From: Fundidesulfovibrio soli
GTDB taxonomy: Bacteria > Desulfobacterota > Desulfovibrionia > Desulfovibrionales > Desulfovibrionaceae
DNA length: 64,000 nucleotides
Direction of reading: 5' to 3'
Assembly: GCF_022808695.1 (NCBI RefSeq)
Contig: NZ_JAKZKW010000023.1
Location: 1 to 64,000, forward strand
This document shows, in pieces, positions 1-64,000 of the stretch (positions are counted from its first letter, which is position 1; each line of letters starts with the position of its first letter). The notes beneath the pieces were generated by a model. It worked only from the letters and a program-made list of their open reading frames with translations. It had not been told where the DNA came from and did no database searches. Both the position numbers and the translations under genes were made by a program.

Positions 1-37
1 CGCGCACCCGATATATTTGAAGAATATCGGGTGCGCG
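1..37. repeat. Perfect 14-bp inverted repeat, hairpin H1
   Basis: Bases 1-14 pair perfectly with 24-37 around a 9-nt loop. Read on the minus strand, the loop and its flanks contain TTCTTCAAATA, which is also at the apex of the hairpin at 21633-21715. The element lies downstream of the 5'-nucleotidase gene on its own strand, so it could end that transcript, but no T-run is visible inside the window. Confidence 0.7.
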
Positions 38-138
38 CCCCGGGCGGGGGCCTCCTCCCCAGACGACGCGTCTCATCGCGGCAGTATGAACAGAGGGAAC
101 GCTGAGAAGGTGTACGTTCGGCTTGGGATGCGAAGCGG

Positions 139-215
139 AAAGGGAGTCGAGAGGGAGGAACTCCCTCTCGCGGGAGAGTTCAGAGAGGGCGGCGCCCTCT
201 CTGGCCGCCGGAGGC
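139..215 (-). repeat. 3'-end repeat module R1
   Basis: Read on the minus strand it begins with GCCTCCGGCGGCC (215-203), 8 bp after the 5'-nucleotidase stop. Two short GC hairpins with AGAGAGGG and GAGAGGG arms follow, then GACTCCC. The same lead sequence followed by a hairpin occurs at 21733-21772 and 34699-34736, each time reading in the direction of the adjacent upstream gene. It may be a transcript-end structure or a small dispersed repeat. Confidence 0.6.
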
Positions 216-223
216 CTCTTCGC

Positions 224-1861
224 CTACTTGGGCAGCGCGTCGCCCAGGCGGACGATGCGGCCTTCCAGGCGCGGGGAGAGGGGCGAGTGCCCGGCGAAGT
301 GGTCCGCGAGGGCGTCGCTGATGGCCGCGCCGAAGGCGTAGACCCGTTTGGCCTTCTCCTTGAGCATGGCGTAGCCGTCGCCGCCCTTGAACAGGTAGCC
401 GCTGGTGGCCAGGGAGTATGTCTTGTCGGGCAGCACCGGGCCGTATCCGCCGTCCGTGCCGAGGATGTCGGCCGTGACGATGCGCTGGCCCTGCGGGCGG
501 CGCGGGTCGAAGGAGTAGCGCAGCCCCGAGACTTGCAGGAAGCGCCCGGTGCCGGAGCCGTCGGGCTTGTCGGCCAGGCTGACGCCGTGCTCCAGAACGG
601 CCAGAAGGTCGCGCCCGGAGAGCTGGAAAGTGGCCACGTTGTCGGTGAAGGGGTAGTAGGTGAGCAGGTCGCCCACGGTCACGTCGCCGGCCTTGAGCCC
701 GGCGCGGATGGCCCCGGCGTTGATGAAAGCTGCCTGCACGCCCTGGTTGCGGGCGGACATGCGGATGGCGTCCGCCAGGATGTCGCCCAGGCCGCACTCG
801 CCGAAGCGGCAGTCCGGCAGCAGGTTCTCGTTCACCCGGCCCGCCACCTGGCCCATGTAGGGCTTGAGCTCCTCCTGCATGGCGCGGACCCTGGCCAGCA
901 TGGCCCCGTCCTGCGGTTTGGAGGCGTCCAGCAGCAGGGGCGCGCCGCTCCAGGAGACGGGCGCGCCCTTGGCGTCGAAGTCCACGGTGAGCTCGCCCAG
1001 GTATTTGCCCCAGGCCTCTGCCTGCACGATGAGCACGGGCTTGCCCGAAGGCGACTGGACCACCAGGGGGTAGGGCGCGGCGGCCTTGGGGTCCGTGTTG
1101 GAGAGCAGGCTGTGGCTGTGCCCGCCCACGATCACGTCCACCCCGTCCACCTCGGCGGCCAGCTGCCTGTCGCGCTCCAGGCCCACGTGGGTCAGGGCGA
1201 TGACGATGTCGACCTTTTGAGAGGCCAGCTCCTGCACGGCCCGGCGCAGGGACTGAACTCCGTCGTGGAAAGCCAGCTCCGGGCCGGGGTTGGAGAGCCG
1301 GGAGGTGTCCTCGTTGGCCAGGCCCACCACGCCGATCTTGCGACCGCCGAGGGTCAGCACCGTCCAGGGCTTGAGGCGGGCCTTGAGCGCCGGGTCGCCC
1401 GAGGCGTCCAGGTTGGCGGCCAGCACGGGCAGGTTCAGACCGTTCAGGAAGGTCTGCTCCAGGTTGGCGGGGCCGTCGTCGAACTCGTGGTTGCCCAGGG
1501 TCATAGCCTGGTAGCGCAGGGCGTTCATGGCCCCCTGGCTTGGCTTGCCCTTGAGCGCCGTGTAGAAGAGCGTGCCCTGGAACTGGTCGCCCGCGTCGAG
1601 CAGCAGGGTGTTGCCGCCCTTCTTGCGCTCGGCCTCCACGGCGGCCGCGATGCGGGGATACCCGCCGAAGCACGCGCCCTGGGCGGATTCCTCCTGGGTG
1701 CAGGTCTGCCCCAGGTGGTTGAACTCCGCCATGCGGGCGTGGATGTCGTTGGTGTGCAGGATGGTCAGGCGATAGGGCTTGGCCGTTTCGGCGGCCAGGA
1801 GCTGGCAGCCCAGAATCAGGACGGCCGCCAGGGCCGCCAGCACTCCGTACAGTCGCCTCAT
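224..1861 (-). CDS. Exported 5'-nucleotidase / 2',3'-cyclic phosphodiesterase (UshA/NT5E family)
   Basis: This 545-residue protein should hydrolyse nucleotides in the cell envelope, releasing nucleosides and phosphate. The N-terminus is a signal sequence. Cys19 follows LILG, which is close to a lipobox, so it may be a lipoprotein. The metallophosphatase domain shows TNDIHAR (Asp39, His41), GDQFQGT (Asp92), GNHEFD (124-129), a THVG motif and GGHSHS. The second half matches the substrate-binding domain typical of 5'-nucleotidases, and total length fits the family. It lies 15 bp downstream of the hydrogenase protease gene on the same strand, so the two may be cotranscribed although no functional link is known. 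Substrate preference cannot be read from the sequence. Confidence 0.93.
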   Translation of the reverse strand: MRRLYGVLAALAAVLILGCQLLAAETAKPYRLTILHTNDIHARMAEFNHLGQTCTQEESAQGACFGGYPRIAAAVEAERKKGGNTLLLDAGDQFQGTLFYTALKGKPSQGAMNALRYQAMTLGNHEFDDGPANLEQTFLNGLNLPVLAANLDASGDPALKARLKPWTVLTLGGRKIGVVGLANEDTSRLSNPGPELAFHDGVQSLRRAVQELASQKVDIVIALTHVGLERDRQLAAEVDGVDVIVGGHSHSLLSNTDPKAAAPYPLVVQSPSGKPVLIVQAEAWGKYLGELTVDFDAKGAPVSWSGAPLLLDASKPQDGAMLARVRAMQEELKPYMGQVAGRVNENLLPDCRFGECGLGDILADAIRMSARNQGVQAAFINAGAIRAGLKAGDVTVGDLLTYYPFTDNVATFQLSGRDLLAVLEHGVSLADKPDGSGTGRFLQVSGLRYSFDPRRPQGQRIVTADILGTDGGYGPVLPDKTYSLATSGYLFKGGDGYAMLKEKAKRVYAFGAAISDALADHFAGHSPLSPRLEGRIVRLGDALPK

Positions 1862-1876
1862 CGCCCCCGCCCCGCG

Positions 1877-2380
1877 TTATTCCTGGTTTTCCCGTTTCTT
1901 GTAGGTGCCGCCGGCGGCCTCGATCTCCTTGAGGGCGAAGGCGCACATGTCGTCCAGTCGCTCGGCCAGCAGGGGGGAGATCTCCACGCTCATGGTGTCG
2001 TAGTCCACGGGCTGGATGCCCAGCACCACGCAGTCGGGCTTGTTGCCCACCAGGCCGCAGTAGATCAGGGTGTCCACCAGGTCGGTCTGGTGCATGGAGT
2101 CCTTGAAGGCCAGGGACTTGCGCAGGTCGTCGCCGGTGCAGCGGTAGATGGTCCCGGGGTCGCCGCCGCCGAGCACCGCGTCCAGGATGATGGCCATGTC
2201 GCAGTTGAGCAGCGGGTCCATCAGGCGCATGCCCAGGGTGCCGCCGTCGAGCAGGGTGACGTTGTCGGAGAACTCGTATTCGCGCTCCAGTTTCTCCATG
2301 CAGCGCACACCGACGCCCTCGTCGGTGTAGAGGATGTTACCCACGCCCATCACCAGAATTCTGCGGGCATTGTCTTCCAT
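1877..2380 (-). CDS. hupD: [NiFe] hydrogenase maturation protease (HupD/HyaD family)
   Basis: This 167-residue endopeptidase should clip the C-terminal tail of the hydrogenase large subunit after nickel insertion. The VMGVGNILYTDEGVGVR start is the family signature, with Glu in the nickel-sensing position. LLDGGTLGMRL and the ILDAVLGGGDPG segment carry the other conserved acidic residues. The start at 2380 has a GGAGGA ribosome site 6-7 bases upstream, and longer forms lack one. Its partner genes at 4645-7333 are on the same strand but separated by the opposing gene at 2535-4568, so this gene must use its own promoter. Desulfovibrio naming varies (hynC/hupD). Confidence 0.93.
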   Translation of the reverse strand: MEDNARRILVMGVGNILYTDEGVGVRCMEKLEREYEFSDNVTLLDGGTLGMRLMDPLLNCDMAIILDAVLGGGDPGTIYRCTGDDLRKSLAFKDSMHQTDLVDTLIYCGLVGNKPDCVVLGIQPVDYDTMSVEISPLLAERLDDMCAFALKEIEAAGGTYKKRENQE

Positions 2381-2534
2381 TGATAGTCCTCCGGGTTGAA
2401 GTGCCCCATCATGCCCTGCATAGGGCCTGCGGGCAAGGGCCGCGACGCGTTGACTCGGCGGGGCGGCCCTGTTATGTGTTGTGGCATATTGAACTGTCTT
2501 TAGATATCTCTTCGTCGACGCCAAGGGGGCCGCC

Positions 2535-4568
2535 ATGCGGGATGATTCGGCACCGTTGCCTTACTGGACGGAGCGCGGCCGCCGCGTGCTGTTCGTCACC
2601 TACAAGGGCGATTGCCGCTACGTCCGCCTGGACGGCCGGGAGCTGCTCTTCACCACGCACACCCTGGCCGACGTGTTCGCCTGCGTCCGCCCGGGCGACA
2701 TCCTGCAACTGCTGCCGGGCAAGTACTGGCCGCCAATCCTCTACGACGAGGATTCGGGCGCCCCGCCCTCCTGCCGCCCGGTGAAGATCGCCGACATCCA
2801 CGGCTCGCCGGACATGCCCGTGACCATCCGGGGCCTGGGCGCGGCCACCGCGCTCAACGGCGGGCTGGGCGGCGTCCCGCACGACTCCATGCTGCCGGAG
2901 ATGAAGCACTTCGCCTTCTTCAAGCTGGCGGACTGCTCCTGGATCGAATTCGAAAATCTGGCCGTGGAGAGTTGCTGGCCCACGTTCCTCTACATGGAGG
3001 ATTCATCCTACGTGAGCGTGCGCCGGGTCCGCGCCACGGACAGCCGCTATCTGGTCTACGCGCGCGGCCAGGGCTGCCATCACATCCTCCTGGAGGAGAA
3101 CCACTGGCGCCAGGACCCCACCGGGGCCATGTGGCGCGACCAGCTCTGGCTCGACTCCAAGCGAAAACGCTACTTCTACTGCAACGGCGGCCTCTTCGGC
3201 AGCGTTGGCGTCGCGGGCAGCGTGGTGCTGCGCGGCAACACGATCTGCGACGCCTTCAACGGCATGCGCATGAAGACCGAGAAGAAAAAGGAAACCGTGC
3301 AGAATTGCAACGTGGAGATTTACTCCAACACACTGCTGCGGATCCGCGACAACCCGGTGGAGCCGGAGCGCGGGGCAACCAACTGGTGGGTGCACCACAA
3401 CCGCATCCACAACGCGCACGCCTGGTTCTCGCTGGACGAGGTCACCGGGGGCTTCTGGTACTTCTTCGCCAACACGGGCTGGATCACGGACAAGCCCGGC
3501 ACCCCGCTGGACCCCAACCGGGGCGGCAAGGTCTACAAGTACGACGCCACCGGACTCATGCCGGATGGGTGCGTGCTCGCGTGCAACAACAGCTATAAGC
3601 TCTGCAACAGCCTGGTCAAGGGAGGGGCCACCACGCACCTGACGCACCGCAACAACGCCGTGCTCTTCCGGGACGAGCCCCCGGAGGGGAGCCCGGTGTC
3701 GGACAGGGCCGATTGCCCGCTGCCCGAGGCCGTGCGCAGGCCCTTCGCGGACGGCTGCCGGGGCGAGGCCAAAGAAGGCGACGACAGATTCGTGGGGGAC
3801 GGCTTCATGCCCGATGGCTGGGTTGAGGGCGTGAGCTTCGACTGCGACCTGACCAACCTGCCCTGGCCGCCCAAGATCACGGACAACGCCCAGGAGCGGA
3901 GCGGCGTGGTGGACCCCGATGCGAGCTTCGTGGATGCCCCGTCTGGCGACCTGCGGCTGGTCGGAGGACCCAGGCCGGGCTGCAGGGTGGTGCTCAAGGC
4001 CGTGGAGGACTGGCCCGGGGAGACGGACTGGGATTCGGGGGAGAATACCCCCATCGGGGCCTACGACGTGGCCGGGAGGCTGGTGGCCGGGCCGCCGTTC
4101 GTTTTCCTGCGACCCAAAAGCGCGGATGAGGGCTACGTGGAGATGCCCCGGCTGGTGCGGCTGGAGGCGTTCGGTCGTGGCCAGTTGGATGCTGGTGGGA
4201 TCGCCGCCGAATTGCGGCTCACCTTCTCCACGCCTTTGGCCGAGGGAGGGCCGGTGCGGGCGCGGGTGGTTTCGGGTGGGCAGGAAGCCTGGGTGGAGTG
4301 CGCGCGGGACGGGCGCGTGCTGCGCGGGGCGCTGCCAAACGGACTTGGCGTGGAGCGCGAGCCCGGCGAAACTGAAGACGCCTGGGCCGGAGTGTATGGG
4401 CTCAAGCTGGATGCAGTGCTCCTGCCCGACGACCTCAAAGGGGCGAATGGGGAATACGTCACCCTCTGGTCCAGCGTGTTCGCCGGGCTGGGCTTCTACG
4501 CCACGGGCGAGACGCCCAGGGTGAAGCCGCCCGAGGTGGTCTGTTTCTGCAATTGCGGGGAGGAGTGA
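2535..4568 (+). CDS. Right-handed parallel beta-helix protein of unknown function
   Basis: This 677-residue protein has no signal peptide. Residues about 70-400 contain repeated short turns rich in Asn and hydrophobic ladders (such as FKLADCSWIEFENLAVES and VVLRGNTICDAFNGMRMK), the pattern of pectate-lyase-like parallel beta-helices. HHNRIHNAHAW resembles family turn motifs. Such folds occur in polysaccharide lyases, C5-epimerases and phage tailspikes, but no catalytic set could be assigned. The C-terminus ends in a CFCNC cluster. It lies between the hydrogenase protease and the hydrogenase subunits, transcribed against both. A hydrogenase-related role is not indicated. Confidence 0.8.
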   Translation: MRDDSAPLPYWTERGRRVLFVTYKGDCRYVRLDGRELLFTTHTLADVFACVRPGDILQLLPGKYWPPILYDEDSGAPPSCRPVKIADIHGSPDMPVTIRGLGAATALNGGLGGVPHDSMLPEMKHFAFFKLADCSWIEFENLAVESCWPTFLYMEDSSYVSVRRVRATDSRYLVYARGQGCHHILLEENHWRQDPTGAMWRDQLWLDSKRKRYFYCNGGLFGSVGVAGSVVLRGNTICDAFNGMRMKTEKKKETVQNCNVEIYSNTLLRIRDNPVEPERGATNWWVHHNRIHNAHAWFSLDEVTGGFWYFFANTGWITDKPGTPLDPNRGGKVYKYDATGLMPDGCVLACNNSYKLCNSLVKGGATTHLTHRNNAVLFRDEPPEGSPVSDRADCPLPEAVRRPFADGCRGEAKEGDDRFVGDGFMPDGWVEGVSFDCDLTNLPWPPKITDNAQERSGVVDPDASFVDAPSGDLRLVGGPRPGCRVVLKAVEDWPGETDWDSGENTPIGAYDVAGRLVAGPPFVFLRPKSADEGYVEMPRLVRLEAFGRGQLDAGGIAAELRLTFSTPLAEGGPVRARVVSGGQEAWVECARDGRVLRGALPNGLGVEREPGETEDAWAGVYGLKLDAVLLPDDLKGANGEYVTLWSSVFAGLGFYATGETPRVKPPEVVCFCNCGEE

Positions 4569-4590
4569 GGCCCTCCGCTCTTGAACAAAA

Positions 4591-4614
4591 AGAGGGCCGC
4601 TTGCGCGGCCCTCT
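4591..4614 (-). terminator. Intrinsic terminator of the hydrogenase operon
   Basis: A perfect 10-bp stem (AGAGGGCCGC) closes a TTGC loop. Read on the minus strand it is followed by TTTTTGTTC, giving a good terminator for the large-subunit gene ending at 4645. On the plus strand only a weak CTCATT follows, so it may also stop the convergent gene ending at 4568. Confidence 0.85.
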
Positions 4615-4644
4615 CTCATTCTAGGCTAGTTCTTCAATGCGCTC

Positions 4645-6336
4645 TTACAGCACCTTGAAGCTGAGCACCTCGTTGCTCTCCGGCTGGATCACGTGCACGC
4701 CGCAGGCGATGCAGGGATCGAAGGAGTGGATGGTGCGCAGGATTTCCACCGGGCGCTTGGGATCGGCGATGGGGGTGCCGATCAGGGCCTCTTCCACCGG
4801 GGAGAGCTTGCCGGCCGCGCAGCGGGGTCCGAGGCTCCAGGTGGAGGGCACGACCAACTGGAAGTTGTTGATCTTGCCGCCCTTGATGTCGATCCAGTGG
4901 GAGAGGGCGCCGCGGGGGGCGTCCACGAAGCCGACGCCCTGGGCGCTGTCCGGCATCTTCCAGTCCTGGTAGAGCTTGGTGTTGCCCTTCTTCACGTTGT
5001 CGGCAAGCTTCTTCACCCAGGCTTCCATCTCGGCGGCGATGACCGCAGTCTCGACGCCGCGGGCAGCGGTGCGGCCCAGGGTCGAGAACAGGGCTTCCTT
5101 GCCGACGCCCAGCTTCTTGCAGATCATGTCCACGACCTTGACGGTGGGCTTGTGGCCCTTGGCGTAGGCCACCAGGACCTTGGCCAGCGGACCGGTCTCC
5201 ATGGGCTCGCCCATGTAGCGGGGGGCCTTCATCCAGGAGTAGCGGTCCTTGTCGTCAAGCGAGGTGTACTTGGGATCGGTGACGCCCTGGTAGGGGTGCT
5301 TGGCTTCGTCGCCAACGTACCAGGAGTGCTTCACGTGCTCCATGATCTGCTTGGGATCCACGGCGCCGACCTTGCCCAGGTCGCGCTTCATGATCACGCC
5401 GGCGGGGAAGAAGCGGTCGTCGAAGCCGAACTCGCTCTTGGTGGGGAACTCGCCGAAGGTCATGAAGTTGGTGGTGCCGCCGATGCCGGCCCAGTCCTTG
5501 TAGTAGGAGGCGACGGCCAGAAGGTCGGGGATGTAGACTTCGTCCACGAACTTCTTGGTCTCTTTGTACAGGCTCACGAACTCGGCGATGCGCTCGGGGC
5601 GCAGGGCGTCGTAGTTGGTGCAGCCGCCCACCACGGTGAACTGGGTGTGGGGGTTCTTGGCGCCGAAGATGGCCATGGCGCGGGCGGCCTTGACCTGCAG
5701 GTGCAGGGCCTCAAGGTAGTGCGCGGTGGCGATCAGGTTCACTTCCGCGGGCAGATAGTAGGCCGGGTGGCCGCCCAGGAAGTAGGCGTTGGTGAAAATG
5801 CCCAGCTGGCCGGAGTCCACCAGGGCCTTCAGCTTGTCCTGCACGGCCTTCAGGTCGGCCGCGTTGGTCTTGCGGGGCGAGATGTCGTTGGCGATCTTGG
5901 CGGCCTTGACGGGGTCGGCCTTCAGGGCGTTCTGCACGTCGACCCAGTCCAGGGCGTGCAGGTGATAGAAGTGCACGATGTGGTCATGCAGGTACTGGGA
6001 GGCCATGACCAGGTTGCGCATCAGGGTGGCGTTCTCGGGAACCTTCACGCCCACGGCGTTGTCGACCGCGCGGGTGGAGGCCAGGGCGTGCACGTAGGTG
6101 CAGACGCCGCAGGAGCGCTGGGTGAAGTGCTGGGCGTCGCGGGGGTCGCGGCCCTTCAGGATGATCTCCAGGCCGCGGAAGAGCTGGGAAGAGCTCCAGG
6201 CGTTCTTGATCTTGCCGTTCTCCACCTCGACCACCATGCGCAGGTGACCCTCGATGCGGGTGACGGGGTCGACCACGACGGGGCCGGTGAAGGTGCTCTG
6301 GGGCGTTTTCATAACTTGAGGCTTGCTGTCAGCCAT
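4645..6336 (-). CDS. hynA: Periplasmic [NiFe] hydrogenase, large (catalytic) subunit
   Basis: This 563-residue subunit carries the Ni-Fe(CN)2CO centre that oxidises or makes H2. The L1 motif RSCGVCTYVHA gives ligands Cys76 and Cys79. The C-terminal L2 motif DPCIACGVH gives Cys542 and Cys545, all coded by normal Cys codons, so it is the NiFe and not the NiFeSe type. Maturation should cut after His548 and remove the last 15 residues. It has no signal peptide, as expected for a subunit carried out by the Tat signal of its partner. It starts 49 bp after the small subunit with a GGAGGA site. Subunit letters differ between Desulfovibrio species. Confidence 0.98.
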   Translation of the reverse strand: MADSKPQVMKTPQSTFTGPVVVDPVTRIEGHLRMVVEVENGKIKNAWSSSQLFRGLEIILKGRDPRDAQHFTQRSCGVCTYVHALASTRAVDNAVGVKVPENATLMRNLVMASQYLHDHIVHFYHLHALDWVDVQNALKADPVKAAKIANDISPRKTNAADLKAVQDKLKALVDSGQLGIFTNAYFLGGHPAYYLPAEVNLIATAHYLEALHLQVKAARAMAIFGAKNPHTQFTVVGGCTNYDALRPERIAEFVSLYKETKKFVDEVYIPDLLAVASYYKDWAGIGGTTNFMTFGEFPTKSEFGFDDRFFPAGVIMKRDLGKVGAVDPKQIMEHVKHSWYVGDEAKHPYQGVTDPKYTSLDDKDRYSWMKAPRYMGEPMETGPLAKVLVAYAKGHKPTVKVVDMICKKLGVGKEALFSTLGRTAARGVETAVIAAEMEAWVKKLADNVKKGNTKLYQDWKMPDSAQGVGFVDAPRGALSHWIDIKGGKINNFQLVVPSTWSLGPRCAAGKLSPVEEALIGTPIADPKRPVEILRTIHSFDPCIACGVHVIQPESNEVLSFKVL

Positions 6337-6385
6337 AACGTTCCTCCGTGAGGTGTGCTGCAGTTCGGGCTACTTGCGGTCCTGA

Positions 6386-7333
6386 CTAACGGCCGACGTA
6401 GAACGGGGTCATGGTGTCCCAGAACTTCGGCTCGGAGCAGCCGATGCAGGGATGGCCCGCGCGGACCGGCCAGTTGGTCGAGTTGAAGAGCACCTTGGGG
6501 CAGTTGTTGTAGGTCTCGGGACCGCGGCAGCCCAGCTCATAGAGGCAGTAGCCCTTCTTGGCTTCCTCGGAGTCGAAGCTCTTGGCGAACTGGCCGGCTT
6601 CGAAGTACTTCAGGCGCTCGCACTGGTCGTGCACGGACTGGCCGAAGAAGACCTTGGGACGCTGCAGGGAGTCGAGCTCGATCTTGTCGCCCTTCAGGAA
6701 GGCCACGACCGCACCCACGAAGTTCACGGGGTTGGGCGGGCAGCCGGCGATGTTGATGACGTCCTTGCGGCCCAGGAACTCGCTCACGGAAACGGCCTGG
6801 GAGGGGTTCGGCTTGGCGGCCTGCACGCCGCCGAAGGTGGCGCAGGCGCCGATGGCGATGATGGCCTTGGCCTTGGCCGCGCAAGCCTTCAGGTTGTCGG
6901 CCATGGTGTGACCGCCGACCTTGCCCCAGGCGCCGTTCTCGATCATGGGCACTGCGCCTTCCTGCACCAGCACGAAACCCTCGGGGGACTCCATGGCCTT
7001 GTGCAGAGCGTCCTCGGCGGCCTCGCCCGCGGCGGCCATGATGGTCTCATGGTAGTCCAGGCTGATGGTGTCGAGGATGAGCTCGTCGATGAAGGGCTGA
7101 TAGGTGCGCAGGACGGCTTCGGAGCAGCCGGTGCACTCAGCGCCGTGCAGGTAGATCACCGAAGGACGCTTCTTGGCGGTCAGGGCGGCGGCGACTTCAC
7201 CCGCTGCGCCGGGGCCCATGCCAAGGGCGGTGCCCACTGCCGCGCAGAACTTCATGAAGTCGCGGCGGGAGACGCCCCTTTTTTCCAAGCGTTTTTCGGC
7301 GTCGTCCTTGGCAAGACCAATGGATACGCGCAT
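6386..7333 (-). CDS. hynB: Periplasmic [NiFe] hydrogenase, small (Fe-S) subunit, Tat substrate
   Basis: This 315-residue subunit holds the Fe-S clusters that pass electrons from the active site, probably to a periplasmic cytochrome c3. SRRDFMK (residues 22-28) followed by a hydrophobic stretch is a twin-arginine signal. ECTGC (Cys67, Cys70) begins the proximal-cluster ligand set, and the Cys-rich C-terminus including PCIGCSEP binds the medial and distal clusters. The start has GGAGG 5-6 bases upstream. It is the first gene of the two-gene operon and has a leader of up to 400 bp carrying a possible CRP/FNR-family site. Confidence 0.98.
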
Positions 7334-7740
7334 ACGGACCTCCCAAATCGTTACAGGTTGGCTGGTTCTCAGGTATAAGCCTCACTGGAAACCACGAGAC
7401 GCCGCCCCCCACAGACGGGCGTCCGGGCCAAAGTCCTCAAAGGCATCAGCGCCTGACATATCCAGGTGCGCGGGATACTAGCAGAACTAGGATACCTTTG
7501 CCAGAGGAAATTGTTACTTGTAGAACAAGGCAGGATAAATTGAACCCGAAGCGGGTCTGAAATCCACAGAGAGAGGCTGTTTCGGGGCTTTTGCACCCCT
7601 GCGGGGGCGAGTATGAATGCTGCGTCACGTTATTTTTTATCGTGACACATTATTTTGTGATTTGTTTCACTAGTGATGCGCGCCTGCAATGGCTCCCGCT
7701 GGCGCGGCCACCTTCCACATGCAGCATGCCCTCCCGGGCA
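7334..7740 (-). other. 407-bp gene-free region upstream of the hydrogenase operon
   Basis: No coding sequence is credible here. The part near 7500-7680 is AT-rich compared with its surroundings. It contains the inverted repeat GTCACG (7624-7629) / CGTGAC (7641-7646), a CTTGT-AGA-ACAAG hairpin (7517-7529) and the CRP/FNR-like site at 7655-7672. It probably holds the hydrogenase promoter and a long leader. No convincing sigma-54 or sigma-70 promoter was found. Confidence 0.6.
7655..7672. promoter_or_regulatory. CRP/FNR-family (HcpR-like) operator candidate
   Basis: The sequence is TTGTGA-N6-TCACTA, differing by one base from the TTGTGA-N6-TCACAA type palindrome used by CRP/FNR-family regulators such as HcpR in Desulfovibrio. 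It lies about 320 bp upstream of the hydrogenase small-subunit start. The AT-rich stretch just downstream on the minus strand could be a class II promoter. The regulator's identity is inferred from the motif only. Confidence 0.4.
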
Positions 7741-8895
7741 TCAGCCGATGCGCAGACGCAGGGCGGTCAGGTCGTCGTCGAGCACCTGCAGCCCCCGAAC
7801 GGCCCTGGCCTGGTTCAGCAGGTCCGCCAGTTCCGGCCCCATGGGTCCATAGCTGGCGCACCGCTCGCGGAAATCCTCGTAGCCCTCCATGACGCCGTCG
7901 GCCCGGCGCAGCTCGTAGGCCCCGTCGGAGAACACGAGCAGGCTGGCCGGCCCTTCCAGGGCCACCTCCTCCTGCTTGAAGCGCGCTTCGGGCATGGCGC
8001 CGATGAAGATGCTCTGGCACCGCAGCTCCCTGACGGACCCGTCGGCCTGGAAGAGGAGCGGGGGCGGATGCCCGGCCGAGGCGAAGCGCACCACCCGGGC
8101 CTGCATGTCGTAGACGCCGTAGAAAATGGTGAAATACAGGTCGTTCTGGCGCGGCATCTGGAACACCGCGTTGAGCCCCGCAAGCACCTGGGCGGGCTGC
8201 GTGAAATCCACCCCGGGCAGGGTCTGCGCGCGCAGCACGTTGAGCGCCGAGACTGAGAGCAGCGCAGGGCCCACGCCGTGGTCGCAGACGTCCAGCAGGT
8301 AGAAGGCGAAGCGGTCCTGGTCGATCCAGTGGTAGCCCAGGGCGTCGCCGCCCAACTGGGCCGAAGGCTCGAACAGCCAGTCCGTGAGCACGGGGCCCTG
8401 CTCCAGGGGCTTGGGCAGGAGGTTCCGCACGTACTGCGCGGCCTGGTCCAACTGGCGGGCCAGCTCGCTGTAGGCGCGGTCGCGCTCCAGCAGGCGGGTG
8501 TAGGCCTGGGAGTGGTAGCGCAGCCGGGCCACCAGCTCCACGCGGTCGGGCAGCTTGACCAGATAGTCGTTGGCCCCCAGGGCGAAGGCCTGGGCCTTGG
8601 TCTGCGGCTCCTCCCGCGTGGAGAGCATGATGAGGGGCAGGTCCTTGAGCTTGGGATGGGCGCGGAAGTAGCGCACCAGGGTCAGCCCGTCGATGTCGGG
8701 CATGACCAGGTCCAGCAGGACCACGGTGGGATTTGCGGCCAGGGCGGCGGGCAGGGCCTTGGCCGGGTCCTGCACGCTGTGGAAGTCGATGTCGGCTTCG
8801 GGGGCCAGCATGCGGCGCACGGCCTCGGAGACCATGGCCTGGTCGTCCACCATGAGCACTGTGACGCGAGGTTCAACGGGTACGGCTTCGAGCAT
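7741..8895 (-). CDS. Response regulator with PP2C/SpoIIE phosphatase output (RsbU-like)
   Basis: This 384-residue protein has an N-terminal receiver (about 10-130) with acidic pair Asp17-Asp18 and phospho-acceptor Asp62 in LLDLVMPD. A short linker follows, then a SpoIIE-type serine phosphatase (about 180-384) containing GGDALGY, DVCDHGVGPA and VFSDGAYE, the metal-binding Asp motifs. It is the last gene of the chemosensory operon and overlaps cheB by 23 bp. The ATG at 8895 was chosen over a TTG 27 bases upstream. It is probably the output: phosphorylation by the CheA homologue would switch dephosphorylation of an anti-sigma-antagonist or similar protein. No such target gene lies nearby. Confidence 0.93.
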   Translation of the reverse strand: MLEAVPVEPRVTVLMVDDQAMVSEAVRRMLAPEADIDFHSVQDPAKALPAALAANPTVVLLDLVMPDIDGLTLVRYFRAHPKLKDLPLIMLSTREEPQTKAQAFALGANDYLVKLPDRVELVARLRYHSQAYTRLLERDRAYSELARQLDQAAQYVRNLLPKPLEQGPVLTDWLFEPSAQLGGDALGYHWIDQDRFAFYLLDVCDHGVGPALLSVSALNVLRAQTLPGVDFTQPAQVLAGLNAVFQMPRQNDLYFTIFYGVYDMQARVVRFASAGHPPPLLFQADGSVRELRCQSIFIGAMPEARFKQEEVALEGPASLLVFSDGAYELRRADGVMEGYEDFRERCASYGPMGPELADLLNQARAVRGLQVLDDDLTALRLRIG

Positions 8896-9484
8896 GGAGG
8901 TTCCGGATATGTTTGGCCGCAAGGGCGGCGATTGAGTTGAGCGGCAGCACCATCTCCGCCGCTCCCATTTCGCGGGCGGCCTTGGGCATCCCGTACACGG
9001 CGCTGGACTCCCGGTCCTGGGCGATGGTCAGCCAGCCGGCCTTGCGCAGGGCCAGCAGGCCTTTTGCCCCGTCGGACCCCATGCCGGTGAGCAGCACCGC
9101 CACCCCCGGGCACAGCCGGGAGTCGGCGAGGCTCAGGAACAGCGCGTCCACCGACGGACGGTAGGGCGTGGCCAGCGGCTCCTGGGTGTATTGCAGGGTG
9201 TTCACGGGGGAGAGCACCAGGTGGTCGCCCCCCCGGGCCAGCAGCACGCGCCCGGGCAGGAGCCGGTCCCCGTCGCTGGCCACTGCCACCGGCAGCGCGC
9301 TTTGCTGGGCCAGCAGCTCGGCCAGGTTGCCGCTGAAGGCCTGGTCCAGGTGCTGGGCCACGAGCACGGCGGCCTGGATATCCTGCGGGAGGCCTGAGAG
9401 CAGCTCCGCGACCGCGGATGGCCCACCGGTGGAGGCCCCGATGGCCAAGACGGGAGGCTGGCGGCAGGAGTAGGCGGTGTTCAT
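8873..9484 (-). CDS. CheB-type methylesterase domain without receiver
   Basis: This 203-residue protein is the catalytic half of CheB, which removes methyl groups from chemoreceptor glutamates. The triad is visible as Ser18 in GASTGGP, His45 in AQHLD and Asp138 in TGMGSDG. Standard CheB and the Wsp homologue WspF carry an N-terminal receiver that controls the enzyme. Here the protein starts directly with the esterase domain, so control by phosphorylation is missing or supplied elsewhere. It overlaps the CheA gene by ATGA and the output gene by 23 bp. Confidence 0.93.
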   Translation of the reverse strand: MNTAYSCRQPPVLAIGASTGGPSAVAELLSGLPQDIQAAVLVAQHLDQAFSGNLAELLAQQSALPVAVASDGDRLLPGRVLLARGGDHLVLSPVNTLQYTQEPLATPYRPSVDALFLSLADSRLCPGVAVLLTGMGSDGAKGLLALRKAGWLTIAQDRESSAVYGMPKAAREMGAAEMVLPLNSIAALAAKHIRNLHARSRTR

Positions 9485-11742
9485 GGGCCGCCTATGAGGT
9501 CCGCCACGGCCTGGAGCAGGGCCTCGTCGCGGAATCCGGATTTGGGCAGGTAGAAGTCGGCCCCGGCTTCCAGCCCGGCCAGCCGGTCCTCCTGGCGGTC
9601 CTTGTAGGAGACGATCATCACAGGGGTCCGGGCCAGGGCGGCATCCGCGCGGATGCGCCGGGTGAGCTCGATGCCGGTCATACGGGGCATGTCCACGTCG
9701 GTTATGATCAGGTCGAAGGAGCCCATGCGGGCCAGGGCCAGGCCCTCCATGCCGTCCACGGCGGTGGCTGTGCGGTAGCCGCGCCCCTCCAGGAGCTGGC
9801 GCTGCACTTCGCGCACGGTGAGGGAGTCGTCCACCACCAGCACGCTCTTGGGCGCGCGCTCGGGCGCGGGGGCTTCGTCCGTGCCGACCCCGGCCAGGCG
9901 GCCCTCGGCCAGCAGGCCCTCCAGGGAGCGCAGCAGGTCGGCGTCGTCAAGGATGAGCACGGGGGAGCCGTCCTCCATGGTGGAGGCGGCAGCCACGCCG
10001 GGCACCTTGCCCAGGCGCGGGTCCAGGGGGTGGACCACCAGGTCGCGCTCACCCAGGAAGGCCTCCACGGCCAGGCCGAAGCGCGCGCCGCGATCCTCCA
10101 GGAGCATCACGGGCAGGGCGGGGTCGCCCTCGTGGCTCGGCAGGGGGGAGGGCGGCACCCCGAGAATCTGGGCGGCCTGGGCGAGGCCCACGTTCTCATG
10201 GTCCAGCCGGAGGTACTGCATGCCGCCGGTGGTCTGCACGTCTCCGCCGGGGGCCAGCAGCACCCGGCCGATGCGCGCCAGGGGCATGGCGTAAGGCTCG
10301 CCGCCGATGCGCACCACCAGAGCGCGGACCACGGAGCGGCTCACGGGCAGACGCATCACGAAGGCCGTACCCTGCCCGGGGGCGGACTCCACGCGCACCT
10401 GCCCGCCGACCTCCTGCATGACGGTCTTGACCACGTCCAGGCCCACGCCGCGCCCGGAGACGCTGGTCAGGGCGGCGGCCGTGGTGAAGCCCGGCAGGAA
10501 AAGGAACTCGAACAGCTCGGCGTCCGTCATGCGCTGGGCGATGTGGGCCGGGGCCAGGCCCTTGGCCTGCACGGAGGCGCGGATGGCCTCGGGGTCGATG
10601 CCGCAGCCGTCGTCGGAGAGGCGCACCTCCAGGCTGCCGGAGACGTGCCTCGCCCCCAGCACGATGCGCCCCTGCTGGGGCTTGCCCCTGCGCACGCGCT
10701 CCTCCGGCGGCTCGAGGCCGTGATCCAGGGCGTTGCGCGCCAGATGCAGCAGCGGGGCCTCCAGGCGGTCCAGGATGTCGCGGTCCACGGAGGCGTTCGC
10801 CCCTTCCAGCACGAACCGGGCCTGCTTGCCCAGCTCCTGGGCTAGGTCGCGCACCAGGCGCGGCAGGGCGCGCGCGCCCTCGCCGAAGGGTCGCATCCTG
10901 CTGCCGAGCACCTGGTGGTAAAGCTTGTCGGAGAGGATCTCCATGCGCCGGGCCAGCCCCTCCAGGGCGCAGACCGAGTTGGAGTGCCCGGCGTGCACGG
11001 TGCGCAGCATCCCGGCGGCCCGGTCCAGCTGGTCCTTGGCGTCACCCTCGGGGAGCAGGGCGCGGGTCTGGGAGAGCAGATCCTCCAGGTCCAGGAAGCC
11101 GCGCCGCTGCATGCGGGCCTGCTCGAACACGCGCCCGAGCTGGCCGGACTCCACGATGCACTGGCCGGCCAGGCCCATGAGCCTGCCCAGCAGCTCGGCG
11201 GAGAGGCGCACCACCCCGCCTTCGGACCCGGATGGGGACGCCGGGGCGCCGCCCTGGTCGTGGGTTGCGGGGGGCTGGGCGGTTTGGGCCGGTTGTGAGG
11301 CCGGGGAAGCCTCGGGGGCTGCATTGTCAACCGGAGCGGCCTCGGCGGGCAGGGCGCGCAGTGCGGCCTCCAGGGCGGAGGCCTCGTCAGCGCCGTCGGC
11401 CAGGGCCTGGGGCAGATCCTTGGGGGCCCTGGCGGCCAGGCGCGCGAAAAAGTCGTTGGCCGCGAGCAGGGCGTCCACGCGGGCCTTGCCCGGGGCCCGG
11501 CCCTCCTGCTGGGCGGCCTGGAACACGTCCTCCATGGCGTGGGCCAGGCCCACGGCCTGGGGCAGGTCCACGATGCGCGCCGCCCCCTTGATGGAATGGG
11601 CCGCGCGCATCAGGGATTCGAGCAGTTCGGGGCGCGGATCGTCCTCAAGGCCCATCAGCCCGTCCTCGATGGTGCGGCAGTGGGTGGAGAGCTCGATGCT
11701 GAACAGCTCCAGCAGGGAGAAATCGGCCAGATCGGGGCTCAC
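9481..11742 (-). CDS. Hybrid CheA histidine kinase with C-terminal receiver (WspE-like)
   Basis: This 753-residue kinase is the core of the pathway. The Hpt domain carries His49 in AAHSIKG. No clear CheY-binding P2 domain is seen, only a Pro/Ala-rich linker at about 135-180. Dimerisation and ATPase domains follow, with NALDHG, DDGCGID and GRGVGLD motifs. A CheW-like domain is at about 480-610, and a receiver spans 633-753 with Asp682 in IITDVDMP. A CheA-REC fusion is typical of chemosensory systems that do not drive flagella, such as Wsp and Frz. The GTG start overlaps the preceding cheW stop (GTGA). Confidence 0.96.
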   Translation of the reverse strand: MSPDLADFSLLELFSIELSTHCRTIEDGLMGLEDDPRPELLESLMRAAHSIKGAARIVDLPQAVGLAHAMEDVFQAAQQEGRAPGKARVDALLAANDFFARLAARAPKDLPQALADGADEASALEAALRALPAEAAPVDNAAPEASPASQPAQTAQPPATHDQGGAPASPSGSEGGVVRLSAELLGRLMGLAGQCIVESGQLGRVFEQARMQRRGFLDLEDLLSQTRALLPEGDAKDQLDRAAGMLRTVHAGHSNSVCALEGLARRMEILSDKLYHQVLGSRMRPFGEGARALPRLVRDLAQELGKQARFVLEGANASVDRDILDRLEAPLLHLARNALDHGLEPPEERVRRGKPQQGRIVLGARHVSGSLEVRLSDDGCGIDPEAIRASVQAKGLAPAHIAQRMTDAELFEFLFLPGFTTAAALTSVSGRGVGLDVVKTVMQEVGGQVRVESAPGQGTAFVMRLPVSRSVVRALVVRIGGEPYAMPLARIGRVLLAPGGDVQTTGGMQYLRLDHENVGLAQAAQILGVPPSPLPSHEGDPALPVMLLEDRGARFGLAVEAFLGERDLVVHPLDPRLGKVPGVAAASTMEDGSPVLILDDADLLRSLEGLLAEGRLAGVGTDEAPAPERAPKSVLVVDDSLTVREVQRQLLEGRGYRTATAVDGMEGLALARMGSFDLIITDVDMPRMTGIELTRRIRADAALARTPVMIVSYKDRQEDRLAGLEAGADFYLPKSGFRDEALLQAVADLIGGP

Positions 11743-12296
11743 GGGTGCAGGCTCCCGAGCAGGGCCGCGCCCAGCTCCTCGATTCCCACCAGCCCGGCGC
11801 TGCGGCCCTCCAGTTCGATGACGCCGACCACCAGGGGCCTGGGGGCCAGGGCCACCGTGGCGGGCAGCGCTCCCAGTTCGCCGGGCAAGTAGCCGCAGGT
11901 GCCCGAGGCCTCATCCACCAGCAGGGCGAAGCGCCCCTGGGGCACCCGCACCGCGACCATGCGCGGCCGGGCCGGGGCCGGGTCCGCCGGGCCCCCCAGC
12001 AGGGCGGAGAGCCGGACGCAGGGCAGCAGCTCGCCGTCCACGTTGGTCAGGCCCAGGAAGGCCGCGTTGGAGAGCCGGGGCACGGAGTGCACGGACCCGG
12101 CGGGGAGGGCCGTCTCGATCATGGCCGCGGGGAGGCCCAGCCACTCGTTACCGGCCCGCACCAGCATGGCCCCGGACCGGGGGGCGGTCCGTTCGGGCTT
12201 GGGAGCGGCGGTCTGGAGGGTCCACTCCTCGAGGATGTCCGCCGGAACGTCGCGGTCATAGAGCAGGCGTGCGGCTTTGTTGCCGTCGTCGTTCAC
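11739..12296 (-). CDS. CheW-like coupling protein (second copy, WspD position)
   Basis: This 185-residue protein starts at a GTG that overlaps the cheR stop (GTGA). About 45 N-terminal residues precede a CheW fold recognisable in AMLVRAGNEWLGLPA, GLTNVDGELLPCVRLSALLG and FALLVDEASG. It should link receptors to the CheA homologue. Wsp clusters also have two CheW genes, one on each side of cheR, and this one occupies the wspD slot. Confidence 0.9.
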   Translation of the reverse strand: MNDDGNKAARLLYDRDVPADILEEWTLQTAAPKPERTAPRSGAMLVRAGNEWLGLPAAMIETALPAGSVHSVPRLSNAAFLGLTNVDGELLPCVRLSALLGGPADPAPARPRMVAVRVPQGRFALLVDEASGTCGYLPGELGALPATVALAPRPLVVGVIELEGRSAGLVGIEELGAALLGSLHP

Positions 12297-13573
12297 GGGC
12301 GCTCCTCCCCTGCGCGGGCGGCCCTGCCGGTGAGCAGGGCGGCTTCGTCGGCGCGGCCTTGGGCCTGGCGCAGCAAGGCCAGGTGGGTGAGCGCCCCGGC
12401 GTGGGCCGGGTCGAGGTAGAGGGCCTTGCGCAAGGCCTGCTCGGCCTCCCTGGCGCGGCCCCGTGCCAGTTGGGCCACCCCTTGGAGGTAATGCGGCTCG
12501 GCGCTGGGGCCGCACAGGGCCAGGTGGGCCTCGATGGCCTGAAGGGCCTCTTCCAGGCGGCCCTGGTCGGCCAGGGCGCGGGCCTCGTCCAGTGTGGGGG
12601 CCGGGACGGAGTCCGGTCCGGCGTCGGGGCCAGATGACGAAACAGGGGGGGCGGCCGGGGTCCGGCGCCCAGGAGCGGCCGCCTTGGGCCGCGCAGCCGC
12701 GCGCGATGTTCCGGGTGCTTTGGGTCGGGCCGCTTTCGGGGCGGAACGCAGGGCGCAGGCGCTCCAGGGGCTGAGCCCGAGCGCGGCGAAGGCCCCTGCC
12801 TCGGCCGGGCTGGCGAAGAGCGTCCCGCCGGGGGCCAGCAGGCGCTCCAGGTTGCGGGCCAGCCTCTCGCGGGCCTCGGGCAGCAGGTAGATGAGCAGAT
12901 TGCGGCAGAGGATGGCGTGATAGGGCGAATGGCCGGCCAGGAATGCCGGGGACGTGGCGTCGGCCTCGATGAAGGTGATGCGCTCAAGGGCCTGGGGGGC
13001 CAGGCGCAGGCCCTGGTCCGTGGCCTGGAAGAAGGTCCAGGCCCCGGCGAGCGCCTGGGCCGCCGGATCGGCCGGGCAGCCGGAGGGCGCGTCGGCGGCG
13101 GGGCCGCGCACGCTTGCGGGGCCGAACAGTCCGGAGCGGGCGGCCTCAAGGGCGGCGGGGCTGGCGTCGGCCGCGTCCACCACGAACCGGCGGGGCTCCA
13201 GGCCCGCATGCAGCAGGGCCGCGGCGGCCGAAGCGGGCTCCTCGCCCTGGGCGCAGGGCACGCTCAGCACGCGAAAAGGTTCGTGCTTGTCCTTCACGTG
13301 GGCCTGGGCCATGCGGGACAGCGCCGCGAAGGCCTCCCTGTCGCGGAAGAGCCAGCTCTCCTGCACCACGGCCTCGCCCGCCAGCAGGCGTCGCTCGGCC
13401 GGGTCGGCCTCGAGCCTGAGCAGGTATTCCTCCACGCCGGTTCCGCCCGTGCGGGCGAGCCCGGCCCGCAGCGCCCGCCTGAGGGCGTCGGCGCCCACGG
13501 CCTTGAGCTCCAGGCCGGCATGCCCGGCGACCCGGGCCAGGTCCGCGTGGGACACAGGTCTGGAGGCGCTCAC
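12293..13573 (-). CDS. CheR methyltransferase with C-terminal TPR domain (WspC-like)
   Basis: This 426-residue protein should methylate receptor glutamates with S-adenosylmethionine. The N-terminal all-alpha domain ends in ESWLFRD. The Rossmann domain shows SVPCAQGEEP (SAM loop) and CRNLLIYLLP. After an Ala/Pro-rich linker (about 285-325) come two or three TPR-like helices to the end. CheR-TPR fusions are typical of Wsp-type systems. The start overlaps the preceding cheW stop by four bases. Confidence 0.94.
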   Translation of the reverse strand: MSASRPVSHADLARVAGHAGLELKAVGADALRRALRAGLARTGGTGVEEYLLRLEADPAERRLLAGEAVVQESWLFRDREAFAALSRMAQAHVKDKHEPFRVLSVPCAQGEEPASAAAALLHAGLEPRRFVVDAADASPAALEAARSGLFGPASVRGPAADAPSGCPADPAAQALAGAWTFFQATDQGLRLAPQALERITFIEADATSPAFLAGHSPYHAILCRNLLIYLLPEARERLARNLERLLAPGGTLFASPAEAGAFAALGLSPWSACALRSAPKAARPKAPGTSRAAARPKAAAPGRRTPAAPPVSSSGPDAGPDSVPAPTLDEARALADQGRLEEALQAIEAHLALCGPSAEPHYLQGVAQLARGRAREAEQALRKALYLDPAHAGALTHLALLRQAQGRADEAALLTGRAARAGEERP

Positions 13574-14034
13574 GCGGCCTCCAGCCCGGCCAGCAGGCGC
13601 TCCAGCAGCTCGGCGGGCAGAATGGCGCCTAGCTCAAGGATCTGCACCAGCTCGCCCTCCTGCTCGGCCACGCCCCGGATGTAAGGCGCGGCCGGGGCTC
13701 CGGGAGCGCTTATGTCGGCCTCGTCCAGCTCCACGGTCTTGAAGACGCGTTCAGCCATGAGGCCAAGCAGCGCTGGGCGGCCGTCCGCACGCGCGCCGGG
13801 CCGGGGCTCCACCACCACGATGCGGGTGGAGGCCCAGGGGCGCGAGGGCTTGCCCGCCAGGAGCACGTTCATGTCCGCCACGGGCAGGGGACGGCCCCGG
13901 TGGTTCATGACCCCGGCCACATAGCCGGGCGCTCCGGCCAGGGGCGCGAGGGTGACCAGGGGGGTCACCTCCTCCACCATGCGGGCGGGCAGGGCGAAGC
14001 GGGTCCCGGCGGCCTTGAAGGCGACGAAAAGCAT
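13570..14034 (-). CDS. CheW-like coupling protein (first copy, WspB position)
   Basis: This 154-residue single-domain CheW shows FKAAGTRFALPARMVEEV, GVMNHRGRPLPVADM and the closing YIRGVAEQEGELVQILEL strand. It should connect the receptor tips to the CheA homologue. The stop of the upstream receptor overlaps its start, and its own stop overlaps cheR, consistent with tight translational coupling. Confidence 0.93.
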   Translation of the reverse strand: MLFVAFKAAGTRFALPARMVEEVTPLVTLAPLAGAPGYVAGVMNHRGRPLPVADMNVLLAGKPSRPWASTRIVVVEPRPGARADGRPALLGLMAERVFKTVELDEADISAPGAPAAPYIRGVAEQEGELVQILELGAILPAELLERLLAGLEAA

Positions 14035-16127
14035 CAGCGCCCCTGGCCGAAGCCCTGGAGCACTTCCCTGAGGCTTTCGGCCGTGCGGTTGAGCTCCTCC
14101 GCGGCCAGGCGGAACTCGGCCAGGGAGTCGCGGGTCTGCCCGGCGTTGTCGGCCAGTTGGCTGATGACCTCGCTGATCTGGTCCGCGCCTTCGGCCTGCA
14201 TGCGCATGCCCTGGGTCACGGTGGAGAAGCGCGGAGTGAGCTCCTCGCCGGAGGCGATGATGCGCCCCAGCTTGGCGTTGACCCCCCGGGAGGTGTCCGC
14301 GGTCTGCTCGGCCAGGGCGGAGAAGCCCTCCATGGCGGCAGACCCGGCCTGCACGGAGGCCTGCATGTCCCGGATGGTGCGCTCGATGTCCAGGGTGGCG
14401 GTGGCGGTCTGGTCGGCCAGGCGGCGTATCTCGCGGGCCACGACTGCGAAGCCAGGCCCGAATTCACCGGCCTTTTCGGCCTCGATGGCCGCGTTGAGCG
14501 AGAGCAGGTTGGTCTGGGTGGCCACCTTGGAGATGGTGGAGAGCATCTGGCCGATGCCCGAGGTCTTCTCGCGCACCAGGGCCAGCTTGGCGTTCATGGT
14601 CTTGCCGGACTGGTAGAGGTCGTCCATGGCCTGCTCCATGGCGGCCAGGCTCTCGCGGCCCTCTTCGGCCAGGGCGGAGCTTTTGTTGGCCACGCCCAGC
14701 ACCTCGGACATGGTGTCCGCCAGGGACGCGGCCGTGGCCGAGATCTCCTTGCTGGTGGCCCCGACTTCCACGGTGGAAGCGGCCTGCTGGGTTGCGGCGG
14801 CCTCCAGCTGCCGGGCCGTGGCCGCGATGCGCTGGGCCGAGGTCTGGATCTGGCCGCCGGTGGAGGTCAGCGTGCTCAGGAGTTCGTCAAGCCCCTGGAT
14901 CATCACGGAGACGGCGTAGAAGAGCTGGTTGATCTCGGACTGGCTGCGCCCGCTCTCGGTGTTGCGCCTGAGCACCTTGCAGCCCTTGGAGCATGAGCGC
15001 TCCAGCAGGGCGGAGGCCTCGGCCACGCGGCCCTGGGCGATGAGCGTGGCGATGTTGGCCACGCGCGCCAGGGGCCGCGACACGGAAGTCAGGATGGTCC
15101 AGGCCAGCAGTAACGCCATGAGCACCGAGCCCACGCACACGCCCAGGGCGGAATACATCTGCAGGCGCAGCTTGTCGGCCCGCTCGGCGATGAGGGTGTT
15201 GAACACCGTGTTGCAGACGTCCCAGAGGTTGGCGCCGGCGTCCCTGGCCTGCTTGGCGGACTTCTGGAAGGTCTGCATGTCCACCTTGGAGGACGGCCCC
15301 CCCAGGGTCTTGCTGAGATCAAGGAAGGCGCGGCTGGCCACGGCGTAGTCCTGCACGGCCTTGGGCAGGACCACGAGCTTGTCCTCCCCGATGGACCTGC
15401 GGGCCTTGGCCAGCTTGTCCGTGATGCGGTCCACCACGGACAGCTCCCAGGCGACGCTGGCCTGCTCCATGCGGGCGCGTTCCTTCTCGGCCCCGGGCAG
15501 GTGCGTGAGCGAGAGGTAGCCCGAGGTGTAGAGCCAGCCCAGGCGCTCCTGGGCGCGGGGGATGTCGAAGAGCAGCAGGTACATCAGGTAGTAGCTGGCC
15601 AGCTCCGGGTCCAGCACGAGCTTGCCCGAATCGGCCACGTACTCGCGCAACTGGGAGAGCAGCTCCAGCGCCGAGTTGTGGTTGACGATGGCCTGGTGGG
15701 GAGTGTCGGCGCGGCTGTCGAGCAGGCCCAGGAGGCGCTTGCTGAAATTCCTGGGGTCGATGTTCTCGAGCCCCAGGGGGGCGAGCACGTCGGATGTGAG
15801 CCCGAGCTCATGCCCGTGCAGGGCCATGCGCTGATCGAGCACCCCCAGGCGTTCGCGCAGGATGCTCTCCATCTTGGCCGAGGCCGGGCCTGTGTCCTCG
15901 CCTGCGAAGGCGGCCAGCGCCAGCCGCAGGTGCTCGGGCACCAGTTCGGTGAGGTCCTCGATGGGGTCCACGAGGGAGATGGCGTTGATCTCCACCTGGG
16001 TCAGCCGGATGTTTGCGTTCATCTGCCCGGTGAGCAGAAAGAGCAGCATGCCTATGGGGACCAGAAATACGCTGCCGCAGAGGGCGAGCTTGGTCCTGAG
16101 GGTGAGGTCGCGCCACCAGGCGATCAT
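14034..16127 (-). CDS. Methyl-accepting chemoreceptor (WspA position)
   Basis: This 697-residue receptor has a first membrane segment (about 13-33), a long predicted periplasmic helical domain (about 35-325) of unrecognised ligand type, a second membrane segment (about 326-347) and a HAMP domain. The signalling domain has the tip [21 protein letters not shown] CxxxC pair, Cys379 and Cys383, lies just after HAMP in the cytoplasm, which is unusual and could be redox or metal responsive. It overlaps the preceding receptor gene by ATGA. Confidence 0.95.
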
Positions 16128-17173
16128 GACGATTGGTCCCCTTTGAGGGTTGGAGCGTCCGGCGCGGCCAGTTCATCGGCCGCGGCGCGCAGCGTTTCGG
16201 CCAGCCCGGGCAGCGCGGCCAGAGCGCCCTGCACCCGGTCGGATGTCTCGCGGGCCTTGGCCAGCACGGGCGGCAGCCCGCGCAGCTCGGGGCCGAGGGA
16301 CTCGATGGCTTGGGCGAGTTCCTCCAGAGCGCTGGCGGCGGCCCGTACCGCCTCCCGGCTGGCATGCAGGCGCGCGGCCCCGTGCCCGGCCTGGCGGGTG
16401 AGGGTGTCCATCTCCATCACGTCGGCGGCCACGGCCTGGCGCATGCGGGCCACCAGGCGCTCGATGTCTCCGGCGGTTTGGGCGGCGGTGTCGGCCAGGC
16501 GGCGTACGGCCTTGGCCACCACGCCGAAGCCGCGCCCGTGCTCCCCGGCCTTCTCGGCCTCGATGGAGGCGTTGAGCGAGAGCATGTCCGTCTGTTCGGC
16601 GATGTCCGCCATGCCCGCCACCAGGGACTGGGCCTGCTCGGCCGTGTCCGCGATGACGGTGAGCTTGGCCTGCGCCCCGTTCGCACCCGCAATGACGCGC
16701 TCCATGGCGGCGTCCAGCTCGACCAGGCTCTGGGCCGCCCTGTGGGAGAGCTCCCTGGCGTGCTCCATGCCATGCGCGGCGGCCTCCAGAGTCTGGATGG
16801 CCTGCGAGCCGCGGCTCCCGGCCACGCCCAGTTGGGCCGAGAGGTCGAAGGCGTCGTCTCCGGCGCGCCCGGCGCGCTCGGCCAGCGTTTCGGCCATCTC
16901 GCTCACCCGCCCGGCGCGCTCGGCAGCCCTGCCGTCCCGGGGCTGGGGTTCGGGGGCGGGTGCTGGCCGCGTTCCGGGCCCCTCGTCAGGCCTGGAGCCC
17001 AGCGGCAGCGCCGCCAGCAGGCCCGCGAGGCCGGCCACCGCGAGGCCCACGGCCAACTGCGGCAGCGCCGGAGCCGCGGGGTGGAGGTAAAGCAGCGCTT
17101 CGCGAGCCAGCCAGGCCAGCAAGGCGGCGCAGGCGCAGGCGAGGGCCATGTACGGTCCTGGGCGGGAAGTCAT
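16124..17173 (-). CDS. Short chemoreceptor without sensing domain
   Basis: This 349-residue protein has two adjacent hydrophobic segments (about 8-30 and 38-58) with almost no periplasmic loop, a Pro-rich linker, and a chemoreceptor signalling domain with tip [20 protein letters not shown]. No HAMP is evident. It is the first gene of the chemosensory operon. It could sense through its membrane helices or be a partner of the larger receptor encoded next to it. Its gene starts 96 bp from the divergent histidine kinase, so the two probably share a promoter region. Confidence 0.88.
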
Positions 17174-17269
17174 GGATCAACACCTACCGCGCTTCCAGCC
17201 CGGGCGCAACGTGCCGGAGTCGGCGGATATTGCCCGGAGCGAAAAAAGGGGATAACCATTCGGCCCATC

Positions 17270-18421
17270 ATGAGTGCGTCAGGACCATCGAACCTTCCCC
17301 CCGAACCGCCGCGCAGGCCGAATAACGACATCTGCAGGATATATGAGGGGCTGTGCGGAAATTTCATCGCCCAGACCCTGGACGCCATCCCCATCATCGT
17401 CATCGTGCTGGACCGCAACAGGCAGGTGGTTCTGGCCAACGCCCAGACCCTGCACGCCACGGGCCTGCCCATTGAGGAGGTGCTGGGCAAGCGCCCCGGG
17501 GAGGCGCTCAATTGCGTGCACGCCCTGAGCGCCCCCAGAGGTTGCGGCACCACGCAGTTCTGCACCCGCTGCGGAGCCCTGCGCTCTCTGCTGGCCGGGC
17601 TGGAAGGGCGCAAATCCGTGCAGGAGTGCAGCCTGAGCAGGATGGGGGCCCAGGGCGTCGAAGCCCTGGACCTGCAGGTCAGCTCCTCGCCCATCGAGAT
17701 CGAAGGCACCACCTATGTGCTCTTCAGCATCCAGGACATGAGCGACCAGAAGCGCCGCCGCCTGCTGGAGCGCCTCTTCTTCCACGACGTGCTCAACACC
17801 GCGGGCGGTCTCTCCGGCCTCATGGATATCCTGCGCACGGAGGTGCCCGGGCACCTGCGCGAGGACGCGGACTTCATCCACGGATCCCTGGCCGGCCTGG
17901 TGGAGGAGCTCTTCACCCAGCGCGACCTGGCCGCCGCCGAGAGCAACGAGCTCCACCCGAGCTTCGGGCGCGTGCGCAGCGCCGAGGTGCTGGGCGCGGC
18001 CCTGCGGCTGGGCGCCCCCTACGCCATGGATGGCGACAAGGTTCTGCTCATGGATCCGGACTCCTGCGACGTGGAGATAGTCAGCGACGCCGCGCTCCTG
18101 AACAGGGTGGTGGGCAACATGGTCAAGAACGCGCTGGAGGCCTCGCGAAGCGGCGGAGAGGTCACCCTCGGCTGCACGTGGGAAGAGGGCCGGCTGCGCT
18201 TCTGGGTGCATAACCAGTCCGCCATGAGCGAGGACGTCAGGCTGCAGGTGTTCAAACGGAGCTTCTCCACCAAGGGGCGGGGGCGCGGCCTGGGCACCTA
18301 CGGCATGAAGCTGCTGGGCGAGCGTTACCTGCGGGGGGCCGTGGGCTTCGAGTCCGACGAGGAGCGGGGCACCACCTTCCACATCAGCCTGCCCCTCGCG
18401 CCCCAGGACGATCCGGCCTGA
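17270..18421 (+). CDS. PAS-domain histidine kinase with Cys-rich PAS motif
   Basis: This 383-residue soluble kinase has a PAS domain at about 32-155. The PAS carries Cys82, Cys92, Cys98 and Cys101 (C-x9-C-x5-C-x2-C, with GCGTTQFCTRCG), an arrangement I know from other deltaproteobacterial sensor kinases and which may bind metal. FFHDVLNTAGG contains the likely phospho-acceptor His172. The ATPase domain shows NMVKNALEAS and GRGLGTYG. The ATG at 17270 was chosen because the open frame upstream is antisense to the receptor gene. It is divergent from the chemosensory operon and ends 4 bp before the split Rad50 genes. No receiver is fused or adjacent downstream. Confidence 0.9.
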   Translation: MSASGPSNLPPEPPRRPNNDICRIYEGLCGNFIAQTLDAIPIIVIVLDRNRQVVLANAQTLHATGLPIEEVLGKRPGEALNCVHALSAPRGCGTTQFCTRCGALRSLLAGLEGRKSVQECSLSRMGAQGVEALDLQVSSSPIEIEGTTYVLFSIQDMSDQKRRRLLERLFFHDVLNTAGGLSGLMDILRTEVPGHLREDADFIHGSLAGLVEELFTQRDLAAAESNELHPSFGRVRSAEVLGAALRLGAPYAMDGDKVLLMDPDSCDVEIVSDAALLNRVVGNMVKNALEASRSGGEVTLGCTWEEGRLRFWVHNQSAMSEDVRLQVFKRSFSTKGRGRGLGTYGMKLLGERYLRGAVGFESDEERGTTFHISLPLAPQDDPA

Positions 18422-18425
18422 CCCC

Positions 18426-19661
18426 GTGATCCTTCGCCTGACCCTCACCGACTTCATGGCCCACAAGGCCACCACGCTCGACCTCGCCCCGGGGTTGAAC
18501 GTGCTCTGCGGCCCCAACAACACGGGCAAGTCCGCCCTGGTTGAGGCCCTGCGTTGCCTGGCCACCAACCCCTCCCGCCGCCACTGCATCCGCCACGGCG
18601 CCACCGAGGCCCGCGTGGAGGCCCTGCTGGACGACGGTTGGCGCGTGGCCTGGGTGCGCCGTAAGGCCTACGCCATTTACGAGCTCCACCCTCCGGGGGA
18701 GGCCGAGCCCCAGATTTTCGCCAAGCTGGGCAAGGGCGGCGTGCCCGAGGAAGTGGCCCGGCGGCTGCGGCTGCCCCTGGTCAGCTTCGAGAAGGGCGAG
18801 GACGTGGACGTGCACCTGGGCGACCAGCGCCACCCCATCTTCCTGCTGGACCGGCCCGGCTCCGTGCTGGCGGACTTCCTGGCCTCCTCCACCGAGAGCG
18901 CGCACCTGATGGCCATGCAGGACCTGCTGCGCGAGAAGGTGCGCCGCGCCCGGACGGACTCGCGCCGCCTGGAGGAGTCCCTGGCCGCAACCGGGCAGGG
19001 CCTGGACCGGCTCGACGCCCTGCCCGGGCTCTCGCTGCGGCTTGAGGATCTTCGCGTCGGCGCGGAGGCCCTGGCCGGGCGGGCCGCCGCTGTGCCCCGG
19101 CTGGAGGCCCGCCTGGGGAAGATGCGCGGACTCTCGACGCGCTCGGCTCAGTTGCAGGCCCGCCTGACTCTTCTTGAGGGCCTCTCGGCCCCCGCGGCCC
19201 CGGCCCCGGCCGCGCCCCTGGCCGAGGCAACAGCACGCCTGCGCGCCCTGCAAGAGCGCACCCGCGCGGCCCAGGCCGCGAGCGCGGCCCTGCTGCCCCT
19301 GGCGGCCCCCCCGGCCCTGGCCCCCGCAGGCCAGCTGGCCCAGGCCTCGGCCCGACTGGAGAGGCTGCGCGCCCAGCGCGACGGGGCCGAACGCCGCGGG
19401 CAGGCCCTTACGGCCCTGGCCACCCCGCCCCCCCTGGCCGACCCCGCCCCCCTGGCCCGGCTCGCCGGGGCCATGGCCACCCTGGCCGCGCGCATCGCCA
19501 AGGGCCAGGCCTGGCTGGCCGGGCGCGAGGCCGAGCTGGCCGCCCTGGGCGAGCGCATCGCCCACCGCCTGGAGCAGGTGGGCGAGTGCCCCTTGTGCGG
19601 CGCGGACCTGGACGCCGCCAAATTCCTGAAAAAGAGGACGCCGGGTCATGAGCCTACCTAG
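18426..19661 (+). CDS. Rad50/SbcC-like N-terminal half: Walker A lobe plus coiled coil and zinc hook
   Basis: This 411-residue protein is the first half of an SMC/Rad50-type ATPase. Walker A is GPNNTGKS (29-36). A helical, Ala/Arg/Leu-rich region of moderate length (about 170-380) follows. The protein ends just after CPLC (Cys388, Cys391), the zinc-hook motif that lies at the apex of Rad50 coiled coils. There is no signature motif and no Walker B here. Both are on the separate protein encoded at 20913-21587. The GTG start is 4 bp after the kinase stop, and the gene overlaps the nuclease gene by 14 bp. Together the genes suggest a Mre11-Rad50-like DNA-end processing complex assembled from split ATPase chains. 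Confidence 0.88.
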   Translation: MILRLTLTDFMAHKATTLDLAPGLNVLCGPNNTGKSALVEALRCLATNPSRRHCIRHGATEARVEALLDDGWRVAWVRRKAYAIYELHPPGEAEPQIFAKLGKGGVPEEVARRLRLPLVSFEKGEDVDVHLGDQRHPIFLLDRPGSVLADFLASSTESAHLMAMQDLLREKVRRARTDSRRLEESLAATGQGLDRLDALPGLSLRLEDLRVGAEALAGRAAAVPRLEARLGKMRGLSTRSAQLQARLTLLEGLSAPAAPAPAAPLAEATARLRALQERTRAAQAASAALLPLAAPPALAPAGQLAQASARLERLRAQRDGAERRGQALTALATPPPLADPAPLARLAGAMATLAARIAKGQAWLAGREAELAALGERIAHRLEQVGECPLCGADLDAAKFLKKRTPGHEPT

Positions 19662-20607
19662 AATCAAGGCCGATGGCCTGATGATCGTCTGCGACCCGCA
19701 CGTGGCCGCCACCCCGCCCGGCCACCGCCTTGAGGGCTACCGGGAGCAGATCCTGGCCAAGCTGGCGGCCTGCCTGGAGCGCGCCCGGGCCTTGAACCTG
19801 CACACGGTCATCGCGGGGGACCTGTTCCACTGGCCGCGCGAGAACCCCAACAGCCTGGTGGTGGAGCTCATCGAGCTGTTCCGGCCGCACCAGCCCTCGG
19901 TGCTGGTGGGCAACCACGACAAGTACCTGGCCCGATTCACCCGCGACGTCTCCCTTGCGGTGCTGGACGCGGCCGGTGCAGTGCGCCTGATCAGCGAGCC
20001 CGGCCCCGCCTTCCTGCTGGAGACGCCCGCGGGAACGGTGCTGGCCGGGGGCTCCCCCGACGGCTCGCATCTGCCTCGCCAGGTGGACCCGGGCGGCGCG
20101 GTGGAGACCATCTGGTTCACCCACCACAACATCACCTTCCCGGACCACGAGGGCCTGGTGCTCGAACCACGGGAGATCCCCGGGCTGGACTGGCTCGTCA
20201 ACGGCCACATCCACCGCCCGCAGCCCATGGTCGCGGCCGGGGCCACGCGCTGGTGCAACCCGGGCAACATCACCCGCCTGACCTTCTCGGCCCGCACCAA
20301 GGCCCGGGTGCCAGCAGCCTCCGTCTGGCGGCCCGGCGCGCAGGAACTGGAGACCTGGCCCGTGCCCGCGCTCCCCTGGGAGAAGGTCTTCCCGGACCAG
20401 CCCTTCGCCCCGGAGCCGGACGCCAAGGAGCGCCACTCCCTGTTTCTCAAGGGCCTGGAGCGCCTGGCCTGGCGGCGCACCCAGGAGGGCCTGGGCCTCA
20501 AGGATTTCCTTTCCGCCAACTTAAGCCCCGAGCATGCGGAGACCCCGCTGATCTGGGAACTCTACGAGGAGGTTGCCGGTGGCAAAGACCGCCCCAAGCG
20601 ACCCTGA
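19648..20607 (+). CDS. Mre11/SbcD-like metallophosphoesterase
   Basis: This 319-residue protein has the complete calcineurin-like nuclease motif set: CDPH (Asp16, His18), GDLFH (Asp58, His61), GNHD (88-91), THHN (His159, His160) and GHIH (186-189). The C-terminal 80 residues could bind the ATPase, as in Mre11 and SbcD. It should cut DNA ends or hairpins in a metal-dependent way together with the split ATPase genes that flank and overlap it. It sits between the two ATPase halves, at the position of the zinc hook in an intact Rad50, which is not the usual sbcD-sbcC order. Confidence 0.9.
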   Translation: MSLPRIKADGLMIVCDPHVAATPPGHRLEGYREQILAKLAACLERARALNLHTVIAGDLFHWPRENPNSLVVELIELFRPHQPSVLVGNHDKYLARFTRDVSLAVLDAAGAVRLISEPGPAFLLETPAGTVLAGGSPDGSHLPRQVDPGGAVETIWFTHHNITFPDHEGLVLEPREIPGLDWLVNGHIHRPQPMVAAGATRWCNPGNITRLTFSARTKARVPAASVWRPGAQELETWPVPALPWEKVFPDQPFAPEPDAKERHSLFLKGLERLAWRRTQEGLGLKDFLSANLSPEHAETPLIWELYEEVAGGKDRPKRP

Positions 20608-20920
20608 CGCCCGGCTGGAGCACGAACTCGGCCAGCTCAAGGCCGAATACGAGAAGCTGCGCGAGGAGCAGGTGCGCGCCGAGCAGACCCTGGCCCATTT
20701 GCAGTCCGAACTGGCAACGCTGGAGGAGCAGGCCCGGGCCGACTACGGCACCGCCGACCCGGCCGAGCTGGAGCGTATGCTCGCGGCCATGCGCGCGGAC
20801 AACGCCCGCCTGGTGGAGGAGTATCGCGAGCACATCCAGTCCGTGCGCGAGGGCCTGACGAATCTTGAGCAGGGCCTGGAGCAGGGCCTGGAGCGGGAAC
20901 CGGGGGGCGGGCGTGGCTGA
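20579..20920 (+). CDS. Small coiled-coil protein, probable descending-arm fragment of the split Rad50
   Basis: This 113-residue protein is almost entirely charged heptad-like helix (such as LEHELGQLKAEYEKLREEQ) with no Cys and no enzymatic motif. The GTG at 20579 is preceded by GAGGAGG and overlaps the nuclease gene by 29 bp. Its end overlaps the C-terminal ATPase gene by 8 bp in another frame. In a one-piece Rad50 this place, between hook and C-terminal lobe, is occupied by the returning coiled coil, so it most likely pairs with the helix of the N-terminal half. An independent adaptor role cannot be excluded. Confidence 0.75.
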   Translation: MAKTAPSDPDARLEHELGQLKAEYEKLREEQVRAEQTLAHLQSELATLEEQARADYGTADPAELERMLAAMRADNARLVEEYREHIQSVREGLTNLEQGLEQGLEREPGGGRG

Positions 20921-21587
20921 GGAGCTGGACGCCCTGCGCCGCGAGCTCGAAGGGCTGGAGCGCCGTGCCGGCCGCCTGGAGGGCCGCGCCGAGGCCCTGG
21001 TGCGCGAGCATCAGCGCCTGCGCCGCGAGCTTCAGGCCGTGCGCGATTTCCTGGAGATGGCCCCCAAGGCGCAGGACCGCCTGGAGGACCTCTCCCGCGA
21101 GTTGTTCGGGGAGCTCATGGAGGAGGTGGAGGCCAACCTGACCCACGCCGTGCGCGAGATCCTCGGGCAGGACCGCAAGGTGGTCAGCCGCAGGGAGGTC
21201 AAGAACGGCAAGTTCTTCATCAACCTGGAGATGGAGCAGCAGGGCGGCACCGAGGACATCCTCACCGGCCAGGGCGGCTCGGTCTGCAACATCCTCTCCG
21301 TGGGGCTGCGCCTGATCGGCCTGGCCCAGCTCGACCCCCAAACCCACCGCCGCTTCCTGGTGCTCGACGAGCAGGACTGCTGGCTGCGCCCGGAGCTGGT
21401 CTCCAGCTTCGCCCGGCTCATCGCCTCCATAGGCGAGCGCCTGGGCCTGCAGGTGCTCTACATCAGCCACCACGCCGTGGACGCCTTCTACGGCCACGCC
21501 AGCCGGGTGTTCCAGCTCTCCCCCGGGCGCGACGGCGTTCGGGTGGACGTGCTCACCGACAAGGCCGCCAGCCAACCACTGGAATAG
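20913..21587 (+). CDS. Rad50/SbcC-like C-terminal half: signature and Walker B lobe
   Basis: This 224-residue protein opens with about 60 residues of coiled coil. It then carries an ABC-type signature region LTGQGGSVCNILS (117-129), Walker B FLVLDEQD (148-155) with catalytic Glu153, and the switch YISHH (183-187). It lacks a Walker A, which is on the N-terminal half encoded at 18426-19661, so an active ATPase needs both chains. The signature is a degenerate form of LSGGE. GTG at 20913 is preferred because it is coupled to the preceding gene. It is the last gene of the operon. Confidence 0.88.
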   Translation: MAEELDALRRELEGLERRAGRLEGRAEALVREHQRLRRELQAVRDFLEMAPKAQDRLEDLSRELFGELMEEVEANLTHAVREILGQDRKVVSRREVKNGKFFINLEMEQQGGTEDILTGQGGSVCNILSVGLRLIGLAQLDPQTHRRFLVLDEQDCWLRPELVSSFARLIASIGERLGLQVLYISHHAVDAFYGHASRVFQLSPGRDGVRVDVLTDKAASQPLE

Positions 21588-21632
21588 CCCCGAGTGTTTG
21601 CCACGTTTCAGGCGAGGCGAGGCGTTGTGGGT

Positions 21633-21715
21633 CCAGCTGTGGCCTCCCCGGGGCCGAACTGTCTGATGTTCTTCAAATACAGCGGACAGTTCGGCCCCGG
21701 GGAGGCCACGGCTGG
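21633..21715. repeat. 31-bp inverted repeat, hairpin H2
   Basis: Bases 21633-21663 pair with 21685-21715 over 31 bp with one G-U type position, leaving a 21-nt loop that contains TTCTTCAAATA. It lies 45 bp after the split-Rad50 operon, between convergent genes. No T-run follows, so it is not a classical terminator. The loop sequence is shared with hairpin H1 at 1-37 although the stems are unrelated. Confidence 0.85.
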
Positions 21716-21732
21716 AGCCGAGACAAGCAAGA

Positions 21733-21772
21733 GCCTCCGGCGGCCAAAGGGAGTTCCTCCCTTTGGAATCCC
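21733..21772 (+). repeat. 3'-end repeat module R2
   Basis: GCCTCCGGCGGCC is followed by a hairpin with AAAGGG arms and then GGAATCCC. The same design is at 139-215 and 34699-34736. It reads in the direction of the upstream operon ending at 21587 and stands 17 bp after hairpin H2. Confidence 0.65.
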
Positions 21773-21799
21773 ATATGGGGTGCGGGGGAGGGCGGCCGT

Positions 21800-22660
21800 C
21801 TAGGTCCAGAGCCCCTTGGCCTCGCGCCTGGCCTTCAAATCCTCAAGAACTTCGTAGGGTACGCGCAGCGTCCCGCGCCCCGCGCCCAGCCGCACGCCCG
21901 GCTTGGCCCGGCCGTGGAAGTCCGACCCGCCGCACACGCCCATGTCCAGCCTGCGGGCTAGTTCAATATACTCGCGGGTGCGGGTCTGGGAGTGGTCGGT
22001 GTAGTAGGCCTCCAGCGCGTCCACACCCAGGTCGCGGCAGGCGCGGACGAGTTCTTCCAGGGGGCGTCCGTTGAGGCCCAGCAGGTAGGGGTGGGCCAGG
22101 GCCACCGTGGCCTGGGCCTCGTGCAGGCAGGCCACGGCCTCCTCCAGGGGCAGGCTCGGCTTGGGGGCGTAGGCCAGGCCCTGGCGGCCCAGATATTTGC
22201 GGAAGGCGGCCTCGTAGCTCTTCACCGCCCCGCGCTCCACCAGGATGCGGGCCATGTGCGGCCTGCCCACCGTCCCCTGGGCCGAGTCCAGCAGCTGCTG
22301 GTAGTCGATATCCATCCCCAGGGCGCGCAGCTTGTCCACCATGTACTGGTTGCGGGCCTCGCGTCCGCCCAGGATGCCCGCCAGGGATGCCCGCAGGGCG
22401 TCCGCCTCGCGGTGGCGCACCCACAGCCCGAGCACGTGCATGGTGCGGCCCTGGAAACTGGCGGAAAGCTCGCACCCGGGCACCACCTCCATGCCGGTCT
22501 CGGCCCCGGCCTCCAGGGCTTCGTCCAGGCCGTCCATGGTGTCGTGATCGGTGATGGCCAGCGCGCCGAGCCCTGCCTCGGCGGCCATGCACACCAGTTC
22601 GCCCGGCGGGAATTCGCCGTCGGAGAAGCTGGTGTGGGTGTGCAGGTCTATGGGGCCCAT
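21800..22660 (-). CDS. PHP-domain phosphoesterase (RNase AM / nucleoside bisphosphate phosphatase family)
   Basis: This 286-residue protein has the PHP metal site: HTHTSFSDG near the start, ITDHDT, GCELSA, ALAHPYLL and GGSDFHG near the end. The order and length match the YciV/RNase AM family, which removes nucleotides from 5' ends of RNA and hydrolyses 3',5'-nucleoside bisphosphates. The exact substrate is inferred by family. It converges on the split Rad50 operon with hairpin H2 and module R2 between them. Confidence 0.9.
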   Translation of the reverse strand: MGPIDLHTHTSFSDGEFPPGELVCMAAEAGLGALAITDHDTMDGLDEALEAGAETGMEVVPGCELSASFQGRTMHVLGLWVRHREADALRASLAGILGGREARNQYMVDKLRALGMDIDYQQLLDSAQGTVGRPHMARILVERGAVKSYEAAFRKYLGRQGLAYAPKPSLPLEEAVACLHEAQATVALAHPYLLGLNGRPLEELVRACRDLGVDALEAYYTDHSQTRTREYIELARRLDMGVCGGSDFHGRAKPGVRLGAGRGTLRVPYEVLEDLKARREAKGLWT

Positions 22661-22763
22661 GTCTTGAGGCTAGGGGCAAAGGCCCCGGGCGTCAACGCAA
22701 GCCTTGAGCACGGCGCGAAGCTGGAGTATGAAGCGCGTACATCACACCGGAGGCATCGTCATC

Positions 22764-22967
22764 ATGTCCATTTCGCCCCAGCTGCTCGAAATCCTGGCCT
22801 GTCCCAAATGCAAGGGCGCGCTCGCCCCGGCCGCCCAGGGCGAAGGGTTGGCCTGCGCCGCTTGCGGCGTCGTCTACCCCATCCGCGAGGACATCCCCAT
22901 CATGCTGGTGGAGGAAGCCGTGGAGCTCTCCAAATGGGAAGCGGGGGAGCGTCAGTCAAAGCACTAG
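22764..22967 (+). CDS. Trm112-family zinc-binding protein
   Basis: This 67-residue protein (ISPQLLEILACPKCKG ... CAACGVVYPIREDIPIML) is a bacterial Trm112/YcaR homologue. CPKC and CAAC form the zinc site. Relatives activate methyltransferases or act in small-molecule metabolism, but the partner here is unknown. The ATG at 22764 starts the conserved region and has GGAGG about 11 bases upstream. Confidence 0.88.
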   Translation: MSISPQLLEILACPKCKGALAPAAQGEGLACAACGVVYPIREDIPIMLVEEAVELSKWEAGERQSKH

Positions 22968-23053
22968 CGCCTTGACACTCCTAGCCAAGTGCTTACCTCA
23001 CCAGAATATTGCGCGGCCTCGTCCGAGGCCGCCGCGCAGCGAGGTGAACCCGG

Positions 23054-23506
23054 ATGGCCAAGCTGAACTGGAACCCCTGGATGGGTCTGGCCGACATGAA
23101 GGCCGAGTTGGACCACATCCTCAATGAGGCCGCCCGCAAGGGGCGGGCCCCCAAATCCGTGGCGGACAAGGCCTACTTCTGGGCCCCGGCCGCCGACGTG
23201 ATGGAAACGGCCCAGGCCTTCGTGATCACCGTGGAGCTGCCCGGCGTGGAGCGCGAGGACGTGGCCGTGGAGGTCAAGACGCGCACCCTGTGGGTCTACG
23301 GCGAACGCCGCTTCGAGAAGATCTGCGAGGGCGAGGGCGTGTACCACTCCCTTGAGCGCTCCTACGGCCCCTTCGCCAGGCGTTTCGCCCTGCCCAAGGG
23401 CGTGGACCGCGCCGGGGTGGCAGCCGTTTTCAAAAACGGCCTGCTGGAGATCACCCTGCCCAAGGAACGGCAGGAAGCCCGCCGCCGCCGCATCCACATC
23501 GCATGA
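23054..23506 (+). CDS. Small heat-shock protein (Hsp20 family)
   Basis: This 150-residue chaperone has an alpha-crystallin domain at about 45-140. [37 protein letters not shown] and the closing [12 protein letters not shown] are Hsp20 hallmarks. It should hold unfolding proteins in the cytoplasm. GAGGTGA precedes the ATG. The htpX gene 110 bp downstream, another envelope and protein-quality gene, may be cotranscribed. Confidence 0.95.
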
Positions 23507-23615
23507 CACCCCTGCCTCCCATGCGGCGTCGCCCCGGGTGGGTACGCCGCAGGCGCGCTCCGCGCGTCCCCTTTTGCAAGCCAAACAGACACTTTCCCTC
23601 CAGGAGGAGAGAACA

Positions 23616-24470
23616 ATGACCAGCCAGATCAAGACCGCCCTGCTGTTGGGCGTCCTGACCGCCGTTCTCGTGCTCATGGGTTCGGCCATGGGCGGACGCA
23701 CCGGCATGATCATCGCCTTCGGGCTCGCCCTCGTCATGAACGTGGGCAGCTACTGGTTCTCCGACAAGATCGTGCTGCGCATGTACCAGGCACAGGAGCT
23801 CACCGAGGCCGACGCCCCGGGCCTGTTCGACCTGGTGGCCCAGCTGTCCCGCAACGCCGGGCTGCCCATGCCCAAGGTCTACCTGATCCCCCAGGAGCAG
23901 CCCAACGCCTTCGCCACTGGCCGCAACCCCGAAAACGCCGCCGTGGCCGTCACCGAGGGGCTCCTGCGCCTGGTGAGCCCGGACGAACTGGCCGGGGTGC
24001 TGGCCCACGAGATGGGCCACATCAAGAACCGCGACATCCTGGTGCAGACCGTGGCTTCGGTCGTGGCCGGAGCCATCACCAGCCTGGCGAGCATGATCAA
24101 GTGGGGCGCCATCTTCGGCATGGGCCGCTCAAGCGACGAGGAGGGCGGCGGCGGTGGCATCAGCGCCATCTTCATGGCCATCCTGGCCCCCATCGCGGCC
24201 ATGCTCATCCAGATGGCCATCTCGCGCTCCCGCGAGTACCTGGCGGACGAGACCGGCGCGAAGCTGGCGGGCAACCCCCTGCCCCTGGCCGGTGCGCTCA
24301 AGAAGCTCGATGACTACGCCCACGCCGTGCCCATGCAGGGCGCCAACCCGGCCACGGAGAGCATGTTCATCGTGAATCCGCTCAGCGGCGGGGGCATCGC
24401 CGGGCTGTTCTCCACCCATCCGCCCACCGAGGAGCGCATCCGCAGGCTGCGCGCCATGGCGGGGAGGTAA
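23616..24470 (+). CDS. htpX: HtpX-like membrane zinc metalloprotease
   Basis: This 284-residue M48 protease has two N-terminal membrane segments (about 8-25 and 30-48), the HEMGH zinc motif (131-135), a further hydrophobic pair (about 150-165 and 185-200) and the third zinc ligand in [11 protein letters not shown]. It should degrade damaged membrane proteins. AGGAGG precedes the ATG at 23616, and the longer open frame upstream has no such site. Confidence 0.96.
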
Positions 24471-24532
24471 AGAGCCTAGAGGAGAGGATGAGCGGTGGTT
24501 CGCCGCCGCCGCCTTCCAGGAAGGAGGCGACC

Positions 24533-24982
24533 ATGACCGAGACGTTCAAGCTCGAAATGACCAGGGTCTTCAAGGCTGAACCGGGCAGGGTCTACGAGGC
24601 ATGGACCAGCGCGGACCGGCTCAAGCGCTGGCTGCTGCCCCACGACAGCTTCAAGGCCGAGGCCAAGGTGGACGCGAAGCCCGGCGGGGAGTTCCGCATG
24701 GACATGGCCGGGCGCATCGGAAACGACGACGTGTCGGGATACGCCACCGGCGAATACCGGGAAGTTGTCCCCGGGGAGAAGCTCGTCTTCACCTGGAACT
24801 GGCACAACAAGCTCGCGAACGAGGTGATGCCCGAGACTCTCATCGCCGTGACCTTCGCGTCAAAGGACGGCGGCACGGAACTGAGCCTCGTCCACGACAG
24901 GTTCATCACCCCCGGCCTGCGCGACGAGTACACCTCCGGCTGGCTCAACTGCTTCAAGAATCTCGACGCGCTGCTGGGCTGA
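24533..24982 (+). CDS. SRPBCC/AHSA1-domain protein
   Basis: This 149-residue protein is a START-like (Aha1 C-terminal type) fold: FKAEPGRVYEAWTSADRLKRWLLP, GGEFRMDM and the C-terminal SGWLNCFKNLDALL helix are typical. Members bind hydrophobic ligands or act as co-chaperones, and the specific role here is unknown. AAGGAGG lies ahead of the ATG at 24533. Confidence 0.88.
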   Translation: MTETFKLEMTRVFKAEPGRVYEAWTSADRLKRWLLPHDSFKAEAKVDAKPGGEFRMDMAGRIGNDDVSGYATGEYREVVPGEKLVFTWNWHNKLANEVMPETLIAVTFASKDGGTELSLVHDRFITPGLRDEYTSGWLNCFKNLDALLG

Positions 24983-25005
24983 CAGTCCTCGGAGTTCGAT
25001 GAAAA

Positions 25006-25039
25006 AAAGCGGGCCCCGTCGCAAGACGGGGCCCGCTTT
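25006..25039. terminator. Bidirectional intrinsic terminator
   Basis: A perfect 15-bp stem with AAAGCGGGCCCCGTC arms closes a GCAA loop and is flanked by A-run and T-rich ends. It lies between the convergent genes ending at 24982 and 25062 and can serve both. Confidence 0.9.
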
Positions 25040-25061
25040 ATTGATCGTAAAGGCTTGTGGG

Positions 25062-25691
25062 CTAGGCTTTCAGCGCGGCCTCGATGTCCGCGATGAGCCC
25101 GGGGTGCACCTCGAAGTTGCACTCCTGGGCGCGGGCCACGAATTCCTTGGCCTTGGCGGGCTCGCCTTTTTCAAGGTAGGCCAGGGCCAGGTTGTTCCAG
25201 GCCGGGCCGAACTTGGGGTGGAGCTCCACGGCGCGGCTGCTCATCTGGATGGATTCGTCCAGCTCACCGGCCATGAACAGCGCGCTGCCCAGGGTGCCGA
25301 AGGCCTGTACGAACTGGGAATCCAGCTTGACGGCCTGGCGCAGGGCCTTGATGGCCTTTTCCACGTCGCCCATCTGCAGCAGGCAGAAGCCGATGTTGCC
25401 GTGGGGCACGGCGAAGCGGGCGCGGGCTTTGACCGCGGCGGTGTTGTAGCGCAGGCAGGCCTCGATGTCGCCGTCGTTCATGGCCAGGCCGCCCAGCTGC
25501 ACGTAGGCTTCGGCCATGGTGGGGGAGCGCTCGGCCGCCCGCACGAAGCAGGTCTTGGCGTCCTCGTAGCGGCGCTTGGAGATGTAGGCCACGCCCAGGT
25601 TGTAGTGGGAGGAGGCGCACTGGTCGTTCTTGCGCAGCTTCTCTTCCAGGCCTGCGATGTGGTCGTCGATGTTGTCGGCGTATTGGACCAT
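25062..25691 (-). CDS. TPR-repeat protein
   Basis: This 209-residue soluble protein is made of about five tandem TPR units (residues 25-200), such as SSHYNLGVAYISKRRYEDAK and AWNNLALAYLEKGEPAKAKE. TPRs mediate protein contacts, and no catalytic domain is present. It is the third gene of a probable operon with the unknown protein at 25725-26078 and the Cys-cluster protein at 26081-26749. Confidence 0.9.
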   Translation of the reverse strand: MVQYADNIDDHIAGLEEKLRKNDQCASSHYNLGVAYISKRRYEDAKTCFVRAAERSPTMAEAYVQLGGLAMNDGDIEACLRYNTAAVKARARFAVPHGNIGFCLLQMGDVEKAIKALRQAVKLDSQFVQAFGTLGSALFMAGELDESIQMSSRAVELHPKFGPAWNNLALAYLEKGEPAKAKEFVARAQECNFEVHPGLIADIEAALKA

Positions 25692-25724
25692 TGGATCACC
25701 CCGATTGTGTATTTCCGTGAAGGC

Positions 25725-26078
25725 CTAGAGGCCCTTTTCGCTGTCGAGGAGCTTGGAGTACCACAGCACGAAGTCGTACATGCCCCTGAAGCGCTCCGCG
25801 TTGTTGACCACCCCCACGCACATCTCCCAGGCTCCTGCGGAGTAGTCGGTCCCGGTGGCCGTGCCCTCGGGCACGCTCTTGATGAAGTCGTTCATCAGCT
25901 GCTGTGACGTGCGCTTGGTGGTGTCGATGCGCATGTCGATGGGCTCGAAGGGTTTCTGGAAGGGATCCCAGTTGTCGTAGCCCAGTTTGTCGATGAACTT
26001 GCGCCTGCGCGGCGGGATGCTCTCGTAGATGGCGCGTTTCTGCGCCTCTTCCTCGGGGGTGAGGGGGCATACTGCCAC
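25725..26078 (-). CDS. Conserved-looking protein of unknown function
   Basis: I do not recognise this 117-residue soluble protein. It is rich in aromatic and charged residues (KFIDKLGYDNWDPFQKPFEP, FVLWYSKLLDSEKG), has one Cys, and lacks a signal or membrane segment. It starts 3 bp after the stop of the Cys-cluster protein, so translational coupling suggests a joint function, perhaps as a partner of that putative metalloprotein. Confidence 0.75.
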   Translation of the reverse strand: MAVCPLTPEEEAQKRAIYESIPPRRRKFIDKLGYDNWDPFQKPFEPIDMRIDTTKRTSQQLMNDFIKSVPEGTATGTDYSAGAWEMCVGVVNNAERFRGMYDFVLWYSKLLDSEKGL

Positions 26079-26080
26079 GA

Positions 26081-26749
26081 TCAGTCCTCCTTGGGCTCCT
26101 TGAGAGCGAAGAATTCCTCGTCATAGCTGCTGAGCATGGCCATGGAGACGGGCACCAGCATCTCGCCAACGTAGGCTTCCTTGCTGCCCGCGCGCTCGGC
26201 CACGCGCCTGGAGAGCTCCAGCAGCCGCTCCTGCAGCTTGGCGATGTTCACCGCCGGGTACTTGCCGCCCGGTTCGAAACCGGACTTGCCGCACACGCGC
26301 AGCTTGCCGGCCACGTTGAGCGGAGCGCCGTAGAGGCGGCAGGTCACGGGGCGGGCGTCGTACATCTGGCAGCGGTTGTCATCGGCGAGCAGGGCGCAGC
26401 GGATGCGCTCGCGGGCGAAGTCCTCGATGATGCGCTCCTCGGGCACTCCGGCTTTGACGGCCTTCCAGGCCTTGTGCTTGAGGCGGTAGTGCTCGCGGTC
26501 GGAGCGGTTGGCCGCCTCGGTGAGCAGGTAGCGGGAGTCGCCCTTGGGGTAACGCTTGTTGAACTGGGCGTTGATGTACAGGGCCTCCACCAGGCTCACG
26601 TCGAAGGGCGCGTGGCAGCAGTCGGCGCAGGCCACTTCGCAGCGCACCTGCTCGGGGCAGGCGGCCTTGACCTTGTCGAACACGGCGTCGACCTCAGCCA
26701 CCAGAGCCTCGTAATCGGCGAAAATGTCGGAAAAGTCGGCTTCTATCAC
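26081..26749 (-). CDS. YkgJ-family CxxxCxxCC cluster protein
   Basis: This 222-residue protein has Cys37, Cys41, Cys44 and Cys45 (CEVACADCC) followed by CALLADDNRCQMYDARPVTCRLYGAP, the layout of the YkgJ/UPF0153 family thought to bind zinc or an Fe-S cluster. The function is unknown. The GTG at 26749 has GGGAGA in position and begins the conserved part; the frame upstream is not credible. It is the first gene of a three-gene operon with an unknown protein and a TPR protein. Confidence 0.85.
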   Translation of the reverse strand: MIEADFSDIFADYEALVAEVDAVFDKVKAACPEQVRCEVACADCCHAPFDVSLVEALYINAQFNKRYPKGDSRYLLTEAANRSDREHYRLKHKAWKAVKAGVPEERIIEDFARERIRCALLADDNRCQMYDARPVTCRLYGAPLNVAGKLRVCGKSGFEPGGKYPAVNIAKLQERLLELSRRVAERAGSKEAYVGEMLVPVSMAMLSSYDEEFFALKEPKED

Positions 26750-26820
26750 ATCGTCTCCCTGCCGCGCCAGCGGCAGCCAGTGATATAAGTTCGCCCCGGG
26801 CAGGGGCAAGAGCAAACAAG

Positions 26821-26857
26821 CAGGCGGGAGCGCGCCGCAGGGGCGCGCTCCCGCCTG
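26821..26857 (-). terminator. Terminator of the ferredoxin gene
   Basis: A perfect 16-bp stem (CAGGCGGGAGCGCGCC arm) with a 5-nt loop lies 20 bp after the ferredoxin stop. On the minus strand it is followed by CTTGTTTGCTC. It separates the ferredoxin from the downstream YkgJ operon. Confidence 0.75.
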
Positions 26858-26877
26858 AAAGAAAACCGGGGAAGGGA

Positions 26878-27066
26878 CTATTCTTCCTCGACGGTGATGG
26901 CGTCCTGGTCGCAGACTTCGACGCAGGATTCGCAGCCCAGGCACTCTTCTTCGTTCACGACGACGGACTTGCCGTCCTGCAGCTCGTAAACCTCAACGGG
27001 GCACACGTCCACGCATTCGCCGTCGCCGGTGCACTTTTCTTCGTCAACAGTGACCTTGTAGCCCAT
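26878..27066 (-). CDS. Two-cluster ferredoxin with Asp in one cluster motif
   Basis: This 62-residue electron carrier has two cluster motifs. The first is Cys12-x2-Asp15-x2-Cys18-x3-Cys22, with Asp where a Cys is usual. The second is a complete Cys42-x2-Cys45-x2-Cys48-x3-Cys52. The first pattern is known from Desulfovibrio ferredoxins (such as D. africanus Fd III) in which a [3Fe-4S] cluster can take up a further metal. The acidic composition is typical. GGAGG precedes the ATG at 27066. It is monocistronic, with its own terminator. Confidence 0.95.
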   Translation of the reverse strand: MGYKVTVDEEKCTGDGECVDVCPVEVYELQDGKSVVVNEEECLGCESCVEVCDQDAITVEEE

Positions 27067-27378
27067 GGTCCTAACCTCCACTCTCACGTTTGGTTTATTT
27101 CGGCCGGATTGGCGGGAACGCCACCCCGAAGGGGAAGTGCACCCGAATATCACAATAAAATCAGCCGGTTGAAAAAGCACCCCGGCCGTCCCTATCGGAT
27201 GCCAAAGCCTTAGCCTCGGAACGGAAGACCTGTCAAGCACGCCGGAAGCCACTTTTTGGCCCCGCGCGTGCGGGTCTGAAAATTTTTTTGAACCAGCCCT
27301 AAAGTCTGACCCTGTTGATCCGATAAGATAAGCGGAGTCGCTTGGATTGCAACCTCTCGGCCAAGGATAGGCTGAACC
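27067..27378. other. 312-bp divergent intergenic region
   Basis: It separates the ferredoxin from the glycosyltransferase-like gene. No coding sequence is seen. It holds the sigma-28-like promoter at 27300-27326 for the plus-strand gene. A ferredoxin promoter must lie in the right-hand part as read on the minus strand, but I could not place it securely. Confidence 0.6.
27300..27326 (+). promoter_or_regulatory. Sigma-28 (FliA)-type promoter
   Basis: TAAAGTCT-N11-TCCGATAA matches the flagellar sigma-28 consensus TAAAGTTT-N11-GCCGATAA at 14 of 16 positions with exact spacing. Predicted start of transcription is about 27334, 45 bp before the coding start at 27379. Confidence 0.65.
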
Positions 27379-28332
27379 ATGAACAAGATAGTGCCATTGC
27401 GGGCGAATCGAGCCGCCGTCCGCCCGGTGCTGATGCTGCTCACGTCGCACAGGCTGGACTGCTTCCTCCTCAGCCTGCGTTGCCTGGAGCGGTTCACGAA
27501 CCTGGCCCGCTTCAAGAAAATCTACATCGTGGCCAACGCCGTCAGCCCGGACCACGCAGCCATACTCAACCGCTTCATGCACACCCACGAGCGGGTGGAG
27601 GTCATCCATTGCTCCCCGCGCGGGCTCATGCCCGCCGTGAATACCGTGCAGAACGAGATCCTGGAGCGCCACCGCGACGACGTGGTGGTCAAGCTCGACG
27701 AGGACGTCTTCGTCACCCCGCGCTGGCTGGAGCATCTGCTGGAGGGATACCGCCTCCACTCCTTCAGCCGCGACGTGCCCCTGGTCAGCGCGCTGTGCCC
27801 CGTCTCGCCGCATGGGCTCTACGCCCTGGGCCGTTATCTGAAGACCGCCCACCCCACGGCGCGCACAATGTACGACGGGGGCATCGTGGAAGAGAACTGG
27901 GTCTACCATCGCTGGATGTGGGAGAAGGTCGTGCGGGAGGATTTCGTGCAGGGCTTCCTGGCCAGCGACCCGCAACCCTATTTCTACACCGGCTTCGCCA
28001 GCATCAACTGCGTGGTTTTCGACGCGCGCCTCATGGAGGCCATCCTGCCGCTGCCCACGGAGCCGCTGCCCGGGCTCCCCGTCTCCGACGAGCAGGCCGT
28101 GAACATGGTGCTGGCCGCCAACAAGTGCAAGACCGCCGTGGTCAGCCGCGCGGTGGCTCACCACTACAGCTTCTCCCGCTGCGAGGAGTACCTGCGCTCC
28201 CACGTGCCCCTGGACGCCGTTTGGCACTACCTGCAGGAGGTCTGGCGCGAGGAGCAGATCGTGGCCAAGGCCGGGGCTTTGCGCCGCTTCCGCCCCGCGC
28301 CCGTCCAGGACGGAGCCGCCGCCTCCAGCTGA
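27379..28332 (+). CDS. Glycosyltransferase-like protein (GT-A type)
   Basis: This 317-residue soluble protein resembles a GT-A glycosyltransferase: an N-terminal Rossmann-like half (VLMLLTSHRLDCFLLSLRCL, IYIVANA) and DVVVKLDEDVFV, an Asp-x-Asp type metal/sugar-nucleotide motif. It is related to family 2-like enzymes but I cannot name the sugar. The putative sigma-28 promoter upstream suggests expression with late flagellar genes, so flagellin or surface glycosylation is a reasonable inference. It is a single-gene unit with its own terminator. Confidence 0.7.
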   Translation: MNKIVPLRANRAAVRPVLMLLTSHRLDCFLLSLRCLERFTNLARFKKIYIVANAVSPDHAAILNRFMHTHERVEVIHCSPRGLMPAVNTVQNEILERHRDDVVVKLDEDVFVTPRWLEHLLEGYRLHSFSRDVPLVSALCPVSPHGLYALGRYLKTAHPTARTMYDGGIVEENWVYHRWMWEKVVREDFVQGFLASDPQPYFYTGFASINCVVFDARLMEAILPLPTEPLPGLPVSDEQAVNMVLAANKCKTAVVSRAVAHHYSFSRCEEYLRSHVPLDAVWHYLQEVWREEQIVAKAGALRRFRPAPVQDGAAASS

Positions 28333-28378
28333 TCCGCCGTCGCGCCGGGCGCAGTTCAGGCCCGATCCATGCCGTTTC

Positions 28379-28409
28379 GCGCCGGGGATGAGTCCTCTGG
28401 CGCTTTTTT
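28379..28409 (+). terminator. Intrinsic terminator
   Basis: A GCGCC-started stem of about 9 bp with two wobble pairs closes with GGCGC and is followed by six T. It ends the transcript of the glycosyltransferase-like gene. Confidence 0.75.
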
Positions 28410-28484
28410 CGTGTTCCGCCGTTGTCCTGGGCGCTGATTGTGGCTAGTGTGGCGCAACTTCCTCACCGACAACGGAGGCGCAGC

Positions 28485-28682
28485 ATGACCGAGACGAAGC
28501 CCGAATGGATCTGCCCCAAGTGCAACGTGTCCAACGACCCCGATTTCACCCGCTGCCGCATCTGCGGCGAGCCCAACCCCAACAATCCTCCCGGCGCCAA
28601 GACGTGCGCCAAGTGCGGCGCCCTGGCCGGTGAGCACACCTGCTGCCCCGTGTGCGGCAGCGACTACTTCCTGAACCTGTAG
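28485..28682 (+). CDS. Small double zinc-ribbon protein
   Basis: This 65-residue protein contains four CxxC motifs (CPKC, CRIC, CAKC, CPVC) forming two zinc ribbons of the RanBP2/double-ribbon kind, and little else. GGAGG precedes the ATG at 28485. The role is unknown; such proteins often bind RNA or other proteins. Confidence 0.85.
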   Translation: MTETKPEWICPKCNVSNDPDFTRCRICGEPNPNNPPGAKTCAKCGALAGEHTCCPVCGSDYFLNL

Positions 28683-29028
28683 GAGAGTAACCTCCCCACT
28701 CTACAGGGGCGTGTCCGTTCCGGGCCGGGATCGCCAGGCGGTCCCGGCCCTTGCCGTGCGCATTTTGGGCCCTTGCCCCCCCGTCGCATCTCCCTCGACA
28801 TTTTCGCCGCCTGCGCCGCGTGCCCGGCCGCGCGGTTTCTTTCTTTCTGTCCGCCGGGCGACGGACAGCGCGGCCCGCAGGGGCCATGATCCGCCCGGCC
28901 CTTGGTTTCCGGTTTGCACAAAAACATCAAAATACCCCGGCGCAGGGGGCCAGGAAACGCCTTGCCAACCGCGCGGAGCGGTAATACATCTACATGTCTC
29001 CCCACCATTGATCGCAGGTAATCTCCCC
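28683..29028 (+). other. 346-bp region upstream of the large dehydrogenase
   Basis: No gene is credible here. A 9-bp stem, GGGCCGGGA (28722-28730) with TCCCGGCCC (28742-28750), without a T-run, lies 40 bp after the zinc-ribbon stop and may end its transcript. The rest presumably holds the promoter of the dehydrogenase gene, but I see no clear -35/-10 pair. Confidence 0.5.
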
Positions 29029-32000
29029 ATGCCAGAAAAGCAGCCACATATATCGATCCCGCTCAGCCGTTTGGTTCCCAGAGTCCTGGGCGTCGGCGAA
29101 CGCGAATTCGGCACTTGGCCCGAGGACATCCAGGAGGTCGCGGTCTCGCTGGCCAGCGAACTCTTCCTGGTGCGCTACAACCCCTTCATCGACCCGGCCG
29201 ACGTGCGCGAATCCGTGGAGAAGCGTCTCGAACAGGCGCAGACCATGCTCACGCCCGAGTATTTCCGCCTGCTCTCCGCGGCCATCAAGACCTTCTGGAA
29301 GGAGTTCGACGCGGACGAGCAGTTCCGGGCCGACCTCAAGAGCCGCGTCTCCGAGTTCATGGATGACCGGGCCATCCTGGACGGGCCGCACAACCTGGTG
29401 GAGTGCTCCACCGACGCCACGGACCTGCGCATGCAGCTTCCGCTCATGGTGCTGGCCCCCGACAGGACCGAGCACGTCCAGCGCATCATGGAGCTCGCGG
29501 GCGAGATGGGCTTCGCCGTGATCCCGCGCGGGGGCGGCTCGGGCTGCACCGGCGGCGCGGTGCCCTCCCGGCTGCGCACGGTGGTGCTCTCGCTGACCCG
29601 GCTCAAGCAGGTGCTCTCGGTCGATCCCGACGCCCGCACCCTGTGCGTGGAGGCGGGCGTGATCACCCTGCAGGCCATCCAGGCCGCCTCGCAGAAGGGC
29701 CTGCTGCTCACGGTGGACCCGGCCTCCAAGGCCTCGTCCTCCATCGGCGGCAACATCTCCGAGAACGCGGGCGGCCCCTACGCCTTCGAATACGGCACCA
29801 CGCTCGACAACCTGCTCTCCTACAAGATGGTCACGCCCGACGCCCGCGTGGTGGAGATCAGGCGCGTGGACCACCCACGCCACAAGATCCTGCCCACCGA
29901 GACGGCGCGCTTCGAGATCGTGGACCAGCGCGGCAAGGTGCTGGACACCGTTGAGCTCGACGGCGCGGAGATTCGCGGCCCGGGCCTGGGCAAGGACGTC
30001 TCCAACAAGTACCTGGGCGGCCTGCCGGGAATGCAGAAGGAGGGCGTGGACGGCGTCATCACCGAGGCCTGCTTCATCTGCTACGAGAAGCTCAGGCACT
30101 CCAAGGTGCTGGTGCTGGAGTTCTACGGCCGCTCCATGCACAACGCCATGCTGACCATCCAGGGCGTGGTGGCCTTGCGCGACCGCATCCGCCAGGAAGG
30201 CGACCTGGTGAAGATCTCCGCCCTGGAGGAGTTCAACGCCAAGTACGTCAAGGCCATCGAATACTCCAAGAAGTCCACCCAGTACGAGGGCGACCCCATC
30301 AGCGTGCTCACGCTCCAGCTCGACGGCAACGACCTGCCCGCGCTGGAGAAGGCCGTGGAGGAGATCGTGGCCATCGCCAACCGGCACGAGGGCGTGGACG
30401 CCTTCGTGGCCCGCGACGAGAAGGAGGCCGAGGTCTTCTGGGAGGACCGCCACAAGCTCTCCGCCATCGCCAAGCGGACCTCCGGCTTCAAGATCAACGA
30501 GGACGTGGTCATCCCCCTGGACGTGATCCCCGAGTTCGCGGACTTCCTGGAGGAGCTGAACCTGCTCTACCTGGCCAAGAGCTACCGCAAGGCCCTGCAG
30601 GAGGCCACCCGCCTGCCCGGCTTCCCGGACTCGGACGAGTTCATCTCCATGGAGATGCAGTTCGCGGCCGAGATCCTGCGCGGCATCCGCACCAAGGACG
30701 AGCTCAACGACCAGGAGCTCGAGGTCCAGAGCTACTACTTCTTCACGGACCTGAAGACCCGCTACCCCAAGCTCTACAACGAGATCGAGGCCATCTACCA
30801 GGACATGCTGGCCCGGCGCATCATCGTGGCCAACCACATGCACGCCGGCGACGGCAACTGCCACGTGAACCTGCCCGTGAACTCCAACGACCCCGAGATG
30901 CTGGCCCAGGCCCACGAGGCCGCGGACAAGGTGTTCGAAAAGGTCATGGAGCTCGGCGGCGCGGTCTCGGGCGAGCACGGCATCGGCATCACCAAGATCG
31001 CCTTCCTGCCCGAGGACAAGATCGTGGCCCTGCGGGCCTACAAGCAGAAGGTGGACCCCAAGAACATCCTCAACCCGGGCAAGCTCGTCACCCGCGAGCT
31101 GGACGTTGAGCCCTACACCTTCTCCTTCAACCGGCTCATCCGCGACATCAAGAAGACCGCCCTGCCGGACAAGGACAAGCTCATCAACCTGCTCACCAAC
31201 GTGCAGGTCTGCACCCGCTGCGGCAAGTGCAAGCAGGTCTGCCCCATGTACCACCCTGAGAGCGGGCTGATCTACCATCCGCGCAACAAGAACATCAGCC
31301 TGGGCGCCATCATCGAGGCCATCTACTACTCCCAGGTGCACCACGGCAGGCCCAGCAGCAAGCTCTTGGACAGCCTGCGCAAGATGACCGAGCGCTGCAC
31401 CACCTGCGGCAAGTGCACCGGGGCCTGCCCGGTGAAGATCAAGACCGCCGGGGCCATCCTGGATATGCGCGCCTTCATCGAGGAGAAGGGCGCGGGCGGC
31501 CACCCGATCAAGTCCAAGGTGCTGCACTTCGTGGCCGAGAATCCCGAGGATCGCGCGCCGAGGATGGCCAAGGCCGCCGCCTGGGGCCAGGCCGTGGGCA
31601 ACCACCTGGTGGGCCTGCTGCCCGGGCCGTGGCGCAGCCGCATCAACACGCCGCTCTTGCACGGCTCCGGCCCGGTGACGGGCTTCAAGAACCTGGCCGA
31701 CGCCCTGCACCTGGAGAAGGGGGGCATCTTCATCCCCGAGAAGCCCATGGGCGAGGCAGTGTTCTACTTCCCCGGCTGCGGCGCGGCGCTGTTCTGGCGC
31801 ACCATCGGCATGGCCTCCGTGCATCTGCTGCTGCGCGCCGGGGTGAGCGTGATCATCCCCGAGCGGCACATGTGCTGCGGCTACCCGCTGCTGTCCTCCG
31901 GCTACCAGGACGCCTACCGGAAGAACCGCGCCCGCAACATCGAGGGCATCGGCGAGCTGTTCGTCAAGGCCGCCAACGAGGGCGTGGCGCCCCAGGCCGT

Positions 32001-32604
32001 GCTCACCGCCTGCGGCACCTGCCGAGAGACCCTGACGGACTACGACATCGAGGTCATCGCCGGGGGCAAGATCCCGCACTTCGACGTGGTGCAGTACCTC
32101 ATGGAGCGCATCCCCGAGCGCAGCGACACCCGCTTCGCCGTACCCTCGCGCCTGATCTACCACGCGGCCTGCCACGCCGAGTGGCAGGGCGTGCCCCTGG
32201 CCAAGGCCCCCGAGATCTACCGCCAGGCCCTGGCCACGCTCACGGGCGCCAAGGTGGACATCTCGCCCGGCTGCTGCGCCGAATCGGGCCTGGGCGCCAT
32301 GACCAGCCCGGACATCTACAACCGCATCCGCCAGCGCAAGCAGGAGCAGCTCAGCAAGGACCTGGGCAACGCGCCGAGCGAATCCCAGCCCATCGTGGTG
32401 GGCTGCCCCTCCTGCAAGATCGGCATCAAGCGCTGCCTCCTGCGCATGGGCCGCAAGCAGAGCGTGTACCACGCCCTGGAGTACCTGGCCGCCGTGGTGG
32501 ACGGGCCCAAGTGGAAGCGCATGTTCCGCAAGGCCCTGACCCAGGCCAAGGTGGAAGGGCGCAAGCGCGTGCTGGCCTTTGCGGGGATCGCGGACAACCG
32601 CTGA
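29029..32604 (+). CDS. Large FAD-linked dehydrogenase with 4Fe-4S and CCG domains (D-lactate/glycolate type)
   Basis: This 1191-residue cytoplasmic enzyme combines modules that are often separate. A leader domain precedes an FAD-binding PCMH domain (IPRGGGSGCTGGAVPSR; SSSIGGNISENAGG) and the GlcD-type C-lobe with HMHAGDGNCHVN and GEHGIGITK. Two 4Fe-4S motifs follow (CTRCGKCKQVCP from Cys728, CTTCGKCTGACP from Cys790). Two CCG-type cysteine domains close the protein (FPGCGAALF / MCCGYPLLSSGY and YHAACHAEW / GCCAESGLG / CPSCKIG). It should oxidise a 2-hydroxyacid such as D-lactate and feed electrons to a membrane or soluble acceptor. Desulfovibrio genomes carry homologues of this giant form. 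The substrate is inferred. Confidence 0.92.
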   Translation: MPEKQPHISIPLSRLVPRVLGVGEREFGTWPEDIQEVAVSLASELFLVRYNPFIDPADVRESVEKRLEQAQTMLTPEYFRLLSAAIKTFWKEFDADEQFRADLKSRVSEFMDDRAILDGPHNLVECSTDATDLRMQLPLMVLAPDRTEHVQRIMELAGEMGFAVIPRGGGSGCTGGAVPSRLRTVVLSLTRLKQVLSVDPDARTLCVEAGVITLQAIQAASQKGLLLTVDPASKASSSIGGNISENAGGPYAFEYGTTLDNLLSYKMVTPDARVVEIRRVDHPRHKILPTETARFEIVDQRGKVLDTVELDGAEIRGPGLGKDVSNKYLGGLPGMQKEGVDGVITEACFICYEKLRHSKVLVLEFYGRSMHNAMLTIQGVVALRDRIRQEGDLVKISALEEFNAKYVKAIEYSKKSTQYEGDPISVLTLQLDGNDLPALEKAVEEIVAIANRHEGVDAFVARDEKEAEVFWEDRHKLSAIAKRTSGFKINEDVVIPLDVIPEFADFLEELNLLYLAKSYRKALQEATRLPGFPDSDEFISMEMQFAAEILRGIRTKDELNDQELEVQSYYFFTDLKTRYPKLYNEIEAIYQDMLARRIIVANHMHAGDGNCHVNLPVNSNDPEMLAQAHEAADKVFEKVMELGGAVSGEHGIGITKIAFLPEDKIVALRAYKQKVDPKNILNPGKLVTRELDVEPYTFSFNRLIRDIKKTALPDKDKLINLLTNVQVCTRCGKCKQVCPMYHPESGLIYHPRNKNISLGAIIEAIYYSQVHHGRPSSKLLDSLRKMTERCTTCGKCTGACPVKIKTAGAILDMRAFIEEKGAGGHPIKSKVLHFVAENPEDRAPRMAKAAAWGQAVGNHLVGLLPGPWRSRINTPLLHGSGPVTGFKNLADALHLEKGGIFIPEKPMGEAVFYFPGCGAALFWRTIGMASVHLLLRAGVSVIIPERHMCCGYPLLSSGYQDAYRKNRARNIEGIGELFVKAANEGVAPQAVLTACGTCRETLTDYDIEVIAGGKIPHFDVVQYLMERIPERSDTRFAVPSRLIYHAACHAEWQGVPLAKAPEIYRQALATLTGAKVDISPGCCAESGLGAMTSPDIYNRIRQRKQEQLSKDLGNAPSESQPIVVGCPSCKIGIKRCLLRMGRKQSVYHALEYLAAVVDGPKWKRMFRKALTQAKVEGRKRVLAFAGIADNR

Positions 32605-33038
32605 TGCGCACCCTCGGCGTCGATTACGGGCTCAAACGCGTGGGCCTGGCCGTCACCGATCCGAACGGTTCCATGGCCTTCCCGCTGGAGACCATCCAGC
32701 GGGAGGGCCGTGACGAGCTGTTCGCCCGGCTGGTCTCCCTCGTGGAGCGCGAATGCGTCGAGCGGGTGGTGGTGGGCTGGCCCGCGCCCGCGGAGGGCCG
32801 CGACAGCCTGACCGCCCGCCAGACAGTGAACTTCGCCCGCAGCCTGGCCCGTCGCGTGGCCGTGCCCGTGCTGCTCATGGACGAGACGCTCTCCAGCGAG
32901 TCCGCCATGGACGACCTGCGCCAGGCCGGGGTGAAGCCCTCCAAGCGCAAGGCCGTGCTGGACCAGCGCGCCGCCGTGCTGATCCTGGAATCCTTCCTGG
33001 CCGCGCCCGAGTGCGCGCGCTCCGCCCAAGAGGTCTGA
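32604..33038 (+). CDS. ruvX: Pre-16S rRNA nuclease / Holliday-junction-resolvase-like YqgF (RuvX)
   Basis: This 144-residue RNase H-like protein has GVDYGLKRVGLAVTD at the start, VVVGWP, LLMDETLSSESA and the C-terminal DQRAAVLILESFL helix with the family Asp residues. YqgF proteins mature the 5' end of 16S rRNA. Its ATG overlaps the dehydrogenase stop (TGATG), and mltG follows after 4 bp, a common bacterial neighbour. Confidence 0.95.
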   Translation: MRTLGVDYGLKRVGLAVTDPNGSMAFPLETIQREGRDELFARLVSLVERECVERVVVGWPAPAEGRDSLTARQTVNFARSLARRVAVPVLLMDETLSSESAMDDLRQAGVKPSKRKAVLDQRAAVLILESFLAAPECARSAQEV

Positions 33039-33042
33039 CCCA

Positions 33043-34056
33043 ATGCTCAAGCGCATCCTGGCCGTACTTGCGCTGTTCGTCCTTGCCGCCGCCGGTTTCG
33101 TGGCCTGGCAGGGCCACCGCTTCCTGACCACCCAGCCCGAGACGCCGGGCCGCGACGTGCGCGTGCAGATCGAGCAGGGCATGGGCTTCGAGCAGATCGC
33201 GGGCATGCTGCACAAGGAGGGCGTGGTCACGGACCCGTTCGCCTTCAAGCTGCTGGCGCGCTATTCCGGGCAGGACGTGCGGCTCAAGGCCGGCGAGTAC
33301 CAGCTGAACACCGGGCTCACGCCCCAGAAGGTGCTGGACCTGCTGGTGAGCGGGCAGGCCATCCTCTACAAGGTGTCCGTGCCCGAAGGGCTGACCCTGC
33401 GCCAGATCGCCCGGCTGGTGGAGCAGGCGGGCATGGGCTCGGCAGAGAGCTTCGTGAAGCTCGCGCGCGATCCTGAGATTCTGGCCAAATACGGAGTGCC
33501 CGCCCAGAGCGCTGAGGGCTTCCTGTTCCCGGAGACGTACCGCTTCACGCGCAAGCCCGGCAGCGACCCGCGCCAGGTGGTGGAGGCCATGCTGGGCCAG
33601 TTCCAGAAGACCCTGCCCAAGGTCTGGCCCCAGGGCGCTCCTGACGGGAAAGCCTTGTTCGACGCAGTGACCCTGGCCTCGATAGTGGAGAAGGAGACGG
33701 GGCAAAGCGGCGAGCGCGGCAAGATAGCCGGGGTGTTCGCCAACCGCCTGGCCAAGAAGATGCTTCTGCAGACCGACCCGACCATCATCTACGGCCTGGG
33801 GGAGAAGTTCGACGGCAACCTGAAGCGCGCCCACCTGGACGACCCCAAGAACCTGTACAATACCTACCAGCACCCCGGCCTTCCGCCCGGACCCATCTGC
33901 AACCCGGGGATGGAGGCGCTCAAGGCGGCGGCCAGCCCCGAGGCGCACGACTACCTGTATTTCGTCTCCAAGAACGACGGCTCGCACCAGTTCTCCAAGA
34001 CGCTGGACGAACACAACTCGGCCGTGGCCAAGTTCCAGCTCAAGCGGGGGAAGTAG
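33043..34056 (+). CDS. mltG: Endolytic murein transglycosylase MltG
   Basis: This 337-residue inner-membrane enzyme has one N-terminal transmembrane helix (about 4-22), a LysM-like region, and the YceG fold: FLFPETYRF, LASIVEKET with the catalytic Glu, LQTDPTIIYG, YNTYQHPGLPPGPICNPG and SHQFSKTLDEHN. It cleaves nascent glycan strands and sets their length. It forms an operon with ruvX. Confidence 0.97.
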   Translation: MLKRILAVLALFVLAAAGFVAWQGHRFLTTQPETPGRDVRVQIEQGMGFEQIAGMLHKEGVVTDPFAFKLLARYSGQDVRLKAGEYQLNTGLTPQKVLDLLVSGQAILYKVSVPEGLTLRQIARLVEQAGMGSAESFVKLARDPEILAKYGVPAQSAEGFLFPETYRFTRKPGSDPRQVVEAMLGQFQKTLPKVWPQGAPDGKALFDAVTLASIVEKETGQSGERGKIAGVFANRLAKKMLLQTDPTIIYGLGEKFDGNLKRAHLDDPKNLYNTYQHPGLPPGPICNPGMEALKAAASPEAHDYLYFVSKNDGSHQFSKTLDEHNSAVAKFQLKRGK

Positions 34057-34142
34057 GCGGGCATTTTTTTGTGATTGAGTGCGTCGAATTGCCCGCATGA
34101 TGGGTTATTTGGTCGGAGTTCCGTGTAGTGTTGTGCCGCTAC

Positions 34143-34667
34143 TCAATAGATTTCGCAGTCACGATTCTCCCATGTGTATACGATGTTTGCTGTTGATTTT
34201 GGGCGGTAACGCTTGTGGTATTTTGAGATTAAGACGTGAAGACGGTGGGTGCTGTTAGTAGGTTCCGTTTCAAGACGTGAGCAAAATGTGATGACATTCC
34301 GCTTAGTGGATATGTCACACCTATCGATATAAATTGTTAAATCTGGTGTCATGCAGATTTTATTAATGATTTCCTGAGTGCATACCCCATCAAGAACAAA
34401 TCCGCCTTTGAGTTGTTTGGCCTCTAGTGCAGATTTGCGTATGTTTTCCAGGCATAGGATTTCAGAGTAATCACTTTCGTTGGTAAGCCGCTTAGAAACG
34501 TATGAATCGACCTCTATCCAATCTAAAGAGAGTTCGTCACATATTGCTCTTGCTAGCGTTGACTTTCTGCATCCAGTCATCCCGTCGATGATGATTGTTT
34601 TGGACCAGTTATAATGCGTTCCAATCAATCTGATGACTTCTTCAAAGTCTGAAGTTGTGTTTTGCAT
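34143..34667 (-). CDS. AT-rich orphan P-loop NTPase/kinase-like protein
   Basis: This 174-residue protein begins with a nucleotide-binding P-loop, DGMTGCRKST (28-37), in which the usual Gly before Lys is Arg34. GGFVLDGVC and LTIYIDRCDISTKRNVI look like the Walker B and lid parts of small kinases such as shikimate or adenylylsulfate kinase-like proteins. The base composition is far more AT-rich than the flanking genes, pointing to recent acquisition. No clear ribosome site is seen. It could be a nucleotide or antibiotic-modifying kinase; the function is not known. Confidence 0.65.
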   Translation of the reverse strand: MQNTTSDFEEVIRLIGTHYNWSKTIIIDGMTGCRKSTLARAICDELSLDWIEVDSYVSKRLTNESDYSEILCLENIRKSALEAKQLKGGFVLDGVCTQEIINKICMTPDLTIYIDRCDISTKRNVITFCSRLETEPTNSTHRLHVLISKYHKRYRPKSTANIVYTWENRDCEIY

Positions 34668-34698
34668 GTCGTCGGTCTGCTAATATATTATGAGCGTT

Positions 34699-34736
34699 GG
34701 TTCCAACGGAACGAAGTTCCTTTGGCCGCCGGAGGC
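34699..34736 (-). repeat. 3'-end repeat module R3
   Basis: On the minus strand it reads GCCTCCGGCGGCC, then a hairpin with AAAGGAAC / GTTCCGTT arms and GGAACC. It follows the CDF transporter gene by 38 bp in that gene's direction, as in modules R1 and R2. Confidence 0.6.
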
Positions 34737-34774
34737 ATCTCTCTCCTCCTGCTCCCTTCCCTGTCTTCCTCTCC

Positions 34775-36214
34775 CTAGTCGATCACCACGTCCTTTTCGT
34801 CCTCCGGCTCAACGTGGATGATCACGCGCCCTATCCCCTCCACCTCCGCGCGCACCATATTCTCCAGCCGGGCGGTCATTTCGTGGGCCTGGCTTATGGA
34901 AGCTTCCGGGGCCATGCGGCAATGGAAGCTCACCGAATAGGTGCCCCCCACCTTGTGCACGGCCACGCCGTGGCAGTCGCTGACGCCGTGCGTATCGGCC
35001 ACCAGGCGCTCCACCTTCTCCCGGATGTGTTCCGACTGGTCCGCCTCGGCGTCGGTGCGCAGGTCGCTGCCGCCCACGGGCTCGATGTGGCTGGCGATGG
35101 TCAGCCCGGGGATGCGCGCATGCACGGCGGCCTCCAGTTCGGTGACCAGCTCGTGGGCGCGGTGCAGGCTGAGGTCGTCGGGCACCTCCACGTGCATCTC
35201 CAGGTGCGTGCCCAAGGGCGTCTGGTGGGCGCGCAGCCCATGCACGCCCATGCCCTTTGAGGCGGCCACTCCGCGCACCAGTTCGAAGAGGTCCGTCTCC
35301 TCGCTGGCCACCGGGGTCAGGCGCACCAGCACGTCCGCGCCGGGCACCACCTGCTTCACGGCGTCCTCCACGCGTGCGCCGATGCGGTGGGCCTCCTCGA
35401 AGCTGGTCTGGCGGGAGATGTCCAGGGTGAGGTCCACAAAGGCCGACGGGCCGGAGAGCCGTGCCCGCACCTGCCCGGCCCCGCGCACCCCGGCGATCTC
35501 CAGCACGGCGGCGCGGATCTGGTCGGTGAGGCTCTCGGAGCCGCCGTCCAGCAGCACGTCCACGGCCTGCCGCCCGAGTTGGATGCTGACCCAGACCACA
35601 ATGGCGCATACGCCAAGGGCGGCCACGGCGTCGGCGCGCTCCAGCAGGGCGCGCACGGGCGAGCCCTCGGGCAGCAGCCGGCCGGCCCAGACGCAGCCCA
35701 GCCCGAAGATGACCACCGCGGAGGACCACACGTCCGTGGAGAAGTGCAGGGCGTCGGCCTCCAGGGCCTGGCTGTTGTGCTTCTCGGCCACGGCCTTGAG
35801 CATGCGCGAGCGGGTGACGTCGATGACGATGGACACGGCCATGACCCCGAAGCTCCACCAGGTGACCTCCACCGCCTCGGGCGCGCCGAAGAGCCGCAGC
35901 AGGGCCTCCCGCACGATGTAGACGCAGGTCAAGAACAGCAGGAGCGTCTCCACCAGGGCGGAGAGGTTCTCGACCTTGCCGTGGCCGTAGGGGTGCTTGC
36001 GGTCCGCCGGGCGGCTCGACTGGCGCACCGCGTACCAGGTGACCCCGGCCGCCAGCAGGTCCAACCCGGAGTGCGCCGCTTCGGAGAGGATGCCCAGGGA
36101 GTTGGTGAGCAGCCCCACGGCGATCTTCATGCCCGTGAGGAACAGCGCCGCCACGATGGAGGAGGTGGCCGCCGCGTGCTTCTCGCGGTCGGCCTCGCTT
36201 ATTGGGGCGTTCAT
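34775..36214 (-). CDS. CDF-family cation efflux protein with three tandem C-terminal domains
   Basis: This 479-residue transporter has six hydrophobic segments in residues 15-215 with HSGLD and HFSTD, the H-x3-D pairs of the transmembrane metal site. It should export Zn2+, Fe2+ or similar by proton exchange. Instead of one cytoplasmic metal/dimerisation domain it appears to have three of them in tandem (about 228-303, 306-380 and 394-471). Each has the pattern of a GV-containing strand, an AH helix pair and a closing hydrophobic strand near P. Usual length is about 300. ATG at 36214 was chosen; a GTG five codons upstream is possible. Confidence 0.9.
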   Translation of the reverse strand: MNAPISEADREKHAAATSSIVAALFLTGMKIAVGLLTNSLGILSEAAHSGLDLLAAGVTWYAVRQSSRPADRKHPYGHGKVENLSALVETLLLFLTCVYIVREALLRLFGAPEAVEVTWWSFGVMAVSIVIDVTRSRMLKAVAEKHNSQALEADALHFSTDVWSSAVVIFGLGCVWAGRLLPEGSPVRALLERADAVAALGVCAIVVWVSIQLGRQAVDVLLDGGSESLTDQIRAAVLEIAGVRGAGQVRARLSGPSAFVDLTLDISRQTSFEEAHRIGARVEDAVKQVVPGADVLVRLTPVASEETDLFELVRGVAASKGMGVHGLRAHQTPLGTHLEMHVEVPDDLSLHRAHELVTELEAAVHARIPGLTIASHIEPVGGSDLRTDAEADQSEHIREKVERLVADTHGVSDCHGVAVHKVGGTYSVSFHCRMAPEASISQAHEMTARLENMVRAEVEGIGRVIIHVEPEDEKDVVID

Positions 36215-36332
36215 GGAATTGCGGTACACCGGGGCCGGATTTTGGGAAACCCGTGAGGCTGATTTTCATAATTATACGGATGTGAGCAAAAATCGTCAGG
36301 CAGGGTGGGATGCTTCGTGCTAGACACGCCGC

Positions 36333-37220
36333 ATGAACGATACGGCGCGCACCTACCGCCGGGCCATCCTCGCGGTGCTGGCCCACATCCAGAGCGACCT
36401 GGACGCCCCGCTGAGCCTGGACGTGCTGGCGGGCGTGGCGGGCTTCTCGCCCTTCCATTTCCATAGAATCTTTCTGGGCCTAACCGGGGAGACGGTGGGC
36501 GCGCACATCCGCCGCCTGCGCCTGACCCGCGCCGCCCACAGGCTGGAATTCGGGTCCGTCAGCGTGACCGAGATCGCCCTGGAGGCCGGATACGAAGCCC
36601 CGGAGGCCTTCACCCGGGCCTTCAAGGCCCAGTACGGCGAGGCCCCCAGCCGCTTCCGGGAGTTCTCCCGCGAGCGCCGCAAGGAGCGCGTCGGGCAGTT
36701 CTTTCCCTTTCCCGAGGATTTCATCCGCCAACAGACAGGAGGCGAGACAATGGACGTGAGCATCATCCGCAAGGAGCCCCAGCGTGTGGCCTGCATCCGC
36801 GCCGTGGGGCCGTACATGGATTCCTCGCGGCAGGCCTGGGAGCGCATGGTGGCCTGGGCCGGGCCGCGCGGGCTGTTCGGGCCGCAGACGCGCTTCATCG
36901 GCGTGGGGCACGACGACCCCGGGGCAACCGCCCCGGAGCTGCTGCGCTACGACGCTTGCGTCAGCGTGGGGCCGGAGGTGGAGGGCGACGACGAAGCCTT
37001 CGTCACGGAGCTGCCCGGCGGGGAGTACGCCACGGTGGTGCACAAGGGGCCATACGAGGGGCTGGAGAAGACCTACATGTGGTTGTACGGGGTGTGGCTG
37101 CCGCAGTCCGGCCGGGTGAGCGCGGGCAGGCCCGGCTACGAGGTGTACCTGAACACCCCGGAACGGACGCCGCCCGAGGAGCTGCTGACCGAGATCAACG
37201 TCCCGCTGGAGCCGAAATAG
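36333..37220 (+). CDS. AraC-family regulator with GyrI-like effector domain
   Basis: This 295-residue protein has two helix-turn-helix motifs at about 15-115 (LSLDVLAGVAGFSPFHFHRIFLGLTG; VTEIALEAGYEAPEAFTRAFKAQYG) and a GyrI/BmrR-type ligand pocket at about 135-293 (VACIRAVGPY, GEYATVVHKGPYEGL). This Rob-like layout usually binds small hydrophobic drugs and controls efflux or stress genes. It is divergent from the CDF gene with 118 bp between, but regulation of it is only a possibility. Confidence 0.92.
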   Translation: MNDTARTYRRAILAVLAHIQSDLDAPLSLDVLAGVAGFSPFHFHRIFLGLTGETVGAHIRRLRLTRAAHRLEFGSVSVTEIALEAGYEAPEAFTRAFKAQYGEAPSRFREFSRERRKERVGQFFPFPEDFIRQQTGGETMDVSIIRKEPQRVACIRAVGPYMDSSRQAWERMVAWAGPRGLFGPQTRFIGVGHDDPGATAPELLRYDACVSVGPEVEGDDEAFVTELPGGEYATVVHKGPYEGLEKTYMWLYGVWLPQSGRVSAGRPGYEVYLNTPERTPPEELLTEINVPLEPK

Positions 37221-37235
37221 GGCGAGGTGGGGGAG

Positions 37236-37268
37236 GGGGCGCGGCTCAGGCCGCCCCCGTCTGTTTTG
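37236..37268 (+). terminator. Probable intrinsic terminator
   Basis: A GGGGGC arm pairs with GCCCCC through a stem with a 2-nt bulge and a short loop, followed by TCTGTTTT. It lies 16 bp after the AraC/GyrI regulator stop. Confidence 0.5.
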
Positions 37269-37339
37269 GGGGTTGTCGTGTTTGGTGGGGATGTGGGCCA
37301 CGCTGCGGACGCACGGAGCAGTGTGCCCACCTGTGATGC

Positions 37340-37852
37340 CTATGCCCGGCCCGCTGCCCGATCCTTTCGGCGCAAGTACCAAACCACCGATCTGTTCAGG
37401 AGGGCGATGGCCACCCCGAAAACGGCGGCGTAGATAAGCGTGCCAGGTATGCCCCAGATGCTGTATATCATGCTTGTGCGAAATGATTCCAACTGCAGTT
37501 TGCCGCCAGTTATTGTGTGAATGCCGATTTTGTCGAGAATGTAATGTGACCATAAGAAGCATTCGTCGGCTGGGTTTATGAAAATTCCCCAGAGCATCAT
37601 GATGATAAGGAATCCGGGCAGGTTTTGTCTGCCAGCTAATACTTTTGAAAAATCAATTTGGCCTATGAGCACGAGCGTGGGGAGGAATAACATCCCGAAA
37701 TCAACCCACTTCATCCACTTGAAATGAATATTGAAGAGTTGGTAGAATTTCGTTCCGACAAGCACAATTGTAATTATTGTGGCTATGCCGACGAAGAAGT
37801 TGGCTTTGTGAGAGCAAAGCCATGCAAAAATATTATGGATTATAGGTCCCAT
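37340..37852 (-). CDS. AT-rich multi-pass membrane protein of unknown function
   Basis: This 170-residue protein has about four hydrophobic segments (18-36, 48-66, 80-96, 130-152) and a basic C-terminus. I recognise no family. Its coding sequence is clearly AT-richer than its neighbours. It follows the CHAP amidase gene on the same strand after 129 bp. The arrangement of a peptidoglycan amidase followed by a small membrane protein recalls effector-immunity pairs, but this is inference only. Confidence 0.6.
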   Translation of the reverse strand: MGPIIHNIFAWLCSHKANFFVGIATIITIVLVGTKFYQLFNIHFKWMKWVDFGMLFLPTLVLIGQIDFSKVLAGRQNLPGFLIIMMLWGIFINPADECFLWSHYILDKIGIHTITGGKLQLESFRTSMIYSIWGIPGTLIYAAVFGVAIALLNRSVVWYLRRKDRAAGRA

Positions 37853-37981
37853 CGGTGTGCCTTTTACAGGCAGGGCGTCTTAATCAACGACACCCTGCCT
37901 GTTTGGTTTAAACGCTCGGTTGGTCATTTCGTCTTAGAAGTACTTCCGGACAATCACTTTTGAGCGATTTACTGATGGCCG

Positions 37982-39190
37982 TTACTTCACGCGCCGGATG
38001 ATAGGCGTCACCTCCGGGAACATGTCCTCCCGGCGAACGATGCCAAGCTCCTTTTGCCCGGCGGCAATCACATGCTCGTCGTCGATGGCGATGCCTGTGT
38101 GGTGCCTATTGTTTTCCCCTCCACGCCAGACAACGATATCGCCCGGCCGGACATCCTTGTCGTTCCCAATGTACTCCAGTGCGTCTGGCCGATAGTTCGG
38201 GTCTGCCAGGTTTTTCACAGTGGGGTAGTAGTGCGCCGGGCCGCTCTCTCCGTTCCACCAGCGCTTGGCCTGGGTGTATAATCCCCCGTAGCTTTCTTCT
38301 CTGGGGTACTGCCAGCCTAACGGGTCCCCTTGAGCGTGCGCGTCCCCCACGAACTCGTTGCATTTCCAATGAGGTCTGCCCAGACCATCTGTGGTCATTT
38401 CCCACGCAGTCGGGTTCTGGTCTAATTGCTTCCAAGCGTAATCCACCCGGCTTTTGGCCCGCTCCTCGGGCGTATACGTCTCGAACCCCTTCACCTTGTC
38501 CCACAGGGCTCGGTTATCCCCAATGCCGGCCTGGGCCCCGGCGTCGCCGGGCGCATCCGTTCCCTGGGGCGCGGGTGCGGCGGGGTCGGGCAGAGCCTGA
38601 GCAACGGGCGCAACCCAGTCGGGCTGGCCCGAGGAGCCCCCAGCAGACGGTTCCGCCCCGGCCTCGCCATCCTGCGACAGGTACCGAGCCGACGAATCAC
38701 CCCACCCCAGTGGACCGGCGGTTTCGGGCTCCGGTGCGGCTTCGTCCCGCCCGGAATCCCCTTGGAAGATATCCAGCCCGGGCACCCCGACGAGCCCTTC
38801 GCGCAGGGCCGGGAACAGCGGGGCGTTGCCCCCGAGCATCCGTTGCCGCGCGGCGATGTTCGGCACCATCCGGTCCATGAGGCCGCCCACTTTCCAGTGG
38901 CCCGCCCCGGGTTGAGTCCAGAGGCCGCTGAGCGGCCCGGCGGCGGGTTGTCCGGCCCGCCCGCCCAGAATGTTGCGAGGATCGAACAGGATTTCCCCGA
39001 TCTCTTGGCTCCCTGCGCCATCCCCAGGCCAAGGCCTGGCCTCCCCCGGCCTGACTGGCAGTAGCTCCATGACCCCGGGGTTCCGTTCGTCGGCCATCCC
39101 GATAGGGGTTCCAAACCCGATCGGGGGTTGCCCCGGATGTTCCTCTTCCACGTTGCTGAGCATATTGAGCAAGCTCGCCTCGAAAGCCAT
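37982..39190 (-). CDS. CHAP/NlpC-P60-like amidase with long unstructured N-terminus
   Basis: This 402-residue protein has a Pro/Gly/Ala-rich N-terminal 230 residues without signal peptide and a C-terminal papain-fold amidase domain (about 250-402). HWKCNEFVGDA supplies the putative nucleophile Cys277, and GDIVVWRGGENNRHHTGIAI supplies His363 or His364. Such domains cut peptide bonds in cell-wall stem peptides. AGGAGG lies six bases before the ATG. Absence of a Sec signal suggests delivery by a phage-like or secretion apparatus, or autolysis; none is encoded in the window. Confidence 0.75.
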   Translation of the reverse strand: MAFEASLLNMLSNVEEEHPGQPPIGFGTPIGMADERNPGVMELLPVRPGEARPWPGDGAGSQEIGEILFDPRNILGGRAGQPAAGPLSGLWTQPGAGHWKVGGLMDRMVPNIAARQRMLGGNAPLFPALREGLVGVPGLDIFQGDSGRDEAAPEPETAGPLGWGDSSARYLSQDGEAGAEPSAGGSSGQPDWVAPVAQALPDPAAPAPQGTDAPGDAGAQAGIGDNRALWDKVKGFETYTPEERAKSRVDYAWKQLDQNPTAWEMTTDGLGRPHWKCNEFVGDAHAQGDPLGWQYPREESYGGLYTQAKRWWNGESGPAHYYPTVKNLADPNYRPDALEYIGNDKDVRPGDIVVWRGGENNRHHTGIAIDDEHVIAAGQKELGIVRREDMFPEVTPIIRRVK

Positions 39191-39403
39191 GTCTTCCTCC
39201 TGCGGCGGCCTTGCCGCCTGATGTTTTTCGGACATCATATGCAGGAGGCGGAAATTATCACCCCATATAGGGCTATGTGGGGAGAAAGTAGAATATTTTA
39301 TCGTGGATATCAATTCGTTTCCACGTATCGAAGTGTGGTGATGCTTGCTGGTCTTGGCCGCATTCGAGGCGCGGGCCTGGCCCGGGCAAAGCGGCAGGCC
39401 GCA

Positions 39404-39437
39404 AAAAAGCCCCCCGCCTCGCGGCGGGGGGCTTTTT
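39404..39437 (-). terminator. Terminator of trpS
   Basis: A perfect 15-bp stem including GCCCCCCGCC closes a TCGC loop and is followed on the minus strand by T-rich sequence. It lies 22 bp after the trpS stop. Confidence 0.9.
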
Positions 39438-39459
39438 GTTCGATAGCGGGGCGAACGCG

Positions 39460-40455
39460 TTAGAAGTTGAAGTTCAGCTTCTCGCGCAGCTCCTCGATGG
39501 TGGCGCGGGCGGCCACGCGGGCGCGCTCGTTGCCGTCGCGCAGGATGTCCCAGGCCAGGTCGGGGTTCTTGTCCAGCTCGGCGCGACGCTGCTGGAAGGG
39601 CTCCAGGAAGGCGCAGAGGTTGTCCGCCATGATCTTCTTGCAATCGCCGCAGCCGATGCTGGCCTCGCGGCAGCTCACGGCGATCTCCTCGCACTTCTGC
39701 GGGTCGGTGAAGAGCAGGTGGTAGGGGTAGAGGTTGCATTCGCCCGGCTCGCCGGGGTCCTTGAGGCGGGCGCGCTTCACACAGGTGAGCATGGGGGTGA
39801 TGCGCTTGCGCACCCCGGCCAGGTCCTCGCCCAGGGCGATGGCGTTGCCGTAGCTCTTGGACATCTTGCGCCCGTCCAGCCCGGGGAGCTTGGAGGCCTT
39901 GGTCAGCTTGGCCTCGGGCTCGGGGAAGATTTCGCCCCAGAGGTGGTTGGCGCGCCGGGCGATCTCGCGGGTCAGCTCCAGGTGGGGCAGCTGGTCGTGG
40001 CCGACAGGCACCCGGGTGGGCTTGTAGATCAGGATGTCGGAGGCCATGAGCACCGGGTAGCCCAGGAAGCCGTAGGTGGAGAGGTCCTTGGTGCCGTCGA
40101 GCTGGTCGCGCACGTCCTTGTAGGTGGGGTTGCGCTCCAGCCAGCCCACCGGGGTGATCATGGAGAGCAGCAGGTGCAGCTCGGCGTGCTCCTTCACCTG
40201 GGACTGCTGGAACATGACCACCTTGGCGGGGTCCAGCCCGGCGGCCACCCAGTCCGTGACCAGGCTGGGCACGAAGCCTTTGACCTTCTGGGGTTCGGCG
40301 TACTCGGTGGTCAGGGCGTGCCAGTCGGCCACGAAGAAGAAGCACTCGTGGTCCTTGGCCAGCTCGACCCAGCTGTCCAGGACGCCGAAGTAATGCCCAA
40401 GGTGCAGCGGCCCGGTGGGGCGCATGCCGGATACGATGCGTTTGTTGACGGTCAT
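39460..40455 (-). CDS. trpS: Tryptophanyl-tRNA synthetase, with possible 4Fe-4S motif
   Basis: This 331-residue class I synthetase charges tRNA-Trp. The HIGH-type motif is HLGH (18-21) and the second signature is KMSKS (197-201). The C-terminal part has Cys240-x21-Cys262-x6-Cys269-x2-Cys272, almost the spacing (x22, x6, x2) of the [4Fe-4S] cluster described in Thermotoga maritima TrpRS near the anticodon-binding region. The M50 protease gene upstream is 14 bp away on the same strand. Confidence 0.97.
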   Translation of the reverse strand: MTVNKRIVSGMRPTGPLHLGHYFGVLDSWVELAKDHECFFFVADWHALTTEYAEPQKVKGFVPSLVTDWVAAGLDPAKVVMFQQSQVKEHAELHLLLSMITPVGWLERNPTYKDVRDQLDGTKDLSTYGFLGYPVLMASDILIYKPTRVPVGHDQLPHLELTREIARRANHLWGEIFPEPEAKLTKASKLPGLDGRKMSKSYGNAIALGEDLAGVRKRITPMLTCVKRARLKDPGEPGECNLYPYHLLFTDPQKCEEIAVSCREASIGCGDCKKIMADNLCAFLEPFQQRRAELDKNPDLAWDILRDGNERARVAARATIEELREKLNFNF

Positions 40456-40469
40456 GTTCGCTCGCTCGG

Positions 40470-41114
40470 TCAGATCAGAAGGTTGTAGAGGTACGACACC
40501 ACGGGGGAAAGTATGCGCCCGAGCACCCCGCTCATGGCCAGCAGGAGTACGATGACGAAGCCCCAGCGCTCGCGCAGGGCCAGCTCGTAGGCTATGCGCT
40601 TAGGCAGCAGGCCCAGCAGGATGTGTCCGCCGTCCAGGGGCGGGATGGGCAGCAGGTTGAACACGCCAAGCGACAGGTTCACCTGCACGCTGGCCACGCA
40701 CATGTAGAGCAGCGGCGTGAGCAGGTTGGCCTGCCAGAACGGGTCGCGCCAGGCGTGGAAGGCCGCCTCCAGCCCGCCCAAGGCCAGCGCCGAGACCCCG
40801 GCCAGCAGGAAATTCGCCGCGGGCCCCGCCACGGAGACGATCATCATGCCGGTGCGCGGGTTGCGGAAATAGCGGGAGTCCACGGGCACGGGCTTGGCCC
40901 AGCCGATCATCTGGGTGATGACGAAGACGAGCAGGCCCACAGGGTCCAGGTGCTTGAGCGGATTGAGCGTCAACCTGCCCGCGAGCCTGGCCGTGGGGTC
41001 GCCCAAGGCGGCGGCCGCAACCCCGTGCGAGACCTCGTGAAAGGTGACGGCCATGAGCATGGGGGGGGCGAAGATGGCCAATTTGAGAAGGAATTGGCCC
41101 ACGTCTGGAAACAT
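40470..41114 (-). CDS. Site-2-type (M50) membrane metalloprotease
   Basis: This 214-residue membrane protein has HEVSH (His26, Glu27, His30) in its first helix and PIPPLDGGHILLG near residue 165, the two zinc sites of M50 peptidases. It is the minimal single-domain type (YwhC/Rip3-like) without a PDZ domain. It may cut membrane-bound regulators; the substrate is unknown. It is probably in an operon with trpS. Confidence 0.92.
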   Translation of the reverse strand: MFPDVGQFLLKLAIFAPPMLMAVTFHEVSHGVAAAALGDPTARLAGRLTLNPLKHLDPVGLLVFVITQMIGWAKPVPVDSRYFRNPRTGMMIVSVAGPAANFLLAGVSALALGGLEAAFHAWRDPFWQANLLTPLLYMCVASVQVNLSLGVFNLLPIPPLDGGHILLGLLPKRIAYELALRERWGFVIVLLLAMSGVLGRILSPVVSYLYNLLI

Positions 41115-41176
41115 GGCAGGGCGCTACCACGTTGCCCGGCCGAGGGCAAGCCGGACCGGCAGGCGGGGGAAATACG

Positions 41177-41204
41177 AAAAAAAAGGCGGGCCCGAAGGCC
41201 CGCC
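41177..41204 (-). terminator. Terminator of the receiver-protein gene
   Basis: An 8-bp stem GGCGGGCC / GGCCCGCC with CGAA loop is followed on the minus strand by eight T. It lies 18 bp after the receiver gene. Confidence 0.92.
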
Positions 41205-41222
41205 CGCACGTTCGGGTGTGGT

Positions 41223-41606
41223 TCAGGCCACCACGGTTGCATTGGCCTTGGCCATGGCCTGCGAAACCTTGGACTTGAGTTCGGTGAGGTCCACCGACTT
41301 GACCACGTAGTAGTCGGCCGCGATGGACTTGAGGTCGTGCTGGAAGGAGTCGTACGCCGTGGAGAGGATCACGGGGATGAGCTGGTCCTTGCCGCGGATC
41401 TCCTGCAGGAGGTCCAGCCCGGAGCGCGTGGGCCCGAGCTTGATGTCCAGCACGACCACGGCCGGCTTTTCCCGTTCCAGAACGGCGAGGATGGGCTCCT
41501 CCCCGTCGGATGTGGCCACGACGTATCCGTCGCTCTCCAGTTCCTCCTGGTAGAGCATGCGTATATGCTTTTCGTCGTCCACGACGAGAACCTTCTTGGC
41601 TTCCAT
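41223..41606 (-). CDS. Single-domain response regulator
   Basis: This 127-residue CheY-like receiver has the acidic pair Asp10-Asp11 in VVDDEKH, the phospho-acceptor Asp54 in VVLDIKLG and the conserved Lys in YYVVKSVD. No output domain is present, so it probably acts in a phosphorelay or by protein contact. GGAGG precedes the ATG at 41606. It has no kinase neighbour; the closest sensor kinase in the window is at 17270-18421. Confidence 0.92.
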   Translation of the reverse strand: MEAKKVLVVDDEKHIRMLYQEELESDGYVVATSDGEEPILAVLEREKPAVVVLDIKLGPTRSGLDLLQEIRGKDQLIPVILSTAYDSFQHDLKSIAADYYVVKSVDLTELKSKVSQAMAKANATVVA

Positions 41607-41737
41607 GGAGACCTCCGGCGTTGGGCGCGTCGAGCGCACCGTCACGTTAAAAATATGCTCAAAATCAGGGGGGCGGTCAACACGTTTCGCTGCCGCCCGG
41701 GCTTGCCCTCGGCCCCGGGCCGGGATAGAGGCCGCAC

Positions 41738-41935
41738 ATGGTTCGCGTACTCATAGAATCGACAGGCGAGCAGCGGGAGTTCCGGGCGCTCAAGTCCGTG
41801 ACGCAGCTGCTCAACCGGCTGGGGCTCAAGTCCACCGAGGTGTTGGTGATCCGCGGCAGGGAGCTGCTCACGCCCGACCGCATGATAGGCCACGAGGGCG
41901 AGATCCGCATCCGCCACGTGGTCTCCAGGGGGTAG
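41738..41935 (+). CDS. Ubiquitin-like sulfur-carrier protein (ThiS/MoaD/TtuB fold)
   Basis: This 65-residue protein looks like a beta-grasp sulfur carrier (VTQLLNRLGL, VLVIRGRELL, IRIRHVVSRG). It lies 4 bp before a TtuA-type tRNA thiolase gene, so it probably delivers sulfur to it, as TtuB does to TtuA. It ends in Arg-Gly rather than the usual Gly-Gly, which would need trimming or a different activation chemistry. Confidence 0.8.
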   Translation: MVRVLIESTGEQREFRALKSVTQLLNRLGLKSTEVLVIRGRELLTPDRMIGHEGEIRIRHVVSRG

Positions 41936-41939
41936 CGCC

Positions 41940-42836
41940 GTGAAGTGCCGCCGCTGCAGCGAGCTGGCGCAGGTCCGCCTGCCCAGCCATCACACCGGAT
42001 TCTGCGCCCCCTGCTTCGAAACCTATTTCCTGCGCCAGGTGGAGCGGGGCATCCACGAGCACAAGCAGTTCTCCAAGGAGGACCGGGTGCTCCTGGCCGT
42101 CTCCGGCGGCAAGGACTCGCTCGGCCTGCTGCTGGCCCTGACCAGGCTCGGCTACGACATCACGGCCCTGCACATCGACCTGGGCATCCCCGTCTCCTCC
42201 CAGGGCGCCCGCGCCACGGTGGAGGCCTACTGCGCCGCCCATTCCATCAAACTTCACGTGCTGGAGACCGCCGAAAAGGGCCTGCCCATCCCGGAGGTCA
42301 AGAAGCGCGTGAACCGGCCCATCTGCTCGGTGTGCGGCAAGATCAAGCGCCACTGGTTCAACCGTTTCGCCTACGAGAACGGCTACGACGTGCTGGCCAC
42401 GGGCCACAACCTCGACGACGAGGTGGCCCGCCTGTTCGCCAACACCCTGCGCTGGGACCAGGCCTACCTGGCGGGGCAGGGCCCCGTGAGCCCGGCGGAG
42501 GGCAAGTTCGTGCGCAAGGTCAAGCCCCTGTGCCGCCTGACCGAATACGAGACCGCCGTGTGGTGCTTCCTGAACGGCATCGAGCACGTGCTGGCCGCCT
42601 GCCCCTATTCCGCCGGGGCCAGCTTCACCGGGCACAAGAAGCTCCTGGCCGACCTGGAGGAGCGCAGCCCGGGCATGAAGATGCAGTTCTACGAGCACTT
42701 CCTGCAGCGCGGCAAGCCCGCCTTCCAGGCGGTGCGGGCCGAAGCCCCGCCCCTCAACGAGTGCGCCCGCTGCGGCTACCCCTCCTCCATGGAGGTCTGC
42801 GGCGTGTGCCGCATCAAGGATCAGTTGGAGGCGTGA
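41940..42836 (+). CDS. TtuA/TtcA-family tRNA sulfurtransferase
   Basis: This 298-residue ATP-PP-loop enzyme has SGGKDS (55-60). An N-terminal zinc finger is formed by CRRC (Cys3, Cys6) and CAPC (Cys22, Cys25), and a C-terminal one by CARC and CGVC. Central CSVCGKIKRHWFN plus a later Cys could hold the catalytic 4Fe-4S cluster. The double zinc finger is the TtuA/Ncs6-like type that thiolates uridine (U54 in TtuA). It starts with GTG and is coupled to the sulfur carrier upstream. Confidence 0.9.
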   Translation: MKCRRCSELAQVRLPSHHTGFCAPCFETYFLRQVERGIHEHKQFSKEDRVLLAVSGGKDSLGLLLALTRLGYDITALHIDLGIPVSSQGARATVEAYCAAHSIKLHVLETAEKGLPIPEVKKRVNRPICSVCGKIKRHWFNRFAYENGYDVLATGHNLDDEVARLFANTLRWDQAYLAGQGPVSPAEGKFVRKVKPLCRLTEYETAVWCFLNGIEHVLAACPYSAGASFTGHKKLLADLEERSPGMKMQFYEHFLQRGKPAFQAVRAEAPPLNECARCGYPSSMEVCGVCRIKDQLEA

Positions 42837-43468
42837 GCGCGAGCCAGGCCAGCCAGTGGGCGGCGCGCAGGCGCGCTGCCCTGATGCGCCCGGCGCGTTG
42901 GTTCGCGGCCGGGGCGACCTGCCTCATCCTCTTGGCCGGAGGCTGGCTGGCCCTGCGCGAGGCCCGGCTGCAGCGCCAGCCGGGGCGGACCGATCAGGCG
43001 GTCGCCGCGCTGCGGGACGAGCAGGTCATGCTGCGCCTGAAGCACCTGGCCCTGGCCGCCAATCTGGCCAAGGTCCTGAACAACTCCCTGCTGGCCGACA
43101 TCACCGGGGAGCTCAGCACCGAGCACCCCTGCGTGCAGGCGCCCAGGCTGGACGGGCACGGCCCGGACTCGCCCTGCGCCGCCCGCTGGAACCGCGCCCT
43201 GGACGCGGTCTGGGCCAAAGCCTTCGGCCCCCAGGCCGGGCCGCCGCCGGACTGGCTGCGCCGTGACCTCTGGGGCAGGCCCGTGCTGCTCAACGAGGGC
43301 GAGAGCGTCTGCCAGTCGCCCGTGGTGGATTGCGTCAACGACACGCTGCGCAGCGCCGGGCCGGACGGGGTGGTCAACACCGCCGACGACCTGATCGCCA
43401 GGGTCCCGCCGTTCCTGGGCCCCGAGCTCCACAGGCGCGCCGTGGAGTCAGCCCGCCAGAATCCATAG
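42833..43468 (+). CDS. Membrane-anchored pseudopilin-like (GspG-type) protein
   Basis: This 211-residue protein has one hydrophobic segment (about 24-42) and a periplasmic part. LRRDLWGRPVLL and the C-terminal SAGPDGVVNTADDLIARV resemble the calcium-binding end of type II secretion pseudopilin GspG. It lacks a classical prepilin cleavage motif, and no secretion genes are nearby. Its GTG overlaps the thiolase stop (GTGA), and its end overlaps the convergent pgl gene by 21 bp. Confidence 0.65.
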   Translation: MSASQASQWAARRRAALMRPARWFAAGATCLILLAGGWLALREARLQRQPGRTDQAVAALRDEQVMLRLKHLALAANLAKVLNNSLLADITGELSTEHPCVQAPRLDGHGPDSPCAARWNRALDAVWAKAFGPQAGPPPDWLRRDLWGRPVLLNEGESVCQSPVVDCVNDTLRSAGPDGVVNTADDLIARVPPFLGPELHRRAVESARQNP

Positions 43469-44194
43469 CAGCCGCCCCTCCGGGCGCACCAGGGCCGCGG
43501 GGCAGTCCTGCCGCCTCCCTGCCGCGATGTCCGTGGCCAAGGCCGCCTTCTCTCTCCCCGAAGCCAGGAAGAAGACCAGCCGCGCCGCGTTCAGCACCGG
43601 CAGGGTCAGGCTGACGCGCGGAACGGGCGGGTCCGCCCCGGCGTAGGCCACATCCACGGCCCAGAGCGTCCGCTCCCCGAGGGCCGGTTGCCCTGGGAAC
43701 AGCGAGGCCGTGTGCCCGTCCCCGCCCAGGCCCAGGTGCAGGCAGTCGAAAGCGGGCGGGCCGTTCCCGCCGAAATGCGCCTTCAGCTCCTTGCGGTAGA
43801 TTTCGGCGGCCCGTGCCGGGTCCGCCTCCTCCCCCTTGATCCTGTGCACCCAGGCCGGAGGTTCCGGCAGGCGGGCGAGCAGCGTGCCCCGCGCCGCGCC
43901 GTAGTTGCTGCGGGCGTCTTCCGGGGGCACCATGCGCTCGTCCACCCAGAAGAGGTGCGTGGCGGCCCAGGGCAGGTCCTGACCGGCCAGGAGCTCGAAG
44001 TAGCGCCCAGGCGTGGACCCGCCGGACACGGCCAGGGTGAACGCCCCGCGCGCGGCCACGGCCTCCCGCGCCGCCCGGGCCGTCAGCTGCGCGGCGCGCT
44101 GGCTGGCGGCCTCCAGATCAACATGGCGCTCCAGCGCCGGGAGGCCTTCTGCCTCCGGGTCGGCATGGCGCTCGATTTCAGGCGACGGGGTCAA
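43448..44194 (-). CDS. pgl: 6-phosphogluconolactonase
   Basis: This 248-residue enzyme hydrolyses 6-phosphogluconolactone in the oxidative pentose phosphate route. LAVSGGSTPGRYFELL, FWVDERMVPPEDARSNYG and LGLGGDGHTASLFPG are the family signatures. The gene overlaps the end of zwf by 17 bp, so product and substrate enzymes are translated together. Its 3' end overlaps the opposing gene by 21 bp. Confidence 0.95.
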   Translation of the reverse strand: MTPSPEIERHADPEAEGLPALERHVDLEAASQRAAQLTARAAREAVAARGAFTLAVSGGSTPGRYFELLAGQDLPWAATHLFWVDERMVPPEDARSNYGAARGTLLARLPEPPAWVHRIKGEEADPARAAEIYRKELKAHFGGNGPPAFDCLHLGLGGDGHTASLFPGQPALGERTLWAVDVAYAGADPPVPRVSLTLPVLNAARLVFFLASGREKAALATDIAAGRRQDCPAALVRPEGRLLWILAG

Positions 44195-45725
44195 GCCCGA
44201 TGTCCTTTCTGAACCCGTGGTGCAGCTCCTGGGCCTCCCGCGGGCCCCAGCCCCCGGCGGGGTAGATGCGCAGGTGCGCGTTGGGGTCGTCGCAGCGCTC
44301 GCACATCTCCAGCACCGGGGTCAGGAAGCCCCAGCACAGCTCCACGGCGTCCTGGCTCCAGAAGAGCATGTGGTCGCCCAGCATGCAGTCCAGCAGCACC
44401 TTCTCGTAGGAGTCCAGCGGCGGCCCGGTGTAGCCCTGCTGGAAGTCGAAGCTCATGGAGGCCGTGCGCAGGCAGAAGCGCGGCCCCGGGTTCTTGACCT
44501 GGAAGCTCAGGTTGATGGCCTCCTGCGGGTAGGTCTCCATGACCAGCCGGTTGGCCGAGACGTGCTCGCCCAGCACCCGGCGGTAGATGGAGTGGGGCAC
44601 CTCCTTGAACTTGACCACGATGCGCGTGAGCTTGCGCGCCAGGCGCTTGCCCGAGGTCATGTAGAAGGGCACGCCCTGCCAGCGCCAGTTGTCCACGTGG
44701 ACCTTGAGCATGGCGAAGGTGGGGGTGGTGGAGCCCGGGGCCACGTTCTTCTCCTCCCGGTAGCCGGGCAGCGCGCCCTCCTTGCCGGGGCCGTACTGCC
44801 CCAGCGCCAGCTGGCCGAAGCCCAGGGCCGGGTCGAAGGGCCGCAGGCATTTGTAGACCTTCACCTTTTCGTCGAGCACCTCGCCAGCCCGGAACATGGA
44901 GGGCGGCTCCATGGCGGCCAGGGCCAGCAGCTGCATCATGTGGTTCTGGAACATGTCGCGCAGCACGCCCGCCTGCTCGTAGTAGCCCGCGCGGTGCTCC
45001 ACGCCCAGGTCCTCGGCGGCCACGATGGAGACGTACTCCACGAAGTTGCGGTTCCACACCGGCTCGAACACGGAGTTGGCGAAGCGGAACAGCAGGATGT
45101 TCTGGATGGTCTCCTTGGCGAGGTAGTGGTCGATGCGGAAGATCTGCTCCTCGCGGAAGTGGGCGTGCAGGGCCTCGTCCAGCCTGCGGGCGGAGGCCAG
45201 GTCGCTGCCGAAGGGCTTCTCCACCACCAGGCGGGTCCAGGCCTGCTCCACGCCGCGCCCGGAGAGCCCCGAGGCCCCGAGCATCCCGGCCACGGGCTCG
45301 TAGAGCGTGGGCGGGATGGCCAGGTAGAACATGCGGTTGCCGGGCAGGCCCAGGCGCTCCTCCAGGCCGGTTATGAAGCGGGAGAGCTCCAGGTAGCCGC
45401 CCAGGGTGTCGTACTCCAGGTCATGGTAGTGGATGCGCTGGGCCAGCGCGCCCCAGTCAAGCTCCATGAGGTGGCCCGAACGGGCCAGGGCGGCGCGCAC
45501 GGACTCGCGGAACTCCTCCGCGCTCATCTTGGAGCGCGCCGCGCCCACGATGGCGAAGTTGCGGGGCAGGTCGCCCACCTGGAGCAGGCGGGCCAGGGCG
45601 GGGAAGAGCTTGCGGGCGGAGAGGTCGCCCGAGGCTCCGAATATGACGATCACGCAGTCCTGCGGGCGGGTGTCCATGCGGCACTCGCCCTGGGCGGCGG
45701 TTAATGGCTTGTCGTTGTCTTCCAC
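44178..45725 (-). CDS. zwf: Glucose-6-phosphate 1-dehydrogenase
   Basis: This 515-residue enzyme makes NADPH and 6-phosphogluconolactone. The nucleotide-binding loop FGASGDLSARKL and the catalytic FRIDHYLAKE are clear, and length fits. The GTG at 45725 has GGAGG seven bases upstream. An internal ATG 15 codons later begins the conserved core and is an alternative. It forms an operon with pgl. Confidence 0.96.
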   Translation of the reverse strand: MEDNDKPLTAAQGECRMDTRPQDCVIVIFGASGDLSARKLFPALARLLQVGDLPRNFAIVGAARSKMSAEEFRESVRAALARSGHLMELDWGALAQRIHYHDLEYDTLGGYLELSRFITGLEERLGLPGNRMFYLAIPPTLYEPVAGMLGASGLSGRGVEQAWTRLVVEKPFGSDLASARRLDEALHAHFREEQIFRIDHYLAKETIQNILLFRFANSVFEPVWNRNFVEYVSIVAAEDLGVEHRAGYYEQAGVLRDMFQNHMMQLLALAAMEPPSMFRAGEVLDEKVKVYKCLRPFDPALGFGQLALGQYGPGKEGALPGYREEKNVAPGSTTPTFAMLKVHVDNWRWQGVPFYMTSGKRLARKLTRIVVKFKEVPHSIYRRVLGEHVSANRLVMETYPQEAINLSFQVKNPGPRFCLRTASMSFDFQQGYTGPPLDSYEKVLLDCMLGDHMLFWSQDAVELCWGFLTPVLEMCERCDDPNAHLRIYPAGGWGPREAQELHHGFRKDIGLDPVA

Positions 45726-45837
45726 GGGGATGCCTCCTGGGGGATGGCCCATGCTAGCCTATCTCGTCAGGCGTAGCCAGGGCGGAGAGTAATACCCCTT
45801 CAAATATCCTGTTGATATATACAAAGCATCGACGATG

Positions 45838-46332
45838 TTATTCGACAATGAACTGGAGTTCGTAACCTTTGCCTGTAGGCCAGATTTTCTTCAGCAGTAT
45901 AAAATCTATCTCATTAACCTTCCAAGACCTTTGGATTCCATCCCTGGTCGTTTTGTCAAACTCTTTGGAAAACTCCATGCTCCATGGTTTTTTTATGAGC
46001 TTCATATACAATTTTCCGCAGTAGTGTTTAAATGTTTGAATGTTGTGATCTGCTGTTGAAGTGTCGTTTATGTTCAAGATTATTTTGAGCTGCTTCGCAG
46101 AGCTGCTGTCTCCGTTGGCATAGTATGCAACATTTGATTTGATAACGCCCTGGCTTGGCAGGTTTTGGTACGTAGTACCGCAGCCGCCAGAATTTGAGTC
46201 AACACGCCAAGGGTGCCCCTTGGAATCCAAAACGTCGTCCATAAGCGTGCAGGCTTCTAACGGGACTAGGTCCAAAGCATAGGCATAGGGCGGTATCAAC
46301 AAAAAGAATGTCAGAATAAGCGCATATTTCAT
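45838..46332 (-). CDS. AT-rich secreted protein of unknown function
   Basis: This 164-residue protein has a clear signal peptide (KYALILTFFLLIPPYAYA, cleavage near residue 19) and three Cys residues in the mature part. I recognise no family. GGGAGG precedes the ATG at 46332. The coding sequence is AT-rich next to GC-rich zwf and pirin genes, so it is probably acquired. It stands alone. Confidence 0.65.
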   Translation of the reverse strand: MKYALILTFFLLIPPYAYALDLVPLEACTLMDDVLDSKGHPWRVDSNSGGCGTTYQNLPSQGVIKSNVAYYANGDSSSAKQLKIILNINDTSTADHNIQTFKHYCGKLYMKLIKKPWSMEFSKEFDKTTRDGIQRSWKVNEIDFILLKKIWPTGKGYELQFIVE

Positions 46333-46550
46333 GACGTCCTCCCGGTTTGGGTTGAGGATACTGCGAATTGTGTTGTTCAAGCAATGTCAATTATGGGAAC
46401 AGTTATTCAGGGATATGCGGGTTGTTTTACTGCTATTCCCGTGAAGTATTTGAAGAGTGTCCTGGCTTCGCTTGCTGGCGTAGCTGGAGTGCTAGTGCGG
46501 TAGCGGATTGGGCATTGATCTCCCGGCTGGAAGCGGCCATAGGAGGATGG

Positions 46551-46570
46551 GGGCCGGACGCGTCCGGCCC
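46551..46570. repeat. Perfect 20-bp palindrome
   Basis: GGGCCGGACGCGTCCGGCCC is its own reverse complement with no spacer. It lies 25 bp upstream of the small membrane protein gene that precedes pirin. It may be an operator or a cruciform-forming site; without a loop or T-run it is not a typical terminator. Confidence 0.7.
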
Positions 46571-46594
46571 GGCGGCGAATACAGGAGGCGCTCC

Positions 46595-46717
46595 ATGAGC
46601 GGAGAGGACGACAAGCCCGGCAAGGGCGAAACGCGCCAGGTGCACATCGGCTGGCTGGTGCTGTTCTGCCTGGCGGTGGTTCTGGCCTACGCGCTGCTGC
46701 GCGGGGCCTTTTCCTGA
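46595..46717 (+). CDS. 40-residue single-pass membrane peptide
   Basis: The peptide has a charged start (SGEDDKPGKGETRQVH) and one hydrophobic helix (IGWLVLFCLAVVLAYALL). AGGAGG precedes the ATG. It lies 24 bp before the pirin gene on the same strand, suggesting an operon. The function is unknown. Confidence 0.65.
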   Translation: MSGEDDKPGKGETRQVHIGWLVLFCLAVVLAYALLRGAFS

Positions 46718-46741
46718 GCGGCCCGCGAGGAGGAAACGATC

Positions 46742-47596
46742 ATGAGAAGAGGCGTGAAGAAGATGTTTACGGGGCAGCCCGTCGTCGAGGGGGCCGGAGT
46801 GCGCCTGCGCCGGGTCTTCGGCTCGTCCGAGGTGCCCAATTTCGATCCCTTCCTGATGCTGGACGACTTCCGCGCCCATAAGGTCGAGGATTTCATCAAG
46901 GGCTTCCCCTGGCATCCGCACCGGGGCATCGAGACCATCACCTACGTGCTCTCAGGCGACGTGGAGCACGGCGACAGCATGGGCAACTCCGGGGTGATCG
47001 GCGCGGGCGACGTGCAGTGGATGACGGCCGGCAGCGGCATCATCCACCAGGAGATGCCCAAGGGCGACGACACGGGCTCCATGCTGGGCTTCCAGCTCTG
47101 GGCCAACCTGCCCGCCGCGCAGAAGATGATGCCCCCGCGCTACCGGGGCCTCACTGCGGCCGACATCCCCGAGGTGCGCCGCGCCGACGGCACGGTGGTC
47201 AAGGTCATCGCGGGCCGGGTGGACGGCGTGGACGGCCCAGTGCAGGGCATCGTCATCGATCCCGAATACCTGGACTGCTCCGTGCCCGAGGGGGTTGAGT
47301 TCATCCACCCCACGCCGCGGGGCCACAGGGCGTTCGTCTACGTCATCGGGGGCAAGGGGGCGGTGGAGGGCGCTGCGGTGGAGAACCGGATGCTGGCGCT
47401 CTTCGGCGATGGCGACGAGCTGGCCGTGACCGGCGGGGAGGGCGGCGTGCGCTTCCTGCTGCTTACGGGCGCGCCCTTGGGCGAACCCGTGGCCTGGGGC
47501 GGCCCCATCGTCATGAACACCGAAGCTGAACTGGAGCTGGCCTTCCGGGAGCTGCGCGACGGCACCTTCATCAAGCACGAGTCTTCCGGGATCTAG
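46742..47596 (+). CDS. Pirin-family protein
   Basis: This 284-residue bicupin protein has the metal-binding N-terminal cupin (FPWHPHRGIETITYVLSG, WMTAGSGIIHQEMP) and the usual C-terminal cupin. Bacterial pirins are metal-dependent dioxygenases (quercetinase-like) or metabolic modulators; the substrate is not predictable. GAGGAGG lies close before the ATG. Confidence 0.93.
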   Translation: MRRGVKKMFTGQPVVEGAGVRLRRVFGSSEVPNFDPFLMLDDFRAHKVEDFIKGFPWHPHRGIETITYVLSGDVEHGDSMGNSGVIGAGDVQWMTAGSGIIHQEMPKGDDTGSMLGFQLWANLPAAQKMMPPRYRGLTAADIPEVRRADGTVVKVIAGRVDGVDGPVQGIVIDPEYLDCSVPEGVEFIHPTPRGHRAFVYVIGGKGAVEGAAVENRMLALFGDGDELAVTGGEGGVRFLLLTGAPLGEPVAWGGPIVMNTEAELELAFRELRDGTFIKHESSGI

Positions 47597-47604
47597 ACGG
47601 GAAT

Positions 47605-50061
47605 CTAATCCGGTCCGCAGGGGCGCGCGGTCTCCACGCGGGGCGCGGCCTCGGGGGAGTCCCAGGTGAGGCGCACGGCCCCGCAGCGGTCCGTGCCGAA
47701 CACCCGCGCCCCGGCCTTGCCGAGCGCGTCCAGCACCGCCTGGGCCGGGAAGCCGTAGCTGTTGCCGGCCCCGGCGCTGACCAGGGCCACGGAGGGCGAC
47801 ACGGCCGCGTAGAGCTCCGGCGAGAGGGACTTGGCGCTTCCGTGGTGCGGCGCCACCAGCGCGTCCGCTTGGAGCGGGCGTCCGCTCCCGAGAAAGTAAT
47901 GCATGGCGTGCGGCCCGGCGTCCCCGGGCAGCAGAGCCAGGCCCCGGCCCTTCCAGATCAGGCGCAGCACCAGCGAACCCTCGTTGCCGTGGGCCGCGCC
48001 GGCGGCGGGCGGGTAGTGCACCTCCAGCCCGATATCTTGGCCCAGGGCCTGGCCCGGATTCTGGCCCGGACTTTGGCCCAGGGCGTGGAACTCGCCCTCG
48101 CGCCAGGTCTGCGGGGCCAGACCGCTGGCGGCCAGCCCGGCCAGGAAGTCCTCCCGCCGGGGAAGCTCCCCGTTGCCCGCAAGGAAACCCACCCTGAATG
48201 ATCCCAAAAGGTAGGCGAACCCGCCGGTGTGGTCGCGGTCCGGGTGGGACATGACCAGCCCCTCAAGCCTGGGCGCGCGGCCCCAGGTCAGGGCCGGGGC
48301 CAGCACGGCCCGCCCCATGTCGAAGCTGCCCGAGAGCGCCCCGCCGCCATCCACCACGTAACGCTTCCCGCCGGGAATCTCGATCAGCGCGGACTGCCCC
48401 TGCCCCACGTCCAGGAGCGTCAGGCGCACGCGCTCACGCTGCTGGTCCCAGGCGCGCCAGAGCGGCGGGGCGGCGAGCAGCAGCAGGCAGAGGCAGGCCC
48501 AGCCCGCGCGCCGTTTGCCGTCGAGTGCGGCAAAGGCCGCAGCCAGGCCCAGCAGGGCGAACCAGCCCAGCGCCTCGGGCCACCAGGGCCGCTGCACGGG
48601 GTAGGTGGCCAGCCAGCCGCGCGCGTCCATGGCCTCCAGGCTGCCGAGCATCCAGGAACAGACCGTGGCCGAGGCCGCCAGCAGGGGCTCGCCCACCAAG
48701 GGCAGCCAGATTACGGTCAGGGCTCCCAGGTAGGCCAGGGGCTGCGCGGCCCACTCCACCACGGGCACCCAGAGCAGGTTCAGGTACAGATGGGGGCTGG
48801 CCTCCCCGAACACGCTGGCCTGGATGGGGAACACCGCCAGTTGCGAAGCCAGGGTCACGCAGGCCCAGCCCACGGGCACGGCCAGCAGCAGGCTCCAGCG
48901 GGAGCGGCCGCCCAGGCCGCGCAGCCGCTTGAGCGCCGGGGCGGCCAGGGGCATGAGCAGCACCAGCCCGGCCACTGCCGCGGCCGAGAGTTGCAGGCCC
49001 ACGTCGAACACGCAGAGCGGATTCCAGAGGAACATGGCGGCCAGGGCGATGAACAGGCCGTCGAGCAGCACGCGGCTCCTGCCCATGAGCACCAGCAGGC
49101 CCCAGGCCCCGAACATGATGGCCGCGCGCACGAGCGAGGGCTCGAAGCGGCCCAGCCAGAGGTAGCAGGCCGTGAGCGGCAGGCCGATGAGCACGGCCAG
49201 CTTGGCCCGGGGCAGCGTGAGGCAGAGGCTGGGCCGCAAGGCGCAGGCCAGCCAGGCCGCGCACCAGCCCAGGGCGGCCACCGCCGCCAGGTTCATGCCG
49301 GAGACGGCCAGCAGGTGCGCCAGGGAGGCCCGGCGCACGCGCTCCAGGTCGGCCTGGGCTATGGCGAAGCGCTCGCCGGTGACCAGGCCCAGCACCATGC
49401 CCCCGGCGGAGCCCGGCCCGGCCCCGCGCAACACGGCCTCGCGCAGTTCCAGCCGCCAGCGCTCCCAGGGGTCGTCCGGGGGCGGCCCGGCCAGTGCCAC
49501 GCCCTTGGGGCCCAGGGTGTAGGCCCGCAGGAAGACCCCGCGCAGCCGCCAGCGCCAGCCCCATCCGTCCACGCCGAAGTTGTCGAAGCCCTGAGCCGTG
49601 CGGGGCCTGGCGTCCAGGTCCACCCGGGAGCCGGGTTCGGGGCGGAAGGCGGGATCCTGCCAGGTCCAGGCCACGAGGCCGGGGAGGGCGGCTTCCGGTT
49701 CGCTCCCGCCGGTGCGTCGCACGTCCGAGAGGATGACCTCCAGGCGGTTGCCGGGGCGCTCCTGCACGGAGTCCACGCGGGCGTTCAGGTGGCTCTTCAG
49801 GCGGGGGGCGTAGAGTTCGTCGAGGCCGGGGGGAATGTCGGGCAGGCGCAGGCCCGCGTAGCCGAAGCCGAGCAGTGCGGCCAGTGCGAAGGCCGCCGGA
49901 TGGGGGAATCTCCTGCCCGCCAGCCGCCAGAGCGCGGCGGCCAGGATCGCGGCCCCGATGCCCGGGGCCGGATCGTGCGCGGCCCAGGCTCCGGCCGCGC
50001 AGGCCAGGAAGAGGGCCTGCCAGGGCAGCAGGCCCGGGGGCATTATGTTTAAGAGCTCCAT
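47605..50061 (-). CDS. comEC: ComEC/Rec2 competence-type DNA uptake channel
   Basis: This protein of about 818 residues should form the inner-membrane channel for single-stranded DNA. An N-terminal soluble OB-like domain (about 60-200) is followed by the multi-helix Competence domain (about 230-560). A C-terminal metallo-beta-lactamase domain has LLDVGQGQSALIE, SHPDRDHTGG and APHHGSAKS. A short GQ-rich tandem stretch lies within the last domain. The present start region (MELLNIMP) comes from the AT-rich cassette next to it; ATG 50061 or ATG 50043 could start translation and neither has a strong ribosome site. Confidence 0.93.
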   Translation of the reverse strand: MELLNIMPPGLLPWQALFLACAAGAWAAHDPAPGIGAAILAAALWRLAGRRFPHPAAFALAALLGFGYAGLRLPDIPPGLDELYAPRLKSHLNARVDSVQERPGNRLEVILSDVRRTGGSEPEAALPGLVAWTWQDPAFRPEPGSRVDLDARPRTAQGFDNFGVDGWGWRWRLRGVFLRAYTLGPKGVALAGPPPDDPWERWRLELREAVLRGAGPGSAGGMVLGLVTGERFAIAQADLERVRRASLAHLLAVSGMNLAAVAALGWCAAWLACALRPSLCLTLPRAKLAVLIGLPLTACYLWLGRFEPSLVRAAIMFGAWGLLVLMGRSRVLLDGLFIALAAMFLWNPLCVFDVGLQLSAAAVAGLVLLMPLAAPALKRLRGLGGRSRWSLLLAVPVGWACVTLASQLAVFPIQASVFGEASPHLYLNLLWVPVVEWAAQPLAYLGALTVIWLPLVGEPLLAASATVCSWMLGSLEAMDARGWLATYPVQRPWWPEALGWFALLGLAAAFAALDGKRRAGWACLCLLLLAAPPLWRAWDQQRERVRLTLLDVGQGQSALIEIPGGKRYVVDGGGALSGSFDMGRAVLAPALTWGRAPRLEGLVMSHPDRDHTGGFAYLLGSFRVGFLAGNGELPRREDFLAGLAASGLAPQTWREGEFHALGQSPGQNPGQALGQDIGLEVHYPPAAGAAHGNEGSLVLRLIWKGRGLALLPGDAGPHAMHYFLGSGRPLQADALVAPHHGSAKSLSPELYAAVSPSVALVSAGAGNSYGFPAQAVLDALGKAGARVFGTDRCGAVRLTWDSPEAAPRVETARPCGPD
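50006..50038. repeat. 33-bp direct repeat, left copy (inside comEC)
   Basis: This stretch is identical over 33 bp to 51664-51696. It encodes PGLLPWQALFL near the ComEC N-terminus. It marks one edge of the AT-rich cassette. Confidence 0.9.
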
Positions 50062-50361
50062 TTTATAGGAATGTTTCAGATTTGAAGTGTTGTTGGTGCC
50101 AGGCGCCAAAGGCCAGCAACCAGGTTGCGTGCAAAAGGACAGGGCCGTGTATGATAGTTTGAGGACGGAATTGACAATAATGGTGCTAGAGCGGTTGTGG
50201 TAAAATTCAATTCTGTATGAAATATGTCGAATGATGTGGTGTGGTTATTTGCTCGCGGTGTGTCAAGGCACCATGCCTTGTTGGTTGAATTGGTCCAATA
50301 AACTCCTCATCGTTGGAGTCTGTGTTGGATTACCTTGCTTAATTGACTGATTTTAAATGAT
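50062..50361. other. 300-bp AT-rich non-coding part of the cassette
   Basis: No gene is seen. It contains three small palindromes: TTGGTGCC-A-GGCGCCAA with one mismatch (50093-50109), GCAACC-A-GGTTGC (50116-50128) and CAAGGCA-CCA-TGCCTTG (50264-50280). The last follows the cassette gene and may end its transcript. Confidence 0.5.
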
Positions 50362-51447
50362 TTAACGGTCCAGAGCGACCTTGATATTTTGGAGGAACTC
50401 GCTGTCTGCTACGTGTTTTTGGTTGCAATTGTCAGCGTCTATGAAGTTGTCTGATTTGTCTTTGTATGTTGCATGCGTGGTTCTTATTAGGGTGCAGCTC
50501 GTTTTTGAATTTACAATGACCATTTGATTTATCATGCTCATTCTTGTTTCTGCTAGTTCACCGTTATCAAGTTTATATTTCCAAACAATTTCCATCATAG
50601 TCTGGCAGTATAAAGCGTCCTGTGTTCTTTCGATTGAGAGAATTTTAAAATTTCCTTTGTATGTTGTGCTGAATAGCAGTTCCTCTTGAAGCAATGAAAT
50701 GAATACGGAAAGAAGAACATCAATTTTTGATGTGTCAGCTATTCCTTTGTCGTAGTCGGATTCGTATTTTTTGGCGAGGGAATTGATCTTGGGTATTAAA
50801 TTGTCAGGAGAAATAGTGCCTGGATTACTGGAAGCCTCTTTTCTGAAATCTGATATGGCTCGAATGAAGGCGATGTGCTTTTGGAAACCTTCTAATAGCT
50901 GAAGTGATTTGTCCTTCTCGAAGCTAACAACGAATATGTCGGATCCGAATGTTGCTGCTCCGCATCCCAGGTGCCAATGGTCGCATTTAACTTGCGTCAA
51001 GTAGTTTTCTGGGTCAACTGTGTCGACTAGTCCTGGATCTCTAAATGATAGTATATCCCACAGATTTTGTTGGTCGTATTGCCAATCGTGCAATGAATGA
51101 GGGAGTCGTAGGAAGAACTTCCCATCAGCATGGCTTGTGTAGTCTTGCAGTTTAAAGCGATTTTCACTGTTTGTTCCAATTTCCGAGAGATTAACTTGCC
51201 CAGAGCCAGGTGAAGTGAATCTAATCCCGCTGATGGTTTTTTTATAATCCTCAATTATATTTTGTTGTGCGTGGCTATCTTTTTGTAGGGTGCTAATTTT
51301 TTCGGCTTGCTCAGAAATCTTACTGTGCATGTTGTAGTAAAGAGACCCGGAGGCAATAATGATACTGACAAGAGTCAAGAGAATAGGGATGAATGAAGGT
51401 AGGGCAATCTGCTTGCGTTTTGCGTCCTTAGGAATGGTTTTTCTCAT
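50362..51447 (-). CDS. AT-rich membrane-anchored protein of unknown function
   Basis: This 361-residue protein has one N-terminal membrane helix (about 18-38), a short coiled coil (about 42-72) and a large mixed-fold region. The basic start suggests the bulk lies in the periplasm. Five Cys are scattered (including KCDHWHLGCG). I recognise no family. It is the only gene of the cassette between murA and comEC and differs strongly in base composition from both. A defence, immunity or surface role is possible but unproven. Confidence 0.65.
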   Translation of the reverse strand: MRKTIPKDAKRKQIALPSFIPILLTLVSIIIASGSLYYNMHSKISEQAEKISTLQKDSHAQQNIIEDYKKTISGIRFTSPGSGQVNLSEIGTNSENRFKLQDYTSHADGKFFLRLPHSLHDWQYDQQNLWDILSFRDPGLVDTVDPENYLTQVKCDHWHLGCGAATFGSDIFVVSFEKDKSLQLLEGFQKHIAFIRAISDFRKEASSNPGTISPDNLIPKINSLAKKYESDYDKGIADTSKIDVLLSVFISLLQEELLFSTTYKGNFKILSIERTQDALYCQTMMEIVWKYKLDNGELAETRMSMINQMVIVNSKTSCTLIRTTHATYKDKSDNFIDADNCNQKHVADSEFLQNIKVALDR

Positions 51448-51653
51448 TCTCGCCCCGGTGTTCCAATATCAAGCGTTTTAAATCACTGTTTCCGTGTGTT
51501 CAATATCCGGTTTGTTTAAATTTTTAAGCCATGTACTAGTTTAATGACCTCGTTGATTTTCCGGGCTGGTAAGGTGGGGTGTTGTTGCGTTGACTATTTT
51601 GGGACATCATAAGCATTACTTGGTTTGATGACAAGCTGCCGCTATGGCTTAGG

Positions 51654-51703
51654 CTATACAAAAAGGAAGAGGGCCTGCCAGGGCAGCAGGCCCGGGCTGG
51701 GGG

Positions 51704-51707
<4 letters not shown>
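51654..51707 (-). pseudogene. Displaced 5' stub of comEC
   Basis: A GTG at 51707 overlaps the murA stop (GTGA) and reads TPSPGLLPWQALFL in the same frame as the ComEC N-terminus. It then runs into cassette DNA and stops after 17 codons. It is the remnant of the former comEC start, cut off when the cassette entered. Identity with comEC is exact over the 33-bp repeat. Confidence 0.75.
51664..51696. repeat. 33-bp direct repeat, right copy (after murA)
   Basis: This stretch is identical to 50006-50038 and in the same orientation. It lies inside the comEC stub just downstream of the murA stop. Confidence 0.9.
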
Positions 51708-52960
<1,253 letters not shown>

Positions 52961-53112
52961 GGATATCCTCGCGCTATGGGGTGCGGCCTTGGGCGAACGC
53001 CTGCGGCCGCGCACGGTGTTGTGGTTTGGGACCAGCGGGTTGGCCCGCGGTCCGGCTCCCCTGTAGCGTGAAGCGGGCGCGTGCTCAAGGGATAGAAACG
53101 GGCGAAAGATGC

Positions 53113-53140
53113 TTGACCGCACCCCTGGCTTGGGATAAGT
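53113..53140 (+). promoter_or_regulatory. Probable promoter of tRNA-His
   Basis: TTGACC (53113-53118) is followed after 15-16 bp by GATAAGT (53134-53140), placing a transcription start 6-8 bases before the tRNA. The -35 is good and the -10 is moderate. Confidence 0.5.
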
Positions 53141-53153
53141 GCCTTGGTTCGAC

Positions 53154-53230
53154 GGTGGCTGTAGCTCAGTTGGCAGAGCACCAGGTTGTGGCCCTGGGGG
53201 CCGTGGGTTCAAGCCCCATCAGCCACCCCA
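53154..53230 (+). tRNA. tRNA-His (anticodon GTG)
   Basis: A full cloverleaf is visible. The acceptor arm GGTGGCTG includes the extra 5' G typical of tRNA-His, opposite C73. The D-arm GTAGCTCAGTTGGCAGAGC is followed by anticodon stem CCAGG around loop TTGTGGC with GTG at 53188-53190. The T-arm has GGTTCAAGCCC, and CCA is encoded at 53228-53230. Confidence 0.97.
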
Positions 53231-53241
53231 TCGAGCAAGTG

Positions 53242-53276
53242 AAACCCCGGAAGCCTTTTGGCTTCCGGGGTTTTTT
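53242..53276 (+). terminator. Terminator of tRNA-His
   Basis: An 11-bp CCCCGGAAGCC stem (extended by A-T pairs) with a TTTT loop is followed by six T. Confidence 0.95.
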
Positions 53277-53298
53277 GCGTCCGTGTTCCCGCGAAGGG

Positions 53299-53715
53299 TC
53301 AGCCCGGGCCGCACTCGGACTCGCAGCCAGGGGTGGGGCCAGGGGCCGCGTGCCTGCAAGCCTGCCTGACCTCCCGCTTGAAGAGCTCGAAATCCACCTG
53401 CATGCCGTTGATGTAGGCGCTCCAGCCAGCGCTGGACTTGGCGTAGTGCACCGCGTCCTCGATTTCGGCCTCGGTGGCGCCGTTGAGCCTGGCCATCTCG
53501 GTGTGGAAGAACGCGCAGTACTTGCATTTGGTGGCCGCTGACAGGGCCACCCCGATCAACTCGCGGTACTTGTTGGGGATAGGCCCCGGCACGAGCTGCA
53601 CCTGCTTGAAGAGGTTCCACTCCAATTCCAGCGATCCATCCGGAATGGACTTGAACATGGTGGGCACCAGCCCGAACATCTCCTCCATCTCCTTGTAGAT
53701 TTCTTCCCTGGTCAT
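53299..53715 (-). CDS. AhpD/carboxymuconolactone-decarboxylase-like protein
   Basis: This 138-residue protein has the AhpD-type redox motif KCKYCAFFH (Cys64, Cys67, His71) in an all-helical fold (VALSAATKC, ATEAEIEDAVHYA). It may reduce peroxides or alkylhydroperoxide reductase partners. The last 15 residues are Gly/Pro/Cys-rich and probably flexible. It converges on the tRNA gene. Confidence 0.88.
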   Translation of the reverse strand: MTREEIYKEMEEMFGLVPTMFKSIPDGSLELEWNLFKQVQLVPGPIPNKYRELIGVALSAATKCKYCAFFHTEMARLNGATEAEIEDAVHYAKSSAGWSAYINGMQVDFELFKREVRQACRHAAPGPTPGCESECGPG

Positions 53716-53769
53716 GGGGTCCTCCTTACCCTTTTCTACGCTATCCGCATCCCGAGCCGGATAAGCGTC

Positions 53770-55227
53770 TTAGAACCTGTAGTTCAGGCCGAAGGCCACT
53801 TTCACGGCGTCGCCGCCCCTGGCCTCGTTGACCAGGCGCGAACCCCAGACGCTCTTCAGGAAGGAGCCGTGCGCCCAGCCCGCCTCCACGATGGCCGCGA
53901 GGTTCTCATAGATGGCGTACTGGTTGTCGAAGTTGATGCCCAGGACGTATTCGCCCACGGCAAGGTCGCGGCCCATCTGCACGTAGTTGCCGGTGCCGGT
54001 CAGCAGGGTGGCGTTGCGCAGCGCCCGGCCGCTGTTGTTGCCCTGGGCGTAGGTGAAAGTCAGCCGGTGGGTGAGGTTCTCGATGAAGGAGACCTTGTTC
54101 AGCGAGGCGGCGAAGCCCCAGGAGCCCATGGCGTTGAGCCCCATGTTGCCCGCGCCGAAGGCCTGGTTCGAGTCGAACAGGAAGGAAGTGGACGGCCCCC
54201 AGGAACCGACGACGGAGGGCATGCGCTCTGAGCCGTTGCGGGTGGAGCCGTCTTCGCCGGTGCCGTACCAGAAGCTGGCCTGCGGGGTGAGCGCGGAGAA
54301 CCCGGTGTATTCGGCGGCCAGGTCGAAGAACATGCCCGCGCGCCGGTTGGCGCTCTTGTCCGAGGCGTTGCCCTCGCCGTAGACTACGTCGCCGTAGAAC
54401 TTGAAGGGGTCCAGGGCGGTGACCGCGACGGACGCGCCAACCCACCAATAGGCGTTCTGGGCGTTGCGGAAGGTGGCCCCGGGAGCGAGCGAGGCGGCGG
54501 AGAGCAGGTTGGTGGCCAGGGTCTGGTTGGAATAGCGCGGCGAGGCGCCGGCGAAGGTGCTGGCGTAGCCCGCCGCGCGCCCGGCCACGGCGAGCATGGC
54601 CCACGGGGTGGCCTTGAAGCCCTCGAAGGTCACGGGCAGGGTCAGGAAGTACCCGTCGAACTCGTCCGCCACCTGGGTCGTGGTGGTGTCGAAATCCTTG
54701 TTGGTGTCAAGGAAGCGGATGAAGCCGCCGTTGACCTTGAACTGCTCGGTCACGGGCGCCGAGAAGGTGGCCCCCGCCGCGCGGGTACCGCCGATCACCG
54801 GGCTCGTGTTGAGCACGCTGGGGCCGGAAATGGGCAGGTCGATGTCCTGCAGGCCAACGGTGAACTCCAGGTCGGTCCCGGGCCATTTGAACTGCAGGAA
54901 GGCCTGGTAGACGTCGATGGCGGTGGTGGGGTTGTCCACGGTGAAGGTGTCGTTGCCCCAGGCCCGGTTGTTGACGCGGATGCCGAAACGGAACTTGAGC
55001 CCCTCGTTGGCGATGAAATCGGTACGCAGGCGCAGGCGCTCCCATATGGTCAGGGGGTCGCCGGTGGTTGTGGCCTTGTAGTTCCACCCTGTGTAGTTCA
55101 CGTGGCTCCAGGCGTTGCCCCACACGCGGGCCTCGCCCGTCATCCTGACCTCGGTCGCGGCCATGGCCGCCGTGGCGCAGCCCAGGGTTAGGGCTGCCAG
55201 AACGGCCAGGCTTGCAAGGCGCTTCAT
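53770..55227 (-). CDS. Outer-membrane porin, Desulfovibrio homotrimeric type (copy 1)
   Basis: This 485-residue beta-barrel protein has a signal peptide (about 1-23, cleavage near AMA-ATE) and ends in Phe (NYRF), as needed for barrel insertion. Repeated amphipathic strands and FKWPGTDLEFTVGLQDIDLP match the abundant Desulfovibrio porin family. It is paralogous to the gene at 55404-56861 along its whole length, so the pair arose by tandem duplication. Confidence 0.92.
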   Translation of the reverse strand: MKRLASLAVLAALTLGCATAAMAATEVRMTGEARVWGNAWSHVNYTGWNYKATTTGDPLTIWERLRLRTDFIANEGLKFRFGIRVNNRAWGNDTFTVDNPTTAIDVYQAFLQFKWPGTDLEFTVGLQDIDLPISGPSVLNTSPVIGGTRAAGATFSAPVTEQFKVNGGFIRFLDTNKDFDTTTTQVADEFDGYFLTLPVTFEGFKATPWAMLAVAGRAAGYASTFAGASPRYSNQTLATNLLSAASLAPGATFRNAQNAYWWVGASVAVTALDPFKFYGDVVYGEGNASDKSANRRAGMFFDLAAEYTGFSALTPQASFWYGTGEDGSTRNGSERMPSVVGSWGPSTSFLFDSNQAFGAGNMGLNAMGSWGFAASLNKVSFIENLTHRLTFTYAQGNNSGRALRNATLLTGTGNYVQMGRDLAVGEYVLGINFDNQYAIYENLAAIVEAGWAHGSFLKSVWGSRLVNEARGGDAVKVAFGLNYRF

Positions 55228-55403
55228 TGTGCCCGTCTCCTTTACCGTTGAGGGTTGAACGCGGGCCGCAAATCAGCCCTTGTCTGCGGAAGAACCAACA
55301 GAGAGGATAACGTACCCTTCGCTTTCGCGGCAAGCTATACAGTCGCCATTCCGGTGTTTGGGGTGATGGGATGCCCCGATCGAAGGCGCCCGGCCGCACC
55401 CGC

Positions 55404-56861
55404 TCAGAACTTGTACTGCAGGCCGAAGGCCACCTTCCAGGCGTCCCCGTTTCTGGCCTGGTTCACGAAACGCCGCCCCCAGACGCTCTGCTGGAATTGG
55501 CCGTGGGCCCAGCCGGTCTCCACGATGAGCGCCAGGTTGTTGTACACGTCGTACGTGGTGTCGAAGTTGAGGCCCATGACGTGCTCGTTGACGGTCAGGT
55601 CTCGGCCCATCTGCACATACGTGCCCACGCCCGTGAGCAGGTTGGCGTTGCGCAGGGCGCGGGGGCTGTTGGTGCCCCAGGCGTAGGCGAAGGTCAGGCG
55701 GTGGGTCATGTCCTGCAGGAAGGTGATCGCGTTCAGGGAAAGGGCGAAGCCCGCCGAGCCCATGGGGTTCAGCCCCATGGAGTTCTCGCCGAAGGCCTGG
55801 TTGGAATCGAACAGGAAGGAGGTGGAGGGCCCCCAGGATCCCACCACGGCGGGCATGCGTTCGGAGCCGTTGCGGGTGGAGCTGTCCTCGCCGCTGGAAT
55901 ACCAGAAGGCCGCCTGGGGGGTGAAGTACATCAGGTTGGTGTATTCGGCGGCCACGTCCAGGAAAAAGCCGCCGCGCCTGTTGGACTTCCTGTCGCCGGC
56001 GTTGCCCTGGCCGAAGATCACGTCGGCGTAGAACTTGAACGGGTCCGCGCTGGTGACGGCCACCGAGGCCCCCGCCCACCAGGAGAGGTTCTGGGCGTTG
56101 CGGAACGTGGCCCCCGGGGCCAGGGAGGCCGCCGGGAACAGGTTGGTGGCCAGGCTTTGGTTGGTGTAGCGCGGGGTGTTGCCCACCAGGACGGAGTAGT
56201 TCGCGTTCCTCCCGGCCACGCCGAGCATGGCCCAGGGGGTGGCCTTGAAGCCGTCCAGAGGGATGGGAAGCGTCATGAGGTAGGCGTCGAACTCGTCGGC
56301 CACCTGGGTGGTCGTGGGGTCGAAATCCTTGTTGGTGTCGAGGAAGCGGATGAACCCGGCGGTGAGCTTGAGGCCAGCCCCCCCTGGGACGGTGACCAGG
56401 GCGGCGGCGGCCCTGGTGCCTCCGAACACCGGGCTGGTGTTCAACAGGCCCGGCGCGGAGATGGGCAGGTCGATGTCCTGCAGTCCGACGGTGAACTCCA
56501 CGTCCGAGCCGGGCCATTTGAACTGCAGGTAGGCCTGGTAGACGTCGATGGCGGTGGTGGGGTTGTCCACCGTGAAGGTGTCGTTGCCCCAGGCCCTGTT
56601 GTTGACCCGGATGCCCATGCGCAGCTTCAGGTTCTCGTTGGCGATGAAGTCGGTGCGCAGGCGGAAGCGCTCCCAGATGGTCAGGGGGTCGCCTGTAGTC
56701 GTCCCCCGGGCGTTCCAGCCGGTGTAATTGATGCGTGTCCAGGAGTTGCCCCAGATTCTCGCGTCTCCCGTCACTTTGACGGAGGTCGCCGCGAAGGCCG
56801 CAGCGGCGTAGCTAACAACAACGGCTGCGATCAGGGCCATGCTGACGATACGCTTCATCAT
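55404..56861 (-). CDS. Outer-membrane porin, Desulfovibrio homotrimeric type (copy 2)
   Basis: This 485-residue paralogue of copy 1 has a signal peptide (about 1-24, AFA-ATS), a similar barrel and a C-terminal QYKF. Three consecutive ATG codons (56864, 56861, 56858) follow AAGGAG; the middle one has the best spacing. The 176 bp between the two porin genes allow separate promoters. Confidence 0.92.
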   Translation of the reverse strand: MMKRIVSMALIAAVVVSYAAAAFAATSVKVTGDARIWGNSWTRINYTGWNARGTTTGDPLTIWERFRLRTDFIANENLKLRMGIRVNNRAWGNDTFTVDNPTTAIDVYQAYLQFKWPGSDVEFTVGLQDIDLPISAPGLLNTSPVFGGTRAAAALVTVPGGAGLKLTAGFIRFLDTNKDFDPTTTQVADEFDAYLMTLPIPLDGFKATPWAMLGVAGRNANYSVLVGNTPRYTNQSLATNLFPAASLAPGATFRNAQNLSWWAGASVAVTSADPFKFYADVIFGQGNAGDRKSNRRGGFFLDVAAEYTNLMYFTPQAAFWYSSGEDSSTRNGSERMPAVVGSWGPSTSFLFDSNQAFGENSMGLNPMGSAGFALSLNAITFLQDMTHRLTFAYAWGTNSPRALRNANLLTGVGTYVQMGRDLTVNEHVMGLNFDTTYDVYNNLALIVETGWAHGQFQQSVWGRRFVNQARNGDAWKVAFGLQYKF

Positions 56862-57104
56862 CATTCGCTCCTTGTGCTGCGCAGTGTCGCGGACGGACGT
56901 CGGAAGGCCGGTTCGGGCCTGGAGAATGGGCTTCGCCCAGAGGTAGCCCGAATCGGGCCTTTTGGGCAAGCGGCCGGGGCTTGGCCGGGCACGTTCGGCC
57001 TGCACCGCGGCTAAGCGACGGCGTTCTTGCCATTCGCCCGGTTCCGTATGATAGCAGACTCACCCGCGCGAGCGGGGCATTTTTCTTCCATCGGGGCGAG
57101 CGGC

Positions 57105-58262
57105 ATGGGCAAGAGCGGCGGCAGGCGGATCGTGTCCGTGGATTTCCTCCGGGGGCTGACGGTGGCCTTCATGGTGGTGGCCAACAACCCCGGGGACACC
57201 ATGTACATCTACCGCGAGATGGTGCACTCCCATTGGCACGGCTGGACCGCCGTGGATTTCATCTTCCCCATGTTCCTCTTCCTCGTGGGCGTCTCCGTGG
57301 CGCTTGCCGTCCGCCGGGACCCGCCGCCCCAGGGGATCTGGCTTGGCGCGGTGAGGCGCGCGGGCGTCATCTTCTGCACGGGCCTGGTCGTGAACGGCTT
57401 TCCCTCCTTCAATCTGGAAACGCTGCGGATTCCGGGAGTGTTGCAGCGCATCGCCGTGGTCTACCTGGTCACGCTCTGGCTGCACCTGAAGCTCTCCAGG
57501 GACGGGGTGCTGGGCGTGGCCCTGGGCATCCTGGTGGGCTACTGGCTGCTTTGGGCCTTCGTACCGGTGCCGGGGCTGGGCTATCCGACCCTGGACATGG
57601 AGTACAACCTGGAAGGCTGGCTGGACCAGATGCTCCTGCGCGGCCACATCTGGGAATACGACACCTCGTGGGACCCCGAGGGCCTGTTGTCCACGCTGCC
57701 CTGCGTGGCCCTGGCCCTGTTCGGGGTGCTCGCCGGCCGCTGGCTCAAGCGCGGCGGGGAGGACCCGGGCTGGGGCTCCGTGTTCCTGATCGGGTTCTGG
57801 CTGCACCTGGGCGGGCTGGCCTGGGACGAATGGTTTCCCATCAACAAGGTCATCACCACCAGCTCTTTCGTGATGTTCGTGGGCGGCTTCGGCCTGATGC
57901 TCACCGCCCTGGCCCATCGCCTGCTGGACAGGGCGGAGCGCGGGCGCTGGATGGCCCCGGTCCTGGCTCTGGGCAGGCACGCCCTGCCCGTATTCGTGAT
58001 CTCGCAGATCGTGACCCAGGTGCTCTACGTCACACGTTTGCCCGGCGGCAGGAGGGGGCTTGGCAAAAGCCTGCACTTCTGGCTCTTCGACGGATTCTTC
58101 GGCTTCGTCGGGGACAGGTATGCTGCCTCCCTGGCCTGGGGCGTGGGGCTGCTCCTGGCGTTGACGCTCGGGGTGATGGCCTGGGATTTCCTCGTCTCCC
58201 TGCACGCCCGCAGAACCAGCGATTGGCCCCCCACCGGCGGGCGGTACGGGGTCCGCAAGTAG
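57105..58262 (+). CDS. DUF5009/HGSNAT-like membrane acyltransferase
   Basis: This 385-residue protein has about ten hydrophobic segments. RIVSVDFLRGLTVAFMVVANNPG followed by HSHWHGWTAVDFIFPMFLFLVGVSVAL is the signature of heparan-alpha-glucosaminide acetyltransferase-like (DUF5009/YeiB) proteins, which may acetylate sugars across the membrane, probably in cell-wall or surface polysaccharide modification. The ATG at 57105 fits the conserved start; an ATG further upstream has no better ribosome site. Confidence 0.88.
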   Translation: MGKSGGRRIVSVDFLRGLTVAFMVVANNPGDTMYIYREMVHSHWHGWTAVDFIFPMFLFLVGVSVALAVRRDPPPQGIWLGAVRRAGVIFCTGLVVNGFPSFNLETLRIPGVLQRIAVVYLVTLWLHLKLSRDGVLGVALGILVGYWLLWAFVPVPGLGYPTLDMEYNLEGWLDQMLLRGHIWEYDTSWDPEGLLSTLPCVALALFGVLAGRWLKRGGEDPGWGSVFLIGFWLHLGGLAWDEWFPINKVITTSSFVMFVGGFGLMLTALAHRLLDRAERGRWMAPVLALGRHALPVFVISQIVTQVLYVTRLPGGRRGLGKSLHFWLFDGFFGFVGDRYAASLAWGVGLLLALTLGVMAWDFLVSLHARRTSDWPPTGGRYGVRK

Positions 58263-58270
58263 TTGGGGGG

Positions 58271-58300
58271 CCCTCCCCGCGGAGGGCTGCGGGTTTTTTT
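58271..58300 (+). terminator. Intrinsic terminator after the acyltransferase
   Basis: The CCCTCC-CCGC-GGAGGG hairpin is followed by CTGCGGG and seven T. Confidence 0.8.
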
Positions 58301-58468
58301 CCGCTTCGGCGTTTTTCTCCTTTCCTCCAAGTGCTCCGCCTGATAGAGGTCAGGTGCCTTAATCACTGCCACAGGGCGGCGGGGTTTCCAACCAACCCAA
58401 CCTCGCCGCCCTTTAACTCGCCCTATGCAGTGAGGTCAGAACGTTTCTTCTTTCGTATTTGTTGGCGC

Positions 58469-58495
58469 TAAAGTTTTGCGATGAACCGCCGATGA
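58469..58495 (+). promoter_or_regulatory. Sigma-28 (FliA)-type promoter
   Basis: TAAAGTTT-N11-GCCGATGA matches the flagellar consensus at 15 of 16 positions with exact spacing. It is on the coding strand 290 bp before a chemoreceptor gene, a usual sigma-28 target. Confidence 0.8.
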
Positions 58496-58782
58496 TGCAC
58501 GTTGGCAGGCCGCGAGGTGGACACGGGCTTGGGTGCATGGGGTCTGAGGCTTGAAGCAAGAGTCCTGGCTTCGGCGGGGCGGTTCGTAAAGCCGGTTGTG
58601 CCGCACCCCCAAAAAAGCATACCAAAGTGGTCGCATATCCAGTTTGCCAATTCTTCGAGAGTGATTAATTTGGATTTGTGGTGCTATGTCGCGGCTTCCG
58701 TCGGCGGACGTCCGCCGGAAATTTCGCGCAGAGTTCGGAAAGGTCCCAGTTGTTGCATGAGCAAGGGCCGAAAGGGGGAGTT

Positions 58783-60645
58783 GTGAATAACATTCGCGTT
58801 GGAGTCAGGCTGGTTGCCGCGTTTATCGTCGTATCGGTGCTCACGTCCGTTGTCGGGCTCGTTGGATATCTCGGGCTCAACTCGGCCAAAGACCATGTAG
58901 ATGCGAGCACAAGGCTCTACATTCCGGCGATCACCGAATTGACCACCATCCGCTTCAACCTGCGCAACATCGTCGTGGCGCAGCGCACGCTGCTGACGGA
59001 GTCCATCCTGCCGCAGGAGCGCCAGCGCCAGAGGGACAACATCCAGAACGCCCGCAAAAACTACCGGGAGGCCCTGGACCGCTTCGAGAAGCTCAACCAT
59101 TCCCAGGAGGCCCTGGCCGCCTGGGGCGTCTTCAAGACAATCCTGCCGGAAACCCGCGAGATCAACGATAAGATCACCGAGGTCGTGGAGGCCTGGGAGA
59201 AGAACCTCGATAACAAGTCCCTGGCGCTCGAAGCGGAGAAGGCCGTGATCGAGCGGGGCGGCGAGGTCAACCGCAAGCTCAACGACGCCCTGGGCAAGGT
59301 CATCGCGATCTATGCGCGAAGCGCCGAGGCCGACTCCCTGGAGGCCGACGCCGCCATCAGCTGGCAGAACAAGCTGCTGCTGTCGCTGGCCATTGCCGCG
59401 CCCATCCTTTCGGTGCTGGTCGGCGTGTACGTGACACGCACCATCGTGCGTCCGCTCAGGGGGGCCATGAATTTCTCCGGGGCCGTCGCGGAAGGCAACC
59501 TCAACGCCAGCCTGGACGTGCATCAGAAGGACGAGGTGGGCAGGCTGGCTGACGGCCTGCGCGCCATGGTGGCCGCCCTGAAGGAGAAGATTGCCGAGGC
59601 CGACCAGAAGAGCGCCCAGGCCGAGCGCGAGGCCGAGGCCGCGCGCGTGGCCACGGCCGAGGCCCAGGAAGCCAAGGCCCAGGCGGAGCGCGCCAAGGCA
59701 GAGGGCATGCTCCAGGCCGCCAACGAGCTTGAAGGCGTGGTGGAGATCGTCACCAGCGCCTCGGAGCAGCTCGCGGCGCAGGTGGAGCAGTCCAGCCGGG
59801 GCGCCGAGGGCCAGGCCCAGCGCGTGGGCGAGACAGCCACCGCCATGGAGGAGATGAACGCCACCGTGCTGGAGGTGGCCCGCAACGCCTCCCAGGCCGC
59901 CGAAACCTCCGACAGGGCCAGGATGAAGGCCGAGGAAGGCTCGCAGGTGGTGGGCCGCGTGGTGGAGGGCATCGGCGAGGTGCAGAAGAATTCCCTGAAG
60001 CTCAAGCAGGACATGACCGAGCTCGGCCAGCAGGCCGAAGGCATCGGCAGGATCATGGGCGTCATCTCCGACATCGCGGACCAGACCAACCTGCTGGCGC
60101 TCAACGCCGCCATCGAGGCCGCCCGCGCGGGCGACGCCGGACGGGGCTTCGCGGTGGTGGCCGACGAGGTGCGCAAGCTGGCCGAGAAGACCATGACCGC
60201 CACCAAGGAAGTGGGCGACGCCATCCGGGGCATCCAGCAGGGAACCCAGAGCAACGTCGTCAACGTGGAGAAGGCCGCCGGGATCATCGCCGAGGCCACT
60301 GAGCTGGCCGCCAGGTCCGGCGAGGCCCTGCGCGAGATCGTCACCCTGGTGGACCTCTCCTCCGACCAGGTGCGCGCCATCGCCACGGCCTCGGAGCAGC
60401 AGTCCGCCGCCAGCGAGGAGATCAACCGCTCCATAGAGGACATCAGCAGGATTTCCGCCGAGACCTCCGAGGGCATGCGCCAGTCCGCCCTGGCCGTGGA
60501 GGAGCTGGCCAACCAGGCCCAGGTGCTCAAGAACCTCATCGGGCAGATGCAGGCCGAAGGCTCGGGCGCGGCCCTGCCCGCGGGGGGCTCCCAGCTGCGC
60601 CTGGCGGCGGTGGCTCACAAGAAGCCCCGGGCCCTGGCAGCCTAG
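58783..60645 (+). CDS. Methyl-accepting chemotaxis protein with 4HB sensor domain
   Basis: This 620-residue receptor has a first membrane helix (about 8-30), a periplasmic four-helix bundle (about 35-200), a second helix (about 205-225), HAMP, a long Ala/Glu coiled stretch and the signalling domain with tip [23 protein letters not shown]. Unlike the operon receptors at 14034-17173 it has the canonical tip of flagellar-type receptors. The GTG at 58783 follows GGGGGAG. The sigma-28 promoter upstream links it to swimming. The ligand is unknown. Confidence 0.95.
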
Positions 60646-60670
60646 CCCTTCCCTGCGAACGTTTAGACCG

Positions 60671-60705
60671 GACCGGCGCGCAGCCATGCGCGCCGGTCTT
60701 TTTTT
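60671..60705 (+). terminator. Terminator of the chemoreceptor gene
   Basis: A perfect 12-bp stem (GACCGGCGCGCA arm) with GCCA loop is followed by a T-run. Confidence 0.93.
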
Positions 60706-60783
60706 CGTTCCCGGGGGGGCGCCAGGGGCCTCGGGGCCCCGTGCCGGTGGCATTCGGCGCGGTTTTAGGCTACCGGAGGCTCC

Positions 60784-62151
60784 ATGAACCCCGTGACCAC
60801 CTCCATTTTCGAGCTGTTCAAGGTCGGGCCCGGCCCTTCGAGTTCCCACACCATCGGCCCCATGCTCGCCTCGGTCGAGTTCATGGCCCAGGCCGCCGAA
60901 CTGCCCAGCCAGACCCTGGACCGGGCGGCGGGCCTGCGGGTGACGCTGCTCGGCTCCCTGGCGGCCACGGGCCGGGGCCACGGCACCGTGCGGGCCGTGC
61001 TGGCCGGGCTCATGGGCAACCGGCCCCAGAGCTGCCCCCCGGACATCCTGGACAGCCTCTCCGGGTTCGAGTCCGGCACGGTGCTGCTGGCCGGGCGGAC
61101 CCTGCCGCTGCGCGAGGCCGACATCGTCTTCGACATGCTCGCCAGGGCGGAGCGCCATCCCAACACCATGATCTTCCGCCTGCTGGACGTCGATGGAGCC
61201 GCCCTGTTCGAGCGCGAGGCCTACTCCGTGGGCGGCGGGTTCATCGAATGGCGGGACCAGCCCCCGGCCCAGCGCCCGGCTCCGGCCTATCCCTACGACT
61301 CCATGCTCGGTTTCAGGGAGGTGCTGGCCGCCACGGGCCTGACCCTGCCCGAGGTGATGATCGCCAACGAGGCCGCCCTCACCGGGCAGACCCCCAAGCA
61401 GATCGAGGCCCGCATCGAGGACGTGATGCGCGCCATGGAGGACGCCGTGGAGCGCGGCCTGGAGACCGAGGGCGTGCTGCCCGGGCCGCTGGGGCTCAAC
61501 CGCAAGGCCAAGGCCCTCTTCGAGCGCTACCGGCAGGACCCCCAGATGCACGACAGGCCCATCCTGGCCCTGTGCGCCTGCGCCTTCGCCGCTTCGGAGG
61601 AGAACGCCGCCGGGCACACCATCGTCACCGCGCCCACTTCGGGCGGTTCGGGCGTGCTGGCTGCGGTGCTCTACGTCACCAAGAACCTGCGGCCCACGGC
61701 CGGGGTGTTCCGCAAGGCCCTGCGCGACGGCATGCTGGCCGCCGCCCTGGTGGGGATGCTGGCCAAGCACAACGCCTCGGTGAGCGGGGCTGAGGTGGGC
61801 TGCCAGGGCGAGGTGGGGGTGGCCTCGGCCATGTCCGCCGCGTTCCTGGCCCAGGTCTACGGGCATGAGGCCAAGCTGGTGGAGAACGCGGCGGAGACCG
61901 CGCTGGAGCACCACCTGGGGCTCACCTGCGACCCGGTGCAGGGCTACGTGCAGATTCCCTGCATCGAGCGCAACGCCATGGGCGCGGTGAAGGCCTACGC
62001 CGCCTATCAGATCGCGGCGGCGGTGGTGTCGTCCTACCACATGGTGGGGCTGGACCAGGCCATCAAGGCCATGGCCGAGACCGGGCGCGACATGTGCGCC
62101 AAATACAAGGAGACCGCCCAGGGCGGGCTGGCCACCACGGTACGCTGCTAG
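60784..62151 (+). CDS. sdaA: L-serine ammonia-lyase, iron-sulfur type, single chain
   Basis: This 455-residue enzyme converts L-serine to pyruvate and ammonia with a 4Fe-4S cluster. The beta domain starts with SIFELFKVGPGPSSSHTIGP, and the alpha domain shows TAPTSGGSGV, VGCQGEVGVASAMSA and DPVQGYVQIPCIERN, whose Cys residues are cluster ligands. The two domains are fused as in E. coli SdaA. It lies 67 bp before selA. Confidence 0.97.
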   Translation: MNPVTTSIFELFKVGPGPSSSHTIGPMLASVEFMAQAAELPSQTLDRAAGLRVTLLGSLAATGRGHGTVRAVLAGLMGNRPQSCPPDILDSLSGFESGTVLLAGRTLPLREADIVFDMLARAERHPNTMIFRLLDVDGAALFEREAYSVGGGFIEWRDQPPAQRPAPAYPYDSMLGFREVLAATGLTLPEVMIANEAALTGQTPKQIEARIEDVMRAMEDAVERGLETEGVLPGPLGLNRKAKALFERYRQDPQMHDRPILALCACAFAASEENAAGHTIVTAPTSGGSGVLAAVLYVTKNLRPTAGVFRKALRDGMLAAALVGMLAKHNASVSGAEVGCQGEVGVASAMSAAFLAQVYGHEAKLVENAAETALEHHLGLTCDPVQGYVQIPCIERNAMGAVKAYAAYQIAAAVVSSYHMVGLDQAIKAMAETGRDMCAKYKETAQGGLATTVRC

Positions 62152-62218
62152 CCGCCGGTCAGATTGCCTTCGACCGGGATGTGGGCTAATTCCCCATATC
62201 TTTGCGGGGAGAGCCACC

Positions 62219-63634
62219 ATGCCCAACACCCTTTTCCGTCTGCTGCCCTCCATGGACCGCGTGCTGGCCGCCCTGGAAGGCCGCCCGGAGCTTTCCGGCG
62301 CGCCCAGGCCCCTGGTGCGCGAGGCGGCGCAGGCCTTCCTGGACGCCCAGCGCGAGGAGATCCGCTCCGGCCTGGTCGCGGACCCCTCCCAGCTGGAGTG
62401 GGAGCGCCTGGCCCCGCGCCTGGAGTGCTTCGTGCGCTCTTTCGTGCGCCCGCGCTTCCGCCGGGTGCTCAACGGCACGGGCGTGGTGGTGCACACCAAC
62501 CTGGGCCGCTCCATCCTGGCCGAAAGCGCCACCCGCGCGGTGCAGAGCGCCTGCGCGCACTATTCCAACCTGGAGTTCGACCTGGACACGGGCCAGCGCG
62601 GCAGCCGCTACAGCCACGTGGAAGGCCTGCTGACCCACCTCACCGGGGCCGAGGCCGCCGTGGTGGTCAACAACAACGCGGCCGCCGTTTTCTTGGTGCT
62701 GGAGAGCCTGTGCAAGGGCCGCGAGGTGGTGGTTTCGCGCGGGCAGCTGGTGGAGATCGGCGGCTCGTTCCGCGTGCCCGAGGTGATGGCCAAGTCCGGC
62801 GCGATCCTCAAGGAGGTGGGGGCCACCAACCGCACCCACCTGCGCGACTACCGCCAGGCCGTTGGCCCGGAAACGGCCGCGCTCATGCGCGTGCACACCT
62901 CGAACTTCAGGATCATCGGCTTCACCAAGGAAGTGCCCCTGGAGGAACTGGCCGGCCTGGGCCGGGAACTCAACCTGCCCGTCATCGAGGACCTGGGCAG
63001 CGGCACCCTCTTCGACTTCGCCCAGGCCGGACTGCCCGGCGAGCCCACCGTGCGCGAGGTGGTGGCCCAGGGGGCGGACGTGGTCTGCTTCAGCGGGGAC
63101 AAGGTGCTGGGCGGGCCGCAGGCGGGCATCATCGTGGGCCGCAAGCAATACGTCGACGTGATCCGGCGCAACCAGCTGAACCGGGCCCTGCGCATCGACA
63201 AGATGACCCTGGCCGCCCTGGAGGCCACCCTGCGCCTCTACCTGGACCCGGAGCTGGCCCGCGCCCAGGTGCCCACCCTGGCCATGATCTGCGCCGCCCC
63301 CAAGGAGCTGGCCGCCAAGGCCCGCGCCCTGGCCGGGCTGCTGCGCCGCAGGCTGGGCAACGTGCTGGAGGCCTCGACGGTGCCCGGAGCTTCGCGCGTG
63401 GGCGGGGGAGCCTTCCCCGAGCGCGACCTGCCCACCACGCTGGTGCGCCTTGAGCCTCGCGACGCCTCAATCAGCGCCGACGCCCTGCGCGAGCGCCTGC
63501 TCGGCACGGACCCGCCCCTGGTGGGCCGCATCGAGGACGGCCGCTTCTGCCTGGACCCGCGCACCCTGGACAAGAACGAATTTCCCCTGGCCGCCCAGAG
63601 CCTGGGCCAGGCCCTGGCGCAAGCCCTGGGCTAG
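62219..63634 (+). CDS. selA: L-seryl-tRNA(Sec) selenium transferase
   Basis: This 471-residue PLP enzyme turns seryl-tRNA(Sec) into selenocysteyl-tRNA. VLNGTGVVVHTNLGRS, EFDLDTGQRGSRYSHVE and FSGDKVLGGPQAGII with PLP-binding Lys295 are clear. Its presence implies the organism makes selenoproteins, although neither hydrogenase subunit in the window uses selenocysteine. No selB or selD is in the window. Confidence 0.98.
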   Translation: MPNTLFRLLPSMDRVLAALEGRPELSGAPRPLVREAAQAFLDAQREEIRSGLVADPSQLEWERLAPRLECFVRSFVRPRFRRVLNGTGVVVHTNLGRSILAESATRAVQSACAHYSNLEFDLDTGQRGSRYSHVEGLLTHLTGAEAAVVVNNNAAAVFLVLESLCKGREVVVSRGQLVEIGGSFRVPEVMAKSGAILKEVGATNRTHLRDYRQAVGPETAALMRVHTSNFRIIGFTKEVPLEELAGLGRELNLPVIEDLGSGTLFDFAQAGLPGEPTVREVVAQGADVVCFSGDKVLGGPQAGIIVGRKQYVDVIRRNQLNRALRIDKMTLAALEATLRLYLDPELARAQVPTLAMICAAPKELAAKARALAGLLRRRLGNVLEASTVPGASRVGGGAFPERDLPTTLVRLEPRDASISADALRERLLGTDPPLVGRIEDGRFCLDPRTLDKNEFPLAAQSLGQALAQALG

Positions 63635-63692
63635 CCCCCGGCTCCGGCCCTGGCCTGAACCGCGACGGATCATCACGCCTCAAGGAGTGAGC

Positions 63693-64000
63693 ATGAAAAG
63701 CCTCGAACACGAATCCAAGAACTGCTGGGACGTCTACGCCTCCGAGCAGGACCGCGCCGCCATGGACGCCCTGGCCGCCGGATACGTCTCCTTCCTCTCC
63801 ACCTGCAAGACCGAGCGCGAGGTGATGCGCTACGTGCGCGAGCGCCTGGCCGCCGCAGGCTACGCCGAGAGCCCCAACGGCGACTTCACGGGCGACGCCT
63901 GCTTCCGCATCTTCAAGGGCAAGACCGTGTTCATCGCCCGCAAGGGCAAGCGGCCCCTGTCCGAGGGCTTCCGCCTGCTGGGCGCCCACGCGGACTCCCC
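63693..64000 (+). CDS. M18-family aminopeptidase, 5' part (cut by window end)
   Basis: The first 102 codons are present. KNCWDVYASEQDRAAMDALAA begins the protein, and GFRLLGAHADSP near the cut is the first metal-binding motif of M18 aminopeptidases (GAHxDSP). AAGGAG precedes the ATG. It should release N-terminal residues from peptides with two zinc ions. The rest lies outside the window. Confidence 0.88.
   Translation, partial: MKSLEHESKNCWDVYASEQDRAAMDALAAGYVSFLSTCKTEREVMRYVRERLAAAGYAESPNGDFTGDACFRIFKGKTVFIARKGKRPLSEGFRLLGAHADS

What the first reader, a model, noticed from the sequence alone, without database searches (positions are those of the whole stretch)
18426..21587. Rad50-like ATPase split at the zinc hook, with an Mre11-like nuclease gene between the halves
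Seen: four overlapping genes encode a Walker A lobe ending at a CPLC hook, a complete Mre11/SbcD metallophosphoesterase, a 113-residue coiled coil without other motifs, and a lobe with signature, Walker B (Glu153) and H-switch but no Walker A. Known: in Rad50/SbcC all ATPase parts are in one chain and the hook is in the middle. Inference: an active ATPase here must assemble from two or three chains, with the break at the apex and the nuclease gene inserted there. The coiled coil is also short for the family. I know no described system with this layout.
Basis: partly seen in the sequence, partly recalled or inferred. Interest (0 to 1): 0.86.

Follow-up and report, generated by a model that had tools for sequence, protein, structure and literature searches.

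The report
Naturally split Rad50-type DNA-repair ATPase
Four overlapping genes encode what looks like a DNA-repair machine of the Mre11-Rad50 type whose motor protein is made as separate pieces instead of one chain, a layout kept across distant bacteria and some viruses and fused back in a shuffled order on large plasmids.

Summary
Confirmed and widened. The four genes (A, Walker-A lobe ending in a CxxC hook; B, Mre11-like nuclease; C, 113-aa helical protein; D, signature/Walker-B lobe) are intact. Of 175 relatives of D found in one species-genome scan, the best 80 were kept: 67 have A, B, C and D in that order, and no ORF holds two of them. Predicted folds of A and D match complementary halves of a Rad50 head (PDB 1f2u chains C and B). 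Viral contigs carry A-C-D-B (27 of 27), also split. Large proteobacterial plasmids carry C-(D:A)-B, with D fused in front of A: a circularly permuted Rad50-type protein with both ends at the hook (9 read of 21 found). That fusion is the best evidence that D and A make one head. In 59 genomes around the window's own, a single-chain YhaN-type ATPase is in 0 of 18 with D and 23 of 41 without; an SbcD-like nuclease in 1 of 18 and 36 of 41. C's role and the complex itself are untested. New variant of a known kind.

The parts
18426..19661 (+). gene A, 411 aa: Rad50/SMC/RecF-type N-lobe (1-155), arm of helical repeats (158-385), C-terminal CPLC hook
   Evidence: Pfam AAA_23 37 bits, cut-off 27; AlphaFold2 model and PDB matches
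18510..18533 (+). Walker A of A, GPNNTGKS (residues 29-36)
   Evidence: pattern in 60 of 60 complete relatives
19587..19598 (+). CPLC zinc-hook-like motif of A (388-391)
   Evidence: CxxC near the end of A in 58 of 60 complete relatives (absent in L093 and L109); Pfam Rad50_zn_hook only E 0.11, below its cut-off
19648..20607 (+). gene B, 319 aa: Mre11/SbcD-like metallophosphoesterase
   Evidence: Pfam Metallophos 26.2 bits over cut-off 21.5; metal motifs complete
20579..20920 (+). gene C, 113 aa: helical protein with conserved YGTxDxxEL in the middle
   Evidence: alignment of 43; stands next before D in gene order where both were found, with more than 30 bases between in 13 of 60
20913..21587 (+). 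gene D, 224 aa: 83-residue helix, then Rad50-type C-lobe
   Evidence: AlphaFold2 pLDDT 91.3; VIA Z 13.7, rmsd 2.7, 143 aligned to PfuRad50 738-882
21267..21281 (+). signature-like GQGGS of D (119-123)
   Evidence: both Gly in 56 of 56 rows of A7
21354..21377 (+). Walker B FLVLDEQD of D (148-155)
   Evidence: Asp and Glu in 56 of 56 rows of A7
21462..21473 (+). H-switch ISHH of D (184-187)
   Evidence: His186 in 56 of 56 rows of A7

Best explanation
The operon encodes a Mre11-Rad50-type nuclease machine with a naturally split Rad50. A (N-lobe: Walker A, Q-loop) and D (C-lobe: signature, Walker B, H-switch) assemble into one ABC-type head. Two A-D heads close around two ATP, gate access of DNA ends or hairpins to the B nuclease, and are tied at a distance through A's arm, a run of ~39-residue helical repeats ending in a CxxC hook that pairs with a second A through zinc. 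C is a separate helical subunit, probably near D's long helix. In the window's family this machine stands in for the YhaN/YhaO or SbcC/SbcD pair. Shown by sequence and prediction: complementary lobes, invariant motifs, conserved operon, permuted natural fusions, near-exclusion with the usual systems. Inferred: assembly, zinc pairing, B binding, DNA-end or hairpin processing. Unknown: C's place.
For: A, B, C, D in order on one strand in 67 of 80 loci, no ORF with two of them; in 60 complete loci genes overlap A/B in 51, B/C in 50, C/D in 35. D model matches PfuRad50 C-lobe (1f2u_B Z 13.7, 738-882); A model matches N-lobes, among them PfuRad50 (9a9j_A Z 12.1; 1f2u_C Z 11.9, 2-148). Nine plasmid proteins join D and A in one chain, four of them not used to build the models. 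Walker A in A 60 of 60, GG, LDE and SHH-type motifs in D 60 of 60. GNHD in 60 of 60 chromosomal B. Own genome has no SbcC or SbcD match at E 1e-3. YhaN-type AAA_27 0 of 18 genomes with D versus 23 of 41 without; SbcD-like 1 of 18 versus 36 of 41. In phage Tunturi_5 the A and B genes lie near a UvsX-like recombinase and a RuvC-like resolvase; phage 125 has a Holliday junction resolvase and a UvsW-type helicase nearby.
Against: No complex was predicted; A and D were folded one at a time. A's arm is uncertain (pTM 0.39), and A's N-lobe matches RecF (Z 13.4) and SMC (13.2) slightly better than Rad50 (12.1). The signature Ser is replaced, mostly by Gln, so ATP-driven closure could differ or fail. 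B scores far below the SbcD cut-off (12.8 of 77.65 bits). In gammaproteobacterial plasmids B lacks GNHD and GHxH (5 of 5), so its nuclease activity is not needed there. Two of 60 A proteins lack the hook. Exclusion with SbcD is not seen in Planctomycetota at E 1e-3 (6 of 8 with D versus 107 of 191). Genomes are related, so the p-values are inflated. 5 of 80 loci have D alone with 3 kb or more upstream.
Confidence: 0.8

Rival explanations
1. Classical Rad50 arm cut at its tip: A carries the outgoing coiled-coil strand, C plus D's helix the returning strand, held together at the hook.
For: D starts with an 83-residue helix; C stands next before D in gene order in chromosomal, plasmid and viral loci; A ends at the hook.
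Against: Hook position in A runs from 379 to 659 in ~39-residue steps while C stays 97-124 aa and D 202-247 aa, r = -0.01 and 0.11 over 58 loci; PP-type loops 38-40 residues apart in 144 of 199 spacings break the helix; C and D share no ORF in 80 genome loci (72 of which hold both) or in 27 viral loci.
Confidence: 0.2
2. A defence or other conflict module (Lamassu-like) rather than housekeeping repair.
For: A matches LmuB (E 1.2e-11) and GajA (1.3e-9) over its first ~45 residues; patchy distribution; carried by phages and plasmids.
Against: Only the common P-loop stretch matches; B has no PADLOC match at E 1, C nothing better than a coiled-coil match to JetC (6.6e-5), D nothing better than 6.2e-4; no recurrent neighbour gene beyond local synteny; the YhaN-type repair ATPase is absent from the 18 relatives that have D.
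Confidence: 0.1
3. A works without D (as an A dimer or with other lobes) and D belongs to a separate machine.
For: D occurs alone in 5 of 80 loci; in 3 of those 5 genomes no A was found (L057, L091, L094) and in 2 A lies elsewhere (L092, L099).
Against: A lacks LDExD and D lacks Walker A in 60 of 60; natural D:A fusions; conserved operon.
Confidence: 0.05
4. Frameshift or sequencing artefact of one long gene.
For: None found.
Against: Same split in dozens of genomes with a nuclease gene between the parts.
Confidence: 0.01

Closest known systems
SbcC/Rad50
   Same: Both lobes of the ABC-type head, Walker A, Walker B, H-switch, CxxC hook, partner metallophosphoesterase
   Different: Head split over two chains; hook at a chain end; arm of short helical repeats; GQGGS signature; third helical subunit
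YhaN/YhaO (AAA_27 plus metallophosphoesterase; the names YhaN and YhaO are recalled)
   Same: ATPase plus nuclease pair, present in many relatives that lack D
   Different: The AAA_27 ATPase is one chain; most frames matched are 1,180-1,290 aa
Mre11-Rad50 fusion proteins (Mimivirus R555, PMC3175470, passages seen)
   Same: Rearranged Mre11-Rad50 genes in viruses and plasmids
   Different: There nuclease and ATPase are fused; here the ATPase is divided or permuted
PfuRad50 entries 1f2t/1f2u
   Same: N-lobe and C-lobe as separate chains in the structure
   Different: A laboratory construct of one gene (recalled); here separate genes
Phage families phrog_16465 and phrog_15167
   Same: Match A (E 3.2e-19) and D (E 0.002)
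   Different: Described only as 'exonuclease' and 'ATPase', not as halves of one enzyme

Membership tests
SbcC/Rad50 | N-lobe with Walker A and Q-loop | tested here: met
   Q134 in 47 of 47 rows (Q-loop label recalled). The fold alone does not tell Rad50 from SMC or RecF
SbcC/Rad50 | C-lobe with signature, Walker B, H-switch | tested here: met
   fold and motifs; signature Ser replaced, mostly by Gln
SbcC/Rad50 | Both lobes in one chain around a central coiled coil and hook | tested here: not met
   no ORF holds A and D in 80 genome loci or 27 viral loci; plasmid fusions read are permuted
SbcC/Rad50 | Scores above the curated SbcC/Rad50 models | tested here: not met
   (29.6 of 1000 bits for NF041034); no SbcC match in the genome
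SbcC/Rad50 | Zinc-mediated dimerisation at CxxC | not testable with these tools
   motif present in 58 of 60
SbcD/Mre11 | Metallophosphoesterase motifs I-V | tested here: met
   window B has all five
SbcD/Mre11 | Above TIGR00619 cut-off | tested here: not met
   12.8 of 77.65 bits
SbcD/Mre11 | Mn-dependent nuclease activity with Rad50 | not testable with these tools
   -
Lamassu | Single-chain LmuB ATPase | tested here: not met
   lobes are on separate ORFs; A matches LmuB over ~40 residues only
Lamassu | LmuA effector partner | tested here: inconclusive
   B, C and D were scanned and no LmuA match was listed; the genome was not searched for it

The most novel reading that the evidence does not exclude
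A distinct branch of Rad50-type machines in which the head is obligately assembled from two genes and the arm is a modular ladder of ~39-residue helical repeats whose length evolves by adding whole repeats, independently of the other subunits, with the hook at a free chain end and a small third subunit. Because the chain ends lie at the hook, evolution could re-join the pieces the other way round, giving circularly permuted Rad50 proteins on megaplasmids, where the nuclease subunit has in some lineages become a catalytically dead partner.
Probability: 0.5. Interest if true: 0.8.

Novelty: new variant of a known kind. Interest (0 to 1): 0.72.

Why it matters
Rad50 and SMC proteins are taught as single chains folded back at a hinge or hook. 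A family that works as separate lobes, and as permuted fusions, lets one test directly what the covalent arm and hook connection are for: whether head closure and nuclease gating need the two lobes to be linked through the arm. It may also fill an apparent gap in DNA repair in bacteria of the window's family in which no SbcC/SbcD or YhaN-type pair was found, and it joins phage and plasmid genes now listed as hypothetical or unrelated.

Tried and rejected
Viral scans with the D alignment and with the permuted fusions gave no confirmed relative; the phage D query gave 27, one of them phage 125 itself and several near-copies. tblastn of D against phage records found nothing, although Bacillus phage 125 carries a distant D: that search is not sensitive enough.

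Rows dropped: of the 20 loci left out of the 60-locus counts, 15 are cut by contig ends (7 show all four genes with A cut, 4 B-C-D, 1 C-D, 3 D only) and 5 have D alone. Alignment A6 holds the window and 46 of the 60 A proteins; the two without a hook (L093, L109) are among the 14 left out. A7 holds the window, 51 of 60 D proteins and 4 phage ones. Of 21 plasmids with a D-like stretch 9 were read. L199 was fetched and not read.

Thresholds: 'strong D' in the phylum set means E below 1e-29; the next match is 1.8e-13 in a frame of about 1,200 aa, which I took for SMC from its length, and this line was drawn after seeing the list. The SbcD limit of 1e-6 for Planctomycetota (0 of 8 versus 97 of 191, p 0.007) was also chosen after seeing the data. 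Above the curated SbcD cut-off: 0 of 18 versus 4 of 41, 0 of 20 versus 75 of 375, 0 of 8 versus 30 of 191; only the second is below p 0.05.

A neighbour search of loci L051-L129 found only local synteny, such as a murJ-like gene in 8 loci and a mutM-like gene in 3 (names recognised from sequence, not scanned). The D tree makes chromosomal and phage forms one group each and the permuted fusions a grade with very long branches; I draw no direction of change from it. The strong AAA_23 hit elsewhere in the genome (L001) I read as RecN from its sequence (recognised from memory, not scanned).
Full report
WHAT IS THERE. The window lies in a 4.0 Mb genome in 41 contigs, very close to Fundidesulfovibrio agrisoli (L050, 99% over D). 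Genes A (18426-19661), B (19648-20607), C (20579-20920) and D (20913-21587) overlap and run in one direction. Pfam places A in AAA_23 and B in Metallophos over their cut-offs; no family shown for C or D reaches its cut-off (for C the best 25 of 46 are shown). None of the NCBIfam models listed is reached by any of the four.

IT IS CONSERVED. In 59 genomes around the window's own, which is counted, D is present in 18. Of 17 regions fetched from these relatives, 16 have A, B, C and D in order and one has D alone. One scan of the species-genome collection gave 175 relatives of D, of which the tool kept the best 80, from Desulfobacterota, Planctomycetota and a few other MAGs. By profile models 67 of these 80 have A, B, C and D, 4 have B-C-D and 1 C-D at contig ends, and 8 have D only, 3 of these at contig ends. 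No ORF holds two of the four. In 60 complete loci the order is A-B-C-D in 60, with overlaps A/B in 51, B/C in 50 and C/D in 35. The profile models were built from the window, six family members, five plasmids and one phage, so those match by construction; a few of the 80 loci are the same genomes as these family members.

OTHER ARRANGEMENTS. Bacillus phage vB_BboS-125 and 26 further viral contigs, several of them near-copies, carry A-C-D-B, again with no two in one ORF. A Microcystis phage has A-B-C-D in separate genes, with B and C only weakly matched (35 and 14 bits). Of 21 plasmids with a D-like stretch, 9 were read: each has C, then one protein with D in front and A behind, then B. Five of the nine were in the training alignments; the other four were not. 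The five fusions aligned end in CxxC. This is a circular permutation: both ends of the fused protein lie at the hook. It is natural evidence that D and A fold together.

FOLD. AlphaFold2 gives D at pLDDT 91.3: one helix 2-84, then an ABC-type lobe. Best matches are Rad50 and SMC C-lobes; VIA-align Z 13.7, rmsd 2.7 over 143 residues to PfuRad50 738-882 (1f2u_B). A is predicted at pLDDT 80.6, pTM 0.39. By VIA-align its first ~155 residues match N-lobes: RecF Z 13.4, SMC 13.2, PfuRad50 12.1 (9a9j_A) and 11.9 (1f2u_C, residues 2-148); Foldseek ranks PfuRad50 first. So the fold of A says 'Rad50/SMC/RecF head'; the hook and the nuclease partner point to Rad50. The two lobes match complementary halves of one structure whose lobes are separate chains.

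MOTIFS. In 60 complete loci Walker A is in A in 60 and CxxC near its end in 58; D has the GG, LDE and SHH-type motifs in 60 and no Walker A. In the 47-row alignment of A, G29, N31, N32, G34, K35, S36, Q134, C388 and C391 are identical; in the 56-row alignment of D, G121, G122, R133, D152, E153, Q180 and H186 are. Where Rad50 has the signature Ser (motif recalled), D has Gln in 50 of 56 rows, Arg in 3, and Thr, Met or Asn in one each. By simple patterns B has GNHD in 60 of 60 chromosomal loci, DxH in 59, the GD motif in 50, the fourth motif in 56 and GHxH in 56. In 5 of 5 gammaproteobacterial plasmids GNHD and GHxH are missing; of four alpha- and betaproteobacterial ones two have all five and two have four.

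THE ARM. The hook position in A across 58 loci runs from 379 to 659 and falls in steps of about 39-40; C is 97-124 aa and D 202-247 aa, with correlations to hook position of -0.01 and 0.11. PP-type loops in A are 38-40 residues apart in 144 of 199 spacings. The model shows separate helices 158-197, 202-251, 263-289, 302-329 and 341-385. So the arm looks modular and mostly self-contained; how its helices pack is not settled. Two of 60 A proteins (L093, L109) end in a different tail without a hook. C has a conserved YGTxDxxEL between two helical stretches (helices by sequence, not folded); its place is unknown.

FUNCTION. The genome has no SbcC or SbcD match at E 1e-3 (the models ring in 14 and 13 of 14 control genomes). 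In the 59 genomes, SbcD-like matches are in 1 of 18 with D and 36 of 41 without (Fisher p 1.5e-9; within the family 1 of 18 and 14 of 17, p 4e-6). Two loci of the D-less kind were read: each pairs the nuclease with an AAA_27 ATPase frame of over 1,070 aa that runs off the stretch. AAA_27 at E 1e-20 is in 0 of 18 and 23 of 41 (p 2e-5). In 395 genomes of the phylum SbcD-like matches are in 2 of 20 with strong D and 226 of 375 without (p 8e-6). In Planctomycetota (8 of 199 with D) the same count shows no exclusion, 6 of 8 versus 107 of 191, p 0.47; the six are weak (E 7e-6 to 5e-4). Shared ancestry inflates all these p-values. Phage A and B genes sit near recombination genes. The best reading is a repair nuclease of the Mre11-Rad50 type that replaces the common systems.

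LITERATURE. Ten searches of the open-access library listed no paper that by its title or abstract describes a split or permuted Rad50; one search listed 20 of 25 papers and one search was too broad to help (6 of 7,898 listed). The nearest is PMC3175470 (passages seen) on Mre11-Rad50 fusions. PMC9389158 (passages) describes archaeal relatives with a hook. PMC1193525 (passages) surveys bacterial recombination genes. Papers outside that library were not searched.

VERDICT. Real, widespread, and not found described. A new variant of a known kind, with the complex and the role of C still to be shown.

Noticed in passing
window 21629-21719: An imperfect palindrome with 41-nt arms (90% complementary, 9 nt between) lies just after D and belongs to a dispersed family: 42 matches in the genome at E 1e-3, counting both strands of a palindrome, some at contig ends. 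It looks like a REP-type element, in a genome that carries a possible hairpin nuclease.
   Followed up: partly
L027, L028, L029, L030, L193 (gene after the permuted fusion): In these gammaproteobacterial plasmids the Mre11-like subunit lacks GNHD and GHxH but is kept in place, suggesting a structural role.
   Followed up: partly
L057, L091, L092, L094, L099: D occurs without A, B and C although at least 3 kb upstream is held; in two of these genomes A lies elsewhere, in three no A was found.
   Followed up: partly
L093 and L109, gene A: Two A proteins end in a different, similar tail without CxxC, so the hook can be lost or replaced.
   Followed up: no
L032 9250-10227: A complete Mre11-like nuclease frame in Bacillus phage vB_BboS-125 is not among the features listed for the record.
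   Followed up: no
window A residue 408: A His near the C-terminus, after the CxxC, is kept in 45 of 47 rows and could be a further zinc ligand.
   Followed up: no
window 53155-53227: A tRNA gene, the only Rfam match over its gathering score in the window.
   Followed up: no
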